Of a stretch of 64,000 bases of DNA, positions 1 through 64,000 are shown piece after piece. The stretch comes from Magnetospira sp. QH-2 (GTDB taxonomy: Bacteria > Pseudomonadota > Alphaproteobacteria > Rhodospirillales > Magnetospiraceae). Position 1 is the stretch's first letter, and each line of letters begins with the position of its first letter. Position numbers and translations under genes: made by a program. Under the pieces are notes generated by a model. The model saw nothing but the letters and a program-made list of their open reading frames with translations. It did no database searches and was not told the DNA's origin. The stretch covers positions 3,858,501-3,922,500 of the forward strand of contig NZ_FO538765.1 of the NCBI RefSeq assembly GCF_000968135.1, given 5' to 3'.

Positions 1-415
1 CGCCAGCGCGACCACAATCGGCGGACATAGCCTGGATGGGTGGCAGGTGGCCACGGTCGATCAGGTCATGGACATGGCCGCCAATTTCACCGGCATGGCC
101 ATCAATCCCAATCCGGCCGCTTGGAATCTTTCACCGCTATCGTCCAACCTGCTTGATCTCGTCGGTCGCACCTTGAGCTATGAAAGCTGGTTTTGGACCG
201 CCGACCTGTTTCAGGGCGTGATCAACAATGTCGCCATCGTCCCTCGCTACAGCGGCGCGGCGTCCGGGCCTGATGCTTCTTGGAACGTCGCCGGTTTCAT
301 GATGGTTCGCGACAGCGGCGCCGACCAGGTTCCCGAACCCGCCACACTGGCTCTGTTCGGCATGGGTCTTGCTGGTCTGGGCATTGCCCGCCGCCGCAGC
401 CGGAAGGCAGCCTGA
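1..415 (+). CDS. PEP-CTERM sorting-domain protein, 5' partial
   Basis: The reading frame is open from the window edge (first full codon at 2), so the N-terminus lies outside. The visible 137 or so residues end in VPEPATLALFGMGLAGLGIARRR, the PEP-CTERM signal: a PEP box, a hydrophobic helix and an Arg cluster. Proteins with this tail are exported and processed by an exosortase, usually in bacteria that make exopolysaccharide. The mature part (for example NFTGMAINPNPAAWNLSP) matches no family I recognise. No exosortase gene lies in the window. A strong terminator follows at 444-467. The sorting signal is certain; the function is unknown. Confidence 0.85.
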   Translation, partial: ASATTIGGHSLDGWQVATVDQVMDMAANFTGMAINPNPAAWNLSPLSSNLLDLVGRTLSYESWFWTADLFQGVINNVAIVPRYSGAASGPDASWNVAGFMMVRDSGADQVPEPATLALFGMGLAGLGIARRRSRKAA

Positions 416-443
416 CCCATAACCACTTCAAGCCCAATCAGAC

Positions 444-467
444 CGGCGGCCTTCGGGCCGCCGTTTT
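444..467 (+). terminator. Rho-independent terminator after the PEP-CTERM gene
   Basis: A perfect 8-bp stem (CGGCGGCC / GGCCGCCG) is closed by a TTCG tetraloop and followed by TTTT. It starts 29 bases after the stop codon at 413-415. It is also just beyond the stop of the converging mmcB gene, but the U-run favours the plus strand. Confidence 0.85.
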
Positions 468-472
468 CGGTC

Positions 473-904
473 TTATGGATCGGACAGCCGCATCGCCGCC
501 GCCCTGGCAAAAGCGATGGTCTGCGCCCTGCGCCGCGATCCGTTCAGGCTGGCCGCATGGGATGATGGGGGAGCCGGACGCAGGATTGCCCCGTCCCAGA
601 CATCGGCGACGATGATCCCGCAGCCCTCGGGCAGCAGCTCGCGCGGGAAATCCGCCCGCACGGCGAAATAGAAAGCATCGCAATAAGGCAGGTATTCGGG
701 CCACTTGCCGTCCGCCTTGAAATCCGCCGCCCCGGATTTGATCTCAACGCCGGTAAACCGCCCTTTGGGGTCCAGCCCCATCACATCCATGCGCCGCCCG
801 TTCCCCAGCTTGAATTCGCTCAGCACCGCCAGCCCCATGTTGACAAGCAGGCGACATACCCCCCGGCTGACCTCTTCCGTGACGATGTTCCTTGATTGTT
901 CCAT
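473..904 (-). CDS. mmcB: MmcB family DNA repair protein
   Basis: This 143-residue protein matches the alphaproteobacterial MmcB (DUF1052) family in length and core: a central GRRMDVMGLDPKGRFTGVEIKSG stretch with the D...ExK layout of a nuclease-like fold, followed by KWPEYLPYCDAFYFAV. In Caulobacter, MmcB belongs to the LexA regulon and contributes to mitomycin C resistance. A GTTC-N7-GTTC LexA box covers codons 2-6 and supports the same regulation here. The ATG at 904 is chosen because no other start keeps the family N-terminus; there is no good Shine-Dalgarno, and the transcript may be leaderless. It converges with the PEP-CTERM gene. Confidence 0.88.
   Translation of the reverse strand: MEQSRNIVTEEVSRGVCRLLVNMGLAVLSEFKLGNGRRMDVMGLDPKGRFTGVEIKSGAADFKADGKWPEYLPYCDAFYFAVRADFPRELLPEGCGIIVADVWDGAILRPAPPSSHAASLNGSRRRAQTIAFARAAAMRLSDP
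887..901. promoter_or_regulatory. LexA (SOS) box at the start of mmcB
   Basis: GTTC-CTTGATT-GTTC is an exact match to the alphaproteobacterial SOS operator GTTC-N7-GTTC. It starts one base downstream of the mmcB start codon. With the candidate promoter at 911-939 it would cover roughly +4 to +18 of the transcript, where bound LexA could block initiation or early elongation. The motif is seen directly; its function is inferred. Confidence 0.75.
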
Positions 905-910
905 GGCCTG

Positions 911-939
911 ACTTTAGCGATTTTGCCGTTGTTGGTAAA
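911..939 (-). promoter_or_regulatory. candidate mmcB promoter, leaderless
   Basis: On the minus strand TTTACC (939-934) and TAAAGT (916-911) are separated by 17 bases, 4/6 matches each to the sigma-70 boxes. The -10 box ends 6 bases before the mmcB ATG, so transcription would begin at or next to the start codon. That explains the missing ribosome binding site. Confidence 0.4.
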
Positions 940-1038
940 GAGGGTGGATGGGGTGCCGGTTATTCCGGTCGTCTTTTCGCGGCAGACCTCCCTATTTTAG
1001 CGCCACGACCACTTTTTGACTGTTCATGAGGATCAAAA

Positions 1039-1422
1039 ATGACCCGCTTGCTAACCCGAATTGCCCCGATGCTGGCCCTGTTGGGCTTCCTGCTGGCGCC
1101 ACAACCCGCCGAAGCGGCCAATAGTGCCTGCAAGGGCCTGTCCAGTTCCGCCTGTGGCAGCAAGTCCGCCTGTACCTGGGTGGATGGCTACACCACCAAG
1201 AAAGGCACCAAGGTCAGCGCCTATTGTCGCGCGAAGGGGTCCAAGGGTACGGGCAAAGCCAAAGGCCTGACCAGCGAAAGCAAGAAATCCACCGATAAGA
1301 AGACTAAAAAAGTAAAGAAATCGAAGGCGGAAAAATCCGACAAAAAGGACAATAAAAAGAAAAAGAAGGCCGCGACGGACGACAAGAAGAAAAAGAAGAA
1401 GAAGAAAACAGAAAAGAAGTAA
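1039..1422 (+). CDS. small secreted lysine-rich protein of unknown function
   Basis: The 127-residue product has a clear Sec signal peptide (MTRLLTRIAPMLALLGFLLA...AEA-A, cleavage near residue 26), then a short four-Cys segment (about residues 30-65: CKGLSS, ACG, ACTWVDGY, AYCRAK). From about residue 70 the rest is almost only Lys with Ser, Thr, Asp and Glu. The Cys segment suggests a small disulfide-stabilised domain in the periplasm; the strongly basic tail could bind an anionic surface such as LPS, polyphosphate or DNA. GAGG lies 7 bases before the ATG. The A-rich 3' end (1300-1420) differs in base use from the neighbours. No function is recognised. Confidence 0.75.
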   Translation: MTRLLTRIAPMLALLGFLLAPQPAEAANSACKGLSSSACGSKSACTWVDGYTTKKGTKVSAYCRAKGSKGTGKAKGLTSESKKSTDKKTKKVKKSKAEKSDKKDNKKKKKAATDDKKKKKKKKTEKK

Positions 1423-1440
1423 TTCTTGTGCACCGCGCTT

Positions 1441-1459
1441 GGGGGATCAATCATCCCCC
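1441..1459 (-). other. hairpin over the lepA stop codon
   Basis: GGGGGAT / ATCCCCC arms of 7 bp with a 5-base loop overlap the lepA stop codon, in the gap before the converging 1039-1422 gene. No U-run follows on either strand, so this is at most a weak terminator or a 3'-end stabilising hairpin. Confidence 0.35.
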
Positions 1460-3249
1460 ATGCGCAACGCCGCGATAAAGGCTGATTGTGGGATTTCGAC
1501 CTTCCCGAACTGGCGCATCTTTTTCTTGCCCGCCTTCTGCTTTTCCAACAGCTTGCGTTTGCGGGTGATATCACCGCCGTAGCATTTGGCGGTGACATCC
1601 TTGCGCATGGCCGAGATGGTCTCGCGGGCGATGACCTTGCCGCCGATGGCTGCTTGAATGGGGATCTTGAACAGCTGACGCGGAATCAGGTCCTTGAGCC
1701 GGTCACAGACCATCCGACCCCGGAACTCCGCCTGACTGCGGTGACAGATGAAAGCCAGGGCATCCACCGGTTCCGTGTTGACCAGGATGCCGACCTTGAC
1801 CAAGTCGCCTTCCTCGTAGCCATCCATCTCGTAGTCGAAGCTGGCATAGCCCCGGGAAATGGATTTCAGGCGGTCATAGAAATCAAACACCACCTCGTTG
1901 AGCGGCAGGCGATAGACCGCCATGGCCCGCGACCCGGCATAGGTCAGCTCGATCTGCCGTCCCCGGCGCTCGGTGCAAAGGGAGAGCACGGCGCCCAGAT
2001 ACTCGTCGGGCACCAAGATGGTGGCTTTGATCCAGGGCTCGGCTACGGTGGCGATCTGACTGGGATCGGGATAGTCCGCCGGATTATGCAGGTCGATGGT
2101 CTCGCCGCTGTTCAACTGGATTTCATAGGCCACGCTGGGCGCGGTGGTGATCAGGTCCAGATTGAATTCCCGTTCCAATCGTTCCTGGACGATTTCCAGG
2201 TGCAGCAAGCCCAAGAATCCGCAGCGGAAGCCGAAGCCCAGGGCGGCGGAGTTTTCCGGCTCGAACTCGAAACTGGAATCGTTGAGCCGCAGCTTGGACA
2301 GGGATTCGCGCAGATCCTCGAAATCCGCCGCGTCGGACGGAAACAGCGAGCAAAACACCACCGGCACCGACGGCTTGAAGCCGGTCAAAGCCTGGTCGGT
2401 GGGGTTCTTGTCCTCGGTGATGGTGTCGCCCACGTTGGTATCGGCGACGGTCTTGATGGAGGCGGTGATATAGCCCATCTCGCCGGGACCGAGCACATCG
2501 CATTTGGTGATTTTCGGTGTGAACACGCCCACCTGATCCACCTGATGCAGGCTGCCCGAGGACATCATGCGCACCTTCATGCCCCGCTTGAGCTGACCAT
2601 CATAGACCCGGACCAGGATCATCACGCCCAGATAGGGATCGTACCAGGAATCCACCAGCAAGGCCTTGAGCGGTGCATCGGCATCGCCGACCGGGGACGG
2701 AAGCCGCTTAACCAGGGCTTCCAGGACCTCCGGCACGCCAACACCGGTCTTGGCCGACACCGGCAGGGCATCGGTGGCATCAAGACCGATGACATCCTCG
2801 ATCTGCTGACAGATGCGGTCCGGCTCCGAGGCGGGCAGATCGATCTTGTTGAGCACCGGAATGACTTCATGATCGTTGTCCAGCGCCAAATAAACATTGG
2901 CCAGGGTTTGCGCCTCGACACCCTGGGTCGCATCGACGATCAGCAAGGACCCCTCACAGGCGGCCAGAGACCGGCTGACCTCGTAAGCAAAATCCACGTG
3001 GCCGGGAGTGTCCATCAGATTGAGTAGATACTTTTCCCCATCGGACGCGGTGAATTCCAGGCGCACGGTCTGCGCCTTGATAGTGATACCCCGTTCGCGC
3101 TCGATATCCATGGAATCGAGCACCTGTTCCTTCATCTCCCGGTCGGCCAGGCCGCCGCAATGCTGAATCATGCGATCGGCGAGAGTGGACTTGCCGTGAT
3201 CGATATGGGCGATGATGGCGAAGTTGCGAATATGTTTGAGATCAGTCAT
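1447..3249 (-). CDS. lepA: elongation factor 4 (back-translocating GTPase LepA)
   Basis: The 600-residue product is full length for LepA/EF4. It has the GTPase motifs AHIDHGKST (P-loop, about residue 14), DTPGHVD (G3), NKID (G4) and SAKTG (G5), then EF-G-like domains and the LepA-specific C-terminal domain ending in [25 protein letters not shown]4 binds ribosomes and helps resolve stalled translocation complexes. The ATG at 3249 starts the standard [21 protein letters not shown]-terminus. It stands alone, divergent from the sensor kinase gene. Confidence 0.98.
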
Positions 3250-3391
3250 GGACCGGCTTCTAGCACCCCCGGGGTGGTTTTTCCATAGGTTCGGCGATCC
3301 GTTGCGCTGTCGAACCTATTTCCGTTGGAATGATCGCCATTTCCCATTAGAACTAATGGGGTTCATCACCCTCCGTCGCGGAAAGGGAATC

Positions 3392-5794
3392 ATGCGGGAA
3401 ACCAAACCGCAGCCGGGCCATCGGACGACCTCGGACAAGCCATCCGGACGGGCTCTCAAAACCTTGATCCCCGGCATCATCCTGCTGGCTGGCACGATGA
3501 TCGCGGTTGTGACCTGGTCCGGTCAACGTCAGGCCGAGGAACGCCAAATCAGTGCCTTTCTCGGTCGTCAGGCGGAAAGCGTGCTGACCGGTGTTTCACA
3601 GGTTCTCGATACCCACTTCAATAATTTGCACCGCATGGGACGACGCTGGTCGGTCAGCGGCGGCACGCCCTATGACCTTTGGGTCAACGACGCGGCCAGT
3701 CTGGTCCAGGATCGCCCCGGCACGCGGGCCGTGGCCTGGGTGGATCCGGCCCCGGCGGTGCGTTGGTCTTATCCCATTATCGGCAATGATTGGCTCTTGC
3801 AAAAAAATCTGTTTGCCTCCCGAGATCGGGCAAAAACCCTCGAACTGGCCCGCAGCGACCGCACGGCCAGAATCACCCCGCCTCTGCGCGGTCCGGAAGG
3901 AACCTTGGAATTCGAGGTTTATGTCCCGGCCGTCGGGGCCCAAGGGCTCGACGGATATGTGATGGCTGTATTCGAAGCAGAGGCGCTGCTTCAAGCGATG
4001 CTACCGGGTGATCTGGTGCGTGATTTGTGGGTCGAGTTCACCTTGGACGGATTGCCGGTCTACCAATCCAGCCACACCGGGGATGCCCCGCTGAGCGCCT
4101 TTTCCGGTCGCCACGGGGTGAATATCGGCGGCGCATCCTGGCAAATTCGCCTGCATCCCACACACCAGCTTGTCGGGAGCATGCGGTCGGACCTGCCCCT
4201 GGCCTCCTTGGGCATCGGGTTGCTGCTCAGCGGACTGTTGGCGATCACCGCCTTGTTGATCCTGGTGGCGCGGGAAAGATTGCTGCGGCTGCGCGAAAGC
4301 GATCAACAAATCCGCACCTTGGTGGATACCGCAGGCGAGGGCATCGTCACCGTCGATCGCCAGGCGAGAATTCTGAGCTTCAACGAGGCAGCGACCCGTA
4401 TTCTCGGCTATGGGGAAAGCGAAGCCCTGGGTATGGAGATCACCCGCATGATCCCCGGCGCACCCGGCGCCCGGCTCAAATCCCTATTGGCCACCGACTC
4501 GCTGCGTCAGGGGGAAGTGACGACCGAGGAAATGGATGGTCTGTGCCAAGGGGGCGGGCTGGTTTCGATTCTGGTCACCATCTCTCCGTTGCCCTCCGAG
4601 CGGGGCCCACGCACGGTGATAACCCTGCATGATATCACTCAGCGCAAACAGGCTGAATTGGCCCTGCGCCGCAGCGAACAGCGGTTCCGCTCCCTGGCAG
4701 AAAACGTGCCCGGGGTGATCTATCTCAGCCGCAACAATCAACGCCACGATATCTTGTTCATCAATGATCGGGTGGAACAGATCACTGGCCATCCCCGCCA
4801 GGCCTTCATTGCCGGAGACCTCAGCCTGCGGGATTTGGCTCACAAGGAGGATGCCGCCTGGATTCCCCAGGCCGTGCAGAACGCCACCCGGTTGGGCGAG
4901 CCCTTTGAGCTGTCTTATCGCCTGAAGCGTCGGGACGGGGAGTGGCGGTGGATTCAGGAGTTCGGCGTGGCCTTGGAATTCGAAGGCGAGGGCATCGTGC
5001 TGGAAGGCTACCTGCATGATGTGACCGAACGCCACGATGCCGAGGAGAATCTGATCAAGGCCAAGGAGGCGGCGGAATTCGCCAACCGGGCCAAATCGGA
5101 GTTCCTGGCCAACATGAGCCACGAACTGCGTACACCGCTCAATTCGATTATCGGCTTTTCCGAAATCATGACCGCCGGGATCTTTGGCAGCCTGGGCAAC
5201 GAGAAATATGCCGAATACTGTGGCGATATCCATGAGTCAGGTCAGCATCTCTTGCAAGTCATCAGCGATATCCTGGATCTATCAAAGATCGAGGCCGGTG
5301 AATTGAAGATTGATGAGGAACCGGTGGATCTGGCCCAATTGACCCGCAATACCCTGCGTATGGTCAACGACCGGGCCATCACCCACGCCTTGTTCTTGAA
5401 GGTATCGCTGCAACCGGCTCTGCCCAAGATCCTGGGCGACGAGCTGCGACTCCGCCAGATTCTGCTCAACCTGCTGTCCAATGCCATCAAGTTCACCCCC
5501 GACGGCGGCGAAATCACGGTGATGATCCGCACCACCAAAACCGGCGCGCTGCGCATGGAGGTCATCGATACGGGGATCGGTATTGCTCAGGAGGATCTGG
5601 ACCTGGTCATGCGGCCTTTCGAACAAATCCGCGAAAGCGCCATCCACGCCCATGAGGGCACGGGATTGGGGCTTTACCTGACCAAGACCTTGGTGGAGAT
5701 GCACCGGGGCAGCATTCGGCTGAAAAGCGAATTGCAAGTGGGCACGCGGGTGATCGTCGAATTCCCCCCAGACCGCAGTCTGGTGCGGGAGTGA
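3392..5794 (+). CDS. membrane sensor histidine kinase, CHASE-PAS-PAS-HisKA-HATPase
   Basis: An 800-residue kinase. A first transmembrane helix (about 24-43) precedes a periplasmic CHASE-like domain (about 70-250, with [19 protein letters not shown]), then a second helix (about 268-293), two PAS domains (about 300-420 and 435-555), HisKA with the phospho-acceptor His577 in NMSHELRTP, and a HATPase domain with DTGIGI and GTGLGL. The ATG at 3392 has AAAGGG five bases upstream; the frame is open further up, but that part overlaps lepA antisense. There is no receiver domain and no adjacent response regulator, so partner and ligand are unknown. CHASE domains usually bind small extracellular molecules. 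Confidence 0.92.
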
Positions 5795-6037
5795 TTACTG
5801 GATGCGGAACGGTTCCAGGTCGTTGTGTCGGGCGGCGACGATGGCCGCGTTGCCGTCGGCGGCCAGACCCAGCTGCGTGCCGTTGGCGGAATAGATGCCA
5901 TAGACGATCTCGTCTTCCAGCTTGACCGGCCGCACATAGGCCACGCTGCCCAGGCCCCAACCGGCCAGATCGAAGCGCCGGTTCGTGGGATTGGAGGAAC
6001 CCGCCGAAGCGGCGGGGTGTCCGTAATGCCGCGTCAT
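5795..6037 (-). CDS. DUF1150 family protein
   Basis: An 80-residue protein with the DUF1150 pattern (GWGLGSVAYVRPVKLEDEIVYGIYSANGTQLGLAADGNAAI). In many alphaproteobacteria this family is encoded directly behind an hsp20 gene, as here with a 12-base gap, so it is probably co-expressed under stress. AAGGAG lies 8 bases before the ATG. Function is unknown. Its stop codon abuts that of the converging sensor kinase gene. Confidence 0.9.
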   Translation of the reverse strand: MTRHYGHPAASAGSSNPTNRRFDLAGWGLGSVAYVRPVKLEDEIVYGIYSANGTQLGLAADGNAAIVAARHNDLEPFRIQ

Positions 6038-6049
6038 GTCTTGTTCTCC

Positions 6050-6481
6050 TTATTGCGCGTCGATGGTCTTGGTCGAGCCGATGGGAATGGTCCGAACCTC
6101 TATTTCCGGCTCGTGCCGTTCCAAATCCACATGCAGCAGTCCGTTGTCCATATTGGCGCCCACCACCTCGATCCCCTCGGCAAGCACGAAGGCCCGTTGG
6201 AATTGCCGGGCGGCGATTCCCCGGTGCAGGTAAACGCGCTCCGATTCGTCGTCGTTGTTCTGGCCGCGGATCATCAGCTGGTTTTCCTCGATGGTGATGC
6301 TCAGCTCATCCATGGTGAAACCGGCTACCGCCAGGGTGATGCGCAGATGGTTTTCACCAATCTGTTCAATGTTATAGGGGGGATAGCCGTCGGCGGAGCT
6401 TTTGGCGACCCGATCAAGAATGCGTTCGAAATGGTCGAAACCCAGCAGCAGCGGACTATTGAATGTGGCCATGCGCGACAT
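6050..6481 (-). CDS. Hsp20 / alpha-crystallin small heat-shock protein
   Basis: A 143-residue IbpA-type chaperone. The alpha-crystallin domain spans about residues 30-125 and includes YNIEQIGENHLRITLAVAGF and the late VYLHRGIAARQFQRAF segment. These proteins hold unfolding proteins in a refoldable state in the cytoplasm. The start at 6481 is chosen over 6505 because GAGGAGG lies 6 bases upstream and MSRMATFNSPLLLGFDHFERI is the usual N-terminus. It is first in a two-gene unit with the DUF1150 gene. I saw no clear sigma-32 promoter or ROSE thermometer. Confidence 0.95.
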   Translation of the reverse strand: MSRMATFNSPLLLGFDHFERILDRVAKSSADGYPPYNIEQIGENHLRITLAVAGFTMDELSITIEENQLMIRGQNNDDESERVYLHRGIAARQFQRAFVLAEGIEVVGANMDNGLLHVDLERHEPEIEVRTIPIGSTKTIDAQ

Positions 6482-6579
6482 GGAAACCTCCTCGGGTGGC
6501 CTCAAATCTGAGCGATCACCGGTCTATCGGGCCCCGGATGGGCACCCTGGCTTAAATTTGGGTTGGTTACGGGGCTGCG

Positions 6580-7179
6580 TCAACCCATGTCACCGTTTCC
6601 GTACCGTTCCTTGTACTCGGCTTCCAACGATTCGCGGGTTTCGGCCAGAAAGGCGTCAAAATCGGGGCCGGTCCAAGCCCGATGGTTGCCCTCCGCATAG
6701 GCCTGCCCATTGCGTTCATACATCAGCGCGTTGAGCTTGTTGGAAATAAAGTTGTTACGGGTCTGGAGAGCCTCGGCGGGGGTGCCCATTACGATGGAAT
6801 TGTCGGGGATGACCGTCCCTTCCTTGAGAAAGGAATGACCCGCGATGACGCAGTTGTCCCCGATCACGCAGCCGTCCATGATCGTCGCGCCGATGCCCAC
6901 CAGGCAATTGTCCCCCAGGCGGCAGCCATGCAGCACCGCGCCATGGGCAATGGTGCAATGGGCGCCGATCAATGTCGGCCCGCCCCAGGCCACATGAATC
7001 ATCACGTGATCCTGAATATTGCTGCAACGACCGATCCAGACGTCGTGCAGTTCGGCGCGAATCACCGCGTAAGGCCAGATGCTGACCCCGGGTTCGGCGG
7101 AAATTTTACCATAAAGCCGGGCCGTCGGATCCACATAGGCGGGATCGGCCAACAGCACCTCGGGACCCAGGTCGGTCAT
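6580..7179 (-). CDS. gamma carbonic anhydrase family (left-handed beta-helix) protein
   Basis: A 199-residue hexapeptide-repeat protein. Repeats run from about 20 to 140 and carry the three zinc-ligand histidines of the gamma-CA family, His62 (HVMIHV), His79 (TIAHG) and His84 (VLHG). Relatives include PaaY/CaiE and YrdA; enzymes of this fold form trimers with zinc between subunits. Carbonic anhydrase activity or a thioesterase-like role (PaaY) are both possible. The start codon overlaps the glk stop by four bases (ATGA), so the two are translationally coupled. Confidence 0.85.
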   Translation of the reverse strand: MTDLGPEVLLADPAYVDPTARLYGKISAEPGVSIWPYAVIRAELHDVWIGRCSNIQDHVMIHVAWGGPTLIGAHCTIAHGAVLHGCRLGDNCLVGIGATIMDGCVIGDNCVIAGHSFLKEGTVIPDNSIVMGTPAEALQTRNNFISNKLNALMYERNGQAYAEGNHRAWTGPDFDAFLAETRESLEAEYKERYGNGDMG

Positions 7180-8153
7180 GGCGTTGTCCTTTCTTGTTCG
7201 GTAATCAGGCTGACCAGTCCGACGAAGGCAGGCAATGGATGGGTCACCACCCAGGTGGGGATGGCTTCCATATAGTCCTCGAACCCACCCTTGGCGACGA
7301 ATCGCTGGCGGAACTTGGATTGCTGGAAGCGCTCCAGATAGCGTGGCACGATACCGCCCATCACAAAAACCCCGCCCCGTGCCCCGCCGTACAAGGCCAG
7401 ATCCCCAGCCACCGTACCGAGCAAGGCAAACATCATGTCAAGCGCGTCGCGGCATTGGGCGTCCGTGCCCGCGCCCACTTGGGCCGGAGTCATCGGTTCC
7501 ACCGGAACCCCGCGCAGAAGACTTAAAGTGCAATGGAGATTGACCAGCCCGCTGCCAGAGATGAGCTGTTCGGCGAATACCGGGCCGTGGCGATGGCGCA
7601 AATGATGAATCACCGCCGCTTCCTCGTCATCGGCGGCGGGCAGGGTGGCATGGCCGCCCTCGCCAGGGACCGGTATATATCCGCCGTCATGGGGCACCAC
7701 CAGGGCGGTTCCCAACCCGGTACCGGGTCCGATCACCGCCATAGGGCGACCGGGCGTGGGGGTGCCGCCGCCCACCGGGACGCGATCATTCTCGACGATG
7801 TGGGGGGCCGCCAGGGCGTTGGCGGCAAAATCGTTGACCACTTCCAGGCGGTCAAAAGACAAGGCCTGACGGGTTTCCTCGATGGAGAAGGCCCACGGAT
7901 TGTTGGTGATCTCGATGCGGTCGCCGTCCACCGGCCCGGCCACGTCGAAGGCCCCCAGACAGGGTGGTTCCGAGGGTGCGGCATCGGCCAGATAGGCCTG
8001 GGCGGCCGCCAGCAGCCCCGGATAGTCCGCACATTGCAAGGTGCGTTGGTGAAAGATCTTGCCCGTTTCGTCGCATAAGGCGAAACGGGCGTTGGTACCG
8101 CCAATATCGGCGATCAAGCCCAGTCCGGGGGAAGCTCCGGGGGAAGCGGTCAC
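7176..8153 (-). CDS. glk: glucokinase
   Basis: A 325-residue bacterial-type (non-ROK) glucokinase. It has the phosphate-binding LIADIGGTNARFAL near the N-terminus, FDVAGPVDGDRIEITNNPW with the catalytic region, VIGPGTGLGTALV, and EGGHATLPA. It phosphorylates glucose to glucose 6-phosphate with ATP in the cytoplasm. It is followed by the overlapping gamma-CA gene. The coiled-coil gene at 8160-8678 ends 6 bases upstream, so all three may form one transcript. Confidence 0.95.
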   Translation of the reverse strand: MTASPGASPGLGLIADIGGTNARFALCDETGKIFHQRTLQCADYPGLLAAAQAYLADAAPSEPPCLGAFDVAGPVDGDRIEITNNPWAFSIEETRQALSFDRLEVVNDFAANALAAPHIVENDRVPVGGGTPTPGRPMAVIGPGTGLGTALVVPHDGGYIPVPGEGGHATLPAADDEEAAVIHHLRHRHGPVFAEQLISGSGLVNLHCTLSLLRGVPVEPMTPAQVGAGTDAQCRDALDMMFALLGTVAGDLALYGGARGGVFVMGGIVPRYLERFQQSKFRQRFVAKGGFEDYMEAIPTWVVTHPLPAFVGLVSLITEQERTTP

Positions 8154-8159
8154 GGCGGA

Positions 8160-8678
8160 TCAGGCAGCCATGGTTTTGGGAGCCCTGGCGGCATGGGCCA
8201 TGGTTTCGGATTGCTGGGCCACATCCTCCAGGTCCGCTTCCAAGGTGGTGATTTGCCGGTCCAGGTCGGCGCAGGCGGAATCCAGCCGTCGCGCGGCACT
8301 ATCCAAGGCGGCAAAACTGCGTTGCAGGCTGGCATACCCGGCCTCGACCCGATCGGTGGAGTCTTCCGGTTCCTCGCGGGCGTCGCGCAGGCGGCCATAA
8401 CAGGCCACCACCATGCCCAGTTCCACGTGGCTGCGCGCCTCGGCGATACCCAGGCCACAATCCACCAGGCAGGCCTGCCAATCGGGATCGGCGGTCAACC
8501 GGGCAATGGTATCGGGAATCAATGTCGGCAGCTGACTGCGCGGAAGTCCCTCGCAGATTTCCAGCCAGGCCCGGACCACGCTCATATTGCCCAGGTCGCC
8601 GAGTGGCTGTCCCGCCACCAGCGCGCCGCGCAGGCGGGCGTCGAATGTTTCAAATCCCTCGGTCGGTCGGATCATCAT
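8160..8678 (-). CDS. hypothetical protein with C-terminal coiled coil
   Basis: A 172-residue soluble protein without signal peptide or membrane segment. Residues 1-100 are a helical domain of no recognised family (RLRGALVAGQPLGDLGNMSVVRAWLEICEG). Residues 105-160 have heptad-like spacing (SLQRSFAALDSAARRLDSACADLDRQ, ITTLEADLEDVAQQ), predicting a coiled coil. The ATG at 8678 follows AAGGAG by 8 bases; a second ATG is the next codon. It lies directly upstream of glk. Function unknown. Confidence 0.7.
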   Translation of the reverse strand: MMIRPTEGFETFDARLRGALVAGQPLGDLGNMSVVRAWLEICEGLPRSQLPTLIPDTIARLTADPDWQACLVDCGLGIAEARSHVELGMVVACYGRLRDAREEPEDSTDRVEAGYASLQRSFAALDSAARRLDSACADLDRQITTLEADLEDVAQQSETMAHAARAPKTMAA

Positions 8679-8771
8679 TGTCGTCGCTCCTTGATCAGAC
8701 TGGCGGCTTGCACCGACGATGCTTTGAGGGTAGGACCACAAGGGTTAAACAAGGGTGAATCGCCGCCCACC

Positions 8772-8799
8772 CCCCGAGTACATGACCCCGAGTACATGA
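8772..8799. repeat. 14-bp perfect tandem duplication
   Basis: CCCCGAGTACATGA occurs twice in direct succession (8772-8785 and 8786-8799), 7 bases before the ATG of the next plus-strand gene. Each copy carries an ATG, neither with a Shine-Dalgarno. It looks like a recent slippage duplication in a leader or promoter region. Confidence 0.7.
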
Positions 8800-8806
8800 C
8801 AAAGTG

Positions 8807-9097
8807 ATGGCCCAGGATCTGACCCAGGACTTTATTGCCCGCAACCGCCCCAGCCTGATTCGGGTGGGGCTGTTTTTCGGCCTTGCCGTTGTACTGGCGG
8901 TGCTTAGCGGCGAACCGGGCATGCTGCATGTGTTGGAGTCGCTGTTGCGGCTGGGAGCGCTGATTTCCGCCTTTGCCGCCTATTTCATGAAGGATCGCAG
9001 CATTGATGCCCCGACGCTGACCCGTTGGGATGAGGCGGCGTTCTTGCTGATTTTGGCGCTGTTGTTCGGGTTTCTCGGTGGTCCCGAGCCGATTTAA
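8807..9097 (+). CDS. small integral membrane protein of unknown function
   Basis: A 96-residue protein with hydrophobic segments at about residues 18-33 (LIRVGLFFGLAVVLAV), 40-60 (LESLLRLGALISAFAAYFM) and 75-92 (EAAFLLILALLFGFLGG), so two or three membrane helices. The start is uncertain: GTG at 8804 and ATG at 8807 are adjacent and neither has a clear ribosome binding site. Its last four bases overlap the end of the converging DUF4340 gene. No family recognised. Confidence 0.65.
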   Translation: MAQDLTQDFIARNRPSLIRVGLFFGLAVVLAVLSGEPGMLHVLESLLRLGALISAFAAYFMKDRSIDAPTLTRWDEAAFLLILALLFGFLGGPEPI

Positions 9098-10143
9098 TTG
9101 GGCATTTGGACCAGATCAACCATCTTGCGGTTCAAAGCCGCGGCGGTGGTTTCGGGAATCTTGAACACCCATCCATCGGCCCGGCGCACCGCTTCCAGCA
9201 AGGCCCGACGCAAGCCATCCTGAGCCGGGTCGGCCGTTTCCTCGGCCCGCCCAAGCGAAAGACGCGCCCAGTGGGCCTCTTCGAACGGCGCCACGGTCAT
9301 GCGGACCATGGGCCCGGCCGTGGTTTGGATCTCCACCAACAAGCTGCCGTCGGGATCAAACGGAATCCGGTCGGCCCGGCGAACGTCCTCGAACAGGAGG
9401 CCATCCAATGCCTGTGTGAGCGGCAAAACAGCCATGGGTTTGGCCGCGCCACTGCCCGTTGGGGCGTTTTCCGGCCGGAACCGTTTGGTCAAAGGATCCT
9501 TGGACAGGACCACCACGTGGTCCTTGGGATGAAACAGGGTGACCTTGGCCACCGCCTCGGCGGGCAGATCGATCAACAACCGGTTCATCCATTGGGTGGG
9601 GTCATCGCTGAACGGCAATTCCCCGCGCGCCAGCCAGGTTTCGTTGGATTCAGCCCGGCGTAGATAGATCCCGCTTTGGCCTCCGTCGCCGATGTTGAAG
9701 TTGCGCTTGCCGACCATCAGCCCGGCGACAATATGACCGTCCATGTCGATCAGGGTGATCTTGTGGGCCTTGGAGTCCTTATGCTTGAGGTCGCGCAAGT
9801 GCAGCCGGGCGTGGTTTTTAGCCAGTTGGGTACGCGGTTCAAGCTTTTGCAGCCGCTCCAGACCGAGCACCAGATCCCGCACCTTGGTGGGATCGGCGTG
9901 ATAGCCATCCCGTTGTTCGATCGCCCACAGGCCTTCTTCGCGCCGCAAGGAGACCCTGCGACCCACGCTTTCCACGTTGATCACCGCCAATTCCCCCAAC
10001 CGCTGGGCCATGTCCGGCAGCATGGGCCCGGGGTTTCCGGCCCGCAGGGCGTCGGGACCGGCATAGCGGGTCAGCACGTAGGCGGCGGCCAAACAAGCCA
10101 CCAAGGCGGCCAGGGCCAGGATCAACACGGTCTTGAGCTTCAT
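9094..10143 (-). CDS. DUF4340 domain protein of a GldG-type ABC system
   Basis: A 349-residue protein with one N-terminal membrane helix (MKLKTVLILALAALVACLAAAYVL) and a soluble body with the DUF4340 pattern (RREEGLWAIEQRDGYHADPTKVRDLVLGLERLQ, then KHKDSKAHKITLIDMDGHIVAGLMVGKR). The body is expected on the periplasmic side. DUF4340 proteins are encoded with GldF/GldG-like transporters in many Gram-negative bacteria; their role is unknown. The ATG at 10143 overlaps the stop of the auxiliary-protein gene (ATGA), placing it last in the four-gene transport operon. Confidence 0.85.
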   Translation of the reverse strand: MKLKTVLILALAALVACLAAAYVLTRYAGPDALRAGNPGPMLPDMAQRLGELAVINVESVGRRVSLRREEGLWAIEQRDGYHADPTKVRDLVLGLERLQKLEPRTQLAKNHARLHLRDLKHKDSKAHKITLIDMDGHIVAGLMVGKRNFNIGDGGQSGIYLRRAESNETWLARGELPFSDDPTQWMNRLLIDLPAEAVAKVTLFHPKDHVVVLSKDPLTKRFRPENAPTGSGAAKPMAVLPLTQALDGLLFEDVRRADRIPFDPDGSLLVEIQTTAGPMVRMTVAPFEEAHWARLSLGRAEETADPAQDGLRRALLEAVRRADGWVFKIPETTAAALNRKMVDLVQMPN

Positions 10144-12026
10144 GACCCGGCCTCCGCCTTGCGGATCAGCCGACGGCGGGAACTGCGCCGTTGCCGCGAC
10201 CAGACCACGCCCAGCATGATCACCCCCACCAACAACGGCATGGCGATGATATTGGCGAACTTCAGCCAACTGTCCAAGGCCTCGATATCCCGCCGCAGCA
10301 CGTGCTGCACATTGCGCAGAGCCTTGCGGGTGGCCACCATTTCGCCGCGGAACTTCTCCACCGCCAGCCGGTCCGCCGCCGAGAGCAACAGCCCACCGCC
10401 TTCGCCGCTGCTGAGCGACCGGACCTTGGCTTCCAGGTCTTTCAGCTTGTCGAGCAGGGTCTGTTCGTTGGCGCGATAGCGCATCTCCGCTCTTTGACGG
10501 ATTTCCTCGACCCGCTTAAAGGGGCGTTCGGACCGGCCCCGCGCCCGCAGTCCGGCCAAGGCCGAACCACCGCTCAGGTTCTCCAGCGCATTGACCACCA
10601 GATCGCCATTGTTGGCGAAGGGCACCATCAGCCGCTGTCCGCTCAGATCCCGCAAGCGCACCCAGAAACGGTCATCCAGCATGTCGGTGTCGGAAAACAC
10701 CATGACATTGATGGGGCTGGCCGAGCGGTCCAGGTGCATCCGCGCCTGTTCTTGGTCATTGGTCAACAGGCCCGGTTCCTCGGGCGGACCGCCGGGAAAG
10801 GCGGTTGATACCTCGCCATCCACCCTGGCGCCGATCATCAGGGCCTGGCCTTGGGGACGAAAATCCCGGAACAACCCCACCACGTCGGGCTTTTCCATGA
10901 AAGCCGCGGCGGACAAGGCCATGGATTCGTTACTGGTATGCAGCACGGGCGTCACGCGGGTATCGCGGTCCGGCAGAGCCTCGAGAATGCCGGCGGTGGC
11001 GATATTGACGGTCTTCAAATCGCCGGTGACCGCGTCGTTGCTGTCCATATGCTCCGGTTCCAAGGTCAGCCAGGCCACATAGTCGCTGACCACCGCGCGC
11101 CCATCGCTGCCGGTGGTGGAAACCCGCCGCGCCGCATCCCGGTCACCAGCCACTTCGCCCGGACGCAGACGCAGGCCCCAGGTTTTCAAAAGCTGGTTGA
11201 AATCGGAAAACCGGGCCGGGCCAAAGCCCCGTTCGGCATGGGCGTCGACGAATACCAGGGCGCGCCCGCCGCCGAGCACGAACTGGTCGATGGCATAGAC
11301 AATGCGATCCGGAAGATCACGCGGATGGACTACCATCAACAGATCCACCGACGGATCCAGACGGCGGAAATTGGTGCCCAAATTGCGCACTTCGAAGAAT
11401 TCGCGCATCAGATCGGTGATGACCCAGCCGCGCTCCGAGACGCCGCCGTCCAGGGGCAAGGTGGAAATCAGCCCGATCACCGGGCGGCGGGCCTGGGACA
11501 GCACATGCACCATGCGGGTCAGATCATATTCGATGAAGGCTTCTCGCTCGGGGGAGAAAAACGGCACCACCTCCAGCCCGTCCACCGCGTTGGTGCCTTC
11601 CAGGCCGAAATAAGCCAGATCCCCGGCATCATTGACCGGCAGCCCCTGCAATCCGGCGGCCACGGCCCGGTCTTCGTCGTCGGAAAAGGGCTGCGGATGG
11701 ATGATCTCCAGAATGACCCGCCCGCCCGACAGATCCCGGTAGTGTTCCAACAACTCGCGGATGCGCCGGTAGTAGGGGGTCAGGCCGGGCACCGCCTCGG
11801 TGAGAATATCCGAGTAATAGAGCCGCAGCCGCACGGGCTCGTCGATATCGGCCAGGACCTGATGAGTCGAGGGCGCGAGGGTATAAAGCCGGTCCTCTGT
11901 CAGATCCAGCCGCCAGCCGCGAAAAGCCACGTTGGAAAAGACATTGACCGCCATCAAGATGATCGCCCCGAGCAGCAGGCCGAGAATGGCCAACCGGGTG
12001 CGGTCCATATGAGTGGCGCGGCGCAT
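10140..12026 (-). CDS. GldG-type auxiliary component of ABC transporter
   Basis: A 628-residue protein of the uncharacterised ABC transport family called gliding-motility associated. A membrane helix lies at about 11-33. The large extracytoplasmic domain includes RLDLTEDRLYTLAPSTHQVL near its start and FVLGGGRALVFVDAHAE further on. A coiled coil follows at about 520-585, then a second helix at about 594-612 and a basic cytoplasmic tail. In Bacteroidetes, GldG works with GldA/GldF in gliding; in Proteobacteria the system occurs without gliding and its substrate is unknown. It starts one base after the permease stop. Confidence 0.88.
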   Translation of the reverse strand: MRRATHMDRTRLAILGLLLGAIILMAVNVFSNVAFRGWRLDLTEDRLYTLAPSTHQVLADIDEPVRLRLYYSDILTEAVPGLTPYYRRIRELLEHYRDLSGGRVILEIIHPQPFSDDEDRAVAAGLQGLPVNDAGDLAYFGLEGTNAVDGLEVVPFFSPEREAFIEYDLTRMVHVLSQARRPVIGLISTLPLDGGVSERGWVITDLMREFFEVRNLGTNFRRLDPSVDLLMVVHPRDLPDRIVYAIDQFVLGGGRALVFVDAHAERGFGPARFSDFNQLLKTWGLRLRPGEVAGDRDAARRVSTTGSDGRAVVSDYVAWLTLEPEHMDSNDAVTGDLKTVNIATAGILEALPDRDTRVTPVLHTSNESMALSAAAFMEKPDVVGLFRDFRPQGQALMIGARVDGEVSTAFPGGPPEEPGLLTNDQEQARMHLDRSASPINVMVFSDTDMLDDRFWVRLRDLSGQRLMVPFANNGDLVVNALENLSGGSALAGLRARGRSERPFKRVEEIRQRAEMRYRANEQTLLDKLKDLEAKVRSLSSGEGGGLLLSAADRLAVEKFRGEMVATRKALRNVQHVLRRDIEALDSWLKFANIIAMPLLVGVIMLGVVWSRQRRSSRRRLIRKAEAGS

Positions 12027-12027
12027 C

Positions 12028-12816
12028 TCAGGAGGCTCTTTTCATATCGACGATGACCACGTTGGCAAACAGCCAGAAAGTGATCATGGCGGCGAAGTAG
12101 ATGATGTCGCGCAGGTCAATGACACCCTTGGTGATGGCATTGAAATGAGTCAGGAAGCTGAGGCTGCCCACCGCCTCGATGAGAATGCGCGGGGCCCAGC
12201 CTTGGAGCAGCGCCAGCACCATCTCGGCCCCGCTCATGGTGAACAGGAAACAGACCACGGCACCGACGATAAAGGCGATGACCTGATTACGGGTCAGGGC
12301 GGAAATGCACGACCCGATGGCCAAAAACGCCCCGGCCATGAGCAGGCTGCCGATGTAGCTGGCGAATATGACCCCGTTGTCCGGGTCCCCCAACACATTG
12401 ACGGTGATCCACATGGGAAAACTCAGAACCAGGGAGAGCCCGACAAAGGCCCAGGCGGCAAAAAACTTGCCCAACACCGCCTCGGTCACCGAGATCGGCA
12501 AGGTCATCAGCAGCTCGATGGTGCCGCTTTTGCGTTCCTCGGCCCACAACCGCATGGCCACGGCGGGCACCAGCAACAGATACAGCCAGGGATGATAAAG
12601 AAAGAATGTCTGTAGATCCGCCTGACCCCGACCGAAGAAATCCCCCACGTAAAAGGTGAAGGCCCCGGACATGGAAAGAAACACGGCGATGAAGATATAG
12701 GCCAGCGGCGTGGCGAAATAGCCCGCCAGTTCGCGACGGAAGATCAGCCGCACATTGCGGGTCATTTCCTTTTGCGCCAGCAGGCTCTGCCGCATGGCCG
12801 CGCCCCGCCTACCCAT
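12028..12816 (-). CDS. ABC-2 type permease (GldF-like)
   Basis: A 262-residue permease with about six membrane helices and the GldF/NosY motif AEERKSGTIELLMTLPISVTEAVLGKF after the second helix. It opens with RLIFRRELAGYFATPLAYIFIAVFL, typical of the family. It should form the channel with the ATPase encoded immediately upstream, whose gene it overlaps by 8 bases. The start may be 12816 or the in-frame ATG at 12795. Substrate unknown. Confidence 0.9.
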   Translation of the reverse strand: MGRRGAAMRQSLLAQKEMTRNVRLIFRRELAGYFATPLAYIFIAVFLSMSGAFTFYVGDFFGRGQADLQTFFLYHPWLYLLLVPAVAMRLWAEERKSGTIELLMTLPISVTEAVLGKFFAAWAFVGLSLVLSFPMWITVNVLGDPDNGVIFASYIGSLLMAGAFLAIGSCISALTRNQVIAFIVGAVVCFLFTMSGAEMVLALLQGWAPRILIEAVGSLSFLTHFNAITKGVIDLRDIIYFAAMITFWLFANVVIVDMKRAS

Positions 12817-13543
12817 GGATATGCTCCCATTTGCTCAGGTGGCCGGTGATGCGGCGGAAGGCGTTTTCCAGGCTCGTGTCGGCGCCGATGAGCTGTCGGG
12901 GCGTACCGTCCGCCAGTACCTTGCCGGCGCCGATGACCACGGCGCGGCTACAGACCGCTTCCACCTCTTCGAGGATATGGGTGGAGACGATGATCGCCTT
13001 GTCTTGGGACATGTCGCGGATCAGTTCCCGCACATGATGCTTCTGGTTGGGGTCCAGGCCGTCGGTGGGCTCGTCGAGGATCAGCACTTCCGGGTCATGC
13101 AGGATCGCCTGGGCCAGACCGACCCGCCGCCGGAACCCCTTGGACAGGGTATGGATGGGCCGATGCAACACGTCTTCCAACGCCGTGCGCGCCACCGCCC
13201 GTTCGACCTTTTTTCGGCGTCTCTTGCGGTCGTAGCCGCGAATCCCGGCGACGAAGCCGAGAAAGGCCGCGGGGGTCATGTCGCCATAAGAGGGCGCACC
13301 CTCGGGCAGATAGCCCAGGCAGCGCTTGACCCCCACCGGATCATCAATGACGTCGCGGCCACAGACCTGGGCGGTGCCGGAATCCGGATCAAGGAACCCG
13401 GCGATCATTTTCATGGTGGTGGATTTTCCCGCGCCATTGGGTCCGAGGAAACCCAGAACCTCGCCGCGATGGACCGTCAGGTCGATGCCGTCCACGGCAA
13501 CCACCGGCCCGAAGCGCTTGCTCAGGCGTTCCAGAACGATCAT
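12809..13543 (-). CDS. ABC transporter ATP-binding protein (GldA-like)
   Basis: A 244-residue nucleotide-binding subunit. It carries Walker A GPNGAGKST, signature LSKGFRRRVGLAQAI, Walker B VLILDEPTDGLDP and switch His in IIVSTHILEEVE. It powers the adjacent GldF-like permease. The ATG at 13543 is chosen because MIVLERLSKRFG is the normal N-terminus; the frame is open to 13582 but the extension has no homologous look. It is first in the run permease, GldG-like, DUF4340. The gap of about 90 bases to the gene upstream holds no obvious terminator, so transcription from 13635-16.6 kb may read into it. Confidence 0.93.
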   Translation of the reverse strand: MIVLERLSKRFGPVVAVDGIDLTVHRGEVLGFLGPNGAGKSTTMKMIAGFLDPDSGTAQVCGRDVIDDPVGVKRCLGYLPEGAPSYGDMTPAAFLGFVAGIRGYDRKRRRKKVERAVARTALEDVLHRPIHTLSKGFRRRVGLAQAILHDPEVLILDEPTDGLDPNQKHHVRELIRDMSQDKAIIVSTHILEEVEAVCSRAVVIGAGKVLADGTPRQLIGADTSLENAFRRITGHLSKWEHIHG

Positions 13544-13634
13544 GTCATACAAGGATCGGCACCCCATTTCCCCCGGCCCCAAAAATGGCCGACCGGCGGG
13601 CGGAATTCAAGGCATTATCAAACTTCCCTTGGTA

Positions 13635-14201
13635 TCAATTCAGGTCGCTGATCACGGTCAGACGTTTCTTTTCCAAAAAGTCCTGAATATCCTTCTCGGC
13701 CAGGATCTTCTCCTGCCGGGCAAATTGCAAAAAGAACTCGCGGATCTGATCGAATTCGCCATTGATGGCGGTGCGTAATTCGTCGCGCAGAGCCTGGGTT
13801 TCCTGTTTGAATTCGGTATTGAATTTCTCCCCCAGGCGGCGCTTTTCCTCTTCCGCCCAGGCGGCCAGATCATTGAGGGCGGCTTCTTTTTGCGCCCCGA
13901 CCAACTTGTCCATCTCGGCGATTTTATCCTGGCGCCGGGTTTCTATCTCGGCTTCCAGCTTGCCAAGCGATATCAGCAGCTTTTCCTCCTGCGACGACAG
14001 GATATTGATATTGCGCTCGACCGCCGCGACGGTGCGGTCGAGGGTTTGCTTCTCCTTGCTCAATCGCGACAGTTCGTTGCCCAGATGGACCCGCATGGCT
14101 TTTTCGCGTCCTTGGCGGCGGGCCATGGCGGTCATATTGATCAAGGCGGTAACGGTGACGAAACCCAGAATCAGGCCGGGAATGATAATCAACAGGGGCA
14201 T
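13635..14201 (-). CDS. membrane-anchored coiled-coil protein
   Basis: A 188-residue protein. Residues 2-25 are one membrane helix (PLLIIIPGLILGFVTVTALI), followed by basic residues that place the rest in the cytoplasm. Residues 40-180 are highly charged and helical with heptad spacing (LSRLSKEKQTLDRTVAAVER and later EEKRRLGEKFNTEFKQETQA), predicting a long coiled coil. It begins 19 bases after the VWA-PilZ stop, with GAGGA upstream, so it is almost certainly in that operon. A scaffold role is an inference. No family recognised. Confidence 0.8.
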   Translation of the reverse strand: MPLLIIIPGLILGFVTVTALINMTAMARRQGREKAMRVHLGNELSRLSKEKQTLDRTVAAVERNINILSSQEEKLLISLGKLEAEIETRRQDKIAEMDKLVGAQKEAALNDLAAWAEEEKRRLGEKFNTEFKQETQALRDELRTAINGEFDQIREFFLQFARQEKILAEKDIQDFLEKKRLTVISDLN

Positions 14202-14220
14202 GGGTCGGGTCCTCGTCGGT

Positions 14221-15771
14221 TCAGGTTGCGTCGATACGGGTCAACAATTCGATCCAGCGCATCTTGTCATCGACCCCCTTGGCAAAGGTTTCGGGAAGGG
14301 CCACAAACAGACCGTCGCCCCGATCATCCAGGCGGCCATCGATGATTTCCAAGGTCACGTCCAGGATCGGACATTGGATGCGGGTCACGATGGCGCCGGT
14401 CATGTCCCGGTCCCCGGCGGCGAACAAAACGCCGTGCATGGAAAGATCCACCGCCGGTCCATGATCCATCTGACCGTCGCGGTTGACCCAATGCACGATC
14501 ATCGCCCCGTCTGGAACTTTTACCCGGGGAGCGAATCGCTTGTCGTTGTCGATTCGCTCATAGCCCTTGGACAACAAGCGATCACGGGCTTCCTCGGCTT
14601 CCGCCATGGTGGCGCGCACCCGATCTTCGATGAAGTCCGACGTCATGGCGGTGGGCACCAGCACCACTGGCTGCGGTTCCGACTCCGGTCCTTCGCGGTG
14701 CCGCCGCCGAAACCGCACCATAAGAACGAGGCCAACGACCAGAATCAGCAGCACCGCCCCCAGCAGCGGTATCAGATTGGAAGAGGACTCTTCATCCTTT
14801 TGCATTCCCGGAGTCGGTGCCGGTGGGGCGGAGGGGGACGGCCGCGTTTCCGGTTCCGGTTCCGCTTCGGGTGGGATCTCGGCGATCGGCAGATCCCGCG
14901 CCGCCTCGCGGGTTTCTGCGGCCGAGGTCAGCACATCACGCACCCGCGCCGCATGATCGGCGGGCAGCGGTTGATCGATGATGGCCGCGGTTTTTTCCTG
15001 CAACAGCACCATGGCTTTTTGTAGTTGTTCCACCGGTGATTCCTGGTCGGCGATGCGCAGGGGCAGGTACTGAGCGCCCAGGGCCTCGGCCCAGCGACGC
15101 AGGAAATAGGAACGTCCGGACAGATCCCAGATGATCAATCGTCCGGCCAGGCGGGGCTGGAGGTTTGGCAGATGCTCTTCGATCAAGGCCAGATTGCGTT
15201 CGTGATAGGCGATCCCCAGCCGGTCATAGCGGGCGGCGGGGGATTGGTCCTTCAGGGCCATCAGCTTTTCGTTCAACGCGCCATAGCGGGGATCGTCCCG
15301 CACCGCCTCGCTGAGATACCCCAGCTTGGCATCCCAGATTTCCGGCTGACCGTCGGAGACCAGCAGCACCAGGGCGGGTTGGCTGGTCGCGGTCTTATGG
15401 CGCAAATAGGCCAGGGGCCGCTCGAAATCGGTGGCCAGGCCCTTGGCCTCAATGGCATCGATGTGTTTTTCCAGCGCCGCCATGCCCTCGGCGTCATCGG
15501 TGGGCACCGCCATATGTTCCCGCGCCGCCTCGTCGAAACCGGTGAGCACCAGCCGGTGCGGCGTTTCGAAGGTACGCACGAAAGTCATCAACCAAAGTTT
15601 GGAAGCCAGCTTGGGATCGTAGCGCTCCATGGAGCCTGATTCATCGAATACCACCACCATTTCCGGTGGCTCGGCGGCGGATGAGGCGCCCGGCATGCCA
15701 AGGATGCCTGCCAGCAGACAGCCGAGAGTAAAGGCCAGAAGGAAAGAGAGCCGCTCAGCCGGTTTCGTCAT
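14221..15771 (-). CDS. VWA domain - membrane helix - PilZ domain protein
   Basis: A 516-residue protein. A signal peptide (about 1-33) leads into a periplasmic von Willebrand factor A domain whose metal site is intact (D43-x-S45-x-S47 in DESGSM, T114, D140 in LLVSDG). A Pro/Glu linker (300-325) precedes one membrane helix (334-353) ending in RFRRRHR. The cytoplasmic tail has the PilZ c-di-GMP signature: R412FAPR416, then D442LSMHG447 with a beta-rich end. The fold suggests a receptor linking c-di-GMP in the cytoplasm to metal-dependent binding in the periplasm. Its start overlaps the 15755-16039 gene by 17 bases with no clear Shine-Dalgarno, implying translational coupling. Confidence 0.85.
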   Translation of the reverse strand: MTKPAERLSFLLAFTLGCLLAGILGMPGASSAAEPPEMVVVFDESGSMERYDPKLASKLWLMTFVRTFETPHRLVLTGFDEAAREHMAVPTDDAEGMAALEKHIDAIEAKGLATDFERPLAYLRHKTATSQPALVLLVSDGQPEIWDAKLGYLSEAVRDDPRYGALNEKLMALKDQSPAARYDRLGIAYHERNLALIEEHLPNLQPRLAGRLIIWDLSGRSYFLRRWAEALGAQYLPLRIADQESPVEQLQKAMVLLQEKTAAIIDQPLPADHAARVRDVLTSAAETREAARDLPIAEIPPEAEPEPETRPSPSAPPAPTPGMQKDEESSSNLIPLLGAVLLILVVGLVLMVRFRRRHREGPESEPQPVVLVPTAMTSDFIEDRVRATMAEAEEARDRLLSKGYERIDNDKRFAPRVKVPDGAMIVHWVNRDGQMDHGPAVDLSMHGVLFAAGDRDMTGAIVTRIQCPILDVTLEIIDGRLDDRGDGLFVALPETFAKGVDDKMRWIELLTRIDAT

Positions 15772-16039
15772 TGCGCATGAAAGCGGTGGTAACGTTGGTC
15801 ATGAGATGCAGCACCGCCACCGTGCCCACACCGCCGATCAATAGCATGGCGGTGCCACTGCCCGCGATCCCGCCGACAGCCATGGCTCCAATCCCGGCAA
15901 CGGCTTTGGAGGCGGCGCCCCAGGTGGTGGCGCCACCGATGACTTCTGTCGCGCCCGAGGCGGCAACGCCCAGGCTCTTGCCCATGCCCGCCTTGGCAAC
16001 GGCGGTCTTGATGGTAGCGGTTGTCACGGTCGTGGCCAT
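15755..16039 (-). CDS. small Ala/Gly-rich membrane protein, Mms-like composition
   Basis: A 94-residue protein made mostly of Ala, Gly, Thr, Val and Met, with a Lys-containing start (TVTTATIKTAVAKAGMGKSL) and one or two hydrophobic segments (about 45-62 and 62-80: GTAMLLIGGVGTVAVLHLM). Low-complexity sequence of this kind with a GxG-rich membrane segment resembles small magnetosome membrane proteins (Mms family), but the LGLGLG motif is absent and I claim no homology. The ATG at 16039 has AAGGG about 11 bases upstream. It lies 31 bases behind the similar 16071 gene and overlaps the VWA-PilZ start. Confidence 0.6.
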   Translation of the reverse strand: MATTVTTATIKTAVAKAGMGKSLGVAASGATEVIGGATTWGAASKAVAGIGAMAVGGIAGSGTAMLLIGGVGTVAVLHLMTNVTTAFMRNDETG

Positions 16040-16070
16040 GGTTGATAGGACCCTTGTCTAAAAGAGCTGA

Positions 16071-16679
16071 TTAGTCGGAGTTCACAAATCGAGTAGCTGA
16101 ATTGGCGGTATAGCGGCTCACGGCAATGAGACCGATTCCGGTCAGCAGAGCCAAGCCGGTGATGCCGGTGATGGCGACACCGACGGTAATCGGCCCGCCG
16201 ACGATGCAGGTTTTCGCCGCCACCCCGGCTTTCGCGGCCAGACCGAGGGCCGCCTTGCCGGTTGTCGCCGAGGCACCGGTTTTGGCCAAGGTGCCGGTCG
16301 CCAGTCCCGCTTTACCCGCGCCCGCGGCGGTCGCCGCGCTTCCGTTGGTCACGGTAACGGTTGTTGTCGCGCCTGTGGCTCCAGCGGTGCCGACAGCCCC
16401 CCCCACAATGGTCTTTCCCGTCGCGGTTTTGGCAGTTACCCCGGGTATCAGGCCAATACCGGTTTTCGTCCCGGCGCCTGCCGTGGCGGCACTTTTACCG
16501 AATCCAAACCAACCCCAACCGACGGCACCCTTGGTGGCGGTTCCCTTGGATATGACCAATCCGGCTTTATTGGCCGCTGCGACCTGAGGAGTGCTCAATG
16601 AAAGCCCTTTCGAGGTTCTTTGTTGATCTTTGAGGTCGAGGTTCGAAGGCTCGAAAATAGTATAGGCAATAATGAACAA
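16071..16679 (-). CDS. Ala/Gly/Thr-rich membrane protein with AKTG-type repeats
   Basis: The frame gives 202 residues from TTG 16679. A better start may be TTG 16598 (175 residues), where GAAAGGG lies just upstream. The body is Ala/Gly/Thr/Lys-rich, with loose repeats (GLATGTLAKTGASATTGKAA, AAKAGVAAKT) like the N-terminal region of Mms6 precursors. Near the end is one long hydrophobic segment (about 168-190, VGVAITGITGLALLTGIGLIAV), then a polar tail. It is transcribed away from the MamD-like gene across a shared regulatory gap. Function is unknown; a magnetosome-surface role is a guess from composition and neighbourhood. Confidence 0.55.
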   Translation of the reverse strand: MFIIAYTIFEPSNLDLKDQQRTSKGLSLSTPQVAAANKAGLVISKGTATKGAVGWGWFGFGKSAATAGAGTKTGIGLIPGVTAKTATGKTIVGGAVGTAGATGATTTVTVTNGSAATAAGAGKAGLATGTLAKTGASATTGKAALGLAAKAGVAAKTCIVGGPITVGVAITGITGLALLTGIGLIAVSRYTANSATRFVNSD

Positions 16680-16710
16680 TGCCTAGACTGAATATAGACG
16701 CCACATGTCT

Positions 16711-16737
16711 TGTTATTGAAAATGACTATCAATAACA
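16711..16737. promoter_or_regulatory. Fur-box-like palindrome in the divergent intergenic region
   Basis: TGTTATTGA and TCAATAACA form perfect 9-bp arms around a 9-base centre. The 19-mer inside it (16718-16736) matches 15 of 19 positions of the Fur consensus GATAATGATWATCATTATC. It lies 32-58 bases upstream of TTG 16679 and about 190 bases upstream of the MamD-like ATG, so it is better placed to control the leftward genes. The sequence around it (16700-16800) is much more AT-rich than the window. Confidence 0.5.
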
Positions 16738-16838
16738 TTGGCGTTTCTATTGTTTTGTTATTTTATAACGGCAAATAATCAATTCTGATGATTTACAGGG
16801 TCCTTTGGACTGTGTTACCAAGAATTAGCAATGGAGTT

Positions 16839-16866
16839 TTGCCGCTCCAACATGGATTCGTATTAG
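16839..16866 (+). promoter_or_regulatory. candidate promoter of the MamD-like gene
   Basis: TTGCCG (16839-16844) and TATTAG (16861-16866) are 16 bases apart, giving a leader of about 55 bases. The leader holds a small 6-bp GC hairpin (16880-16894) and AAGGGG 8-9 bases before the ATG at 16929. The boxes are only moderate matches. Confidence 0.35.
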
Positions 16867-16928
16867 TATAGACACGCGTCGCCCGGTTCGGGCGGTCGAT
16901 CAAACGAGACATTTAAGGGGAAGATCTC

Positions 16929-17954
16929 ATGGCTGCCGAACTGATCATGGCGAAACTGGCTGGTTTGAACCAAGCGACCCAAGTGGCCGGGATGGCCGGA
17001 AAGTCCTACACCGTGGGCAAGGTCTCCACGGCGGGCAAGGGTCTGACCAGCTGGCTGTTCCTGACCCCCACCAAGGGCGGCTCCACCGTGGCCCTGAAGC
17101 TTGAGGGCGCCCGGCAGGCGACCGAGCTCTCCACCATGGTCGGCAAGACGGTCACCGTGGCCAAGGCCAAGGGCATGGCCGGCATGGGCGTGACCAAATG
17201 GCTGGTGCTCAAGCCGGTGGCCGCCAAGGCCGCGGTCGTGGCGGGTGCCGCTGGCGCCGCCGGTGCGGCGGGTGCCACCAAGGCCGGTGCCGGATCCCTC
17301 ACCATGATCAAGCTCGAAGGCGCCAAACAGGCGACCATGGCCGCTGGCATGTCCGGCAAATCCTTTACCGTCGTCGATCCGGTAACCATGGGTCAGGGCG
17401 CCGGCAAGTGGTTGTTCCTGCAGCCCGCCAACGGCGGCGGCAAGCTGATCGCCCTGAAAATGTCCCAGGCCGGACAGGCTAATGCGTTGATCGGCAAGAC
17501 CATTACTATCGGCAAGGCGCCGATGATGGCCGGTAAGGCCAGCACCTGGATGGTGGTCAAGCCCGCCGCCGGTGCGGTGGCCGGTAAGGCAGCCGCTGGC
17601 GGTGCGGTGATGAAGACTGCGGCCATGGCCAACAAGGGCGCCTGCGCCACCATGGGCAAGACTGTTGCCATGGTTCAGCCCGCGGCCACCAAGGCGGCGG
17701 CGGCCACCGGCACGGCGGCCAAGGCGGCGGCCGGTTCCACCGGTGCGGCGGCGGCCACCAAGACGGCGGCGGCGGGAACCATCTGGACCGGCACCGGTCT
17801 GAGCCTCGGCCTCGGCCTGGGTCTCGGTGCCTGGGGCCCGGCACTGCTGGGCGGTGCCGTGGCGGCGGCCGGATACGGCTATTACAAATCGCGCGGCAAG
17901 AAGGCCGCTGGCGAGAGCGGCGATGCCCTCGACGACATGATGACAGACGTTTAA
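16929..17954 (+). CDS. mamD: MamD/Mms7-like magnetosome membrane protein
   Basis: A 341-residue protein. Residues 4-212 hold four repeats of about 45 residues built as KLEGARQAT...GKTVTV...WLVLKP (starts near 4, 52, 122 and 171), with a fifth fragment at 227-251. An Ala/Lys/Thr-rich stretch (213-283) leads to the hallmark GTIWTGTGLSLGLGLGLGA-WGP (283-304) within one membrane segment (about 289-318), then a basic stop and an acidic end ESGDALDDMMTDV. LG-repeat plus acidic tail is the Mms6/MamD layout, tied to control of magnetite crystals in magnetosome membranes. AAGGGG precedes the ATG by 8 bases. No other mam gene lies nearby, so this may be a second, island-external copy. Confidence 0.8.
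   Translation: MAAELIMAKLAGLNQATQVAGMAGKSYTVGKVSTAGKGLTSWLFLTPTKGGSTVALKLEGARQATELSTMVGKTVTVAKAKGMAGMGVTKWLVLKPVAAKAAVVAGAAGAAGAAGATKAGAGSLTMIKLEGAKQATMAAGMSGKSFTVVDPVTMGQGAGKWLFLQPANGGGKLIALKMSQAGQANALIGKTITIGKAPMMAGKASTWMVVKPAAGAVAGKAAAGGAVMKTAAMANKGACATMGKTVAMVQPAATKAAAATGTAAKAAAGSTGAAAATKTAAAGTIWTGTGLSLGLGLGLGAWGPALLGGAVAAAGYGYYKSRGKKAAGESGDALDDMMTDV
16938..17564 (+). repeat. four intragenic repeats in the MamD-like gene
   Basis: Protein repeats at residues 4-50, 52-98, 122-169 and 171-212 share a hydrophobic-basic start (KLxGAxQAT), a central GKxxTV, and end in W-L/M-hydrophobic-x-P. The copies have diverged in DNA, so the duplications are old. A Gly/Ala insert (101-121) separates repeats 2 and 3. 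Confidence 0.75.
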
Positions 17955-18139
17955 GACCCACGGCGTCTAAGAGGCGGATTTAAAAGAATCCCTTAGGTAT
18001 CAAGGCAGTAGATTTTTGATCTGGCCAGGAAAGGCCGACGACACGGGGCGGCGCCAGAGCGGAAAGATACGCCCTTGAGATCAAAGGAATACTTTTGAAT
18101 CCGACTCGAAACCAATAAGGGCTTCTAAAAGTCTGGGAC

Positions 18140-18170
18140 AGGGGTGTTGCTTCGGCAGCACCCCTTATTC
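18140..18170 (+). terminator. bidirectional terminator between MamD-like gene and response regulator
   Basis: An 11-bp stem (AGGGGTGTTGC / GCAGCACCCCT, one G-T pair) with a TTCG loop is followed by a short T-rich end. It starts 186 bases after the MamD-like stop and ends 10 bases beyond the stop of the converging regulator, so it can serve both. Apart from it, the stretch 17955-18139 shows no gene. Confidence 0.75.
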
Positions 18171-18179
18171 GTGGGAGAA

Positions 18180-18869
18180 TCAGGGAACCAGCTTGTAGCC
18201 GCCCGGTTCGGTGACCAATAGCTGGGCGTTGGAAGGATCCGGCTCGATCTTTTGCCGCAGGCGATAGACATGGGTCTCCAGGGTATGGGTGGTGACCCCG
18301 GCGTTGTAACCCCAAACCTCTCCCAGCAGCACGTCGCGACCCACGACCTTGTCCCCGGCCCGGTAGAGATACTTGAGGATCGAGGTCTCCTTGTCGGTCA
18401 GGCGCACCTTCTTGCCATCGTCATTATGAACCAGCAGTTTGGCCGCTGGCTGGAACGTGTACGGACCAATGGTAAAGACCGCATCTTCGCTCTGTTCGTG
18501 TTGACGCAGATGAGCGCGGATGCGGGCCAGCAGCACCCCCATGCGGAATGGCTTGGTCACATAATCATTGGCCCCGGCATCCAGGCCGAGAATGGTATCG
18601 GAATCCGAATCGGCGCCGGTCAGCATGATGATCGGGGTCTTGACCCCGTTCTTGCGCATCAGCTTGCAGACTTCGCGCCCGTCCAGATCCGGCAGGCCCA
18701 CGTCCAGCAGAATAACGTCGAAATGGTCGCCCGACGCGGTTTCCAAGGCAGCCTTGCCACTGGAGACCACCTGGGTATCGAACTCCTGATGCAGCTTCAG
18801 TTGTTCGACCAACATCTCGCACAGGGTCTCGTCATCGTCGACGAGCAGGATTTTTTTGCCTGGAGTCAT
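18180..18869 (-). CDS. OmpR/PhoB-family response regulator
   Basis: A 229-residue two-domain regulator. The receiver (1-120) has the acidic pocket DDDE (11-14), phospho-acceptor Asp56 (LLDVGLPD), a Thr in LTGAD and the Lys in TKPF. The winged-helix DNA-binding domain (about 135-229) includes LTDKETSILKYLYRAGDKVV and VYRLRQKIEPDPSNAQLLVTEPGGYKL. No kinase gene is adjacent; the nearest kinase in the window is the orphan at 3392-5794. It converges with the MamD-like gene across a shared terminator. Target genes unknown. Confidence 0.93.
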   Translation of the reverse strand: MTPGKKILLVDDDETLCEMLVEQLKLHQEFDTQVVSSGKAALETASGDHFDVILLDVGLPDLDGREVCKLMRKNGVKTPIIMLTGADSDSDTILGLDAGANDYVTKPFRMGVLLARIRAHLRQHEQSEDAVFTIGPYTFQPAAKLLVHNDDGKKVRLTDKETSILKYLYRAGDKVVGRDVLLGEVWGYNAGVTTHTLETHVYRLRQKIEPDPSNAQLLVTEPGGYKLVP

Positions 18870-19007
18870 GACATTCCGGACTTGTTGCGGGGCCGCGTTG
18901 ACGGTAACACTTCCGCCACCCGCCCGAGAAGGCTAATGTGGCGTCCCCCTCGCCGGAGAGGGCACCACCTGTATAAGACATCCGACCGGAGTTCCGCAAG
19001 AAACCCC

Positions 19008-20183
19008 ATGCCCCATCGTTTGACCCATAGCATTCCCGCCTCCCGCCAGCCTGTCTCCTTGTTGACCGTTGAGCGCGCCGTTTCCGAGTTGCGCCGGGGG
19101 CGGATGGTCGCCGTCGGCGGTGGGGGCGGGCGCACGATTCTGGCCTGTGCGGCGGAAGCCGCCACCCCGGAGATCCTCAAGCAGATGCAGGCCATGGCCG
19201 GAACCCGGCCAGTGTTGAGCGTCACCCTGCGGCGGGCCGCGGTTCTCGGCCTTGCCACCGGTCACATATCCGACCAGGAAGCCCGGGTGCTGAGTCTCGA
19301 TCCCGAGGCCGGATTAAGCGCCGAGGCCGCCGGAGCCCTGGCCGATCCGCTCGGTTGCTCCACCCAAGACCTGAGCCGCCTGCTGCCCACGCCCCCCCGG
19401 GTCGCGCTGGTGTCCGCCCATAGTTGCGAGAGCGCCGCCGTCGGACTGACCAAGGTCGCGCGCCTTTTGCCCGCCGCGGTGACCGTCGAAATCAAGGACC
19501 CGGACGCCGAGGAGGATTTGGGTCGATGGACCGGACGCCATCAATTGGTGCTGCTCGATGCCGGGGACGTGTTCCAGTACGAATCCACCAGCGCGCGCAC
19601 CTTGCGCCGGGTCAGCGATGCCCAGGTACCGCTGGAAGATGCGGAGTCTACCCAGATCATCGCCTATCGCCCGGCGGATGGCGGCATCGAGCACCTGGCT
19701 ATCGTCATTGGTCAGCCGGACCCGGACCAGCCGGTTCTGACCCGTTTGCATTCGGAATGCTTCACCGGGGACCTATTGGGATCGCTGCGGTGTGATTGCG
19801 GTGATCAATTGCGTGGAGCCATTGCCGAGATCGGGCGGACGGGTCATGGGGTATTGCTTTACCTGGCTCAGGAAGGCCGCGGCATTGGCCTGGTCAACAA
19901 GCTGCGCGCCTATGCCCTGCAGGATGAAGGCGTCGATACCATGGATGCCAATGAATTGCTGGGCTTTGACGCCGACGAGCGGATCTATCTGCCGGCGGCG
20001 GAAATGCTGCGGCAGCTCGGATACAATAAGGTCCGCCTGTTGACCAACAACCCTTTCAAGGTCGAAGCCCTGGCCCGCTGTAATGTGGACGTGGTGGAAC
20101 GGGTGCCCCATACCTTTCCGTCCAACCCCCACAATCAAACCTATCTGGCCACCAAGGCCGACAAGGGCGGCCATCTGTTCTGA
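19008..20183 (+). CDS. ribA: GTP cyclohydrolase II with degenerate RibB-like N-domain
   Basis: A 391-residue protein. The C-terminal half is GTP cyclohydrolase II, the first enzyme of riboflavin synthesis, with the zinc-binding SECFTGDLLGSLRCDCGDQL, catalytic-loop YLAQEGRGIGLVNKLRAY and NNPFKVEAL. The N-terminal 190 residues align by layout with DHBP synthase (RibB), but the acidic catalytic stretch after the first helix is replaced by Gly (RRGRMVAVGGGGGRTILA), so this half is probably inactive. The frame is open upstream, but that part is antisense to the regulator. ATG 19008 lacks a strong Shine-Dalgarno, so the start is moderately sure. Confidence 0.9.
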   Translation: MPHRLTHSIPASRQPVSLLTVERAVSELRRGRMVAVGGGGGRTILACAAEAATPEILKQMQAMAGTRPVLSVTLRRAAVLGLATGHISDQEARVLSLDPEAGLSAEAAGALADPLGCSTQDLSRLLPTPPRVALVSAHSCESAAVGLTKVARLLPAAVTVEIKDPDAEEDLGRWTGRHQLVLLDAGDVFQYESTSARTLRRVSDAQVPLEDAESTQIIAYRPADGGIEHLAIVIGQPDPDQPVLTRLHSECFTGDLLGSLRCDCGDQLRGAIAEIGRTGHGVLLYLAQEGRGIGLVNKLRAYALQDEGVDTMDANELLGFDADERIYLPAAEMLRQLGYNKVRLLTNNPFKVEALARCNVDVVERVPHTFPSNPHNQTYLATKADKGGHLF

Positions 20184-20206
20184 CGCAAAGTGTTTTAGGG
20201 CGGCAG

Positions 20207-20257
20207 AATATTCCCGGCAAAACCAGCCTCTACCTTTCTGTTGAGCCGGGAAATATT
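20207..20257 (+). other. long imperfect hairpin after ribA
   Basis: AATATTCCCGGC (20207-20218) pairs with GCCGGGAAATATT (20245-20257), leaving one bulged base and a 26-base loop. The AT-rich outer arms end just before TAATAAATC. It may act as a terminator of ribA or as a leader structure of the gene at 20330. The long loop is unusual for a simple terminator. Confidence 0.4.
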
Positions 20258-20329
20258 TAATAAATCATAGACTTAGGTTCTGGCATGGCACCTGCAAGAA
20301 GATTAGCAGGCAACCACGAGGACCGTTCC

Positions 20330-21268
20330 ATGACCCCGCTGACCAACCCGACCCAGGATCCCACCGGCGTTTCGCTTCCCGCCGCCACCCTGCCCGCCTC
20401 TGACGGACCGGAAACCACTTTGTTCGGCGAGGATGGATTTACCTTTGGCGACATGGTCGACATGGTGAATCCCTTGCAACATATCCCTATCGTTGGATCC
20501 ATCTACCGCAACATGACTGAAGACGAGATTTCCCCCGCCCCGCGCGTGGTCGGCGGGACCCTGTTCGGTGGTCCCATCGGGTTGGTTTCCTCCCTGGTCA
20601 ACCTGTTGGTGGAAAACCAGACCGGTAAGGACGTGGGCGAACATGTCTATGCCCTGTTCGAGGACGAAGGTGAAGAGGCGCCCGATCCCGATGAAGCCAT
20701 GGCCCAGAATGCCACCACCGAAATCGCCGCCGCCCAGATCGGCGCCGGCAGCGCCTATGCCGGGGTTTCCGATTGGGCTCGGCAGGAAATGGCCCATCGA
20801 CATGAAGTCGCCGCTCTGCAACAAAAACAACGCGCCGCGCCGCTGCAGGTCGCTGATGCCCGCCCGGCCTCCACCGTTCGTCAGATGCCCTCTTTGACCG
20901 AACTCCCGCCCACCGCACCGCGTGCCGAGGCCGGATTGGGCACCAAGTTGTTCGTACAGGCCATGCGCATGCAGCCACCGGAAGAGGCGCTGGCATTGGC
21001 TGCCCAACTCCAGCAGGCTCCCCAATCAATGCCCGCCGCCGCGCAACCAGCACCGAAGCCCACCGCTTCCGCCATCCAGCCGGCAATGACCGCACCGCCG
21101 GTCCCGTCAGCCCTGGAGGCCAAGTTGCAGGCCTTGGCTTCCCGCAATCCCTGGTCCGGAGCCCAGCAGGATCAGCAAAACCAGCAGGAAGTGGCCGATA
21201 GTTGGTTCGCCCAGTCCATGATGTCGGGTCTTTCCAAATATCAGGGCGCGGCGGGTGTCCCCCGGTAG
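20330..21268 (+). CDS. conserved hypothetical protein with GGTLFGGPIGLVSS motif
   Basis: A 312-residue protein without signal peptide. Residues 38-115 hold a block I recall from hypothetical proteins of Rhodospirillales and rhizobia: MVDMVNPLQHIPIVGSIYR, EISPAPRVVGGTLFGGPIGL and VSSLVNLLVENQTGKDVGEH. The remainder is Pro/Ala/Gln-rich and probably disordered (about 130-290), ending in SWFAQSMMSGLSKYQ. The start is ATG 20330, with GAGG 8 bases upstream; the frame is open from 20285. A membrane- or envelope-associated role is possible from the Gly-rich hydrophobic stretch (78-100). Function unknown. Confidence 0.75.
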   Translation: MTPLTNPTQDPTGVSLPAATLPASDGPETTLFGEDGFTFGDMVDMVNPLQHIPIVGSIYRNMTEDEISPAPRVVGGTLFGGPIGLVSSLVNLLVENQTGKDVGEHVYALFEDEGEEAPDPDEAMAQNATTEIAAAQIGAGSAYAGVSDWARQEMAHRHEVAALQQKQRAAPLQVADARPASTVRQMPSLTELPPTAPRAEAGLGTKLFVQAMRMQPPEEALALAAQLQQAPQSMPAAAQPAPKPTASAIQPAMTAPPVPSALEAKLQALASRNPWSGAQQDQQNQQEVADSWFAQSMMSGLSKYQGAAGVPR

Positions 21269-21275
21269 CGGATAA

Positions 21276-21773
21276 ATGGACCTGTTCGTCACCGCCGACG
21301 GTTTTCTGATCCATGGAAACCGTCGCCTACCCTGTGCTCTCGGGCGCGGCGGGATCAATCCGTCGAAAGTCGAAGGCGACGGCTGCACACCGGTCGGCCG
21401 TTTCCCACTCCGACGGGTTTTGTATCGTGAAGATCGGCTCGCGCCGCCGGAAACCGGGCTTTCCGTCATGGCCATTACCCCTGGAGACGGCTGGAGCGAC
21501 GATCCCAAGGACCCGGCTTACAATTGCCCGGTGTCCCTACCCCATGATCATGGCCATGAAATCCTGTGGCGGGAAGACGCGATCTACGACGTGATCGTGG
21601 TGCTGGGCCATAATGACGATCCGGTTGTTCCCGGGGCGGGAAGCGCCGTCTTCTTGCATGTGGCCCGGCCCGGTTTCGTGCCCACGGAAGGCTGCATTGC
21701 CCTGACGCGAGAGGATCTATTGGCGGTCTTGAAAGCCTGCCAACCGGGGGATTGCCTTACGATTTCGGGCTGA
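21276..21773 (+). CDS. L,D-transpeptidase (YkuD) family protein
   Basis: A 165-residue protein with the YkuD catalytic signature HVARPGFVPTEGCIALT, giving the His and nucleophilic Cys, and the upstream GRGGINPSKVEGDGCTPVGRF typical of this subfamily. Such enzymes cross-link or modify peptidoglycan, but this one has no evident signal peptide. It starts 7 bases after the preceding gene, so both may be co-transcribed. Its last 17 bases overlap the converging yggS gene. Confidence 0.85.
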   Translation: MDLFVTADGFLIHGNRRLPCALGRGGINPSKVEGDGCTPVGRFPLRRVLYREDRLAPPETGLSVMAITPGDGWSDDPKDPAYNCPVSLPHDHGHEILWREDAIYDVIVVLGHNDDPVVPGAGSAVFLHVARPGFVPTEGCIALTREDLLAVLKACQPGDCLTISG

Positions 21774-22449
21774 TCGGCGGGCGGGCGCCGAAGATCGCCG
21801 TACCCACCCGCACCGAGGTGGCACCGAATTGGACCGCCACCGGATAATCTCCGCTCATCCCCATGCTCAGCCTGGAAAGCCCGTTGCGCTCGGCAATGCG
21901 GGCCAGCAAGGCGAAATGCAACGAGGGCTCCTCATCTTGGGGCGGAATACACATCAAGCCGACCACCGATAGCCCGTATTCCACCCGGCAGGCGGCGACA
22001 AAGCCATCGGCTTCCTCGGGCAATACCCCGGCTTTCTGCGGTTCCGCGCCGGTATTGACCTGAATGTAACAGTCCAGCGATCGGCCCAGGTCGTCCTGCG
22101 CGCGGGCCAAATAGCGCGCCAGCTTCGGACGATCCAGAGTTTCGATGACATCGAACAGGGGCACCGCCAAACCGACCTTGTTGGTTTGCAGCGGACCGAT
22201 GAGATGGAGCCGAGTATCCGGAAACTCCGCCTTCAACCGCGGCCATTTTTCCGCTGCTTCGTGAACCCGGTTCTCGCCGAACAGACGATGTCCCGCTGTC
22301 AAAGCCGGACGGATCTCGGCCTCCGGCTTGGTCTTGCTGACCGCCACAAGGTCGACTAGGTCTCGTTGGCGGCCGACTTCCTTGGCAGCCTTGTCGATTT
22401 CGGCCCAAACGGCGGCGAGGTTGCCCGCAATGTCGGTCTGCATCATCAT
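21757..22449 (-). CDS. YggS/PLPBP pyridoxal-phosphate homeostasis protein
   Basis: A 230-residue single-domain PLP protein of the YggS/PROSC family: AVSKTKPEAEIRPALTAGHRLFGENR carries the PLP lysine, HLIGPLQTNK is the family block, and GLSRLSMGMSGDYPVAVQFGATSVRVGTAIFG is the C-terminal phosphate-binding part. It buffers PLP and affects amino-acid metabolism in the cytoplasm. Three in-frame ATGs stand at the start (22449, 22446, 22443). Confidence 0.95.
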   Translation of the reverse strand: MMMQTDIAGNLAAVWAEIDKAAKEVGRQRDLVDLVAVSKTKPEAEIRPALTAGHRLFGENRVHEAAEKWPRLKAEFPDTRLHLIGPLQTNKVGLAVPLFDVIETLDRPKLARYLARAQDDLGRSLDCYIQVNTGAEPQKAGVLPEEADGFVAACRVEYGLSVVGLMCIPPQDEEPSLHFALLARIAERNGLSRLSMGMSGDYPVAVQFGATSVRVGTAIFGARPPISPKS

Positions 22450-22479
22450 AGGGGTCTCAAATCCATCGGAAGGAAAATC

Positions 22480-23106
22480 GTGCCGACCCTAACAGACCTG
22501 GCCCGGCGCCTCAATCGGCGCGCCTGTTCTCCCCTGCCCCCGTTAATTCTGATGACCGATGACGACCGTCTGCCGGATCCCAGCGGGCTTGTTGCTCACC
22601 TACCGAAGGGAAGCGCGATCCTTGTCCGCAGCCGGAAAGCCTTGGACCGCGAACAACGGGCGCGGCGTCTGATACCGCTCTGCCGACCAAGGGGAATCAA
22701 GCTTCTGGTGGCCGATGATATCGGACTGGCGATGGGATTGGGTCTCGACGGGCTGCATATTCCCGAAGCGAAGGTTCGTGATCTGCCGTTGTGGCATATC
22801 TGGCGACGGCCCGGATTCTTGGTGACCACTTCCGCACACTCTCTTGCCGCCTTGCACAGGGCGGCGCGGGCGGGCGTGGATGCGGCCTTGCTCTCTCCCG
22901 TGTTTTCAACCGGATCCCACCCCAATGCGCGGCAATTGGGCCCAACCCGATTCGGAATCTGGACCGGTGAAACCTGTCTTGCCATATACGGATTGGGCGG
23001 CATTGACAGCAAACAAGCGGCTCGGCTACTGAACAGCGGTGCCGTCGGCATGGCGGGCATTGATCTGTTCAAGGACATAAGTGGCAAGGAGGTTCCGTTT
23101 GGCTAA
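22480..23106 (+). CDS. thiamine phosphate synthase / TenI-like protein
   Basis: A 208-residue TIM-barrel protein of the ThiE/TenI family, seen in KLLVADDIGLAMGLGLDGLHIPE, AGVDAALLSPVFSTGSHPNA and IYGLGGIDSKQAARLLNSGAVGMAGID. The usual Arg-Asp of the ThiE NDR loop is replaced (VADDI), and the phosphate loop is STGSHPNARQLG rather than the T-x-T-K form. It may therefore be a divergent or regulatory TenI-like member. The GTG at 22480 follows AAGGA by 5 bases. It overlaps the TPR-sulfotransferase gene by 8 bases. Confidence 0.75.
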   Translation: MPTLTDLARRLNRRACSPLPPLILMTDDDRLPDPSGLVAHLPKGSAILVRSRKALDREQRARRLIPLCRPRGIKLLVADDIGLAMGLGLDGLHIPEAKVRDLPLWHIWRRPGFLVTTSAHSLAALHRAARAGVDAALLSPVFSTGSHPNARQLGPTRFGIWTGETCLAIYGLGGIDSKQAARLLNSGAVGMAGIDLFKDISGKEVPFG

Positions 23107-25159
23107 ATCTCGCCGACCTCGAGAACAGACCCACCCGCCGAATCCCGATCTCCAAGGGGGTTTGGATGCCTTGCGACGGGGTGACCTCCAAAGGGCCATC
23201 CCGGCCCTGAAGAACGCGGCGCGCAGGCACCCCGGCCATGCCGAGAGTCAGCTTTACCTGGGTGTCGCCCTCTCCATGGCCGGGCGGTCCGAAGACGCGG
23301 CGCGGGCTTTGGATGATGCCTGCCGCCTGGCCCCGGGGAATGGGGATGCGCAATATAACTACGGGCTGGTTCTGTTGGGTCTGGGACGGCCCCTCGAAGC
23401 CGTCCCCCGATTCGAAAAAGTTCTGGCCAAAAAGCCCAAGGATGCGGAAACCCATATGAATCTGGGCTTGGCCTTGAAACATGCCGGATCCCCAAAAAAG
23501 GCGCTCCGGCATCTGCGGCGATCCGTGCAGCTGGCACCCAAATCAGCGGATGCCTGGATTAACTTGGGCAACCTATTGATTCAAATGGAAGATCCGGAGG
23601 ATGCGGCAACGGCCTTTCGGTCCGCGCAAAAGATTGCTCCCCGCAATGCCGCCCCCTGGACCGGATCCGCCATGGCGCACATGGCCCTGGCCCAGACGGC
23701 ACAAGGGAACTTGGCGGCTTCACAGCATCTCGTGACCGCTGAAGCTGACCTGGAAACCGCCCTGAAAGAGGCGCCGGACAGTATCGAAGCCTTGTCCTAT
23801 ATGGGATTGGTCCTGGAGCGACTGGATCGTTTGGCGGAAGCCGAGCACTGCCTGCGACGCGCTTATGAACTGTCGCGGCACAGGGGATCCAGTGCGGAGG
23901 AAAGACAGAATACGCTTCAGAATTTTGCCCTGTTCCTGGATCGGGTCAATCAGACCGAGGGGGCCGTCGATTTTTTGGAAAATGAGCTCGAACAAGGGGG
24001 CTATCAACCAACGCTGGTTCGCCTGCTGGCCAGGATGTTGACCAGTTTGAACCGCTATGACAATCTCGAGTCCTTGTTCGCGGCCTATGAAAGCCAAGGG
24101 TTCTCGCGGTCGATCGCCTTGCTTTATCGCTGTGTTGATCGACAATACCATTTATCGGAATCAGATGTGGCAAACCTGAAAGCCGTTTTGGATTTGGAGC
24201 AGGAAAATGCCGATGATCTGGCTGGTGTCGCCATGGCCTTGTTCCACCATTTCGACTTGAACGGCGATCAGGCAAAGGCCTTCGAATACCTGACCCGGTC
24301 CAATGCCTGGGCGCGACAGAATGGGCAGCCCTATCTCCGGGAAGCGGAAGATGGCTTTGCGGATATGATGGCGGCTCTTTTTGCCACCGGGATCCCATCC
24401 GGTCTCAAGGATTGCGGCCATGAAAGCGAACAGCCGGTTTTCATCGTCGGCATGCCCCGGTCGGGAACCACATTGGTCGAACAGGTCATCGCCAGCCACC
24501 CTGCTTGCGGGGCGGCCGGAGAGCTGTCCGAGATCAGTGCGATTGCCAAGGCTATCGCCGGGTCGCGCACGATCAACGATGATTTCTCGCCCGGCTTTCG
24601 CGCCTTGGATTGCCAAAGTATTCGGGAATTCGCGAATCGGTACCTGAACAAACTAACGGTGGGCGGTGAGCCCCATCACCGGCGGATTATTGATAAAATG
24701 CCGTCTAATTTCAAGTACTTGGGCCTCATTGCTAGCCTGTTTCCCAAGGCACGGATTATCCATTGCCGACGCCATCCCATGGCCACCTGTTATTCCATTC
24801 TGACGCAGCGATTCAACCGGGCCCACCCCTATGCCTATGCCCAGGAGGATCTAGCCCATCAGTACAGGCACTATGAAAGACTGATGGCATTTTGGGAATC
24901 CGTCTTGCCGATCCCCATTCATACGGTGCGCTATGAAGACCTGGTTACGGATCCGGACGCCGAGATACGATCCCTGATCAAGGCCTGCGGCTTGTCTTGG
25001 GATGATCGATGTCTGCAATTCCACCAAACGGAAAGGGTGGTGAAAACCGCCAGCCAATGGCAGGTTCGCCAACCCATGTACCAGACATCACTGGACCACT
25101 GGCAGCACTATGGATCCGAATTGTCTCCCTTGAAACAGGGACTTGGACTTCCTGATTAG
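23099..25159 (+). CDS. TPR-repeat sulfotransferase
   Basis: A 686-residue fusion. About residues 15-340 hold tetratricopeptide repeats (for example AESQLYLGVALSMAGRSEDA and AETHMNLGLALKHAGSPKKA). Residues about 440-680 are a sulfotransferase domain with the PAPS 5'-phosphate loop FIVGMPRSGTTLVEQVIASH and the family blocks IIDKMPSNFKYLGLIASLFPKARIIHCRRHPM and YEDLVTDPDAEI. It should transfer sulfate from PAPS to a protein or glycan recruited by the TPRs; no signal peptide is seen. TTG 23099 is chosen because AAGGAGG lies exactly 6 bases upstream. Confidence 0.88.
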   Translation: MAKSRRPREQTHPPNPDLQGGLDALRRGDLQRAIPALKNAARRHPGHAESQLYLGVALSMAGRSEDAARALDDACRLAPGNGDAQYNYGLVLLGLGRPLEAVPRFEKVLAKKPKDAETHMNLGLALKHAGSPKKALRHLRRSVQLAPKSADAWINLGNLLIQMEDPEDAATAFRSAQKIAPRNAAPWTGSAMAHMALAQTAQGNLAASQHLVTAEADLETALKEAPDSIEALSYMGLVLERLDRLAEAEHCLRRAYELSRHRGSSAEERQNTLQNFALFLDRVNQTEGAVDFLENELEQGGYQPTLVRLLARMLTSLNRYDNLESLFAAYESQGFSRSIALLYRCVDRQYHLSESDVANLKAVLDLEQENADDLAGVAMALFHHFDLNGDQAKAFEYLTRSNAWARQNGQPYLREAEDGFADMMAALFATGIPSGLKDCGHESEQPVFIVGMPRSGTTLVEQVIASHPACGAAGELSEISAIAKAIAGSRTINDDFSPGFRALDCQSIREFANRYLNKLTVGGEPHHRRIIDKMPSNFKYLGLIASLFPKARIIHCRRHPMATCYSILTQRFNRAHPYAYAQEDLAHQYRHYERLMAFWESVLPIPIHTVRYEDLVTDPDAEIRSLIKACGLSWDDRCLQFHQTERVVKTASQWQVRQPMYQTSLDHWQHYGSELSPLKQGLGLPD

Positions 25160-25164
25160 CGCGG

Positions 25165-25197
25165 GTTTTTCCCGTTGGATCGAATCCGGTCAAACGC
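25165..25197. repeat. copy 1 of a 33-bp dispersed repeat
   Basis: This 33-mer matches 29 of 33 positions of the stretch at 41584-41616 (GTTTTTCC then an inverted-repeat core ending TCAAACGC). It lies just after the TPR-sulfotransferase stop. The core stem has one mismatch and one G-T pair here, against a perfect 9-bp stem in copy 2. Confidence 0.5.
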
Positions 25198-25235
25198 AAC
25201 GCCGCCTTGTATCTTTCAGCCACCCAGACAAACAA

Positions 25236-25261
25236 AAAGGGGTGACCGAAGTCACCCCTTT
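25236..25261 (-). terminator. Rho-independent terminator of the porin gene
   Basis: An 11-bp perfect stem (AAAGGGGTGAC / GTCACCCCTTT) with a 4-base loop is followed on the minus strand by TTGTTTG (TTTTTGTTTG counting the last Ts of the stem), 27 bases past the porin stop. On the plus strand it could also stop transcripts from the sulfotransferase gene. Confidence 0.9.
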
Positions 25262-25287
25262 CCGATTTGGCTTAAGTTCTTTTGAAC

Positions 25288-26388
25288 TTAGAAGCTGATC
25301 GCCATACCGACGATGCCACCCCAACCGGAGGCGGTGTCGCCACCAACACCGGTGGTGTTGGTTTCGCCGTTGTAGTCGGCGTGGTAGATGGTGCCTTTCA
25401 TCATGACGCCAGCGCCCATGCTGTAGTTGGCGCCAACGGCCCAGACCTTGAGCTCGTCCTTGTCGGTATCGGCATAGGTGTCTTCGTCTTCGCCAGCACC
25501 ATAGACCAAGGAAACAGCATACGGGCCAGTGGCGTAGCTAACACCAGCTTCCCAACCGGTACCTTCAACGCCGTCAACGCTCAGGGCGTTGTTGGTGTTG
25601 CCGAGCTGGACTTCGTGCACGTCCGTGCGCTGCCAACCACCGGAAACGGTGAAACCAGCGAAGCTGACCTTGGCACCGGCCTGCCAGATGTCGGCACCGG
25701 CATCATGGTAGGCATAGCCACCGGAAACGCCAACACCAATGCCGTCATAATCGGCGGAGTAGATGGCGCCAACGCCCCAGCCGCCGTCATTGTTGCCGCC
25801 AACCGGGTTGGTGTTCGGGCCGCCTTGCGCATCGCCAGCAGCGAAGTGAGGAACCCAAGAACCACCGACCTGGAAGCCGGCGAAGGACGGGGACAGGTAG
25901 GTAACCTGGTTGTCATCATCGTCAACGAACTCGGCGTTGGCGAACTGATCGGAAGCACCGGCGAAAGCAGGAGCAACCACATCATCGGCGTCGGTCGGGC
26001 CGCCGTAACCAACGGCAGGGGAACCGATCTTGATGGTGGCCAGAGCGGTTTCCTTGTCACCAACGCGCAGGGTACCCAGCGAATCGGAGGAGATCACCAC
26101 ATACTGCTCATCAGCATTATTGGTGGCGGTGTCTTCTTCACCTTCCAACTGGATCACGACGCTGACCTTCAGGCCGTTTTCCAAGGTGGTGTCGCCCTTG
26201 AAGTAGACTTCGGTGTCGGACAGGGTGTCGACGCCGCCAGTCTGGGTGGCTTTGTCGCTATCAGCGAACATGATCCACTGATTCATGTGTCCACCAACGC
26301 TGAGCTTGATGGGATCGGCCGCCTGAGCCTGGCTGGCGAAAGCGCCGGCAACGACCAGGGCGGTGGTGGTTAGGAGAACCTTTTTCAT
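25288..26388 (-). CDS. outer-membrane porin (Gram-negative porin, trimeric type)
   Basis: A 366-residue protein. A signal peptide (MKKVLLTTTALVVAGAFASQAQA-A) is followed by alternating beta-strand sequence and a C-terminal Phe (GGIVGMAISF), the outer-membrane insertion signal. It resembles the general porins of Rhodospirillales, with acidic loops (GEDEDTYADTDKDE, EFVDDDDNQ) and the QYVVISSDSLGTLRVGDKE motif near the eyelet region. It allows diffusion of small solutes. It has its own promoter and terminator and looks highly expressed, given its uniform codon use. Confidence 0.93.
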   Translation of the reverse strand: MKKVLLTTTALVVAGAFASQAQAADPIKLSVGGHMNQWIMFADSDKATQTGGVDTLSDTEVYFKGDTTLENGLKVSVVIQLEGEEDTATNNADEQYVVISSDSLGTLRVGDKETALATIKIGSPAVGYGGPTDADDVVAPAFAGASDQFANAEFVDDDDNQVTYLSPSFAGFQVGGSWVPHFAAGDAQGGPNTNPVGGNNDGGWGVGAIYSADYDGIGVGVSGGYAYHDAGADIWQAGAKVSFAGFTVSGGWQRTDVHEVQLGNTNNALSVDGVEGTGWEAGVSYATGPYAVSLVYGAGEDEDTYADTDKDELKVWAVGANYSMGAGVMMKGTIYHADYNGETNTTGVGGDTASGWGGIVGMAISF

Positions 26389-26395
26389 TTGATGC

Positions 26396-26408
26396 CTCTC
26401 TCTCTCTT
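26396..26408. repeat. (CT)n tract in the porin ribosome-binding region
   Basis: On the porin strand AGAGAGAGAGAGG ends about 6 bases before the ATG and supplies the Shine-Dalgarno. A dinucleotide tract of this length (about six units) can slip and would shift the ribosome-binding context. Whether it varies is unknown. Confidence 0.5.
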
Positions 26409-26469
26409 TAGAAATTCTGTACTTGCTACTCCCGAGCGCCGCCCGGTCGCTTTAACATTACGCTTGAGC

Positions 26470-26499
26470 ATTAGAGCCATTTCGCGGGTTCCGGGTCAA
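26470..26499 (-). promoter_or_regulatory. porin promoter
   Basis: On the minus strand TTGACC (26499-26494) and TCTAAT (26475-26470) are separated by 18 bases and match the sigma-70 boxes 5/6 each. This leaves a leader of about 75 bases before the porin ATG at 26388. Confidence 0.6.
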
Positions 26500-26680
26500 G
26501 AATGCTGAACCCTTGTTTGTGTCATTTGCGACCCAGTGTGGTTTCAATGCAACAATACCAGGGGTCCATGGCTCTGGAGAGGGCGTGAATCCTTCCTTTT
26601 GTCCTGTGATGAAGGTCGGACTTTTCCCCATGAGCGCATGAGTCTATAAGAAGGATGTTCAACGAAACAGGAATTTGTCG

Positions 26681-27226
26681 ATGACCTATAAGATCAAGTG
26701 TTTGGATTTCCACGTCGCAGGTTCCTGCCAAAAGCGATTCGGGGCCTGGATGGGAGCCGTCCTGGTCCTTGCCGTCCTGTCGGGGTGTTCCGGCGTGACA
26801 CCGGGCGAGGAAGTCACCCTTGAAAAAAAGGAATCGGACTCGGTCTTTGGCGAGGGCGGACTCACCTTGTTCGGGGATGACCAAAAGAAAGAACAGGAAA
26901 CCGGCGGAATCGGCGTCAACGGATTCCTTTGGCGCGCCAGTCTGGATACCTTGGATTTCATGCCCTTGAGCTCGGCGGATCCCTTTGGCGGCGTGATCCT
27001 GACCGATTGGTATTCTCCACAAGAGGCGCCCAATGAGCGCTTCAAGATGCAGGTCTACATCCTCAGCCGGGCTCTGCGGGCGGATGGGGTCAAGGTTTCG
27101 GTGTTCCGACAGGTGCGGGTGGGCAGTTCCTGGCGCGATGCCTCTTTGCCCAAGGCAACCCCCACCGATATGGAAAACGCCATCTTGCTCCGTGCCCGCC
27201 AGATGCGCCGGGCCGCAACCCAATAA
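26681..27226 (+). CDS. DUF3576 family lipoprotein
   Basis: A 181-residue protein with a lipoprotein signal (hydrophobic stretch ending LAVLSGC, lipid-modified Cys36) and the DUF3576 body: [46 protein letters not shown] is the family block. In alphaproteobacteria it is regularly encoded upstream of leuS, as here. Function unknown, probably in the envelope. ATG 26681 has CAGGA 8 bases upstream and is preferred to the TTG two codons earlier. Confidence 0.9.
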
Positions 27227-27252
27227 GCTCTCCTGTATTAAGAAAGACCGGC

Positions 27253-29817
27253 ATGTCCCGTTATAATTTCAAGGAAACCGAATCCAAGTGGCAGAAAATC
27301 TGGGACCAACGGGGGACCTTTAAGGTCCGCACCGACGATTCTCGGGAAAAATACTACGTCTTGGAGATGTTTCCCTACCCGTCCGGCCGGATCCACATGG
27401 GTCATGTGCGCAACTACACCCTGGGCGACCTGGTGGCGCGCTACAAGAAAGCCCGCGGATTCAATGTGTTACACCCCATGGGCTGGGACGCGTTCGGATT
27501 ACCGGCGGAAAACGCCGCCATGCAGGCGGGCGTCCACCCGGCCAAATGGACCCACGAGAATATTGATGCCATGCGGGCGCAGCTCAAGACAATGGGCCTG
27601 TCCTATGACTGGGATCGCGAAATTGCCACCTGTGATGCGGATTACTACAAGCACGAACAAAAGATGTTCCTTGATTTCCTCAAGGCAGGCCTCGCCTACC
27701 GAAAGGAATCCTGGGTCAATTGGGATCCGATGGAACAAACGGTGCTGGCCAATGAACAGGTGATCGACGGACGCGGCTGGCGCTCTGGCGCTCTGGTTGA
27801 GCGACGGGAACTGTCGCAGTGGTTTTTCAAAATCACCGATTATGCGCAAGAGCTGTTGGAGGGCCTGGAGACCCTGGACCGTTGGCCGGACAAGGTGCGG
27901 CTGATGCAGGAGAACTGGATTGGTCGTTCCGAGGGCCTGCGGATGTTCTTTGATCTGGTGGACCGGTCCGATCGATTGGAAATGTTCACTACCCGCCCCG
28001 ACACCATTTTCGGCGCCTCGTTTTGCGCCATTTCCGCCAATCATCCGTTGACCATGGAACTGGCCGACAAAAACGAGGCGCTCCAGTCCTTCATGGCCGA
28101 GTGCAATCGCCTGGGCACCAGCGAAGCCGCCATCGAAACTGCGGAAAAGCAGGGGTTCGACACCGGTATTCGTGCCCGGCACCCGTTCATTGAGGGCAAG
28201 ACCCTACCGGTCTACGTGGCCAATTTCGTTCTGATGGAATATGGCACCGGAGCCATCTTCGGCTGTCCGGCCCATGATCAGCGGGATTTGGACTTTGCCC
28301 GCAAGTATGATCTGGAAGTGACTCCGGTGGTCTGCCCCACCGATCAGGACAAATCCTCATTTTCCGTGGGCAGCGAGGCCTTTACCGAAGATGGATTGTT
28401 GATCAATTCCGACTTTCTTGATGGCATGGATGTCCCCACCGCCAAGGCCACCGCCATCGACCGGTTCGAATCGGAGGGACGGGGCGAGCGCACGGTGAAT
28501 TACCGGCTGCGCGATTGGGGCGTTTCCCGGCAGCGCTATTGGGGCTGCCCCATTCCGGTTATCCATTGCGAGGATTGTGGCATCGTGCCTGTTCCGGAAA
28601 CGGATCTGCCGGTGGAGCTGCCCCAGGACGTGACCTTTGATCAATCAGGCAACCCGCTGGAACATCATCCCACCTGGAAAGATGTTGATTGTCCAAAGTG
28701 CGGCAAAGCGGCTCGGCGGGAAACCGATACTTTTGATACCTTTATGGAATCGTCTTGGTATTTTGCCCGTTACTGTGACTCCAAGAACGATTCGTCGGCA
28801 TTTGATCGCAAAACCGCTGACTATTGGATGCCGGTGGATCAATATATCGGCGGAATCGAGCATGCGGTGCTCCATCTTCTTTATTCGCGCTTTTTCACCC
28901 GAGCTCTGAAGAAATGCGGCTATCTGTCGGTGGAAGAGCCCTTTGCCGGTCTGTTGACCCAGGGCATGATCTGTCATGAGACCTACAAGGATGCTGAGGG
29001 TCAATGGCTGTTTCCCACGGATGTGGAGCAAAAAGACGGCAACTGGGTGCGGATCGGTAACGGCGACCCGGTAACCATCGGACGTTCCGAGAAAATGTCC
29101 AAATCCAAACGCAACGTGGTGGATCCGGAATTGATCATCGGAACCTACGGCGCCGATACCGCCCGCCTGTTCATGCTGTCGGATAGCCCACCGGACCGGG
29201 ATCTGGATTGGACCGATTCCGGCGTGGAAGGGGCTTGGCGATTCGTCAATCGTCTGTGGCGGATGGTCGATGGACGTATGGACACCCTCCCACCTTGCGG
29301 CTCGGAGGGGCCGGAAGACCGGGACAAAAAAGCAGAGTCGACTTTGCGAGCGGTCCACAAAACCATCTCTTTGGTCACCGACGACTTGGAGAAATTTCAT
29401 TTCAACAAGGCGGTGGCAAGGATTCGCGAATTGGTCAACGAGTTGGCAGAGCTGGATAGTGCTCGATCCGACGAATCCTGGACCTTGCGTGAAGGCCTGG
29501 AGGCGGTCGTCAAGTTGGTCGGACCGATGATGCCGCATTTGGCGGAAGAACTTTGGTCAAAGCTGGGGTATCAGACTTTGCTCACCGAGGAATCCTGGCC
29601 TTCTTTTGATCCCTCGCTTACCATCGAGGAGACGGTTTCCGTGGCGGTGCAAGTGAATGGCAAGGTACGGGGAAAAGTGGATCTGCCCCGGGATTGCGAC
29701 AAGGAACGTGCCGAAGCGGCAGCACTGGCGGTTGAAAACGTCCAAAGGGCCATGGACGGTAAATCTCCCCGCAAGGTCATCGTGGTGCCCAACAGGATCG
29801 TCAATGTGGTGGTATAA
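27253..29817 (+). CDS. leuS: leucyl-tRNA synthetase
   Basis: An 854-residue class I synthetase of normal bacterial length. It has the HIGH-type motif in [18 protein letters not shown] (about residue 45), an editing domain in the middle with [15 protein letters not shown], and EKMSKSKRN (KMSKS, about residue 616) before the anticodon-binding domain. It charges tRNA-Leu in the cytoplasm. It starts 26 bases after the DUF3576 gene, and lptE begins inside its last codons. Confidence 0.98.
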
Positions 29818-30334
29818 ACTTCCGTTCGTTTTCCTGTTGTTCTTGGTCCTGGGCAGTTGCGGGTTCAAACCGTTATACGGAAACTATCAGTCCGGTGGTT
29901 CACCATCGGAATTAGCCCATATTCATATCGACCCAATCGAGGAGAATATCGGCCAGGACTTACACAATTACCTGTTGGATCGGATGAATCCCACGGGAAG
30001 GCCTATCAGGCCGCTATATCGATTGGCGGTCTATGTAAAACTAACCACTCGTTACCTAGCCTCCGGTATTGCCCAAGAGACGACCCGCGCCAATGTGGAT
30101 ACGGTTGCTTCTTATACATTGACCCGCAAGTCTACCGGTCGGATCGAGAAAACAGGGAAGTTTTCTGTGACAAGCAGCTATAACGTGGTGCAGTCGGATT
30201 TCGCCACTGAAATTGCCGATCGAAGTGCCAGGCGGGATACGGCCCGACTGTTGGCCGACGAGATCACGAGCCAACTGGCGGTTCACTTCATTCAACGGCG
30301 GGATCAACGCCGCAAAGCCTCTCCGGATCCTTGA
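29804..30334 (+). CDS. lptE: LPS-assembly lipoprotein LptE
   Basis: A 176-residue lipoprotein: signal [19 protein letters not shown] with lipid Cys19, then GFKPLYG, the usual LptE opening, and a small alpha/beta domain. LptE plugs the LptD barrel and delivers LPS to the outer leaflet. It overlaps leuS by 14 bases and precedes holA, the typical alphaproteobacterial order leuS-lptE-holA. The frame is open further upstream, but only as a leuS shadow. Confidence 0.93.
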
Positions 30335-30350
30335 ACGTGAAACGGGTGCC

Positions 30351-31370
30351 ATGAAAATCACCGGCGCACGGATCAAGGCTTTTTTGGATTCTCCGCCAAC
30401 AGCCGTGCGCGCCGTTCTGGTTTATGGGCCCGATGAAGGATTGATTCGCGAGAGGGGTTTGGCTTTGGTCAAGACCGTGGTCGAAGATCCCAAAGATCCC
30501 TTTCGAATGGTGGATTTGTCCGGATCTGATCTGAAAACTGATCCGGCGAGGCTGGCCGATGAAGCAGCCGCCCTTTCTTTGACAGGGGGTCGACGGGCGG
30601 TGCGAATCCGCGGTGCGGCCGATGCTCAGCAGAAGATTCTGGCTTCTTTTTTGAAGAACCCGGTGGGAGATGCGCTGATCGTGGTTGAAGCGGGGGAGCT
30701 GGGGGCAGGATCCAGCTTGCGAAAACTGTTCGAAGGTCAGGACAATGCCGCCGCTTTGGCTTGTTATGGGGATGACGGACGCTCTCTCAATCAGGTCATC
30801 CGCGAATCTCTGGGCGAACAGGGATTAAGCGCAGACCCCGATGCCATGGCCTATCTTGCCAATCATTTGGGTTCCGATCGCCAGGTGACCCGCTCGGAAA
30901 TTGGGAAGTTGGCTCTTTATATGGGCACTGAAACCCGTATTGGGCTGGCCGATGCCATGGCTTGTGTCGGCGATAGTGGCGCCACGTCACTTGATGCCTT
31001 GTTGGTCGCCCTCGGCAACGGCGATCAGGCGGGATTGGATCAGGCGGTGGAACGGGTGTTAACCGACGGCGGGACCCCAGTTGGCTTACTGCGATTGGTC
31101 AATCGTCATTTTCAACGCTTACATTTGGCGGCTGGCCATATGGCGCAAGGCCTGCCGCCGGATCAAGCCATGAAGCGTTTGCGGCCACCGGTGATGTTCA
31201 AGATTGCCGATGCGTTCCGCAGCCAGCTGACCCGCTGGACTCCGGACCGGCTGGCCCGGGCCTTCGAGTTACTGGTGGAGGCGGAAACGGACTGCAAGAC
31301 AACAGGACTGCCCGCCGAAACGGTTTGTCGGCGGACCCTCATGCGAATCGCACAAGCGGGCCGACGATAA
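30351..31370 (+). CDS. holA: DNA polymerase III subunit delta
   Basis: A 339-residue clamp-loader delta subunit. It opens MKITGARIKAFLDSPPTAVRAVLVYGPDEGLIRERG, the P-loop-less AAA+ start of HolA, and keeps GDALIVVEAGELGAGSSLRKLFE and the helical C-terminal collar domain (PVGLLRLVNRHFQRLHLAA). It opens the beta clamp during loading. ATG 30351 is 16 bases after lptE. It converges with parB, the stops being one base apart. Confidence 0.95.
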   Translation: MKITGARIKAFLDSPPTAVRAVLVYGPDEGLIRERGLALVKTVVEDPKDPFRMVDLSGSDLKTDPARLADEAAALSLTGGRRAVRIRGAADAQQKILASFLKNPVGDALIVVEAGELGAGSSLRKLFEGQDNAAALACYGDDGRSLNQVIRESLGEQGLSADPDAMAYLANHLGSDRQVTRSEIGKLALYMGTETRIGLADAMACVGDSGATSLDALLVALGNGDQAGLDQAVERVLTDGGTPVGLLRLVNRHFQRLHLAAGHMAQGLPPDQAMKRLRPPVMFKIADAFRSQLTRWTPDRLARAFELLVEAETDCKTTGLPAETVCRRTLMRIAQAGRR

Positions 31371-31371
31371 C

Positions 31372-32295
31372 TTACGCAGACAGGCTCTGAACCGAATCCG
31401 GCGCCGATCCATGGCTCAGCCGGTGCAGAATATCGTCCAGTTGTTCCAAGGTGCCGTAGTGCAGGGTCAAAGTGCCGCCGCGACCACCGAATTTCACATC
31501 GACGCGCAGGCCCAGCAGATTTGACAAGTCCCGTTCCAGGGCGAGGGTATCCGCATCTTTTTCCAGTCCAGCCACCGTGCGCGGCTTGCCATTGCTCCCT
31601 TTGCGGCCTTTTTTTACCAGGCGCTCGGTTTGCCGTACATTGAGACCCTTGGCCGAGACCTTGCGCGCCAGGGACACCGGATCATCGGCATTGAGCAAGG
31701 CACGGGCGTGACCTGGTGACAGACTGCGGTCCTCGACCATGGCCTTGACCGGATCGGGCAGGCCCAGCAGACGCATCATATTGGCCACATGGCTGCGGCT
31801 CTTGCCCATCGCCTGGGCCAGGGCATCTTGGGTATGATCGAATTCGTCCATCAGGCGACGATAGCCCTCGGCCTCTTCAAGGGGCGATAGATCCTGCCGT
31901 TGCAGGTTCTCAACCAAAGCGATTTCAAGGGCTTCCTGGTCGTTCATGTCGCGGACAATGACAGGCACTTCGTGCAACTGCGCCAGTTGCGAGGCCCGCC
32001 AACGGCGTTCCCCGGCGATGATCTCGAAATTGCTCGGCTGTTCGGGATCACGGCGCACCAACAAAGGCTGTAGCACGCCCTTGGCCTGCACCGACCGCAC
32101 CAAATCTTGAATGCCCTCTTCATCGATGCGATGGCGGGGCTGAAAGCGGCTGGGTTTCAGGAATTCAATGGGCACGATCTTGGCGCCCCGTTCGTTGGCC
32201 GCGCTTTCAGCGGAGGCAGCGTCATAGGTCTCGGACCCATCGCCCAACAGGGCGGAGAGGCCCCGACCCAGATTGCTCGGTTTTTTAGCCATCAC
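31372..32295 (-). CDS. parB: chromosome-partitioning protein ParB
   Basis: A 307-residue ParB/Spo0J protein. Its N-terminus MMAKKPSNLGRGLSALLGD is the ParA-stimulating region. The CTP-binding/CTPase block (ERRWRASQLAQLHEVPVIVRDM) is followed by the helix-turn-helix that reads parS (TQDALAQAMGKSRSHVANMMRLLGLP) and a C-terminal dimerisation domain. Two perfect parS sites lie 1.4 and 3.3 kb upstream. Its start overlaps the parA stop by four bases. Confidence 0.97.
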   Translation of the reverse strand: MMAKKPSNLGRGLSALLGDGSETYDAASAESAANERGAKIVPIEFLKPSRFQPRHRIDEEGIQDLVRSVQAKGVLQPLLVRRDPEQPSNFEIIAGERRWRASQLAQLHEVPVIVRDMNDQEALEIALVENLQRQDLSPLEEAEGYRRLMDEFDHTQDALAQAMGKSRSHVANMMRLLGLPDPVKAMVEDRSLSPGHARALLNADDPVSLARKVSAKGLNVRQTERLVKKGRKGSNGKPRTVAGLEKDADTLALERDLSNLLGLRVDVKFGGRGGTLTLHYGTLEQLDDILHRLSHGSAPDSVQSLSA

Positions 32296-33101
32296 GCGGC
32301 AATCCTTTGTTCACGGCGCAGCACTTCGCTGGCCAGGTTGAGATAGGCCATGGATCCGGCGCAGCGGGTGTCGTATAGCAACACCGGTTTACCATGAGAC
32401 GGGGCCTCGGACACGCGAACGTTGCGGGGGATCACGGTCTGATAGACCTTGTCTCCGAAATAGCCGCGCACATCCGCTGCCACCATATCCGACAAGTTAT
32501 TGCGTTTATCAAACATGGTTAACACTATACCTTGTAGGTCCAGAGTCGCGTTAAAGCTTTGGCGGACCCGCTCAATGGTCTTCACCAGATGGCTTATCCC
32601 TTCCAGCGCAAAGAACTCACATTGCAGGGGTACAAGGACAGATTGTGCCGCCACCAAGGCATTGATGGTCAGCAAACCCAAGGCGGGCGGACAATCGATC
32701 AGGACGTAGTCAAATCCATCCCAACCGCCTTCCAGCGCCCGTCGCAAGCGGTACTCGCGACTGGCCATGTCGACAAGCTCCAATTCCGCACCGGCCAGAT
32801 CAACACCCGATGGCACAAGATGCAGGCCGGGAATGCGGGTTTCCATCACCACGTCGGCCAACTGCGCTTCACCGAGCAGCACATGATAGGAATTGACCGT
32901 CCGCTCGGATCGATCCACCCCCAATCCGGTACTGGCATTGCCCTGGGGGTCCAGGTCAATGATCAAAACTTTTTTATGAATCGCTGCCAAAGCCGTTGCC
33001 AGGTTAATGGCTGTGGTGGTTTTGCCGACGCCGCCCTTTTGGTTAGCGATGGCCAGAATCCGGGGGCGCGCTTGCCCCTCGATCACCAATTTTTCGCCCA
33101 T
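32292..33101 (-). CDS. parA: chromosome-partitioning ATPase ParA
   Basis: A 269-residue ParA/Soj ATPase with the deviant Walker A IANQKGGVGKTTTAINLA, DLDPQGNASTGLG and VLIDCPPALGLLTINAL. It binds DNA with ATP and moves ParB-parS complexes to separate origins. The start at 33101 is chosen to give the normal short N-terminus; it overlaps the rsmG end by 59 bases, and a GTG inside (near IEGQARP) is an alternative. Operon mnmE-mnmG-rsmG-parA-parB. Confidence 0.96.
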   Translation of the reverse strand: MGEKLVIEGQARPRILAIANQKGGVGKTTTAINLATALAAIHKKVLIIDLDPQGNASTGLGVDRSERTVNSYHVLLGEAQLADVVMETRIPGLHLVPSGVDLAGAELELVDMASREYRLRRALEGGWDGFDYVLIDCPPALGLLTINALVAAQSVLVPLQCEFFALEGISHLVKTIERVRQSFNATLDLQGIVLTMFDKRNNLSDMVAADVRGYFGDKVYQTVIPRNVRVSEAPSHGKPVLLYDTRCAGSMAYLNLASEVLRREQRIAA

Positions 33102-33723
33102 TTTGATCAAAAATCTCCCGCACCAGGAGGACCCGGCCATCCGGATCCGTTCGGCTTTCGTAAGCCTCTGCGGCGAGTTTCCAGTTTTTTCGTGATTCCG
33201 TCAATTCAAAAGCGACGTTTTTTCCCTTCAAAAAGAGTAGAATACCGTCGTTTTTTAGATGCGGAAGCGATAGCTGAATCAATTTGGGCAAGGATGCCAA
33301 GGCTCTGGAGGTAATCACATCGGCCTGCAACGGGGATAATTTTTCGATGCGATTTGTGTGGATAATCACCGGTGCTCCCGTTTCCCGGGCCACTTCGCGC
33401 ATAAAAATGCTTTTTCTTTGATCGCTTTCCACCAGATGGATCGGTTTGCCGGTGATGATCGCCAGCACCAAGCCGGGAAATCCGGCTCCTGATCCCAAGT
33501 CGGCGAGACACGCGGCTTTCTCGGGTAGGTAGGGGACCAGTTGGGCGGAATCCAGGAAATGGCGGCGCCAAGGATCGGCCAGAGTCGTCCGGGAGACCAG
33601 ATTGATCCGTGCCTGCCATTTGGTCAGCAGTGTCAAATAGGTTTCCAGAGCGGCCATTGTTTCACGTGAAACATGGGTCTCGGTCTGAAAGGCTTCGGGT
33701 GTTAGGGCGAGTGGGTCCGCCAC
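33043..33723 (-). CDS. rsmG: 16S rRNA (guanine527-N7)-methyltransferase RsmG
   Basis: A 226-residue GidB/RsmG enzyme with the SAM-binding region ACLADLGSGAGFPGLVLAI and HLVESDQRKSIFMREVARETG. It methylates G527 of 16S rRNA. A parS site is embedded in the first 25 codons, read as HVSRET, as in other alphaproteobacteria. It follows mnmG by 15 bases. Confidence 0.96.
   Translation of the reverse strand: MADPLALTPEAFQTETHVSRETMAALETYLTLLTKWQARINLVSRTTLADPWRRHFLDSAQLVPYLPEKAACLADLGSGAGFPGLVLAIITGKPIHLVESDQRKSIFMREVARETGAPVIIHTNRIEKLSPLQADVITSRALASLPKLIQLSLPHLKNDGILLFLKGKNVAFELTESRKNWKLAAEAYESRTDPDGRVLLVREIFDQNGRKIGDRGASAPPDSGHR
33658..33673. promoter_or_regulatory. parS site within rsmG
   Basis: TGTTTCACGTGAAACA, a 16-bp perfect palindrome identical to the canonical bacterial parS. 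It should nucleate ParB loading next to the origin. Confidence 0.93.
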
Positions 33724-33738
33724 GGCGGGACCTCCGGG

Positions 33739-35613
33739 TCAGCGGATGGATGCCCGCCTTTTGACATGACCCAGCAAAGCCGTCAAGGCGGCGGGCGTTA
33801 CACCGGAGATCCTTGATGCCGCGCCCAGGGTCGCCGGGCGGGCCTCCTCCAATTTCAGCCGCACTTCGTTGGACAGGGACGCCAGGGAGCCATAGTCCAG
33901 GTCCTCGGGCAGGGCCAGGGCCTCGTCCCGGCGAAAAGCCTTGATATCGGCAGCCTGGCGATCCAGGTAAGCACTGTAGAGCGCCTCGATCTCCAGCTGA
34001 CGACCCACAACCGCCGAAACGGGGGCCAAGGCCTCTGGCCAGATTCGACGCAGCTGAACCATATCCATATCCGGATAGGCCAATAGATCATAGCCCGACC
34101 GGCGAATGCCATCCTGGTTCACCGCCACGCCGTGGTCTCGCAGATCATTGGGCGTCCCATTTACCCTTTGCAGGATTTCCCGACCTTGAACCAAGGCCGC
34201 CTGGCTGGTGGCGAAGGCCTTCCGACGTTGCTCTCCGATACAGCCCACGGCCTCGCCAATGGGAGTCAGACGCTGGTCCGCATTATCGGCGCGCAGCAAC
34301 AGCCGGTACTCGGCCCGGGAGGTAAACATGCGATAGGGCTCCCGGGTACCCAGATTGACCAAATCATCGATCATTACACCTATGTAGGCATCGGCCCGGT
34401 CCAGGATCAACGGGTCCGCGCCCGCGGCCCGGCGGGCGGCATTGATTCCGGCCACCAGCCCCTGCCCTGCTGCCTCTTCATAGCCTGTCGTGCCATTGAT
34501 CTGGCCGGCCAGGAACAGACCAGGCAGGCGCAAAGTTTCGAGACTGGGCTTCAGGGCTCGGGGATCGACGAAATCATACTCAATGGCATAACCGGGCTGA
34601 ATCATGTGAGTCTTCTCCAAGCCCGGGATATGGGTCAGGAGTTCAAGCTGGATATCCTTGGGCAGGGAAGTGGAGATCCCGTTGGGGTAGATCGTCGGGT
34701 CGTCGAGCCCCTCGGGCTCCAGGAAGATTTGATGCCGGGTTTTGTCGGCAAATCGGACCACCTTGTCCTCGATGGAGGGGCAATAGCGCGGACCGGTGCT
34801 GTCGATCTGGCCGGAGTAAAGCGGCGCCCGGTCCAAGTTATCGGTAATCAGGGCATGGGCCTCGGGCGTGGTCCAGGTGATATGGCAGGGGATCTGCGGC
34901 ACAGTGATGGTATCGGTCAGGGTCGAAAAGGGTACCGGTGGATCATCGCCGGGTTGCGCCTCCAAGCGGTCCCAGTCAATGGTCCGTCCGTCCAAGCGCG
35001 GCGGGGTGCCGGTCTTAAGGCGACCCAAGGGGAAACCCAGGCGCTTGAAGGTAAAGGCCAGGCCCACCGAAGGCAGATCCCCCACCCGCCCGGCGGGCAA
35101 CATCACCTTCCCCACATGGATCAGGCCCCGCAGGAAAGTGCCAGTGGTAATCACCACCTGGCGGGTATCAAGGTCCCGGTCCATAAGCCGCAGGCCACTC
35201 AGGTCGCCGCTGTGGTCGAATAGCAGATCCTCAGCGGAGGCCTCAATCAGGGTCAGGTGTCGATGCTCTCGCAAGAGGGCCTGAATGGCCTGACGATAGA
35301 GCTTTCGGTCGGCCTGGGCACGGGGCCCCCAGACAGCGGGGCCCTTGCTTTTGTTGAGCATGCGGAACTGAATCCCGGCCCGGTCGATGGCCCGACCCAT
35401 AAGCCCATCCAGAGCATCAACTTCCCGCACCAACTGGCCTTTGGCCAAGCCGCCAATGGCCGGGTTGCAGGACATCTCCCCCAGCCTGTCCAGGCGCTGA
35501 CTGACCAGGGCCGTGCGCGCGCCCATGCGCGCCGCCGCGGCCGCCGCCTCGCAGCCTGCGTGGCCACCACCGACCACCACCACATCGTACCGGTCCTGTT
35601 TCACGTGAAACAT
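33739..35613 (-). CDS. mnmG: tRNA uridine-5-carboxymethylaminomethyl modification enzyme MnmG
   Basis: A 624-residue FAD protein (GidA). It has the dinucleotide fold [21 protein letters not shown], the MnmG blocks [25 protein letters not shown] and [12 protein letters not shown], and the C-terminal MnmE-binding helical domain. With MnmE it installs cmnm5U at wobble U34 of tRNAs. ATG 35613 starts MFHVKQ, whose codons form a parS site; the longer open frame upstream is discarded. Confidence 0.98.
35597..35612. promoter_or_regulatory. parS site at the start of mnmG
   Basis: A second exact TGTTTCACGTGAAACA, overlapping the first codons of mnmG (MFHVKQ). It lies about 1.94 kb from the first site. 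Confidence 0.93.
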
Positions 35614-35617
35614 TGCC

Positions 35618-36955
35618 CTATTTCCCAATACAGAAGTCGCGGAACACCAGGTCAAGCATGTCCTCAACCCCCACCCGCCCGGTAATGGTGCCCAGGGCCC
35701 GGGCCGCCTGCCGCACATGTTCGGCCATGAGTTCGCTATCCTTTTCGGCCCCTGCCCGTTCCAGGGCATGACGGCAAGTCTCGATGGCCTCCCGGTGCCG
35801 CCGTCGGGTCAAAGGCGGGGCGCCGCCGCCATCGCCACACCGCGCCGCCACGGCCTCGCTCAGGGCAGCGAGGAAATCTTCGAGCCCGGCCCCGGTATGC
35901 ACCGAGAGACCGAAGACCCGATGGTCGCCCCAATTCAAGGGAGCCTCGGGAAGCCCCCGGTCCAACTTGTTGACCACCACCATGGAATCCTTGTCCACCA
36001 GAGCGGCGGTCTGGGGATCCACCTCTGGCCAATGGACCCCGTCCAGGACGGCCACTTTGAGATCCGCTTCCCGGGCCCGGGCCAAGGCGCGGCGAACGCC
36101 TTCCCCCTCGATCTCATCGGCAGCCTGACGTAAACCCGCCGTATCGGCCATGACCACGGGAAATCCGTCCAGGTCCATATGCACTTCAATCACGTCCCGT
36201 GTGGTCCCGGCCTGGGCCGAAACAATGGCCGCTTCCCGCTTGGCCAGGGTATTCAGCAAGCTTGATTTACCGGCGTTGGGGGGGCCGACGATGGCAATGG
36301 AAAGACCTTCGCGTAGTCTTTCGCCCCGATGACCATCGGCCAGATGTTGGTCAATATCGGTTTCCAAGATGGTCAGATCCCTGCGCAGAGTCCTCCAGAG
36401 ATCGTCGGGGAGATCCTCGTCGGAAAAATCGATGGTCGCTTCCAGGTGCGCTGACAGTCCCATGAGCCGTTGCCGCCAATCTTCATAGAGCGTGCCCAAG
36501 GCGCCCTGCATCTGCCTTTGGGCCTGGCGCCTCTGGGCCTCGGTCTCGGCATCCACCAGATCGGCTAGGCCCTCGGCCTCGGTCAAATCCATTTTGCCAT
36601 GCTCAAAGGCACGGCGGCTGAATTCCCCCGGGTCCGCCTGCCGTAGCCCCAACCCCTCGCCCAGCAGCCTGGCCAGACGCGCCGTCATGGCCCTTCCACC
36701 ATGACCATGGATCTCCACCACATCCTCGCCGGTGAAGCTGGCCGGGGCCGGGAACCAGAGCACCAGTCCCCGGTCCACCTCTTCGCCATTGACCGGATCG
36801 ATCAGGCGTCTCAGCATCGCTCTGCGCGGCTCCGGCAGATCGTCGCCAATCATCTGGGTCAAAGCCTGCCCGGCGCCGACCCCTGAAATCCGGAAGACAG
36901 CCAGACCAGCGGCCCCGCCGCCGGAAGCCAGGGCATAGATGGTATCATCGCGCAT
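35618..36955 (-). CDS. mnmE: tRNA modification GTPase MnmE
   Basis: A 445-residue protein: N-terminal folate-binding domain ([22 protein letters not shown]), a helical domain holding the GTPase ([39 protein letters not shown]), and the C-terminal FCIGK with the catalytic Cys. It partners MnmG, encoded 4 bases downstream. It is first in the leftward mnmE-mnmG-rsmG-parA-parB operon. Confidence 0.98.
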
Positions 36956-36987
36956 GAGGAGTCCTTGAACCTATATCTAGTAGGTTC

Positions 36988-37314
36988 CTAGTCTTCGTTC
37001 GACAACATTAGGTGTTCAACCCGGTTGCCCCCTTGGATATGGGATTCCAGAATCTCATCCATGTCGGCCCGGGTGGCGACCTTATACCACACCCCTTCGG
37101 GATAAATCACCATCACCGGCCCATTCTCGCAGCGATCCAGGCATCCAGCGTTGTTGATCCGGACATCGTTCAATTCCAGTTGCTTGGTCTTCACCTTGAG
37201 ATAGGTGCGCAGGGAAGCGCTGTCCTTGTCGGCGCAGCAGCCTCTGGGATGTCCTTCGACCCGCTGATTGGAACAAACAAAAACGTGGCTGCGGTAATAG
37301 GGCGCCTCGCTCAT
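36988..37314 (-). CDS. thioredoxin-like [2Fe-2S] ferredoxin
   Basis: A 108-residue protein with cluster-ligand candidates Cys14, Cys26/27, Cys58 and Cys62 in VFVCSNQRVEGHPRGCC and NNAGCLDRCENGPVMVIYPEGVWY, the pattern of thioredoxin-fold 2Fe-2S ferredoxins related to NuoE. It likely carries one electron in an unknown reaction. The ATG at 37314 shares its A with the TGA stop of the gene upstream, and AGGGGAG is 8 bases before it. Confidence 0.92.
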   Translation of the reverse strand: MSEAPYYRSHVFVCSNQRVEGHPRGCCADKDSASLRTYLKVKTKQLELNDVRINNAGCLDRCENGPVMVIYPEGVWYKVATRADMDEILESHIQGGNRVEHLMLSNED

Positions 37315-37562
37315 CAATCGTCGCTCCCCTTCTTGCCGCCACCAAACTGGGTCCAGAAGGCCTTCTGCAATTGCTCGAAACCCTGTATTCCGGCGGGCAA
37401 CCAAGTCTTGAACAGCGCATCCGGATCCATGGCATGCAGATTGGATTTCATCTGCTCTTCCATCTCCTCCATCAACCGGGTTTGCATGGGCTTCAGATCG
37501 GGAAGACCGAAGAAGGCCCGGGCCTCTTCCGGAGTACAGTCTATATTGATGGTAACTTTCAT
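37314..37562 (-). CDS. DUF6489 family protein
   Basis: An 82-residue cytoplasmic protein with the alphaproteobacterial block MKVTINIDCTPEEARAFFGL, then PDLKPMQTRLMEEMEEQM, and a helical rest with PDALFKTWLP and GFEQLQKAFW. It resembles phasin-like helices in composition, but function is unknown. AAGGA stands 5 bases before ATG 37562. It is coupled to the ferredoxin gene by a one-base stop-start overlap. Confidence 0.85.
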   Translation of the reverse strand: MKVTINIDCTPEEARAFFGLPDLKPMQTRLMEEMEEQMKSNLHAMDPDALFKTWLPAGIQGFEQLQKAFWTQFGGGKKGSDD

Positions 37563-37687
37563 AAGGATTCCTTTTTCATCGCACCGGAAGCGCTTGTAAC
37601 CGGGGGGGATTCCCCCCACATCCTAGGCAGCCCGACGGGCCCGCGCAATGCTATCCGATTTTCCTATTTAAACATTTCTGGGACATC

Positions 37688-39712
37688 ATGACCGAAAACA
37701 GACTGGCCGACGAAACCAGCCCTTACCTTTTGCAGCATCAAGACAATCCGGTGCATTGGCAACCCTGGGGCCAGGAAGCCCTGGATCTGGCCCGCGAGAC
37801 CAATAAACCGGTGCTGCTCTCCATTGGCTATGCGGCCTGTCATTGGTGTCATGTGATGGCTCACGAGAGCTTTGAAAACCCCGCGATTGCGGAAACCATG
37901 AACAAGCTGTTCATCAACATCAAGGTGGACCGGGAAGAACGCCCGGACGTGGATTCCATCTATCAGACCGCTTTGCAGCTCATGGGGCAACAAGGGGGCT
38001 GGCCCCTGACCATTTTCATGACCCCGGACGGCGCGCCGTTTTGGGGCGGCACCTACTTCCCGCCGGAACCGCGCTGGGGGCGTCAGGGTTTTCCGCAGGT
38101 GCTGCAATCCATATCCAGTGCCTATCATACCCAGACCTCCAAGGTTCTTGAAAATGTCACCTCCCTGCGTGCCGCGCTGGAGGAAGCCACCAACGACGCA
38201 CCCGGCGGCGAAGTGGAAGCGGTGGCCCCGGATTCTTTGGATTTTATCGCCCAAGCGGTGCTGCGCATGGTTGATCCGGTGCAAGGCGGCCTCAAAGGCG
38301 CCCCGAAATTCCCGCAACCCACCTTGTTCCGTTTTGTCTGGAATTCCTATCACCGCACCAAGTCGACCCTGTACAAGCAATCGGTGGTCAACACCCTGGA
38401 CCGGATTTGTCAGGGTGGCATCTATGATCACCTGGGCGGCGGCTTCGCGCGCTACTCCACTGATGAAATCTGGTTGGCGCCACACTTCGAAAAAATGCTG
38501 TACGACAATGCACAGCTGATCGAACTGTTGACCATGGTCTGGCAGGACACGGGCAGTGATCTCTATGCCCAGCGGGTCGCCGAGACCGTGGACTGGCTAT
38601 TGCGGGAAATGACCATTGAGGAAGGCGGCGATATCGCCTTTGCCGGCACCCTTGATGCCGACTCCGAGGGCGAAGAGGGCAAATTCTATGTTTGGTCGTC
38701 ATTGGAAATTGACGACTTGTTGCAAGACCATGCGCCGATCTTCAAGGAAGCCTATGGGGTTACCGAGGCAGGCAATTGGGAAGGCACCAACATCCTCAAT
38801 CGCAGCGCCGACCCGGAAATCAAGGCCGAGGTGCTAGAGGGCAAGCTGGCGCAATACCGGGCGACCCTGTTGGCGGCCCGCGAAAAGCGGGAACGTCCGG
38901 GTCGCGATGACAAGGTACTGGCTGACTGGAACGGCCTAGCCATCGCCGCCCTGGCCTTTGCCGGGACAGCCTTCGGACGGGTCGATTGGCTGGAGAAGGC
39001 CCAATCGGTCTATCGGTTTATCACCCGCAACCTGACCATCGACGGACGCCTGCGCCATACCTGGAAAGACGACCGCGCCCGCCACCCGGCGGTGCTGGAT
39101 GATTACGCACAAATGATCCGCGCCGCCCTGACCCTCTATGAATGCACGGGACAGGCAGAATACCTGGATCAGGCCACGACCTGGTTGGATCTGGTGGAAA
39201 CCCATCACCGCACCGACGGGGTTTACGCCCTGTCCGCCGATGATACGACGGATCTGATCGCCCGCCCGCGACCAATCTTCGACAATGTCACCCCGTCAGG
39301 CAATGGCACCATGGCGGAGAACCTGGCCCGGCTGTTTTTGTTGACCGGCAACGAAGCCAAAGGCCGCGCCGCCGGTGCCCTGATCGAGGCGGTAACCGCC
39401 GGTCCCAGGGACCGTCTAGTCAATCAACCGACCACCCTGGGCGCGCTGGATCTTCTCAATCGTGGTGCTCAGGTAATCCTTATCGCCGAGGAAAACCAAG
39501 CCCCGCCGTTCCGTGACCGGGTCTTCGAGGCCGCCCTGCCGCACCGGATCTTCCAGCGGCTCGCCCCCGGCACCACCTTGCCCGACGGCCACCCGGCCAA
39601 CGGCAAGGACCAGGTGGACGGACTCCCCACGGCCTATATCTGCGTCGGCCAAACCTGCGGTCTCCCCATAACCGATCCGAACGGCTTGAGCGAGGCCCTG
39701 GCCCGGTTGTAA
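37688..39712 (+). CDS. thioredoxin-fold / glycoside-hydrolase-like DUF255 protein
   Basis: A 674-residue YyaL/SSP411-type protein. The N-terminal 160 residues are the DUF255 thioredoxin-like domain with the CHWC motif ([19 protein letters not shown]) and [15 protein letters not shown]. The remainder is an alpha/alpha-barrel like N-acylglucosamine epimerases ([30 protein letters not shown]). Length matches the family. The biochemical role is unknown across bacteria. Confidence 0.93.
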
Positions 39713-39722
39713 GATCCTTCCT

Positions 39723-40178
39723 ATGGCGCATCTGTCCTTCCATAGCCCCGTTGGCTCTTTGACCCTGTTCGAGGAGGACGGCCTGCTGGTGGCGCTGGAC
39801 TGGGGCCGGGTACCGGAATGCGATGGGGTTCCTGCTGTGCTAGGAGAAGCCAAACGGCAATTGGATGCCTATTTCGAGGGCGACCTGCAGGATTTCGATC
39901 TGCCGTTGGAGCCCCGGGGCACGGAGTTTCAAAGGCGTGTCTGGTCGGAAATGCAACGCATCCCCTTCGGCGAAGTGCGGACCTATGGCGATCTCGCCTA
40001 TGCCATCGGCTCCGGACCCCGCGCCGTGGGCGGTGCCTGTGGCCGCAATCCCCTACCCATCGTCATTCCCTGTCACCGTGTCACCGGCGCCAACAATCGC
40101 CTGACCGGCTATTCCGGTGGCCAGGGCCTGGATACCAAACGCCGCCTGCTGGCCTTCGAAGGCCTGCGATTCCCCTGA
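39723..40178 (+). CDS. ogt: methylated-DNA-[protein]-cysteine S-methyltransferase
   Basis: A 151-residue alkyl-transfer repair protein. Its catalytic Cys117 lies in PIVIPCHRV, preceded by the helix-turn-helix region RIPFGEVRTYGDLAYAIGSGPRAVGGACGRNP. It accepts alkyl groups from O6-alkylguanine in a suicide reaction. The N-terminal domain is short, as in Ogt rather than Ada. It starts 10 bases after the DUF255 gene. Confidence 0.95.
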   Translation: MAHLSFHSPVGSLTLFEEDGLLVALDWGRVPECDGVPAVLGEAKRQLDAYFEGDLQDFDLPLEPRGTEFQRRVWSEMQRIPFGEVRTYGDLAYAIGSGPRAVGGACGRNPLPIVIPCHRVTGANNRLTGYSGGQGLDTKRRLLAFEGLRFP

Positions 40179-40195
40179 TTTCAAGGAGACGACCC

Positions 40196-41170
40196 ATGAC
40201 CAAGGCCATTCGCATCCATCAAACCGGCGGCCCCGAGGCCATGACCTGGGAAGACGTGACAGTCGGCGATCCGGGTCCCGGCCAGGTGCGGGTGAAAAAC
40301 ACCGCCGTGGGAGTCAATTTCATCGATGTCTATCATCGCACCGGCCTCTATCCGGTGGAGCTGCCCTCCGTGTTGGGCATGGAAGGCGCCGGAGTTGTGG
40401 AAGCCATCGGAACCGACGTGACGGACCTGAACATTGGCCAGCGAGTGGCCTACAACGGTCATCCGGTGGGCGCCTATGCCGAAGCCCGGCTTTATCCCGC
40501 GGATCGCCTTGTTCCCCTGCCCGATGCCGTTTCCGATCAACAGGCGGCGGCGATGATGCTCAAGGGCATGACCGCCCACTACCTTTTACGCCGCAGCTAC
40601 GAAGTGCAGGCCGGAGATACCATCCTGATCCACGCGGCGGCGGGCGGTGTGGGCCAGATCGCCGTGCAATGGGCCAAGCATTTGGGGGCGACGGTCATCG
40701 GCACCGTGGGGTCGGATGAAAAAGCCGAAATCGCCCGATCCCGGGGCTGCGACCATACGATCTTGTACAAAAGCGAGAATTTCGCCGACCGGGTCAAAGA
40801 TATCACCGGCGGTGAGGGGGTTCAGGCGGTCTATGATTCCATCGGCAAGGATACCTTTGAAGATTCCCTGAACTGCCTGCACCGGTTGGGCACCATGGTT
40901 TCCTACGGCAATGCCTCGGGCCCGGTCCCGGCTTTCGAACCAGCCTTGCTGGCACAAAAAGGATCGCTGTTTTTCACCCGGCCAATCTTGTTCCACTACA
41001 TCACCACCCGCGAGGAACTGCTGGCCACGGCGGAGGAACTGTTCGAAGTGGTGACGGCGGACGTGGTGGATATCGCCATTGGCCAGACTTTCCCGCTCTC
41101 CGACGCCGCCGAGGCCCACAGAGCCCTGGAAGCGCGGCAGACCACCGGGTCAACGATCTTGCTGCCCTAG
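40196..41170 (+). CDS. NADPH:quinone oxidoreductase (zinc-free MDR family)
   Basis: A 324-residue medium-chain reductase of the QOR type. MTKAIRIHQTGGPEAMTWEDVTVGDPGPGQV is the typical opening, HAAAGGVGQIAVQWAKHLGATVIGTVGS binds NADPH, and the zinc ligands of alcohol dehydrogenases are absent. It reduces quinones or enones. ATG 40196 follows AAGGAG by 7 bases. Together with ogt and the HxlR gene it forms a small plus-strand group. Confidence 0.92.
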   Translation: MTKAIRIHQTGGPEAMTWEDVTVGDPGPGQVRVKNTAVGVNFIDVYHRTGLYPVELPSVLGMEGAGVVEAIGTDVTDLNIGQRVAYNGHPVGAYAEARLYPADRLVPLPDAVSDQQAAAMMLKGMTAHYLLRRSYEVQAGDTILIHAAAGGVGQIAVQWAKHLGATVIGTVGSDEKAEIARSRGCDHTILYKSENFADRVKDITGGEGVQAVYDSIGKDTFEDSLNCLHRLGTMVSYGNASGPVPAFEPALLAQKGSLFFTRPILFHYITTREELLATAEELFEVVTADVVDIAIGQTFPLSDAAEAHRALEARQTTGSTILLP

Positions 41171-41186
41171 GCCGTCCTCGGCTATA

Positions 41187-41203
41187 ACTTGCAAACTGCA
41201 AGT
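41187..41203. promoter_or_regulatory. palindromic operator before the HxlR-type gene
   Basis: ACTTGCA and TGCAAGT are perfect 7-bp arms around AAC, ending 2 bases before the ATG at 41206. Position and symmetry suit an autoregulatory site for a dimeric winged-helix regulator. Confidence 0.5.
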
Positions 41204-41205
41204 AA

Positions 41206-41538
41206 ATGGACCGGATCATGCGTTCTTCCTGCCCCATCGCCGGCGCCCTGGACCTGTTCGGCGACAAATGGACCCTGCTGGTACTGCGGGACCTGATGTT
41301 TCGGCAAAAAACCACTTATGGGGATCTGCTCCAGTCCCCCGAAGGCGTCGCCACCAATATCCTGGCCGACCGGCTTGATCGGCTATGTCAGGCGGGATTC
41401 ATCGAAAAACGGGGCCGCGCCTATGGAGTGACCTCCAAGGGCTGGACCCTGGAGCCGGTGATGCGCGGGATCCTGCGCTGGGGACTGCGGGAATTGCCGG
41501 GAACGGAAAGACCGAATACCAACCTGCATAACGATTGA
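41206..41538 (+). CDS. HxlR-family winged-helix transcriptional regulator
   Basis: A 110-residue regulator with the HxlR signature CPIAGALDLFGDKWTLLVLRDLMF. The Cys near residue 9 is often redox- or electrophile-sensing in this family. The recognition region is PEGVATNILADRLDRLCQAGFIEKRG. The start may be ATG 41206 or 41218. Neighbouring qor suggests it controls a response to quinones or aldehydes, an inference. Confidence 0.92.
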   Translation: MDRIMRSSCPIAGALDLFGDKWTLLVLRDLMFRQKTTYGDLLQSPEGVATNILADRLDRLCQAGFIEKRGRAYGVTSKGWTLEPVMRGILRWGLRELPGTERPNTNLHND

Positions 41539-41583
41539 CGGGATCAGCAATCGAACAGGCGCGACCCTATTGGTATCAATCCC

Positions 41584-41616
41584 GTTTTTCCTGTTTGATC
41601 GAAGCCGATCAAACGC
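41584..41616. repeat. copy 2 of a 33-bp dispersed repeat, with perfect hairpin
   Basis: It contains GTTTGATCG / CGATCAAAC, a perfect 9-bp stem with AAGC loop (41593-41614), preceded by TTTTT. 29 of 33 bases match 25165-25197. No U-run follows the stem on either strand, so it does not look like an ordinary terminator. Confidence 0.5.
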
Positions 41617-41628
41617 GAAAGGCACGCA

Positions 41629-42885
41629 CTAGCTGTTCATGGCATCGAAGAATTCGTCGTTGGTCTTGGCATGTTTGAGCTTGTCGAGCAGGAACTCCAT
41701 GGCATCGGTGGTGCCCATGGGCATGAGAATGCGGCGAAGCACCCACATCTTCGACAGGGTTCCCTTTTCCACCAGCAGCTCTTCCTTGCGGGTGCCGGAT
41801 TTGGTGATATCGATGGCCGGGAAAGTGCGCTTGTCGGAAAGCTTGCGGTCGAGGATCAGTTCCGAGTTGCCGGTGCCCTTGAACTCTTCGAAGATCACCT
41901 CGTCCATGCGCGAACCGGTATCCACCAGGGCGGTGGCGATGATAGTCAGGCTGCCGCCTTCCTCGATATTCCGCGCCGCGCCGAAGAAACGCTTCGGGCG
42001 TTGCAAGGCGTTGGCGTCCACGCCACCAGTCAGCACCTTGCCCGAGCTGGGCACCACGGTGTTGTAAGCGCGCGCCAGACGGGTGATGGAATCGAGCAAG
42101 ATCACCACGTCTCTCTTGTGTTCCACAAGGCGCTTGGCCTTTTCGATGACCATTTCGGCCACCTGTACGTGACGCACCGCCGGTTCGTCGAAGGTGGAAG
42201 AAACCACCTCGCCCTTGACCGAACGGGCCATGTCGGTGACTTCCTCGGGTCGTTCATCGATCAGTAGCACGATCAGATAGCATTCGGGATGATTGACCGA
42301 GATGGAATGGGCGATGTTTTGCAGCATCACGGTCTTGCCGGTGCGCGGCGGCGCCACCACCAGCGCGCGCTGGCCCTTGCCCACGGGGGAAATCAGGTCG
42401 ATGACCCGCGCCGTGGTGTCCTTGGTGGTGGGATCGGGGTTTTCCATCTTGATGCGCTCGGTGGGATAGAGCGGTGTCAGGTTATCGAAATTGATCCGGT
42501 GGCGGACCGCGTTGGGGTCCTCGAAATTGATATCATTGACCTTCAGCAGGGCGAAATAGCGTTCGCCATCCTTGGGCGAGCGAATCTGGCCTTCCACCGT
42601 ATCGCCGGTGCGCAGGCTGAATCGCCGCACCTGGCTGGGCGAGACATAGATGTCGTCGGGTCCCGGTAGATAGTTGGCCTCCGGCGAGCGCAGGAATCCG
42701 AACCCGTCTTGCAAAACCTCCAGCACCCCCGATCCGAAGATCGCCACGTCGTTTTCCGCCAACTGCTTGAGGATGGCGAACATCATGTCCTGCTTACGCA
42801 GGGTCGAGGCGTTCTCGATATCCAGCTCCTCGGCAAAGGCGAGCAGCTCGGTGGGGGTTTTTTCTTTGAGTTCCTGAAGATTCAT
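41629..42885 (-). CDS. rho: transcription termination factor Rho
   Basis: A 418-residue Rho. The N-terminal helical domain [21 protein letters not shown] is followed by the RNA-binding cold-shock-like domain ([29 protein letters not shown]), then the ATPase with Walker [14 protein letters not shown] and Walker [16 protein letters not shown]. The hexameric helicase ends Rho-dependent transcripts. ATG 42885 gives the standard N-terminus; the longer frame to 42963 is dismissed. Confidence 0.98.
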
Positions 42886-43157
42886 GACTTTGGTTCGTAA
42901 ATTGTGAAAGGGAGACGACCCGGGAACGGATCGGAAGAAGGGGGAACGGCGGTCCTTAAGCATCCGGATTAAACCGAATTACGATAGGCGGTTACGCCTT
43001 TGGACTTTTATCCGTTATTGAAAGTGGAGGCGGTGGTCCCGCTGGGAAAGACAATAATTTCGGAACCGCGAATAGAATTACCCATAGGCCGGTTCCAAGT
43101 CAAATGGGATTTTATGAAATCGTTGTTGCGCTGTTATTGACTTGTATCAAGAGACTG
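42886..43157. other. rho leader / intergenic region
   Basis: 272 bases between rho and hemJ. No coding frame is convincing. It presumably holds the rho promoter and a leader, where autoregulation is common, but I could not identify a secure -35/-10 pair or hairpin. Confidence 0.4.
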
Positions 43158-43613
43158 TCACTCCCAAGGCTTCACCACCACCATGATGATCAGCACAATC
43201 ATCAGCACCGTGGGGACCTCGTTGGCATAGCGGTAGAACTTGTGCGAGCGCTGATTGCGGTCTTCGAGAAATTCCATGCGCCACTTCATGTTGAGAAAAT
43301 GCATGACGAACAGCCCGACCACGCAGACCAGCTTGACCCACAGCCAAATACTCAACCAGGCATCTTCATACAGATTGCCCAGCAGGATCAGACCGAATAC
43401 CAGGGAACCCACGGCGGCGGGATTCATGATCGCCTTGAGCAGACGGCGTTCCATGATTTTAAAGGTCTCGCCGGTGGCGGAATCCGCCGGTTCCTGGGCA
43501 TGATAGACATAGAGCCGGGGCAGGTAGAAATGCCCGGCCATCCAGGCCATGACACAAATGATATGCAACGCCTTGGTCCACATCCAGGCCTCGCCGCTCA
43601 GATCCCACAACAT
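43158..43613 (-). CDS. hemJ: protoporphyrinogen IX oxidase HemJ
   Basis: A 151-residue membrane protein of four helices with the HemJ signature ALHIICVMAWMAGHFYLPRLYVYHAQ (conserved His near residue 17) and the terminal VLMIVLIIMVVVKPWE. It converts protoporphyrinogen IX to protoporphyrin IX. It follows hemH by 3 bases, so hemE-hemH-hemJ form one operon. Confidence 0.95.
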   Translation of the reverse strand: MLWDLSGEAWMWTKALHIICVMAWMAGHFYLPRLYVYHAQEPADSATGETFKIMERRLLKAIMNPAAVGSLVFGLILLGNLYEDAWLSIWLWVKLVCVVGLFVMHFLNMKWRMEFLEDRNQRSHKFYRYANEVPTVLMIVLIIMVVVKPWE

Positions 43614-43616
43614 GCT

Positions 43617-44645
43617 CTAGTCCCCCTTGCCACAGGGGCATTGCCCCAGGTTGGCCGCACAGATCCGTGTTCCCCGGGGTGGGCTATCCCCGGTCCGGAT
43701 CTGTCCCACCAGATCCGCCAGTCCGCCGATGAAGGCCGGATGGGTACCCACGGCAGGTACCCGCACATAACCGGGCACGCCGAGTTTATCCGCTTCTTCA
43801 CGGTATTCGATATCCAGTTCCACCAGGGTCTCGGAATGCTCTGAGACAAAGGCAATGGGCACGATGACCGCCGGCACCCCATCATTTCCCGCCCGTTGCA
43901 ATTCCTGTTCGGTGGACGGCCCGATCCATTCCAGACGCCCGACCCGGCTTTGGTAGCAGACCGCCCAATCCAGATCGTCGATCCCCAAGGCCTCGACCAC
44001 GGCGGCACTGGTCTGTTCCACCTGCCACTGATAGGGGTCTCCGGCATCGACGATCTTTTTCGGCAGCCCGTGAGCGGAAAACAACAATCGTGGTTTTCCT
44101 TTGGATTCCGCCTCTTGCAGTCCTTTTCGCGTCAATTCCGTCACCGCCTCGATCCAGCCTGATTGCAATGGATAACAGCAGATCGAGTGTGTCGGCTTAT
44201 CCAATCCGGCGGCCTTGGCGGCACGATTCCAGTCATCAATGGAGGAACCGACCGTTGTGGTAGAGAATTGCGGGTAGAGCGGCAGCAAAATGACCTCGTC
44301 CGGATCGAAATCCTTCACCTCATAGGCCACTTCATCACTCATGGGATGCCAATAACGCATGGCGATGAACGTTTGAACTTCGTGCTCGCTGGAAAGAACA
44401 TCTCTTAGGGCATTGGCCTGATCCCAGGTCAGATCAAGCAGCGGTGATTTGCCACCCAGATGCTGGTAGATTTCCGCCGCCACCGGCGCCCTCTTGCGGG
44501 AAATGTATTGGGCCAATAGCCAGCGGATCGGTCCCGGGGCCGTGATGATTGCCGGATCATTGAACAAATTGAACAGGAACGGACGGATGGATTCCACCCG
44601 GTCCGGTCCTCCCAGATTGAACAAAACCACCGCCAGTTTGGCCAA
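43617..44645 (-). CDS. hemH: ferrochelatase
   Basis: A 342-residue ferrochelatase. It has KLAVVLFNLGGPDRVESIRPFL at the start, metal-site His in LLFSAHGLPKKIVDAGDPY and VPIAFVSEHSETLVELDIEY. The C-terminal CAANLGQCPCGKGD is Cys-rich. It inserts Fe2+ into protoporphyrin IX to make heme. It lies between hemE (18 bases upstream) and hemJ. Confidence 0.97.
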   Translation of the reverse strand: MAKLAVVLFNLGGPDRVESIRPFLFNLFNDPAIITAPGPIRWLLAQYISRKRAPVAAEIYQHLGGKSPLLDLTWDQANALRDVLSSEHEVQTFIAMRYWHPMSDEVAYEVKDFDPDEVILLPLYPQFSTTTVGSSIDDWNRAAKAAGLDKPTHSICCYPLQSGWIEAVTELTRKGLQEAESKGKPRLLFSAHGLPKKIVDAGDPYQWQVEQTSAAVVEALGIDDLDWAVCYQSRVGRLEWIGPSTEQELQRAGNDGVPAVIVPIAFVSEHSETLVELDIEYREEADKLGVPGYVRVPAVGTHPAFIGGLADLVGQIRTGDSPPRGTRICAANLGQCPCGKGD

Positions 44646-44663
44646 AACGACCTTCTCCCCGGA

Positions 44664-45704
44664 TTAGCCGCGCTGCTGAATGATCTCGGCCACCCGAGCC
44701 ACATGCTCTGGCGGCGTTTGCGGCACGATGCCATGACCCAGATTGAAAATGAAGGGGCCTTGTCCAAGGACGTCAAGAATGGTGTTCAACTCCCGCTCCA
44801 TGGCTTCTCCCCCGGCCACCAGTAGCATGTTGTCCAGGTTGCCCTGCACCGTGCAGTGGGGCTGAATATTGTCTGCTGCCCAGGTTACCGGAATGGTCGA
44901 ATCCAGGCTCACGCCATCGACATTGGTTTCACGGACAAAATCGGGATACATCATCCCGGCGCCACGGGGAAAACCGATGATCGGCACGCCGGGACAGGCG
45001 GCTTTCAGGGTTTCCACCAGCTTGATGGTCGGATCGATGACCCAACGCCGGAACTCCGCTGGTGGCAGCACCCCGGCCCAGCTATCGAAAATCTGAATGA
45101 TCTCGGCGCCGTTTTTCACCTGCTCGATCAGATACCGACCGGTGGCTTCCACCAACAGATCGATCAGTTTGGCAAAGCCTTCGGGATCGCCATAGGCCCA
45201 GGAACGGGTCACGGGATAATCCTTGGACCCCCGGCCCTCGACCATGTAGGTGGCCACGGTCCAAGGCGCCCCGGCAAAGCCGATTAGCGCCGTGGTCTCG
45301 GGAATTTCCCTGGATAGCCGCCCGACGGTCTCATAGACCGGCGCCATATGGCCATGCAGGCGTTCCAGGTCCAACTGCTCCAGCTCGGCCACGGAGCGGA
45401 TGGGATCCAGCACCGGCCCTTCGCCTTCGAGAAACTGAACTTTCTGACCCAGAGCATCCGGGATCACCAGAATATCGCTGAACAGAATGGCCGCGTCCAT
45501 GTGATAGCGCCGTAAGGGCTGAAGGGTAACTTCCACGGCCAGGTCCGGCGAATGGCAGAAATTCAGGAAGTTTTTCGCACTTTTGCGGACTTCACGGTAT
45601 TCGGCCAGATAGCGGCCCGCCTGGCGCATAAGCCAGAAAGGGGGACGGGTCAGGGTTTCCCCGGCCAAGGCGCGGAGCATGGTCTTCTCGGATGACTGGA
45701 TCAT
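44664..45704 (-). CDS. hemE: uroporphyrinogen decarboxylase
   Basis: A 346-residue UroD with the signature [21 protein letters not shown] and [22 protein letters not shown]. It decarboxylates uroporphyrinogen III to coproporphyrinogen III. ATG 45704 is preferred over 45746 since [16 protein letters not shown] is the normal opening. It borders the replication origin, as in Caulobacter and Rickettsia. Confidence 0.97.
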
Positions 45705-45822
45705 GGGCTGGATGGCTCTCCTCGATTTCGTCCCCAACCCATACAATTTAATATCTTAAGATTAAAGGGGCTGTTGTTGTAGTTGGGGGGTGGAAACCTG
45801 TGGATCCCCGCTTTCAGGGATC

Positions 45823-45831
45823 TTATCCACA
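45823..45831 (+). promoter_or_regulatory. DnaA box, perfect
   Basis: TTATCCACA, exact consensus, within oriC. Confidence 0.85.
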
Positions 45832-45936
45832 AACCCGTGCCACGGTTGCCGGGGTGGGCTTTGGTCCTGGGACTCGTTTTCCACGATCCCATGCTAAAAC
45901 CAAGGACAGACAGGCAAAAAATTGATATACCCGCAT

Positions 45937-45945
45937 TGTGGATAA
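45937..45945 (-). promoter_or_regulatory. DnaA box, perfect, inverted
   Basis: TGTGGATAA on the plus strand, the exact complement of TTATCCACA, 105 bases from the first perfect box. Confidence 0.85.
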
Positions 45946-46107
45946 GGGGGATGAAGCACGCGTTGCTCCGTTTGTTTGATGGTTTTCCCGCATCCTGAAT
46001 GATTTTATCCGTCTGGGGACAAGTGGACGGACCGAAAAACCGTTTAAGGGAATGAAAAAGAGGTTTTGGCCCAAAAGGTCGAACTGTCCACAGGCAGACG
46101 AGGGAAT

Positions 46108-46116
46108 AGTGGATAA
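46108..46116 (-). promoter_or_regulatory. DnaA box (8/9) over the ppsR start codon
   Basis: AGTGGATAA reads as TTATCCACT on the minus strand and includes the GTG start of ppsR. DnaA bound here could also repress ppsR. Confidence 0.55.
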
Positions 46117-46945
46117 CGAAGACGATTTTAAAAAGCTTCATCTTCACCTGGTTTCCGACGCCAGCGGTGAAACGGTTCTCGGGATTGCCCGTGTTTGTCT
46201 GCTGCAATTCGATGGATTCGAAACCGTCGAACATCTTTCTCCTCTCGTACGCCATCTAGACGATGTGGACAAAGTCCTCGATCGCATCGCCCGTTATCCC
46301 GGTCTGTGCATCTTCACTCTGGTCAATACGGAGATCCGCGAGGCCCTGGAAACGGGCTGCGACGAGTTGGGTGTGCCCAGCGTCCCGGTATTGGACCCGA
46401 TTCTTGGCGCCATTGCCAATTTCATGGATGTGCCCATGCGCGGCCGCCCGGGGCGTCACCATGGCATGAATTCGGAATACTTCAGCCGCATCGACGCCTT
46501 GCATTTTGTCATGGCACACGATGATGGCCAATCTACCCGCGGATTGCATGATGCCGATGTGGTTTTGTTGGGTGTCTCCCGCACCTCCAAGACCCCCACT
46601 TGCATCTATCTGGCTAATCGAGGGGTCAAAGCCGCCAATTTTCCCATTGTTCCCGGCTGTGCCCTGCCCGAGGAATTGGATGGGCTCAAAGGACCGTTGG
46701 TGGTCTGTTTGACCAAGGATCCGAAATTGCTCTCACAGATCCGCCGCAACCGCCTGCGGCTGTTGGGTCAGGAGGAACAGACAGATTATACGGATACCGA
46801 ACGGGTGGAAGAGGAAGTGATGATGGCCAAAAGGCTATCCGCGCGCAACGGCTGGCCGATCATTGATGTGACCCGCCGTTCCATCGAGGAAACAGCGGCA
46901 CAGATCATCCGTCTGATCGCCGATCGGGACGAAAGCCGGGCATGA
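46109..46945 (+). CDS. ppsR: PEP synthase / PPDK regulatory kinase-phosphorylase (DUF299)
   Basis: A 278-residue PpsR-family bifunctional enzyme, with KLHLHLVSDASGETVLGIAR at the start and the nucleotide-binding DVVLLGVSRTSKTPTCIYLANRGVKAANFPIVPG. It phosphorylates (with ADP) and dephosphorylates PEP synthase or pyruvate phosphate dikinase. The GTG at 46109 has GAGGG 5 bases upstream. First gene of ppsR-maf-aroE-coaE-dnaQ. Confidence 0.94.
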   Translation: MDNEDDFKKLHLHLVSDASGETVLGIARVCLLQFDGFETVEHLSPLVRHLDDVDKVLDRIARYPGLCIFTLVNTEIREALETGCDELGVPSVPVLDPILGAIANFMDVPMRGRPGRHHGMNSEYFSRIDALHFVMAHDDGQSTRGLHDADVVLLGVSRTSKTPTCIYLANRGVKAANFPIVPGCALPEELDGLKGPLVVCLTKDPKLLSQIRRNRLRLLGQEEQTDYTDTERVEEEVMMAKRLSARNGWPIIDVTRRSIEETAAQIIRLIADRDESRA

Positions 46946-47550
46946 TCCGCGGGGATCACCGGCTGATATTGGCTTCGGCCAGTCGCTCACGGGCTGATAT
47001 TCTGCGTCAGGCTCATATTCCCCATACCATCAAGCCAGCCCATTTGGATGAATCGGGGATCAAGGCCCACTGCCGGGATCAGGGTCGATCGGCGCTGGAA
47101 ACCGCTGTGGCCCTGGCCGAAGCCAAGGCGCGCGCCATTGCCGTCGATGATCCGGACGCCTGGGTCATTGGTGCGGACCAGATGCTGGAATGCGGCGATC
47201 ATTGGTTGGATAAACCGGACTCCCCCGCCGAGGCCCGGGACCATCTGCGGCTCTTGCGCGGTCGATCCCATGCCCTGCAAACGGCGGTCTGCGTGATGCG
47301 TGGAGATCGGGTGATCTGGCATATGGGTGCAACGGTGACCCTGACCATGCGGGATTTCTCCGATAATTTTCTCGACGGCTATCTGGATTTAGTGGGCGAT
47401 GACGTGACCACGACGGTAGGCTGTTATCGGCTGGAAGGTCTCGGGTCGCAGCTGTTTTCCGCCATTGACGGCGATTATTTCACCATTCTCGGGCTGCCTC
47501 TGTTGCCATTGCAATCGGCGTTGCGGGATCTGGAGGTTCTGGAGGCATGA
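46942..47550 (+). CDS. maf: Maf-family nucleoside triphosphate pyrophosphatase
   Basis: A 202-residue Maf protein with LILASASRSRADILRQAHI at the start, VIGADQMLE and the C-terminal LEGLGSQLFSAIDGDYFTILGLPLLPL. Such enzymes hydrolyse dTTP/UTP or modified nucleotides and limit septation or mutation. It overlaps ppsR and aroE by four bases each (ATGA). Confidence 0.93.
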   Translation: MIRGDHRLILASASRSRADILRQAHIPHTIKPAHLDESGIKAHCRDQGRSALETAVALAEAKARAIAVDDPDAWVIGADQMLECGDHWLDKPDSPAEARDHLRLLRGRSHALQTAVCVMRGDRVIWHMGATVTLTMRDFSDNFLDGYLDLVGDDVTTTVGCYRLEGLGSQLFSAIDGDYFTILGLPLLPLQSALRDLEVLEA

Positions 47551-48389
47551 TCAGTGGCAAGGCAAAACTGGCCGGGGTAATGGGATGGCCCGTGGGTCAT
47601 TCGCTGTCCCCTTTGTTGCATGGCTTTTGGCTGCGTGAACTGGGTATCGATGGCACCTATGTGCCTCTGGCGGTGACACCCGAAGACTGTGCCGCGGTTC
47701 TCAAGACCCTGCCCCGCATGGGGTTTCAAGGCTGCAATGTCACCGTGCCACACAAGGAAACCGCCTTGGCCACCGTTGATGAGGTGGATCATCAGGCCCA
47801 ACGCATCGGCGCGGTCAACACGGTGGTGGTGGCCGAGGACGGGCGTCTGTTGGGCCGCAATACGGATGCCTATGGCTTCATGGCGAATCTTCAGGCGGGT
47901 CTGGCGGATTGGTCGGCGGCACAGGGTCCGGCGGTGGTGCTCGGCGCGGGCGGTGCGGCACGGGCGGTCATCGTCGGCCTGCTGGATGCCGGCTGTCCGG
48001 AAATCCGTTTGACCAACCGTACCCGGAATCGGGCGGAGGCTGTCGCGGGGGATATCCCCGGACCTATCACCGTCACCGATTGGGACCGGCGGAGCGACTC
48101 CCTCGAAGGGGCCGCGCTGCTGGTCAATACCACCACTCTGGGCATGGCCGGGCAGCCGCCCTTGGAAATGCCGCTGGATGGATTATCCAGCCGTGCCGTG
48201 GTCACCGATATCGTCTATGCCCCGCTGCAAACCGTGCTCTTGCGGCAGGCAGCGGAACGGGGCCATCGCACGGTGGACGGCCTGGGCATGCTGTTGCATC
48301 AGGCAGTGCCGGGTTTCGAGGCCTGGTTCGGTCCGCGCCCCGAGGTCAGCGATGCCCTGCGCCGCCATATGCTGGATTCGCTGGGATGA
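47547..48389 (+). CDS. aroE: shikimate dehydrogenase
   Basis: A 280-residue AroE with the substrate-site GWPVGHSLSPLLHGFW, catalytic Lys in NVTVPHKE and Asp in NTDAYGF, and NADP loop VLGAGGAARAVIVGLLDAG. It reduces 3-dehydroshikimate to shikimate. It overlaps maf and coaE by four bases. Confidence 0.96.
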   Translation: MISGKAKLAGVMGWPVGHSLSPLLHGFWLRELGIDGTYVPLAVTPEDCAAVLKTLPRMGFQGCNVTVPHKETALATVDEVDHQAQRIGAVNTVVVAEDGRLLGRNTDAYGFMANLQAGLADWSAAQGPAVVLGAGGAARAVIVGLLDAGCPEIRLTNRTRNRAEAVAGDIPGPITVTDWDRRSDSLEGAALLVNTTTLGMAGQPPLEMPLDGLSSRAVVTDIVYAPLQTVLLRQAAERGHRTVDGLGMLLHQAVPGFEAWFGPRPEVSDALRRHMLDSLG

Positions 48390-49009
48390 GGGTGCTCGGG
48401 CTTACCGGGTCTATCGGCATGGGCAAAAGCACCGCGGCGGCGGATTTCCGCCGTTTGGGCATCGCCGTACATGACGCCGACGCGGTGGTGCATGGGCTGC
48501 TCGGCCCCGGTGGCGAGGCCCTAACGGCCATTGATTCCTTGTTTCCCGGCGTGGTCGGGACGGCGGGGGTGGATCGCCAGGCCTTGGGAGCCCGGGTATT
48601 CCATGATCCAACGGGGTTGAAGAAACTGGAAGCCATCCTGCATCCGCTGGTGCGGCGGGCGGAACAGGGGTTTCTGCGCCGTCAAATGGCCCGACAGGCT
48701 CCATTTGTGGTGTTGGATATCCCCCTGCTGTTCGAGACCCATGGGGAAAGCCGCTGCGACGCGGTGGCGGTGGTGACGGCACCACCCTTTGTCCAGTCCC
48801 GGCGGGTTCTGGCGCGGTCGGGCATGACCCGAGAAAAATTCCACGCCATTCTAGCCCGCCAGGTTCCCGATGGGGAAAAACGCCATCGGGCCGACTTTGT
48901 GATTCAAACCGGTTTGGGACGGCGTTTCAGCCTGCTGGCCATCAAACGCATCGTCGCGGGGATGAAATCCGGATACACTCGGCGCCGGAAAAGGAGTTCC
49001 CATGCGTGA
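48386..49009 (+). CDS. coaE: dephospho-CoA kinase
   Basis: A 207-residue kinase with P-loop VLGLTGSIGMGKSTAAADFRRLG, DADAVVHGLL, and VLDIPLLFETHGESRCDAV. It performs the last step of CoA synthesis. ATG 48386 overlaps the aroE stop; the long open frame upstream of it is an aroE shadow. Its 3' end overlaps dnaQ by 8 bases. Confidence 0.96.
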   Translation: MRVLGLTGSIGMGKSTAAADFRRLGIAVHDADAVVHGLLGPGGEALTAIDSLFPGVVGTAGVDRQALGARVFHDPTGLKKLEAILHPLVRRAEQGFLRRQMARQAPFVVLDIPLLFETHGESRCDAVAVVTAPPFVQSRRVLARSGMTREKFHAILARQVPDGEKRHRADFVIQTGLGRRFSLLAIKRIVAGMKSGYTRRRKRSSHA

Positions 49010-49688
49010 AATTGTCCTGGATACGGAAACCACCGGCCTTAGCCCCAAGGGGGACCCGCCCAATGCCCATCGTATTGTCGAAATTGGCTGTGTGGAGTTG
49101 GTCAACCATGTGACCACCGGCAAAACCTATCACCAATATATCAATCCGGAACGGGACATGCCGGTGGAGGCCTTCAATGTCCATGGGCTGTCCGAGGAAT
49201 ACCTGGCCGATTTCCCGGTATTTGCCGATGTGGCGCAGGCTTTCCTGGATTTCATTGGCGATGATCGGTTGATCATCCACAACGCTGGCTTCGACATGGG
49301 ATTCATCAACGCCGAACTGGTGCGTGCCGGACGGTCCGCTCTGCCCATGGAGCGGGCGGTGGATACGGTGGTCATGGCGCGCAAGAAGTTTCCCGGCGCT
49401 CAGGCCAACCTGGATGCCCTCTGCCGCCGTTTCGATATCGACAATTCCAACCGCACCTATCACGGCGCGCTGTTGGATTCAGAATTGCTGGCGGAAGTCT
49501 ATTTGGAGCTGATTGGCGGTCGCCAACCGGGCCTTTTGATGGATTCCAAAGGCGAGGAAGCCGCGGAAATAACGGTGGATTCACCGCGCCATTCCCGTCA
49601 GGCCCGCTGCTTTGAGCCGAGCGCCGAGGAACGGGCCGCCCATGCGGAATTCCTCGGCAAACTCAAAGATCCGATCTGGCTGAGTTAG
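49002..49688 (+). CDS. dnaQ: DNA polymerase III subunit epsilon (proofreading exonuclease)
   Basis: A 228-residue DEDDh exonuclease: ExoI VLDTETTGLSP, ExoII HNAGFDMGFINAELVRAG, ExoIII HGALLDSELLAEVYLELIGG. It proofreads newly made DNA within Pol III. Its last four bases overlap the converging secB gene. Origin-proximal placement is conserved in alphaproteobacteria. Confidence 0.96.
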   Translation: MREIVLDTETTGLSPKGDPPNAHRIVEIGCVELVNHVTTGKTYHQYINPERDMPVEAFNVHGLSEEYLADFPVFADVAQAFLDFIGDDRLIIHNAGFDMGFINAELVRAGRSALPMERAVDTVVMARKKFPGAQANLDALCRRFDIDNSNRTYHGALLDSELLAEVYLELIGGRQPGLLMDSKGEEAAEITVDSPRHSRQARCFEPSAEERAAHAEFLGKLKDPIWLS

Positions 49689-50197
49689 GCCTCGCCTTCG
49701 GTGACCATATCGGCGGCGGCATCGCCCCCCTCGGCCTTTGCGGCGGCTTCTTGTTTGTTGCGCTGATACATGGCAACGAAATCGATCATCGACAGCATCA
49801 GCGGCGGGAATCCACCGTCGCGGGTGACATCAGCCAGGATGGACCGGGCAAAGGGGAACAGCATGCGTGGGCATTCCACCAGCAACACCGGCTCGCGATG
49901 CTCATCGGGAACATTGAGGCTGAACAGACCCGCGTAAACCAGCTCGGCGATGAAAGCGACGGAATCCTCGGCTTTGCACTGGGCGCGCACATGCAGTTCC
50001 ACCTCGAACAGGTTGTCCTGTAGGGGGCGGGCGTTGACGTCGACGCCGATATTCACATCCGGCTGACCCTTTTGCAGGGCGCCAAAGACCGCCGGTGCGT
50101 TGGGGGCCTCAAAGGACAAATCCTTGATGTATTGTCCGTTGATGACCAGCGGCGGGTTCTGTTGCTCGGGTGCGTCGCCGGTTGGGGTCTCGGCCAT
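49685..50197 (-). CDS. secB: protein-export chaperone SecB
   Basis: A 170-residue SecB. It keeps LVINGQYIKDLSFEAPNAPAVF at the start of the core, LLVECPRMLFPFARSILADVTRDGGFPPLMLSMIDFVAMY near the end, and an acidic/Ala tail. The tetramer delivers unfolded preproteins to SecA. It is transcribed alone, ahead of it the fxsA gene in the same direction. Confidence 0.97.
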   Translation of the reverse strand: MAETPTGDAPEQQNPPLVINGQYIKDLSFEAPNAPAVFGALQKGQPDVNIGVDVNARPLQDNLFEVELHVRAQCKAEDSVAFIAELVYAGLFSLNVPDEHREPVLLVECPRMLFPFARSILADVTRDGGFPPLMLSMIDFVAMYQRNKQEAAAKAEGGDAAADMVTEGEA

Positions 50198-50264
50198 GGA
50201 TATCCTCCGTCCCTTAAAGGTGAATTGGTTACTGCAAGGTGGCTATCACGGATTGCTCCGGCGC

Positions 50265-50777
50265 TCAACCGGCGTCTCGACGGGGACGCTCATCTTCCAA
50301 GATATCGGTCATATCCTCGAATTCGCCATCGATAACCTTGTCTCCGGGGGGTGCGGATTTCGAACCGGGGTGAGGATTGCCGGTGGCTTCGAACCCGCCA
50401 CCGCGTACCCAGAATCCCTGCTGCGTATCCACCCGGGTGCGGAACAAGGTTTTCAGCCAGCCGCGCAAAGGCGGTAACAGCAACAAAAAGCCGATGGTAT
50501 CGGTGAAAAAGCCGGGCGTCAGCAAAAGGGCGCCGGCCAGAATGAGCAAGACCCCGTCCAGGGCTTCATCCACCGGCATGTCACCGCGATCCAAGGTTTG
50601 CCGAGCCCGTTCAAAGGTGCTTTGGCCTTGCATGCGCATGATCGATATGCCGACCATGGCCGTCATTAAAACCAGACCCAGCGTGGCCCACAGGCCGATG
50701 CCGTCGCCCACTTCGATGAACAAAGCGATCTCGGCGACCGGGATCAACAAAAAGGCAAAAACGAGCAGAAGTCCCAT
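50265..50777 (-). CDS. fxsA: FxsA family membrane protein
   Basis: A 170-residue FxsA-type protein with hydrophobic segments near 1-20, 25-45 and 75-100, and the family motifs PVAEIALFIEVGDGIGLWATL and LLILAGALLLTPGFFTDTIGF. The cytoplasmic tail is polar. In E. coli, FxsA overproduction relieves phage T7 exclusion; the normal role is unknown. Confidence 0.92.
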   Translation of the reverse strand: MGLLLVFAFLLIPVAEIALFIEVGDGIGLWATLGLVLMTAMVGISIMRMQGQSTFERARQTLDRGDMPVDEALDGVLLILAGALLLTPGFFTDTIGFLLLLPPLRGWLKTLFRTRVDTQQGFWVRGGGFEATGNPHPGSKSAPPGDKVIDGEFEDMTDILEDERPRRDAG

Positions 50778-50936
50778 GTTGGCTTGCTCTTTGTGAGAAT
50801 AGGGCTTATCTAACCATCAACATTCTCGGCTCCCGCCGGAAAACAAAACACATGTACAGGATCGGGACGCCCCGGTCCAGGACAACGGCGGGACGACAAT
50901 GGGATAGAACGTCGGAACAACAATTGTTGATGAGCG

Positions 50937-51647
50937 ATGGGCGGCGGTTTCCAGTTTTTTGATATTATTCTATTTGCGTTGGTGGCGGGCTTTCTGGTCT
51001 TTCGCCTGCGGAGCGTCTTGGGGCGCCGGGATGGCCACGAAGGGAACTACAAGGATCCCTATCAGCCCGATCCAAAGGCGGACTCCGAAACGGATGACCC
51101 CGGACGCGACAATGACAATGTCATTCCGTTGCCAGACCGGTCGCCGCGCGAAGACCGGCTTGATGATGAAGAGATCATTGATCCGGACAATCCTTTGGAA
51201 GCCGGTCTGGTGCAGATCCGCATCGCCGATCCGACTTTCGATCCACAAGGGTTCGTTGGCGGTGCCCAGGGGGCCTTTGAGATGATTGTCGGGGCCTTTG
51301 CCGCCGGGGATCGCAAGACCCTGGCGACCCTACTCAGCCCGGAAGTACTGTCCAACTTCGAAACCGTTATCGATCAGCGGGAATCGGCCAAGGAAACGGT
51401 CGAGCATGAGCTGGTCGGCTTGCGCAAGCCAGAGATCCTGGAAGCGGAAATGCAGGACGACTGGGCCCGGGTAACGGTCAAATTTGTCAGCGAACAGGTT
51501 AACGTGGTGCGCGACGAAGACGGCAAGGTCGTCGAGGGGGATCCCAACTATGTGGACAAAGTTACCGACTTCTGGACCTTTGCCCGCGATGTGCGGTCGC
51601 CCGATCCCAACTGGGCCCTCGTCGCCACCCGCAGCCTCGATTCGTAA
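50937..51647 (+). CDS. Tim44/TimA domain-containing protein
   Basis: A 236-residue protein with one N-terminal membrane helix (FFDIILFALVAGFLVFRLRSVLG), an acidic linker, and a Tim44-like domain from about 95 on (FVGGAQGAFEMIVGAFAAGDRKTLATLLSPEVLSNFETVI). Caulobacter TimA is its homologue; in mitochondria Tim44 anchors the import motor. The bacterial role is uncertain. It is followed by mltA after one base. Confidence 0.93.
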   Translation: MGGGFQFFDIILFALVAGFLVFRLRSVLGRRDGHEGNYKDPYQPDPKADSETDDPGRDNDNVIPLPDRSPREDRLDDEEIIDPDNPLEAGLVQIRIADPTFDPQGFVGGAQGAFEMIVGAFAAGDRKTLATLLSPEVLSNFETVIDQRESAKETVEHELVGLRKPEILEAEMQDDWARVTVKFVSEQVNVVRDEDGKVVEGDPNYVDKVTDFWTFARDVRSPDPNWALVATRSLDS

Positions 51648-51648
51648 A

Positions 51649-52854
51649 TTGAGTTTTGTTCGGCATCTTGTTGCCGGAATCGTACTAACTCTGAGTGCCG
51701 CCTGCGCGCCTTTGGCCCCGGAATCCCCCTCATCGGTGCCCGAATCCGCTACCGGGGACGAAGGTCTGCTATTGCAGCCCGCTTCTTTCACCGAAATACC
51801 CGGTTGGACCGGTGGGCGTCAGGCCGGGGTCTTGGGCGCTTTTCTGAGATCCTGCGCGAAGCTTGATAACCGATTGGGCGACAATCTGTTTGTCAAAAAC
51901 GATCCTCGCTTCGGACGTTATGTGGATTGGCGGCTGATTTGTGCCGAGGCGGCGCGCCAACCGGCTGCCCATGACGGATTGGCCCGGGCTTTCCTGGTGC
52001 GAAACTTTCGACCGTTCCAAGTGGTCGCCGAGGGCGGATTGAAGCAAGAGGGGCTGTTCACCGGGTACTATGAAGCTGAAATCCGTGCCGCTCGGGTCTC
52101 CTCGGCCCGCTATTGGGTACCAGTGCTGGGCAAGCCGCGCGATCTGGTGACCATGAACCTGGGCCAGTTCCGCGAGAATTGGAAAGGTCGCACCTTGGCC
52201 GGCCGGGTCAAGGGTGATCGCCTGATCCCCCATGCCAGCCGACACGAAATTGCGCGCGGGGCTTTGAAAGATCAGCATCTGGCCTTTCTCTGGGCCGATG
52301 ATCCGGTGGATCTGTTTTTCCTCCATGTACAAGGTTCCGGGCGGGCTTTGCTGCCCGACGGTTCGGTTTTGCGGGTTGGCTATGCGGGAACCAATGGCCA
52401 TCCCTATAAATCCATCGGTAAAATCCTCATCGAGCGCGGCGAGGTGTCGCGAGAGGCCATGTCCATGCAGGCCATCCGCCAATGGATCACCAACCACCCG
52501 GATCAGGGACTGGCGCTGCTCAATGAGAACCCGTCCTATGTTTTCCTCAAGGCTTATAAGGGTGACGGACCCTTGGGAGCCCAGGGCGTGCCGCTGACTC
52601 CGGGCCGTAGCCTGGCGGTGGACAGCAAGTTCATCCCCTATGGCGTGCCCCTGTGGCTGGACACCACCGACCCGGTGGATCCGGAACAGCCTCTGCGGCG
52701 AATGGTGGTGGCTCAGGATACCGGCGGCGCCATTCGCGGCCCCCTGCGCGGCGATCTTTTCTGGGGACATGGGCAGGTGGCCGAGCACAAGGCGGGGCTG
52801 ATGAAGCAAACGGGCGGCATCTGGTTATTGCTGCCCCGCCCGCCCGGGTCTTGA
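51649..52854 (+). CDS. mltA: membrane-bound lytic murein transglycosylase A
   Basis: A 401-residue lipoprotein (signal with SAAC lipobox, Cys19) with the MltA domain (GLFTGYYEAEIRAARV, FFLHVQGSGRALLPDGSVLRVGYAGTNGHPY) and a C-terminal 3D domain whose Asp residues lie in AVDSKFIPYGVPLWLDTTD and VVAQDTGGAIRGPLRGDLFWGHG. It cleaves glycan strands to 1,6-anhydro ends. TTG 51649 is the first possible start after the tim44 stop. Confidence 0.93.
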   Translation: MSFVRHLVAGIVLTLSAACAPLAPESPSSVPESATGDEGLLLQPASFTEIPGWTGGRQAGVLGAFLRSCAKLDNRLGDNLFVKNDPRFGRYVDWRLICAEAARQPAAHDGLARAFLVRNFRPFQVVAEGGLKQEGLFTGYYEAEIRAARVSSARYWVPVLGKPRDLVTMNLGQFRENWKGRTLAGRVKGDRLIPHASRHEIARGALKDQHLAFLWADDPVDLFFLHVQGSGRALLPDGSVLRVGYAGTNGHPYKSIGKILIERGEVSREAMSMQAIRQWITNHPDQGLALLNENPSYVFLKAYKGDGPLGAQGVPLTPGRSLAVDSKFIPYGVPLWLDTTDPVDPEQPLRRMVVAQDTGGAIRGPLRGDLFWGHGQVAEHKAGLMKQTGGIWLLLPRPPGS

Positions 52855-52886
52855 ATTTGGTCCGTGAAGACCGCATTCTGCCGACC

Positions 52887-53453
52887 ATGAGCCAACGTCC
52901 CTCCCAGAACCGCCGCTTCCGTCGCTTGAGCAGCGATGATCAGGATGTATGGCATTTCGTCACCCGCGATGTGGCACCCTTGCGGGACAAACCTTCGAAT
53001 GAGTTTGAAGACCGGTCCGTTTCAAGGCCGCTCCCTTTGCCCAAGGCCCCTCGACATTGGACGCCGCCGTCTGAAATCTCCAAACCGGCCAACCATTTAC
53101 CGGAACTGAGCCATGGCAGTGCGCCCGGCCTGGACCGGCGTACCTCGGCCAAGCTGCGCCGTGGCAAGGTGGTGGTGGAGGGTCGCTTGGACCTGCATGG
53201 CATGACAAGGGATCAGGCGCGTGGTGCCCTGCATGGCTTTTTGCACCGGGGACAGACCCAAGGCAAGAAATGCGTCCTGGTGGTCACCGGGCGGGGCCTG
53301 CAACGGGACGGACAGATCGGCGTGCTGCGCCGGGCGGTGCCCGAGTGGCTCAATGAAATGCGCGCCTTGGTCCATGCCTTTCACTATGCCGCGCCCCAAG
53401 ACGGCGGCGAAGGGGCGCTTTATGTGCTGTTGCGCCGCAAGAGGTCCGGATGA
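52887..53453 (+). CDS. Smr-domain protein
   Basis: A 188-residue protein. A disordered, basic N-terminal half is followed by an Smr domain (about 105-188) with LDLHGMTRDQARGALHGFL and KKCVLVVTGRGLQRDGQIGVLRRAVPEWL. Smr domains bind or nick branched DNA or RNA; DLHG and TGRG are the active-site motifs. ATG 52887 lacks a good Shine-Dalgarno. It overlaps the next gene by four bases. Confidence 0.9.
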   Translation: MSQRPSQNRRFRRLSSDDQDVWHFVTRDVAPLRDKPSNEFEDRSVSRPLPLPKAPRHWTPPSEISKPANHLPELSHGSAPGLDRRTSAKLRRGKVVVEGRLDLHGMTRDQARGALHGFLHRGQTQGKKCVLVVTGRGLQRDGQIGVLRRAVPEWLNEMRALVHAFHYAAPQDGGEGALYVLLRRKRSG

Positions 53454-53839
53454 CCCCGTTTGGCCGCAAAGTTCGCGAGTTGCGTCGTGCCAATCAGGTG
53501 ACCCAAAGGCGCATGGCGGCGGATTTACAGGTCACCCCGGCCTATCTGTCGGCATTGGAGCATGGCCGGCGCGGTCGTCCCGCGCCGGGGATGGTGATGC
53601 AGATCTGCGCCTATTTCGATCTGATTTGGGACGATGCCGAGGAGTTAAAACGTCTGGCGGCCTTGTCCCATCCCCGGGTGGTGGTGGATACGGCGGGGCT
53701 CAGCCCCCAGGCCACGCGGCTGGCCAACCTGATGGCCCTGCATATGGCCGACTTGCCCGATCATGTCATTGATTGGATCATCGACGAGGTCGAAGCCAAC
53801 CTGGCCTCCAAGGACGGTGAACCGGGCGTGCCATTCTAA
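53450..53839 (+). CDS. XRE-family helix-turn-helix regulator
   Basis: A 129-residue regulator: HTH (about 5-65, VRELRRANQVTQRRMAADLQVTPAYLSALEHGRRGRP), then a helical domain ending DHVIDWIIDEVEANLASKD. The mltA-smr-XRE arrangement recurs in alphaproteobacteria. Target unknown. It is coupled to the smr gene by ATGA. Confidence 0.88.
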   Translation: MTPFGRKVRELRRANQVTQRRMAADLQVTPAYLSALEHGRRGRPAPGMVMQICAYFDLIWDDAEELKRLAALSHPRVVVDTAGLSPQATRLANLMALHMADLPDHVIDWIIDEVEANLASKDGEPGVPF

Positions 53840-53934
53840 AATCCCGCTTTGCTGCCCCCTGGTATCACCGTCGGGGTTCATGCATATTAGGCTTCGACTC
53901 CAGTTTCGTAGCGCAACCCTAAGATCCCCTATTC

Positions 53935-54864
53935 ATGTTAAAGCCGTCCCTCTCTGATCGACCCATTCTGATCACCGGTGCCTCGGGCATGCTGGGCCGC
54001 GCGTTCGGGGAAGTCTTGAAGAAGTCCGGGCCGGTCATGGCCCTATCCCACCAGGAATTGGATGTCACCGACCGACAGGCGGTGATGGATCGTGCCTCGG
54101 ATCGGCCGGCCTGGATCATCCATTGCGCCGCCGATGTGAATGCCGAGCGCTGCGAGATTCAACCGCAAGAAACCCGACGCATCCAAGTGGGCGGAGCGGA
54201 GAACATCGCCGCCCTGGCCGTGGCCACCGGCGCGCGGGTGCTCTATCCGCAATCGTTTCTGATCTTCGATGGCGCCCATCTGCCCATCGATGAATCCACC
54301 CCACCCAATCCGTTGTCTGTCTATGGCCGTTGCAAGTGGGAAGCCGAAACCTTGTTGCGCGATCGCCTGGGAGATCATGCTTTGTGCGTGCGCATGGCCG
54401 GGTTTTTCGGCGGGGAGGAAAAGGACAAAAACTTTGTCGGCAAGTTCCTGCCCCATGTGCGTGGTCTTTTGGCACGGGGCGAGACCAGCTATGCGGTGGG
54501 GGATCGAGTCTGGCAGCCCACCTGGACCGTCGATCTGGCCCGCAATAGCCTGTTATTGATGGCCGAAGCAAAATCCGGCCTCTACACCATGGGCTGCGAA
54601 GGCGAGGCCAGCTTCTTTGATCTGGCCACCGCTTGTATGGAGGAGTTGGGGCTTTCTCGGGCCTTCACCGTCACCCGCGCCAGCGAACAGCAGGTGGCGG
54701 GCAATGAAAAAGCCAAACGTCCGCCCCGCGCGGTGCTTCAAAACACCCGGCTACGCGCCGACGGACTGGACCGCATGCGGCCCTGGCGTACAGCGCTCAA
54801 GGAATATCTCGCCCGCCCCTATTTTAAAGACATGTTTAAGGAATACGCTGATGAAGCTGCTTGA
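53935..54864 (+). CDS. RmlD-like dTDP-4-dehydrorhamnose reductase family protein
   Basis: A 309-residue SDR with the Rossmann loop ITGASGMLGRAFGEV and catalytic Y-x-x-x-K in VYGRCKWEAE, and the RmlD-like IHCAADVNAERCEIQ and SFLIFDGAHLPIDE. It probably reduces a 4-keto sugar nucleotide. No rmlA, rmlB or rmlC is in the window, so the exact substrate is open. First of five overlapping genes for sugar modification. Confidence 0.85.
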   Translation: MLKPSLSDRPILITGASGMLGRAFGEVLKKSGPVMALSHQELDVTDRQAVMDRASDRPAWIIHCAADVNAERCEIQPQETRRIQVGGAENIAALAVATGARVLYPQSFLIFDGAHLPIDESTPPNPLSVYGRCKWEAETLLRDRLGDHALCVRMAGFFGGEEKDKNFVGKFLPHVRGLLARGETSYAVGDRVWQPTWTVDLARNSLLLMAEAKSGLYTMGCEGEASFFDLATACMEELGLSRAFTVTRASEQQVAGNEKAKRPPRAVLQNTRLRADGLDRMRPWRTALKEYLARPYFKDMFKEYADEAA

Positions 54865-55882
54865 CCCCTGCGACCTGCCGCCGTTGGGCCCGTTGGCCAA
54901 CCGGGTGGTCATGGCGCCCATGACCCGGGGCTTTGCGCCCGACCACCGGGCGACCGAGCACATGGCCGACTATTACGTCCGCCGGGCCGAAGGCGGGGTC
55001 GGGTTGATCGTCACCGAGGGCACGGTGATCCACCAAAGCGGCGATGGGTACCGGGATGTGCCCTATATCGACACCGACGATCAGACCAAGGCCTGGGCCC
55101 CGCTGGTTTCTCGGGTTCAGGCGGCGGGCGCCAAGATCCTCTGCCAGCTCTGGCATTGCGGGCGGATCAGCCACGAGGACTTCACCGGCGGGCCGCCCGT
55201 GTCTTCCACCAATCGCCAGGCCGAGGGTCACAATCGCCAGAACGATAAGCCCTTCGGCGTGCCCCGGGCCTTGGAAACCGGCGAGATGCCGGAAATCTAC
55301 GGCCATTATGTCCATGCGGCGGAACAGGCCCTGGCCGCCGGGTTCGACGCGGTGGAACTGCATTTCGCCAATGGCTATCTGGCCGATCAGTTCCTCGATG
55401 CCAATATCAATGATCGTACCGACAAGTACGGTGGGTCGGTGGAAAACCGCTGCCGCTTCGCCCTGGAATGCCTGGAAGACGTGATCAAGGCGGTGGGCGC
55501 TGAAAAAGTGGCCGTTCGCATAAGCCCGGCTCGCGACATGGGGGGACTCTATGAATGGCCGGACCTGGACGCCATGCTCGGTCATCTGATTCCGGCCATG
55601 GACCAATTGGGGCTGCGCATGCTGTCGGTGACCAATGCCCGCGCCGACTATCATCAGACCGGCGGGCGCATGGTGCGCAAGATCCGATCCCTGTGGCCCC
55701 ATTTCATCATGGCCGGGGCCTCGCTGAGTGCCGAAGAAGCGGAAACGGAACTGGCTGAGGGCTGGGTTGATGCGGTCACCTGGGGCCGTGCCCTGATCGC
55801 CAATGCGGATCTGCCGAAACGCTTTGAAAACAATGAGCCGCTGCGAGCGTTCGAAGTTCCCATGCTGGGCAGCCTCGAATGA
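54851..55882 (+). CDS. old-yellow-enzyme NADH:flavin oxidoreductase
   Basis: A 343-residue FMN TIM-barrel of the OYE/alkene-reductase type: VMAPMTRGFAPDHRATEHMADYYVRRAEGGVGLIVTEG, LCQLWHCGRISHEDF, and the substrate-binding AVELHFANGYLADQFLDANINDRTDKYGGSVENR. It reduces activated C=C bonds using NAD(P)H. ATG 54851 lies 14 bases inside the preceding gene, and its stop overlaps rfbG, so it is a firm member of the sugar operon, where such an enzyme is unexpected. Confidence 0.9.
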   Translation: MKLLDPCDLPPLGPLANRVVMAPMTRGFAPDHRATEHMADYYVRRAEGGVGLIVTEGTVIHQSGDGYRDVPYIDTDDQTKAWAPLVSRVQAAGAKILCQLWHCGRISHEDFTGGPPVSSTNRQAEGHNRQNDKPFGVPRALETGEMPEIYGHYVHAAEQALAAGFDAVELHFANGYLADQFLDANINDRTDKYGGSVENRCRFALECLEDVIKAVGAEKVAVRISPARDMGGLYEWPDLDAMLGHLIPAMDQLGLRMLSVTNARADYHQTGGRMVRKIRSLWPHFIMAGASLSAEEAETELAEGWVDAVTWGRALIANADLPKRFENNEPLRAFEVPMLGSLE

Positions 55883-56952
55883 CCATGGCGCGCGGATCAG
55901 TAGACCCGGATTTTTGGCGCGGACGGCGGGTGCTGGTCACCGGCCATACGGGGTTCAAGGGTAGCTGGCTGAGCTTGTGGCTAACCGAAATGGGGGCCCA
56001 AGTGCGCGGCTTCTCGCTTGCGCCGCCCAGTACCCCCAATCTGTTCACCATCGCCCAGGTGGAATCTCTGATGGATCACGTCCATGGGGATCTGCGGGAC
56101 ATCAAGGCCGTGACTAGGACGGTGACCGACTTCAAACCGGAAATCGTGCTGCATCTGGCGGCCCAGGCGCTGGTGCGTCCGTCCTATGACGATCCGGTGG
56201 TTACCTATGCCACCAACGTCATGGGGACCGTGCATCTGCTGGAAGCCGTGCGGTCCTGCGGCTCCGTCAAGGCCCTGGTCTCGGTGACCAGCGACAAATG
56301 CTACGCCAACCGGGAATGGGACTGGGGCTATCGCGAGAGCGATCCCATGGGCGGCCATGATCCTTACAGCAGTTCCAAGGGCTGCGCCGAACTCGTGACC
56401 GCGGCCTATCGGGACAGCTTTTTCGCGCCCGGCGGAACCGTTGCCCTGGCCTCGGCGCGGGCCGGCAACGTGATCGGCGGGGGTGATTGGGGCCTGGATC
56501 GACTGGTTCCCGATATGGTGCGTGCCTGGTCGTCTAGCGAGACCCTGCGCATCCGCTATCCGGATGCCATCCGGCCCTGGCAGCATGTGCTTGAGCCCAC
56601 GTCGGGCTATTTGCAACTGGCACAGAAGCTGGCCACCGAGGGGGCGTCCTTCGCCGACGGCTGGAATTTCGGTCCCGGTCCGGAGAGCGAGCAACCGGTG
56701 CGGACCTTGGTGGAGCGGGGCCTGACCCTGTGGGGGGACGATGCCCAATGGGCCACGGAAAACGAACCACAGCCCCACGAAGCCACTTATTTGAAGCTTG
56801 ATGTCTCCAAGGCCCGGGGCAAACTGGGTTGGAATCCCCGCTGGGATCTATCGACGACCCTGGACAAGACCTTTGGCTGGTACCGGGCCTGGCATGACGG
56901 CGCGGACATGGCGGCCCTGACCCGGCGGCAAATCAAGGACTATATGACATGA
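55879..56952 (+). CDS. rfbG: CDP-glucose 4,6-dehydratase
   Basis: A 357-residue SDR with [30 protein letters not shown], the RfbG-specific NAD loop, catalytic Y-x-x-x-K in [13 protein letters not shown], and [21 protein letters not shown]. It makes CDP-4-keto-6-deoxyglucose for (di)deoxyhexoses of O-antigen. ATGA overlaps join it to the OYE gene before and rfbH after. Confidence 0.95.
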
Positions 56953-58268
56953 GCGATGATCCCGAAGCCCTGCGGGCGCAAATCCTTGATCTGACCCGGC
57001 GTTATCATGCCGCGGCCTATCCGGACAAGGCCTTCACGCCCGGGGACTCCCCCATGCCCGTGTCCGGGCGGGTATTCGGTGCCGAGGACATGGCGGCGCT
57101 GGTGGATAGTTCGCTGGATTTCTGGCTGACCACAGGACGGTTCAACGATGCCTTCGAGGAAAAGCTGGCCGGGGTCATCGGTCGCAAGCATCTGTTGACG
57201 GTCAATTCAGGCTCCTCGGCCAATCTGGTGGCCTTTGCCGCGCTGACCTCGCCCCTGCTCAAGGACCGGGCGCTACAGCCCGGCGACGAGGTCATCACCT
57301 GCGCCACCGGCTTCCCGACCACGGTCAACCCGGCCTTGCTCTACGGCATGACACCCGTGTTCGTGGATGTGGACATACCCACCTACAACGCCCTGCCCGA
57401 GCGCATCGCCGAGGCGGTGGGGCCGAAGACCCGTGCGATCATGCTGGCCCATACCCTGGGCAACCCGTTCGACGTGGCGGCGGTGAAAAAGATCGCCGAC
57501 GACCATGGTCTATGGCTGATCGAAGACTGTTGCGACGCCCTGGGCAGCACCTTCGACGGTCAGATGGTCGGGACGTTCGGCGATATCGGCACTCTGTCGT
57601 TCTATCCCGCCCACCATATCACCATGGGCGAGGGCGGCGCGGTATTCTGCGACCGGTCGATCCTGCGCCGGGCCATGGAGAGCCTCCGCGACTGGGGCCG
57701 GGACTGCTACTGCGCGCCGGGAAAGGACGATACCTGTGGCAAACGGTTTTGCTGGAAGCTGGGCGATCTGCCGGAGGGCTATGACCACAAGTATGTCTAT
57801 TCCCACCTGGGCTATAACCTGAAGATCACCGACATGCAGGCTGCGGTGGGTCTAGCGCAAATGGACCATCTGGATGATTTCATCGCCCGGCGCAAGGCCA
57901 ACTTCGACCGCTTGAAACAGGGATTGGCGGATCTGGAAGAGGTCCTGATCCTGCCCGAGGCCACGACGGGCTCCGATCCCTCCTGGTTCGGTTTTCCGTT
58001 GACCCTGCGCGAGGATGCGCCGTTCAGCCGGGACCAACTGGTGATCCATCTCAATGAGCAAAAGGTCGGCACCCGGCTGCTGTTCGGCTCCAATCTGTTG
58101 CGCCAGCCCTACATGATCGGGCGTCCGCACCGGGTGGTGGGAGATCTGACCAACGCCAACCGGGTGGTGGACCGGACCTTCTGGATCGGGGTCTATCCGG
58201 GTCTGACCGATGCCCATACGGACCGCATGCTGGACATTGTTCACACCTTCGTCCGGGAGCAGGCCTGA
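56949..58268 (+). CDS. rfbH: RfbH: CDP-6-deoxy-4-hexulose 3-dehydratase (E1)
   Basis: A 439-residue aminotransferase-fold enzyme with the E1 hallmark [17 protein letters not shown], where His replaces the PLP-binding Lys, and [20 protein letters not shown]. Family members bind PMP and a 2Fe-2S cluster and remove the C3 hydroxyl with a reductase partner (E3); Cys residues cluster at [17 protein letters not shown]. No E3 gene lies next to it. Confidence 0.95.
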
Positions 58269-59215
58269 TGGCCACTATCGCCATTCTCGGCGCCACCGGC
58301 CATGTGGGCAAGGGCCTGGCTTATGCCCTGGCCCAAGGCGGAAGCCATACCCTGCGGCTCTATGCCCGGGATCCGGATCGGGTGCTCGACTTTCTCAAAA
58401 CCTGGGAGTTGTCGGATCACGATAGGGTCGTTCATCCGATGGACGAATTTGGTCGCCATCCCTTTGACGCGGTGGTCAATGCCACCGGTGCGGGGGATCC
58501 AGCCCGCTTGCGGACCCTGGGCGCCGGGATCTTTCGGCTGACCGAGACCGTCGACAACCGAATTCTGGATCTCCTGACCGATCATCCGGAACGGCTGTAC
58601 CTGAATATATCCAGCGGTGCGGTCTATGGGGCCGGGTTTGCCGAACCGGCGCGCCAAGACACGATCGCGGCGGTACCGGTCAATGATTTGGGGCCCGGCG
58701 ATGCCTATGCCATGGCCAAACGCCATGCGGAAGCCAAACATCGGGCTCATACGGCTTTCAATATCGTCGATTTGCGTATTTTCTCTTATTTCAGCCGCTT
58801 TATTGACCTGGAAGGCCGGTTTTTCACCGTCGATCTGGCCCGCAGCCTGCGTGACGCCGTGCCCCTGACCACCAATTGCGGCGAAATGGACCGGGATTAC
58901 GTGGTGCCGGACGATCTGGCCCAAATGGTCCAATGCTGCCTGACCCGCTGGACCGACCGGGACGAGCAAGTCGTCAACGATGCCTTGGATTTCTATTCCA
59001 AGGCACCGGTGGGCAAGTTTGAATTGATCGAAGCGGTGCAGCGGACCTTGCCTTTGCAGGTCCGGGTCGAGGACGAGACCGCCACCCTGGCCACCGGCGG
59101 GGCCAAGAGCCGTTACTATTCGGAAAACCATCGGGCGGCGGACTGGGGCTATGCGCCGCGCTTCACCTCGGCCGATGGCGTGGTATCGGAACTGAACGCT
59201 CTTCTCAACCGCTGA
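58268..59215 (+). CDS. SDR-family sugar-nucleotide reductase/epimerase
   Basis: A 315-residue [25 protein letters not shown] binds NAD(P), [11 protein letters not shown] holds Y-x-x-x-K. Position after rfbH suggests reduction of the 4-keto group of the CDP-3,6-dideoxyhexose (abequose/paratose/tyvelose-type), but the exact product cannot be told. It shares one base with the rfbH stop (TGATG). It converges with mutS and overlaps it by 11 bases. Confidence 0.82.
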
Positions 59216-61880
59216 TCAACGCCTTGAGACGGTACAGCGCATCCAGGGCTTCGCGGGGGGTCAGGTCGTCCGGGTTGGTTTCGGCCAGGGCCTGTTCCGC
59301 CGGGCTCGGGCCCGATGCCACGGGGGATGGGGCCGGGTCTGCCAGGGCGGCGAATAGCGGCAGATCGTCCGCCAGACGGGTCAGGGCCGAGGACTGCTCG
59401 CCCTGTTCCAGGGTTTCCAGCACCTGTTCGGCGCGTGTCACCACCGTCGGGGGTAATCCGGCCATCTGACCCACATGGATGCCGTAGGAACGATCGGCGG
59501 CGCCGGGGCCCACCTCGTGCAGGAACACCACATCCCCCTGCCATTCCTTGACCCGCATGCAATGGCAGGCCAGCGATGGCAGCTTGCCGGTGAGGCTGGT
59601 CAGTTCATGGTAGTGGGTGGCGAACAAAGCGCGGGATCTGTTGACTTCGTGCAGATGCTCGATCACCGCCCAGGCGATGGACAGGCCGTCGAAGGTGGCC
59701 GTTCCCCGCCCGATCTCGTCGAGAATGACCAAAGAGCGGTCCGTCGCCTGATTGAGGATGGCCGCGGTCTCCACCATCTCGACCATGAAGGTGGAACGGC
59801 CCCGGGCCAGATCATCCGCCGCGCCCACACGGCTGAACAATCGGTCCACCACGCCGATGCGCGCGTGCTCGGCGGGCACGTAGCCGCCCATCTGAGCCAA
59901 CACGGCAATCAAGGCGTTCTGTCGCAAAAAGGTACTCTTACCCGCCATATTCGGGCCGGTCAGCAGCCACAGCCGACTGTCCGGCGCCAAATCGCAGTTA
60001 TTGGCGACAAAGGGCTCGGTCACCGAGGCCTCGACCACCGGATGGCGCCCGCCGGTGATCTCGAAGGCCAGGCCGTCCTCGACCACCGGACGGCAATAGC
60101 GCCGCTCTACCGCCAACTGGGCCAGGGCCGAGGCCACGTCCAGGGCGGCGATGGCCGCAGCAGCGAGGGCGATGGGCTCGGACTGGGCCAGGACCTCGGT
60201 CACCAGATCGTCGAACAGGCCCAGTTCCAACGCCAGGGCGGCGTCCTTGGCCTTGCCGATCTTGCTTTCCAGCTCGCCCAGTTCGACGGTGGTGAAGCGC
60301 ACCATGTTGGCCATGGTCTGGCGATGGATGAAGGGGCTCTCCCCATCGGTGGCGATCTTGTCGGCCTGTTTGGCCGGGACCTCGACGAAATAGCCCAATA
60401 CGTTGTTGTGCTTGATTTTAAGGCTGGAAACGGTGGTCTGTTCGGCATAGCGGTGCTGCAACTCGGCCATCAGGCGACGGCTTTCGTCGCGCAGGGTCCG
60501 CAGTTCGTCCAACTCTTCGGCGTAGCCCATCGCGATGAAGCCGCCATCGCGGGCCAGCAGCGGCGGATCGGGCTCGATGGCGCGGGTCAGCCGATCCACC
60601 AGAACCCCATGAAAACCCAGATCCGTGCGGTTCCCGGCCAGCGCCTCGGGCAAAATATCCTCGCCCAACAGGCTGCGGATCTCCCCCGCCCCGCTCAAAC
60701 CGTCGCACAGGGCCTTCAGATCCCGGGGGCCGCCCCGCCCGATGGTCAGGCGCCCCAGGGCCCGTTCCATGTCCGGGCAGCTCTTGAGTTGGTCGCGCAG
60801 TCGCTCACGCAATGCCGGGTCATCAATGAAATGGCGCAAGGCATCCAGGCGCGCGTCGATGGCTGCCGGGTCGGTCAGGGGCGCCGCCAACCGGGCCGCC
60901 AGCCGCCGGGCACCGGGGCCGGTAATCGTGCGATCGATGCTGGCCAGAAGCGAGCCCTGCCGCTGTCCGGACAGGGTCCTGGTCAGCTCCAGATTGGCGC
61001 GGGTGGCGGCATCGATCTCCAGCACCGCCCCCTGGGCCAGACGGCGCGGCGGAGTCAGGCGGGGCAGTTTGCCTTTCTGGGTCAGGTCCACGTAATCCAC
61101 CAGCGCCCCCCCGGCGGCCAGTTCGACCCGCGAAAACGAGCCAAAGCTTTCCAGGGTTGAGACCTGATAGAGGCTTTCCAACCGCTTGCGTCCGTTTTCA
61201 CTGTCGAACCGCGCGGCGGGCAGGGGTGTCAGGGCGGCGCGCCAGTCATTGAACAGTTCGAACAGGTCCGGGTCTTCCAGCAACCGGTCGGGAACCAGCA
61301 ATTCCCCCGGCGATAGGCGGGCGACGGCAGCGCTCAGGGCACCGGCTTCCAGCGGCTGCATGTTGAACTCACCGGTGGTCATCTCCAGCCAGGCCAGGCC
61401 CCAGCTATCGCGCAGGCGGGCGACGGCGGCCAGGTAATTGGCGGCGCGGGCATCGAGCAGGGTATCCTCGGTAATGGTGCCCGGGGTGATGACCCGGATC
61501 ACGTCGCGGTTGACCACGGATTTGGCACCGCGTTTTTTGGCCTCGGCGGGGTCCTCGGTCTGTTCGCAGACCGCCACCTTGTGCCCGGCGCGGATCAACC
61601 GTGACAGATAGGCCTCGTGACTATGCACCGGTACCCCGGCCATGGGGATGTCCTCGCCCAGATGCTTGCCGCGCTTGGTCAGGGTGATGTCGAGCACCGC
61701 TGCCGCGGTCACCGCGTCATCGAAGAACAATTCATAGAAATCGCCCATGCGGTAGAACAACAGGCTGTCCGGATGGCCCTGCTTGATGGCCATGTACTGG
61801 GCCATCATCGGCGTCACCTCGGTTTTGACCGGTTTGTCAGTCTGGGCTTTCTCGACGACGGCTTTGGAGGCGCGGGGCAC
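59205..61880 (-). CDS. mutS: DNA mismatch repair protein MutS
   Basis: An 891-residue MutS. The mismatch-reading loop lies in [18 protein letters not shown], the Walker A in [17 protein letters not shown], Walker B in [22 protein letters not shown], and the family end [10 protein letters not shown]. It recognises mismatches and recruits MutL. ATG 61880 gives a slightly longer start ([13 protein letters not shown]) than some homologues. Confidence 0.98.
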
Positions 61881-62053
61881 GGATCAGGAGTCCTGCAAAG
61901 GAATAAAATAGCTGAAAATCCGGGATTTCTTCGCATTCTAGGCGGGTCCCCACGGCGACGGAACCCCTTTTTTGTAGGTTGGGGGACAGTTGGGGTTGGT
62001 CGAAGCGCTTCGGGCTGGTAATTAAAGGGCACCAGCCACGCGAGGAGCCTCCT

Positions 62054-62653
62054 ATGCGCACCGCCACAGTTGAGCGCAATACCTATGAAACGGCCATTTC
62101 GGTCACTGTCGATCTGGACGGGGACGGGCAGTATGCCGTGTCCACCGGCATCGGCTTTTTGGACCACATGCTCGAACAGCTTGCCCGGCACGGCCTGATC
62201 AACCTGACCGTCAAGGCCGAGGGCGACCTGCATATCGATTACCACCACACCACCGAGGACGTGGGCATCGCCATCGGCACGGCCTTTTCACAGGCCCTGG
62301 GCGACCGCAAAGGGATTACCCGCTATGGCAGCGCTTATGCGCCCATGGACGAAACCCTGGTGCGGGTGGCGTTGGATTGCTCCAACCGTCCCTATCTGAT
62401 CTGGAAGGTGGATTTCCAGCGCGACAAACTGGGCGAAATGGATACGGAACTGTTCAAGGAATGGTTCCAGGCCTTTGCCCAGGCGGCCGGGCTGACCCTG
62501 CATGTGGAATGCCTGTACGGGGAAAACAACCACCATATCGCCGAGGCGGCTTTCAAGGCCCTGGCCCGCTCCCTGCGTCAGGCCCTGGAAATCGACCCCC
62601 GCCGCGCCGATGCGATCCCGTCCACCAAGGGCGTGCTGGGCGGGTCACTTTAA
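62054..62653 (+). CDS. hisB: imidazoleglycerol-phosphate dehydratase
   Basis: A 199-residue HisB (single function). Metal-binding motifs are [34 protein letters not shown] and [18 protein letters not shown]. It makes imidazole-acetol phosphate in histidine synthesis. ATG 62054 follows GAGGAGCCTCCT. First of hisB-DUF2628-hisH-hisA. Confidence 0.97.
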
Positions 62654-62659
62654 AAAGCC

Positions 62660-63031
62660 ATGCGGTATTACAGCGTCCATCCCGGCGCCCCAGGCGATCC
62701 GCCGCTGTTGGTCCGCGAGGGCTTCAACTGGCTGGCCGCGCTATTCGGTTTTCTCTGGGCCTTGAGCCGGAAACTCTGGCTGGACGCCATTGTCCTGTTT
62801 GTCGTGGCGGCGGGCCTGTCCTTGCTGTCCAAATGGGAAGCTTGGGGGCCATTGGTTCAGGGACCGCTGTGGCTCGCTTTTTTCCTCGTGGTCGGCTATA
62901 CCGCCAACGACCGCCGCCGCCGCCTGCTGGAGCGTCAGGGGAGACCGGCTTCGGCGGTGGTCGCGGCCGCCGACGAAGAAGCGGCGCTGCTGCGTGTTCT
63001 GAATGAGAGACCCATGGATTTGGAAGCATGA
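62660..63031 (+). CDS. DUF2628 family membrane protein
   Basis: A 123-residue protein with YYSVHPGAPGDPPLLVREGFNWLAALFGFLWALSRKLW, the DUF2628 block, two or three membrane helices (about 26-75) and a basic tail. It often sits between hisB and hisH in alphaproteobacteria, but no link to histidine synthesis is known. Starts 6 bases after hisB and overlaps hisH by four. Confidence 0.88.
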   Translation: MRYYSVHPGAPGDPPLLVREGFNWLAALFGFLWALSRKLWLDAIVLFVVAAGLSLLSKWEAWGPLVQGPLWLAFFLVVGYTANDRRRRLLERQGRPASAVVAAADEEAALLRVLNERPMDLEA

Positions 63032-63672
63032 GAATTGTTATCGTGGATTACGGCTCGGGCAACCTGCGCTCGGCGGCCAAAGCCTTTGAGCGGGCCGAGG
63101 CGGAAGCGGGTCTAAGGGGCCAGGTGGTGGTCAGCGCCGATCCCAAGGATGTGGCGGACGCAACCCATCTGGTGCTGCCTGGAGTCGGGGCCTTTGGCGA
63201 TTGCAAATCCGGCCTGGACGCCCTGTCCGGCATGACTGACGCCCTGGAAAAGGCCGTGCAGGACGACGGCAAGCCGTTCCTTGGCATCTGTGTCGGCATG
63301 CAGCTGCTGGCGACGGTGGGCCGCGAGCATGGCGATCACCAGGGCCTGAATTGGATTGGTGGCGAGGTGGTGCCCCTGACCCCGTCGGACAAGGACCTGA
63401 AAATCCCCCACATGGGCTGGAATCAGCTGGCTTTCGAGAGGGGCAGCCATCCGTTGTTCGATGGATTGGCCCCCGGCGCGCACGCCTATTTCGTCCATTC
63501 CTTCGGATTCAAAGCCGGGGATCCAGCCTCGGTGCTGGCGACGGTTGACTATGGCGGGCCGGTCTCGGCGGTCATTGGGCGCGACAACATGGTCGGCACC
63601 CAGTTCCATCCGGAGAAAAGCCAGGCCACCGGTCTGGCCCTGATCACCAATTTCCTCAAGTGGAAGCCTTAA
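63028..63672 (+). CDS. hisH: imidazole glycerol phosphate synthase, glutaminase subunit
   Basis: A 214-residue class I glutamine amidotransferase: oxyanion/nucleophile region [11 protein letters not shown] (Cys) and HPEKS (His-Glu). It supplies ammonia to HisF. ATG 63028 overlaps the DUF2628 stop. One base separates it from hisA. Confidence 0.96.
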
Positions 63673-63673
63673 G

Positions 63674-64000
63674 ATGATCTTTTTACCCGCCATCGACCTG
63701 AAGGACGGCCAATGCGTGCGCTTGTTGCGCGGCGAGATGGACAAGGCCACCGTGTTCAACGACAGCCCCGGTGATCAGGCGCGCCAGTTCAAGGCGGCGG
63801 GCATGCGCTGGCTGCATGTGGTCGATCTGAATGGCGCTTTCGAAGGCAAACCGGTGAACGGCGCGGCGGTGGACGAGATCCTGGCCAACAGCGATTTTCC
63901 CATTGAGCTGGGCGGTGGCATCCGTGACATGGAAACCATCGACATGTGGCTGGATCGGGGTGTGCGGCGGGTGATCCTGGGTACCGTGGCGCTACGTGAT
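63674..64000 (+). CDS. hisA: HisA isomerase, 3' partial
   Basis: The visible 109 residues begin [28 protein letters not shown] and include [15 protein letters not shown] and [14 protein letters not shown], the (beta-alpha)8 barrel of phosphoribosylformimino-AICAR-phosphate isomerase with its catalytic Asp. The gene continues beyond the window. Confidence 0.95.

Follow-up and report, generated by a model that had tools for sequence, protein, structure and literature searches.

The open reading frame (ORF) at positions 16929-17954 (+) of the analysed DNA of Magnetospira sp. QH-2 is, judged from its sequence, a genuine mamD gene. Its product is probably a MamD of a second evolutionary type, which typically occurs beside the mcaA and mcaB genes and not in the mamGFDC operon. 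In QH-2, the gene is located in an islet about 1.18 Mb away from the main magnetosome island. The window, i.e. the whole stretch of 64,000 nucleotides that was analysed, corresponds to C1:3858501-3922500 of a genome consisting of two contigs of 4,021,307 and 31,063 bases. G and L numbers are our labels for genomes and loci.

The ORF runs from ATG to stop and encodes 341 amino acids. The protein contains four repeats with the pattern K(L/M)...GK(S/T)xT(V/I)...W(L/M)(F/V)(L/V)xP, followed by an A/K/T/G-rich linker, by LSLGLGLGLGAWGPALL, which is the LG repeat membrane motif, and by the acidic C-terminus DALDDMMTDV. Thus, the four repeats, the Ala/Lys/Thr linker, the membrane motif and the acidic tail described in the sequence-only reading are all present. 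The assignment to the MamD family made there holds over the repeats as well as over the LG motif, as the proposed profile search returned a match of the NCBIfam MamD equivalog NF040916 to residues 3-340 (370.3 bits, cut-off 100, E = 7.8e-111). The Mms6 and MamG models cover only the LG half of the protein and both remain below their cut-offs. For a silk-like or surface-exposed A/G/K/T-rich repetitive protein resembling MamD by composition alone, one could point to the low-complexity regions, to a Pfam FlgD_tudor match above the cut-off (31.5 vs 26.9 bits) and to the low confidence of the AlphaFold model of the repeats (mean pLDDT 45), with which Foldseek found no match at E <= 0.001. However, this explanation is contradicted by both the profile and the tree described below; the equivalog match extends from end to end and the MamD model has no match over cut-off in 14 control genomes, so that a compositional artefact can be regarded as ruled out. 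In Magnetospirillum strain AMB-1, a MamD-GFP fusion goes to the magnetosome membrane (PMC11332177).

The MamD profile search identified the window protein as the sole MamD over cut-off in the whole genome. The idea that the window gene is an extra copy is therefore wrong, although three other, weaker LG-motif proteins are encoded at about 1.047, 1.078 and 1.485 Mb of C1. A genome-wide check for other magnetosome genes, which had also been proposed, uncovered the main magnetosome island at about 1.038-1.065 Mb of C1. The models of MamZ, MamO and MamA match there over cut-off, those of MamE (662 bits, cut-off 800) and MamX (218 bits, cut-off 400) below it, and MmsF and MamH were named by sequence inspection, MmsF having no model match. 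The distance of about 1.18 Mb between the island and the window mamD is measured through the origin of replication, if C1 is circular. The earlier placement of the origin about 28 kb away from the gene agrees with a sign change of the GC skew near 45 kb (window 44664-46051), beside a gene that looks hemE-like by inspection. According to a comparison of four complete genomes including QH-2 (4.02-4.97 Mb, plasmids in XM-1 and QH-2 only), the cluster region of each strain contains mamGFCD and the other operons (PMC6532209); in contrast, the MamD profile search found no MamD over cut-off in the main island region of QH-2.

Several further proteins were observed in the course of these searches. A Mms6/MamD-like LG protein of 219 amino acids with an unrelated N-terminal part (L002:1420-2076, -, C1 about 1.485 Mb) is encoded at a large distance from the island as well as from the islet; by inspection, its gene is flanked by a GTPase gene and a flagellin-like gene. 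Another LG-motif protein of 235 amino acids (L010:12179-12886, +, C1 about 1.077 Mb) is encoded near genes read as feoAB. A protein of 320 amino acids (L008:15332-16294, +, C1 about 1.040 Mb) may be a MamX-MamS fusion, as its N-terminal half matches MamX (218 bits vs a cut-off of 400) and its C-terminal half MamS (97 bits vs a cut-off of 200). When eight main-island proteins (MmsF, MamH, E, O, P, A, Q and Z) were compared with the 353 ORFs of the window, only MamA gave a match, to a TPR-type ORF at 23081-25159 (26% identity, 2e-08), which is taken as a shared repeat and not as a second MamA.

Among 317 genomes of the order, MamD exceeds the cut-off in 34 and reaches E <= 1e-10 in 36, the latter being the MamD-positive genomes of all linkage counts given below. 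ORFs of at least 190 amino acids with blastp scores above 65 bits were used for a tree, giving 41 rows plus the window protein; the MamD matches of G103, G111 and G248 are left out, and G254 and Terasakiella SH-1 (G256) joined in a second tree only. The 42 rows separate with a support of 100/100 into a clade of 20 rows, which includes the window protein and the MamD of the AMB-1 islet, and 22 rows of the type encoded in the magnetosome island (MAI type). The second tree, to which SH-1 and its congener G254 were added, shows the same split with 22 vs 22 rows (SH-aLRT only). The gene neighbourhoods differ accordingly: in loci of 3-20 kb, a MmsF/MamF-type gene is found in 20 of 22 MAI-type loci vs 4 of 21 second-type loci. 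The latter four belong to Magnetovibrio MV-1 (G166), G171 and the two Terasakiella-type genomes, in which the second-type MamD (MamD-II) stands near other main-cluster genes, and two more second-type loci contain one main-cluster gene each, MamQ (G006) and MamE (AMB-1 islet). With the MamD/Mms7 of the mamGFDC operon of AMB-1 and MSR-1, the window protein shares the repeats, the LG motif, the acidic tail and the NCBIfam MamD match, but it belongs to the other clade, and neither a place among the MAI-type proteins nor the neighbours mamG, mamF and mamC were found for it. The closest parallel is amb0400 of AMB-1, a full-length MamD of the same clade with 43% identity, which is also encoded outside the main island in an islet with mcaAB. 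The two cases differ in that the window MamD is the only one over cut-off in its genome. Moreover, seven mam-like genes have been reported for the AMB-1 islet (PMC2818848), whereas the window contains no convincing relative of the eight island proteins tested.

The surroundings of mamD had been described as housekeeping genes, which seems to hold for the right flank, where a response regulator and a RibBA-like ORF appear ordinary by inspection of the translations, but not for the left flank. Upstream of mamD and divergent from it, four ORFs for proteins of 202, 94, 516 and 188 amino acids follow each other in tandem on the minus strand. The first gene of this divergent unit (16071..16679, -, TTG start as listed) encodes a small A/G/T/K-rich protein of 202 amino acids with a hydrophobic C-terminal stretch. 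It is followed after 31 nt by the gene for a small A/G/T-rich hydrophobic protein of 94 amino acids (15755..16039, -), which overlaps by 17 nt with the mcaA-like gene (14221..15771, -). The McaA-like protein of 516 amino acids consists of a hydrophobic N-terminal segment, a von Willebrand factor A (vWA) domain with the MIDAS motif DESGS, a proline-rich linker, a transmembrane segment, a helix and a C-terminal domain predicted to have a PilZ fold. After a gap of 19 nt, the mcaB-like gene (13635..14201, -) encodes a protein of 188 amino acids with a hydrophobic N-terminal segment, a coiled-coil-like middle part and a conserved C-terminus; the N-terminal transmembrane segment and the coiled coil were assigned by inspection only. 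Over about 500 amino acids, the 516-aa protein is about 41% identical to vWA proteins found in other magnetotactic bacteria, with E about 1e-125. The 188-aa protein shares about 39% identity with the tandem partner of those proteins (E about 1e-30; 5e-31 against McaB-like). The vWA assignment is further based on the intact MIDAS motif and on structure matches to vWA domains, the Pfam VWA_2 score of 21.8 bits being below the cut-off of 27. The McaB-like protein scores 191 bits against an McaB profile that contains the window sequence itself, and no McaB was found in plasmids. No convincing relatives of the 202-aa protein were found in the 317 genomes (the self match and one match at E = 7e-4 with internal stops), and the 94-aa protein had no blastp match at E <= 1e-2 in the relatives' loci then compared.

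In AMB-1, McaA marks the curved inner membrane by its vWA domain, McaB rides on the magnetosomes and both proteins set the chain spacing (Wan et al. 2022, PMC9512821). The literature on AMB-1 describes that with McaA and McaB the dynamics of MamK are altered and the organelles are spaced. The MamD of the AMB-1 islet at 431798-432814 is amb0400 of PMC2818848 and an ORF of the same genome (G138) has 776 amino acids, as does McaA; since the coordinates and the ORF length agree, the islet pair of AMB-1 is McaA and McaB. The window pair resembles it, as well as the mcaAB-like pair of AMB-1, in that a vWA-transmembrane-cytoplasmic protein and a transmembrane coiled-coil protein are encoded in tandem, with identities to the islet pair of 38% for the McaA-like (4e-60) and 29% for the McaB-like protein (6e-16). 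The gene order is reversed: mcaA precedes mcaB in the window (13635-15771) and in the Terasakiella-type and SAR324 loci (L059, L060, L088, L091), whereas mcaB precedes mcaA in the Magnetospirillum-type loci, LM-1 and the AMB-1 islet. The mca clusters of LM-1 and SO-1 contain an LG protein of 253-274 amino acids (6 of 14 named loci) and, beside MamD-II, a protein of 267-280 amino acids of unknown function (L080:8236-8997, 12745-13587; L082:11444-12268, 9283-10086). Neither was seen in the window, where the genes for the 94- and 202-aa proteins occupy this place. The two-protein logic of organelle spacing has also been compared with the McdAB system for carboxysome positioning, an analogy without homology according to PMC9512821.

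mcaAB-like genes have been reported in many magnetotactic bacteria (PMC9512821), and their arrangement beside mamD recurs in relatives of QH-2. Since the window mamD is part of an mcaAB-like islet and this arrangement recurs, the view that it stands outside any visible magnetosome gene cluster had to be given up. With an McaA profile (E <= 1e-20), 21 of the 317 genomes gave a match, and 20 of these are MamD-positive (Fisher 6e-21). McaA occurs in 15 of the 19 genomes with type-II MamD, the other four having no match, vs 5 of 17 other MamD genomes (Fisher 0.006), and in 13 of the 15 genomes with both genes, the type-II mamD is located at most 3.4 kb from mcaA. In these counts, G254 and G256 belong to the 17 other genomes and are scored as McaA-negative, their vWA-less McaA falling below the reporting limit; recounted by the later tree, 15 of 17 genomes would be linked. 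Both SH-1 and G254 show the arrangement mcaA-mcaB-mamD, including a gap of about 0.2 kb, and their McaA is devoid of the vWA part. The membership of MamD-II in a mamD-mcaAB group is well supported.

The linkage is recurrent and not obligatory. McaA was found at 14 loci of named genomes and MamD beside it at 7. At three of the loci without MamD the contigs end close to the gene (UT-4, BB-1, nJC1bin3), in SP-1 the 10 kb downstream of mcaA contain no MamD, and no MamD was found in the stretch examined for two loci of SAR324 and one of Deltaproteobacteria. The two SAR324 metagenome-assembled genomes (MAGs; L088:483-2519, L091:9410-13900) encode McaA- and McaB-like proteins in tandem with intact PilZ motifs. 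Weak McaA- and McaB-like neighbours of an MAI-type MamD were detected in G101 and a weak McaB-like neighbour in G130. The absence of mcaAB from MAI-type loci is weakly tested since many of them comprise only 3-4 kb of sequence. Around the second mcaA-like gene of AMB-1, the only MamD is of the MAI type and about 37 kb off.

Two other explanations of the neighbourhood have to be weighed here. MamD could do its usual job only, i.e. act on crystal size and membrane growth, with mcaAB as hitchhikers that have no functional link to it. This is possible, if doubtful: the MamD match is of full length, G080 and G160 hold type-II mamD and mcaA on different contigs, and five MamD-positive genomes outside the type-II set of 19 have McaA and no type-II MamD. 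Against it, the linkage recurs in 13 of 15 genomes with both genes, in varying gene order and orientation, and is also found in Terasakiella SH-1 and G254, with main-cluster genes close by. The islet could also be what is left of a magnetosome cluster that was duplicated or transferred and is now decaying without function. The 1.18 Mb to the island, the islet's size of only five genes and the lack of a visible phenotype after deletion of the mcaAB-like pair of AMB-1 (PMC9512821) would fit such a remnant, which we nevertheless regard as improbable, given intact and tightly spaced ORFs, motifs conserved across deep divergence and the fact that the islet houses the only MamD over cut-off of the genome. 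The preferred reading remains that the window mamD is a second-type gene of a recurring mamD-mcaAB group. No statement on such a module, or on a PilZ domain in McaA, was found in the available passages of the literature searched.

The C-terminus of the McaA-like protein (residues 412-516; 14224..14538, -) is predicted to adopt a PilZ-like fold with intact c-di-GMP motifs, RFAPR at residue 412 and DLSMHG at residue 442. Both motifs (RxxxR and [DN]xSxxG) occur in the window protein and in 12 of 14 named relatives (13 of 15 rows), including the two SAR324 MAGs; the McaA-like proteins of MV-1 and the Deltaproteobacteria MAG have no such C-terminal domain. At the level of the order, 17 of 19 assessed loci have both motifs, in a set that overlaps with the named relatives and omits G102 (no ORF in row). 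AlphaFold2, run on the alignment of 15 rows, predicted six strands and a C-terminal helix with block pLDDT values of 81-90 over residues 421-510. The start of the RxxxR loop falls into residues 401-413, for which the confidence is low. Among the best 50 PDB rows of a Foldseek search, 19 are PilZ-bearing proteins (Alg44, PA 4xrn, CeSA, YcgR, MrkH, the cellulose synthase BcsA and 5y4r_D, presumably the PilZ protein MapZ), most of the others being vWA proteins. For the single-domain PilZ rows, whose aligned spans are not given, E values range from 2e-3 to 6e-3 and target TM scores from 0.37 to 0.63. The best 50 rows of a VIA-align structure search are almost wholly vWA domains covering about residues 34-268, so this search barely probed the C-terminus. 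HHalign against 23 of the 24 Pfam-PilZ domains of the order gave a score of 23.3 with both motifs in register and a probability of only 25%. None of 200 column shuffles reached this score (best 20.4), and the reversed alignment (12.7), MamD (9.1) and seven other McaA slices (up to 13.9) scored lower. Pfam PilZ (PF07238) gave no match, neither in four proteins nor in any of the nine domain rows, and searching the PDB by sequence with the domain returned no PilZ protein either. In the whole genome, 33 GGDEF matches and 0 PF07238 matches (E <= 1) were counted, and therefore the usual c-di-GMP receptors of the species are not obvious.

In AMB-1, McaA binds the organelle-borne McaB through a cytoplasmic '530 region', and residues 530-665 are required for this binding (PMC13170167). 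This segment aligns to residues 376-513 of the McaA-like protein, i.e. to the helix and the PilZ-like fold, which suggests a domain of the PilZ type as the identity of the '530 region'. The term PilZ does not occur in the available passages of PMC13170167 and PMC9512821, nor does c-di-GMP in those of PMC13170167; in strain IT-1, a separate PilZ protein has been named near the magnetosome cluster (PMC5088516). Like the receptors Alg44, YcgR and MrkH, the window domain has a predicted barrel and helix and both binding motifs, but it shares a chain with a vWA domain and is too divergent for PF07238. It could also be that the domain is a plain protein-interaction module of PilZ-like fold that never binds c-di-GMP, a reading that falls somewhat short of even chances. 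McaA of AMB-1 works without either motif (PMC13170167) and Pfam PilZ misses the domain, which would be in line with it; the occurrence of both motifs where they would be expected, in the window protein and 12 of 14 named relatives and in the overlapping set of 17 of 19 order-level loci, argues in the other direction.

The state of the motifs can be compared with the chain type of the strains. McaA of AMB-1 differs from the window protein in having neither RxxxR nor DxSxxG, and the same is true for SH-1 and G254; AMB-1 also carries an McaA-like protein with intact motifs. Fragmented chains have been reported for the McaAB-containing strains AMB-1, PR-1 and SH-1 (PMC9512821) and sub-chains for MV-1 (PMC9840458), a strain that is not listed in the available passages of PMC9512821. 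With G254 taken as PR-1 from its genus, the genomes with motif-less or domain-less McaA (AMB-1, SH-1, G254 and MV-1) are those of reported fragmented-chain or sub-chain strains, and intact motifs occur in the McaA-like proteins that Wan et al. grouped with continuous-chain strains. This correlation comprises few independent events and leaves out YQV-1 and SHHR-1, which are mcaAB strains without sub-chains.

The intergenic region between mamD and the mca genes has a length of 249 bp and a GC content of 41%, compared with 60.5% for the window. It contains two overlapping Fur-box-like 19-mers, each matching 14 of 19 positions of the E. coli consensus. In a one-strand scan, both 19-mers were the only matches of that score in the window, and 25 of 2000 shuffles of the intergenic region reached it. 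The 80 kb surrounding the island contain six Fur-box-like matches: one located about 70 bp ahead of a gene for a 148-aa LG protein, two by the genes read as feoAB, two overlapping ones about 180 bp before the gene for the 235-aa LG protein and one inside an unrelated ORF. In the relatives' loci, such a site occurs only upstream of the mamD-like gene of the AMB-1 islet and is absent from 9 of 10 scanned. The putative Fur-like site between mamD and the mca genes is weak and is treated as a lead only. A perfect inverted repeat, TGTTATTGA-N9-TCAATAACA (16711..16737), overlaps with the two 19-mers. It was rejected as a genome-wide operator, as only one other site was found, at 3 mismatches. A sigma-70 scan gave no promoter-like site, and the NsrR consensus (PMC11014258) is too loose to discriminate an operator reading.

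Taken together, the islet module may couple crystal maturation by MamD-II with organelle placement by McaAB. In the model for AMB-1, MamD restrains the growth of the magnetosome membrane until it is cleaved by MamE (PMC11332177), and the AMB-1 islet region iR3, which we infer to hold the mamD-like gene, contributes to crystal shape (PMC9512821). A likely input to the module would be c-di-GMP, a signalling step that we put forward as a hypothesis. The vWA landmark, which is periplasmic in AMB-1, is joined to a presumably cytoplasmic PilZ domain, and McaA-like proteins with intact motifs could thereby act as transmembrane c-di-GMP receptors, in which the second messenger gates the contact with McaB. 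The chain architecture would then answer to the second-messenger state, MamD-II would be the crystal-side partner, and loss of the motifs or of the domain would lead to constitutive spacing and fragmented chains. We offer this receptor reading tentatively and consider it rather less probable than the type assignment of MamD. Furthermore, the Fur-like operator may tie mamD and the mca genes to iron.

What had looked like a stray MamD is thus replaced by a recurring mamD-mcaAB group, and the type of MamD that belongs to it can be named. For the region of McaA that is essential for its function, and to which the available literature passages give no fold name, a domain identity is offered. Magnetosome placement may thereby be connected to c-di-GMP. 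A hint in this direction comes from a transposon screen in MSR-1, which revealed ten genes outside the island with non-magnetic insertions, one of which encodes a diguanylate cyclase and three of which are in units with one; however, the phenotype could not be confirmed in the unmarked deletion mutants that were made (PMC7676999), and the genome taken as that of MSR-1 (G120) gave no McaA profile match. Finally, the state of the McaA C-terminus may provide a testable reason why chains are fragmented in some strains only.
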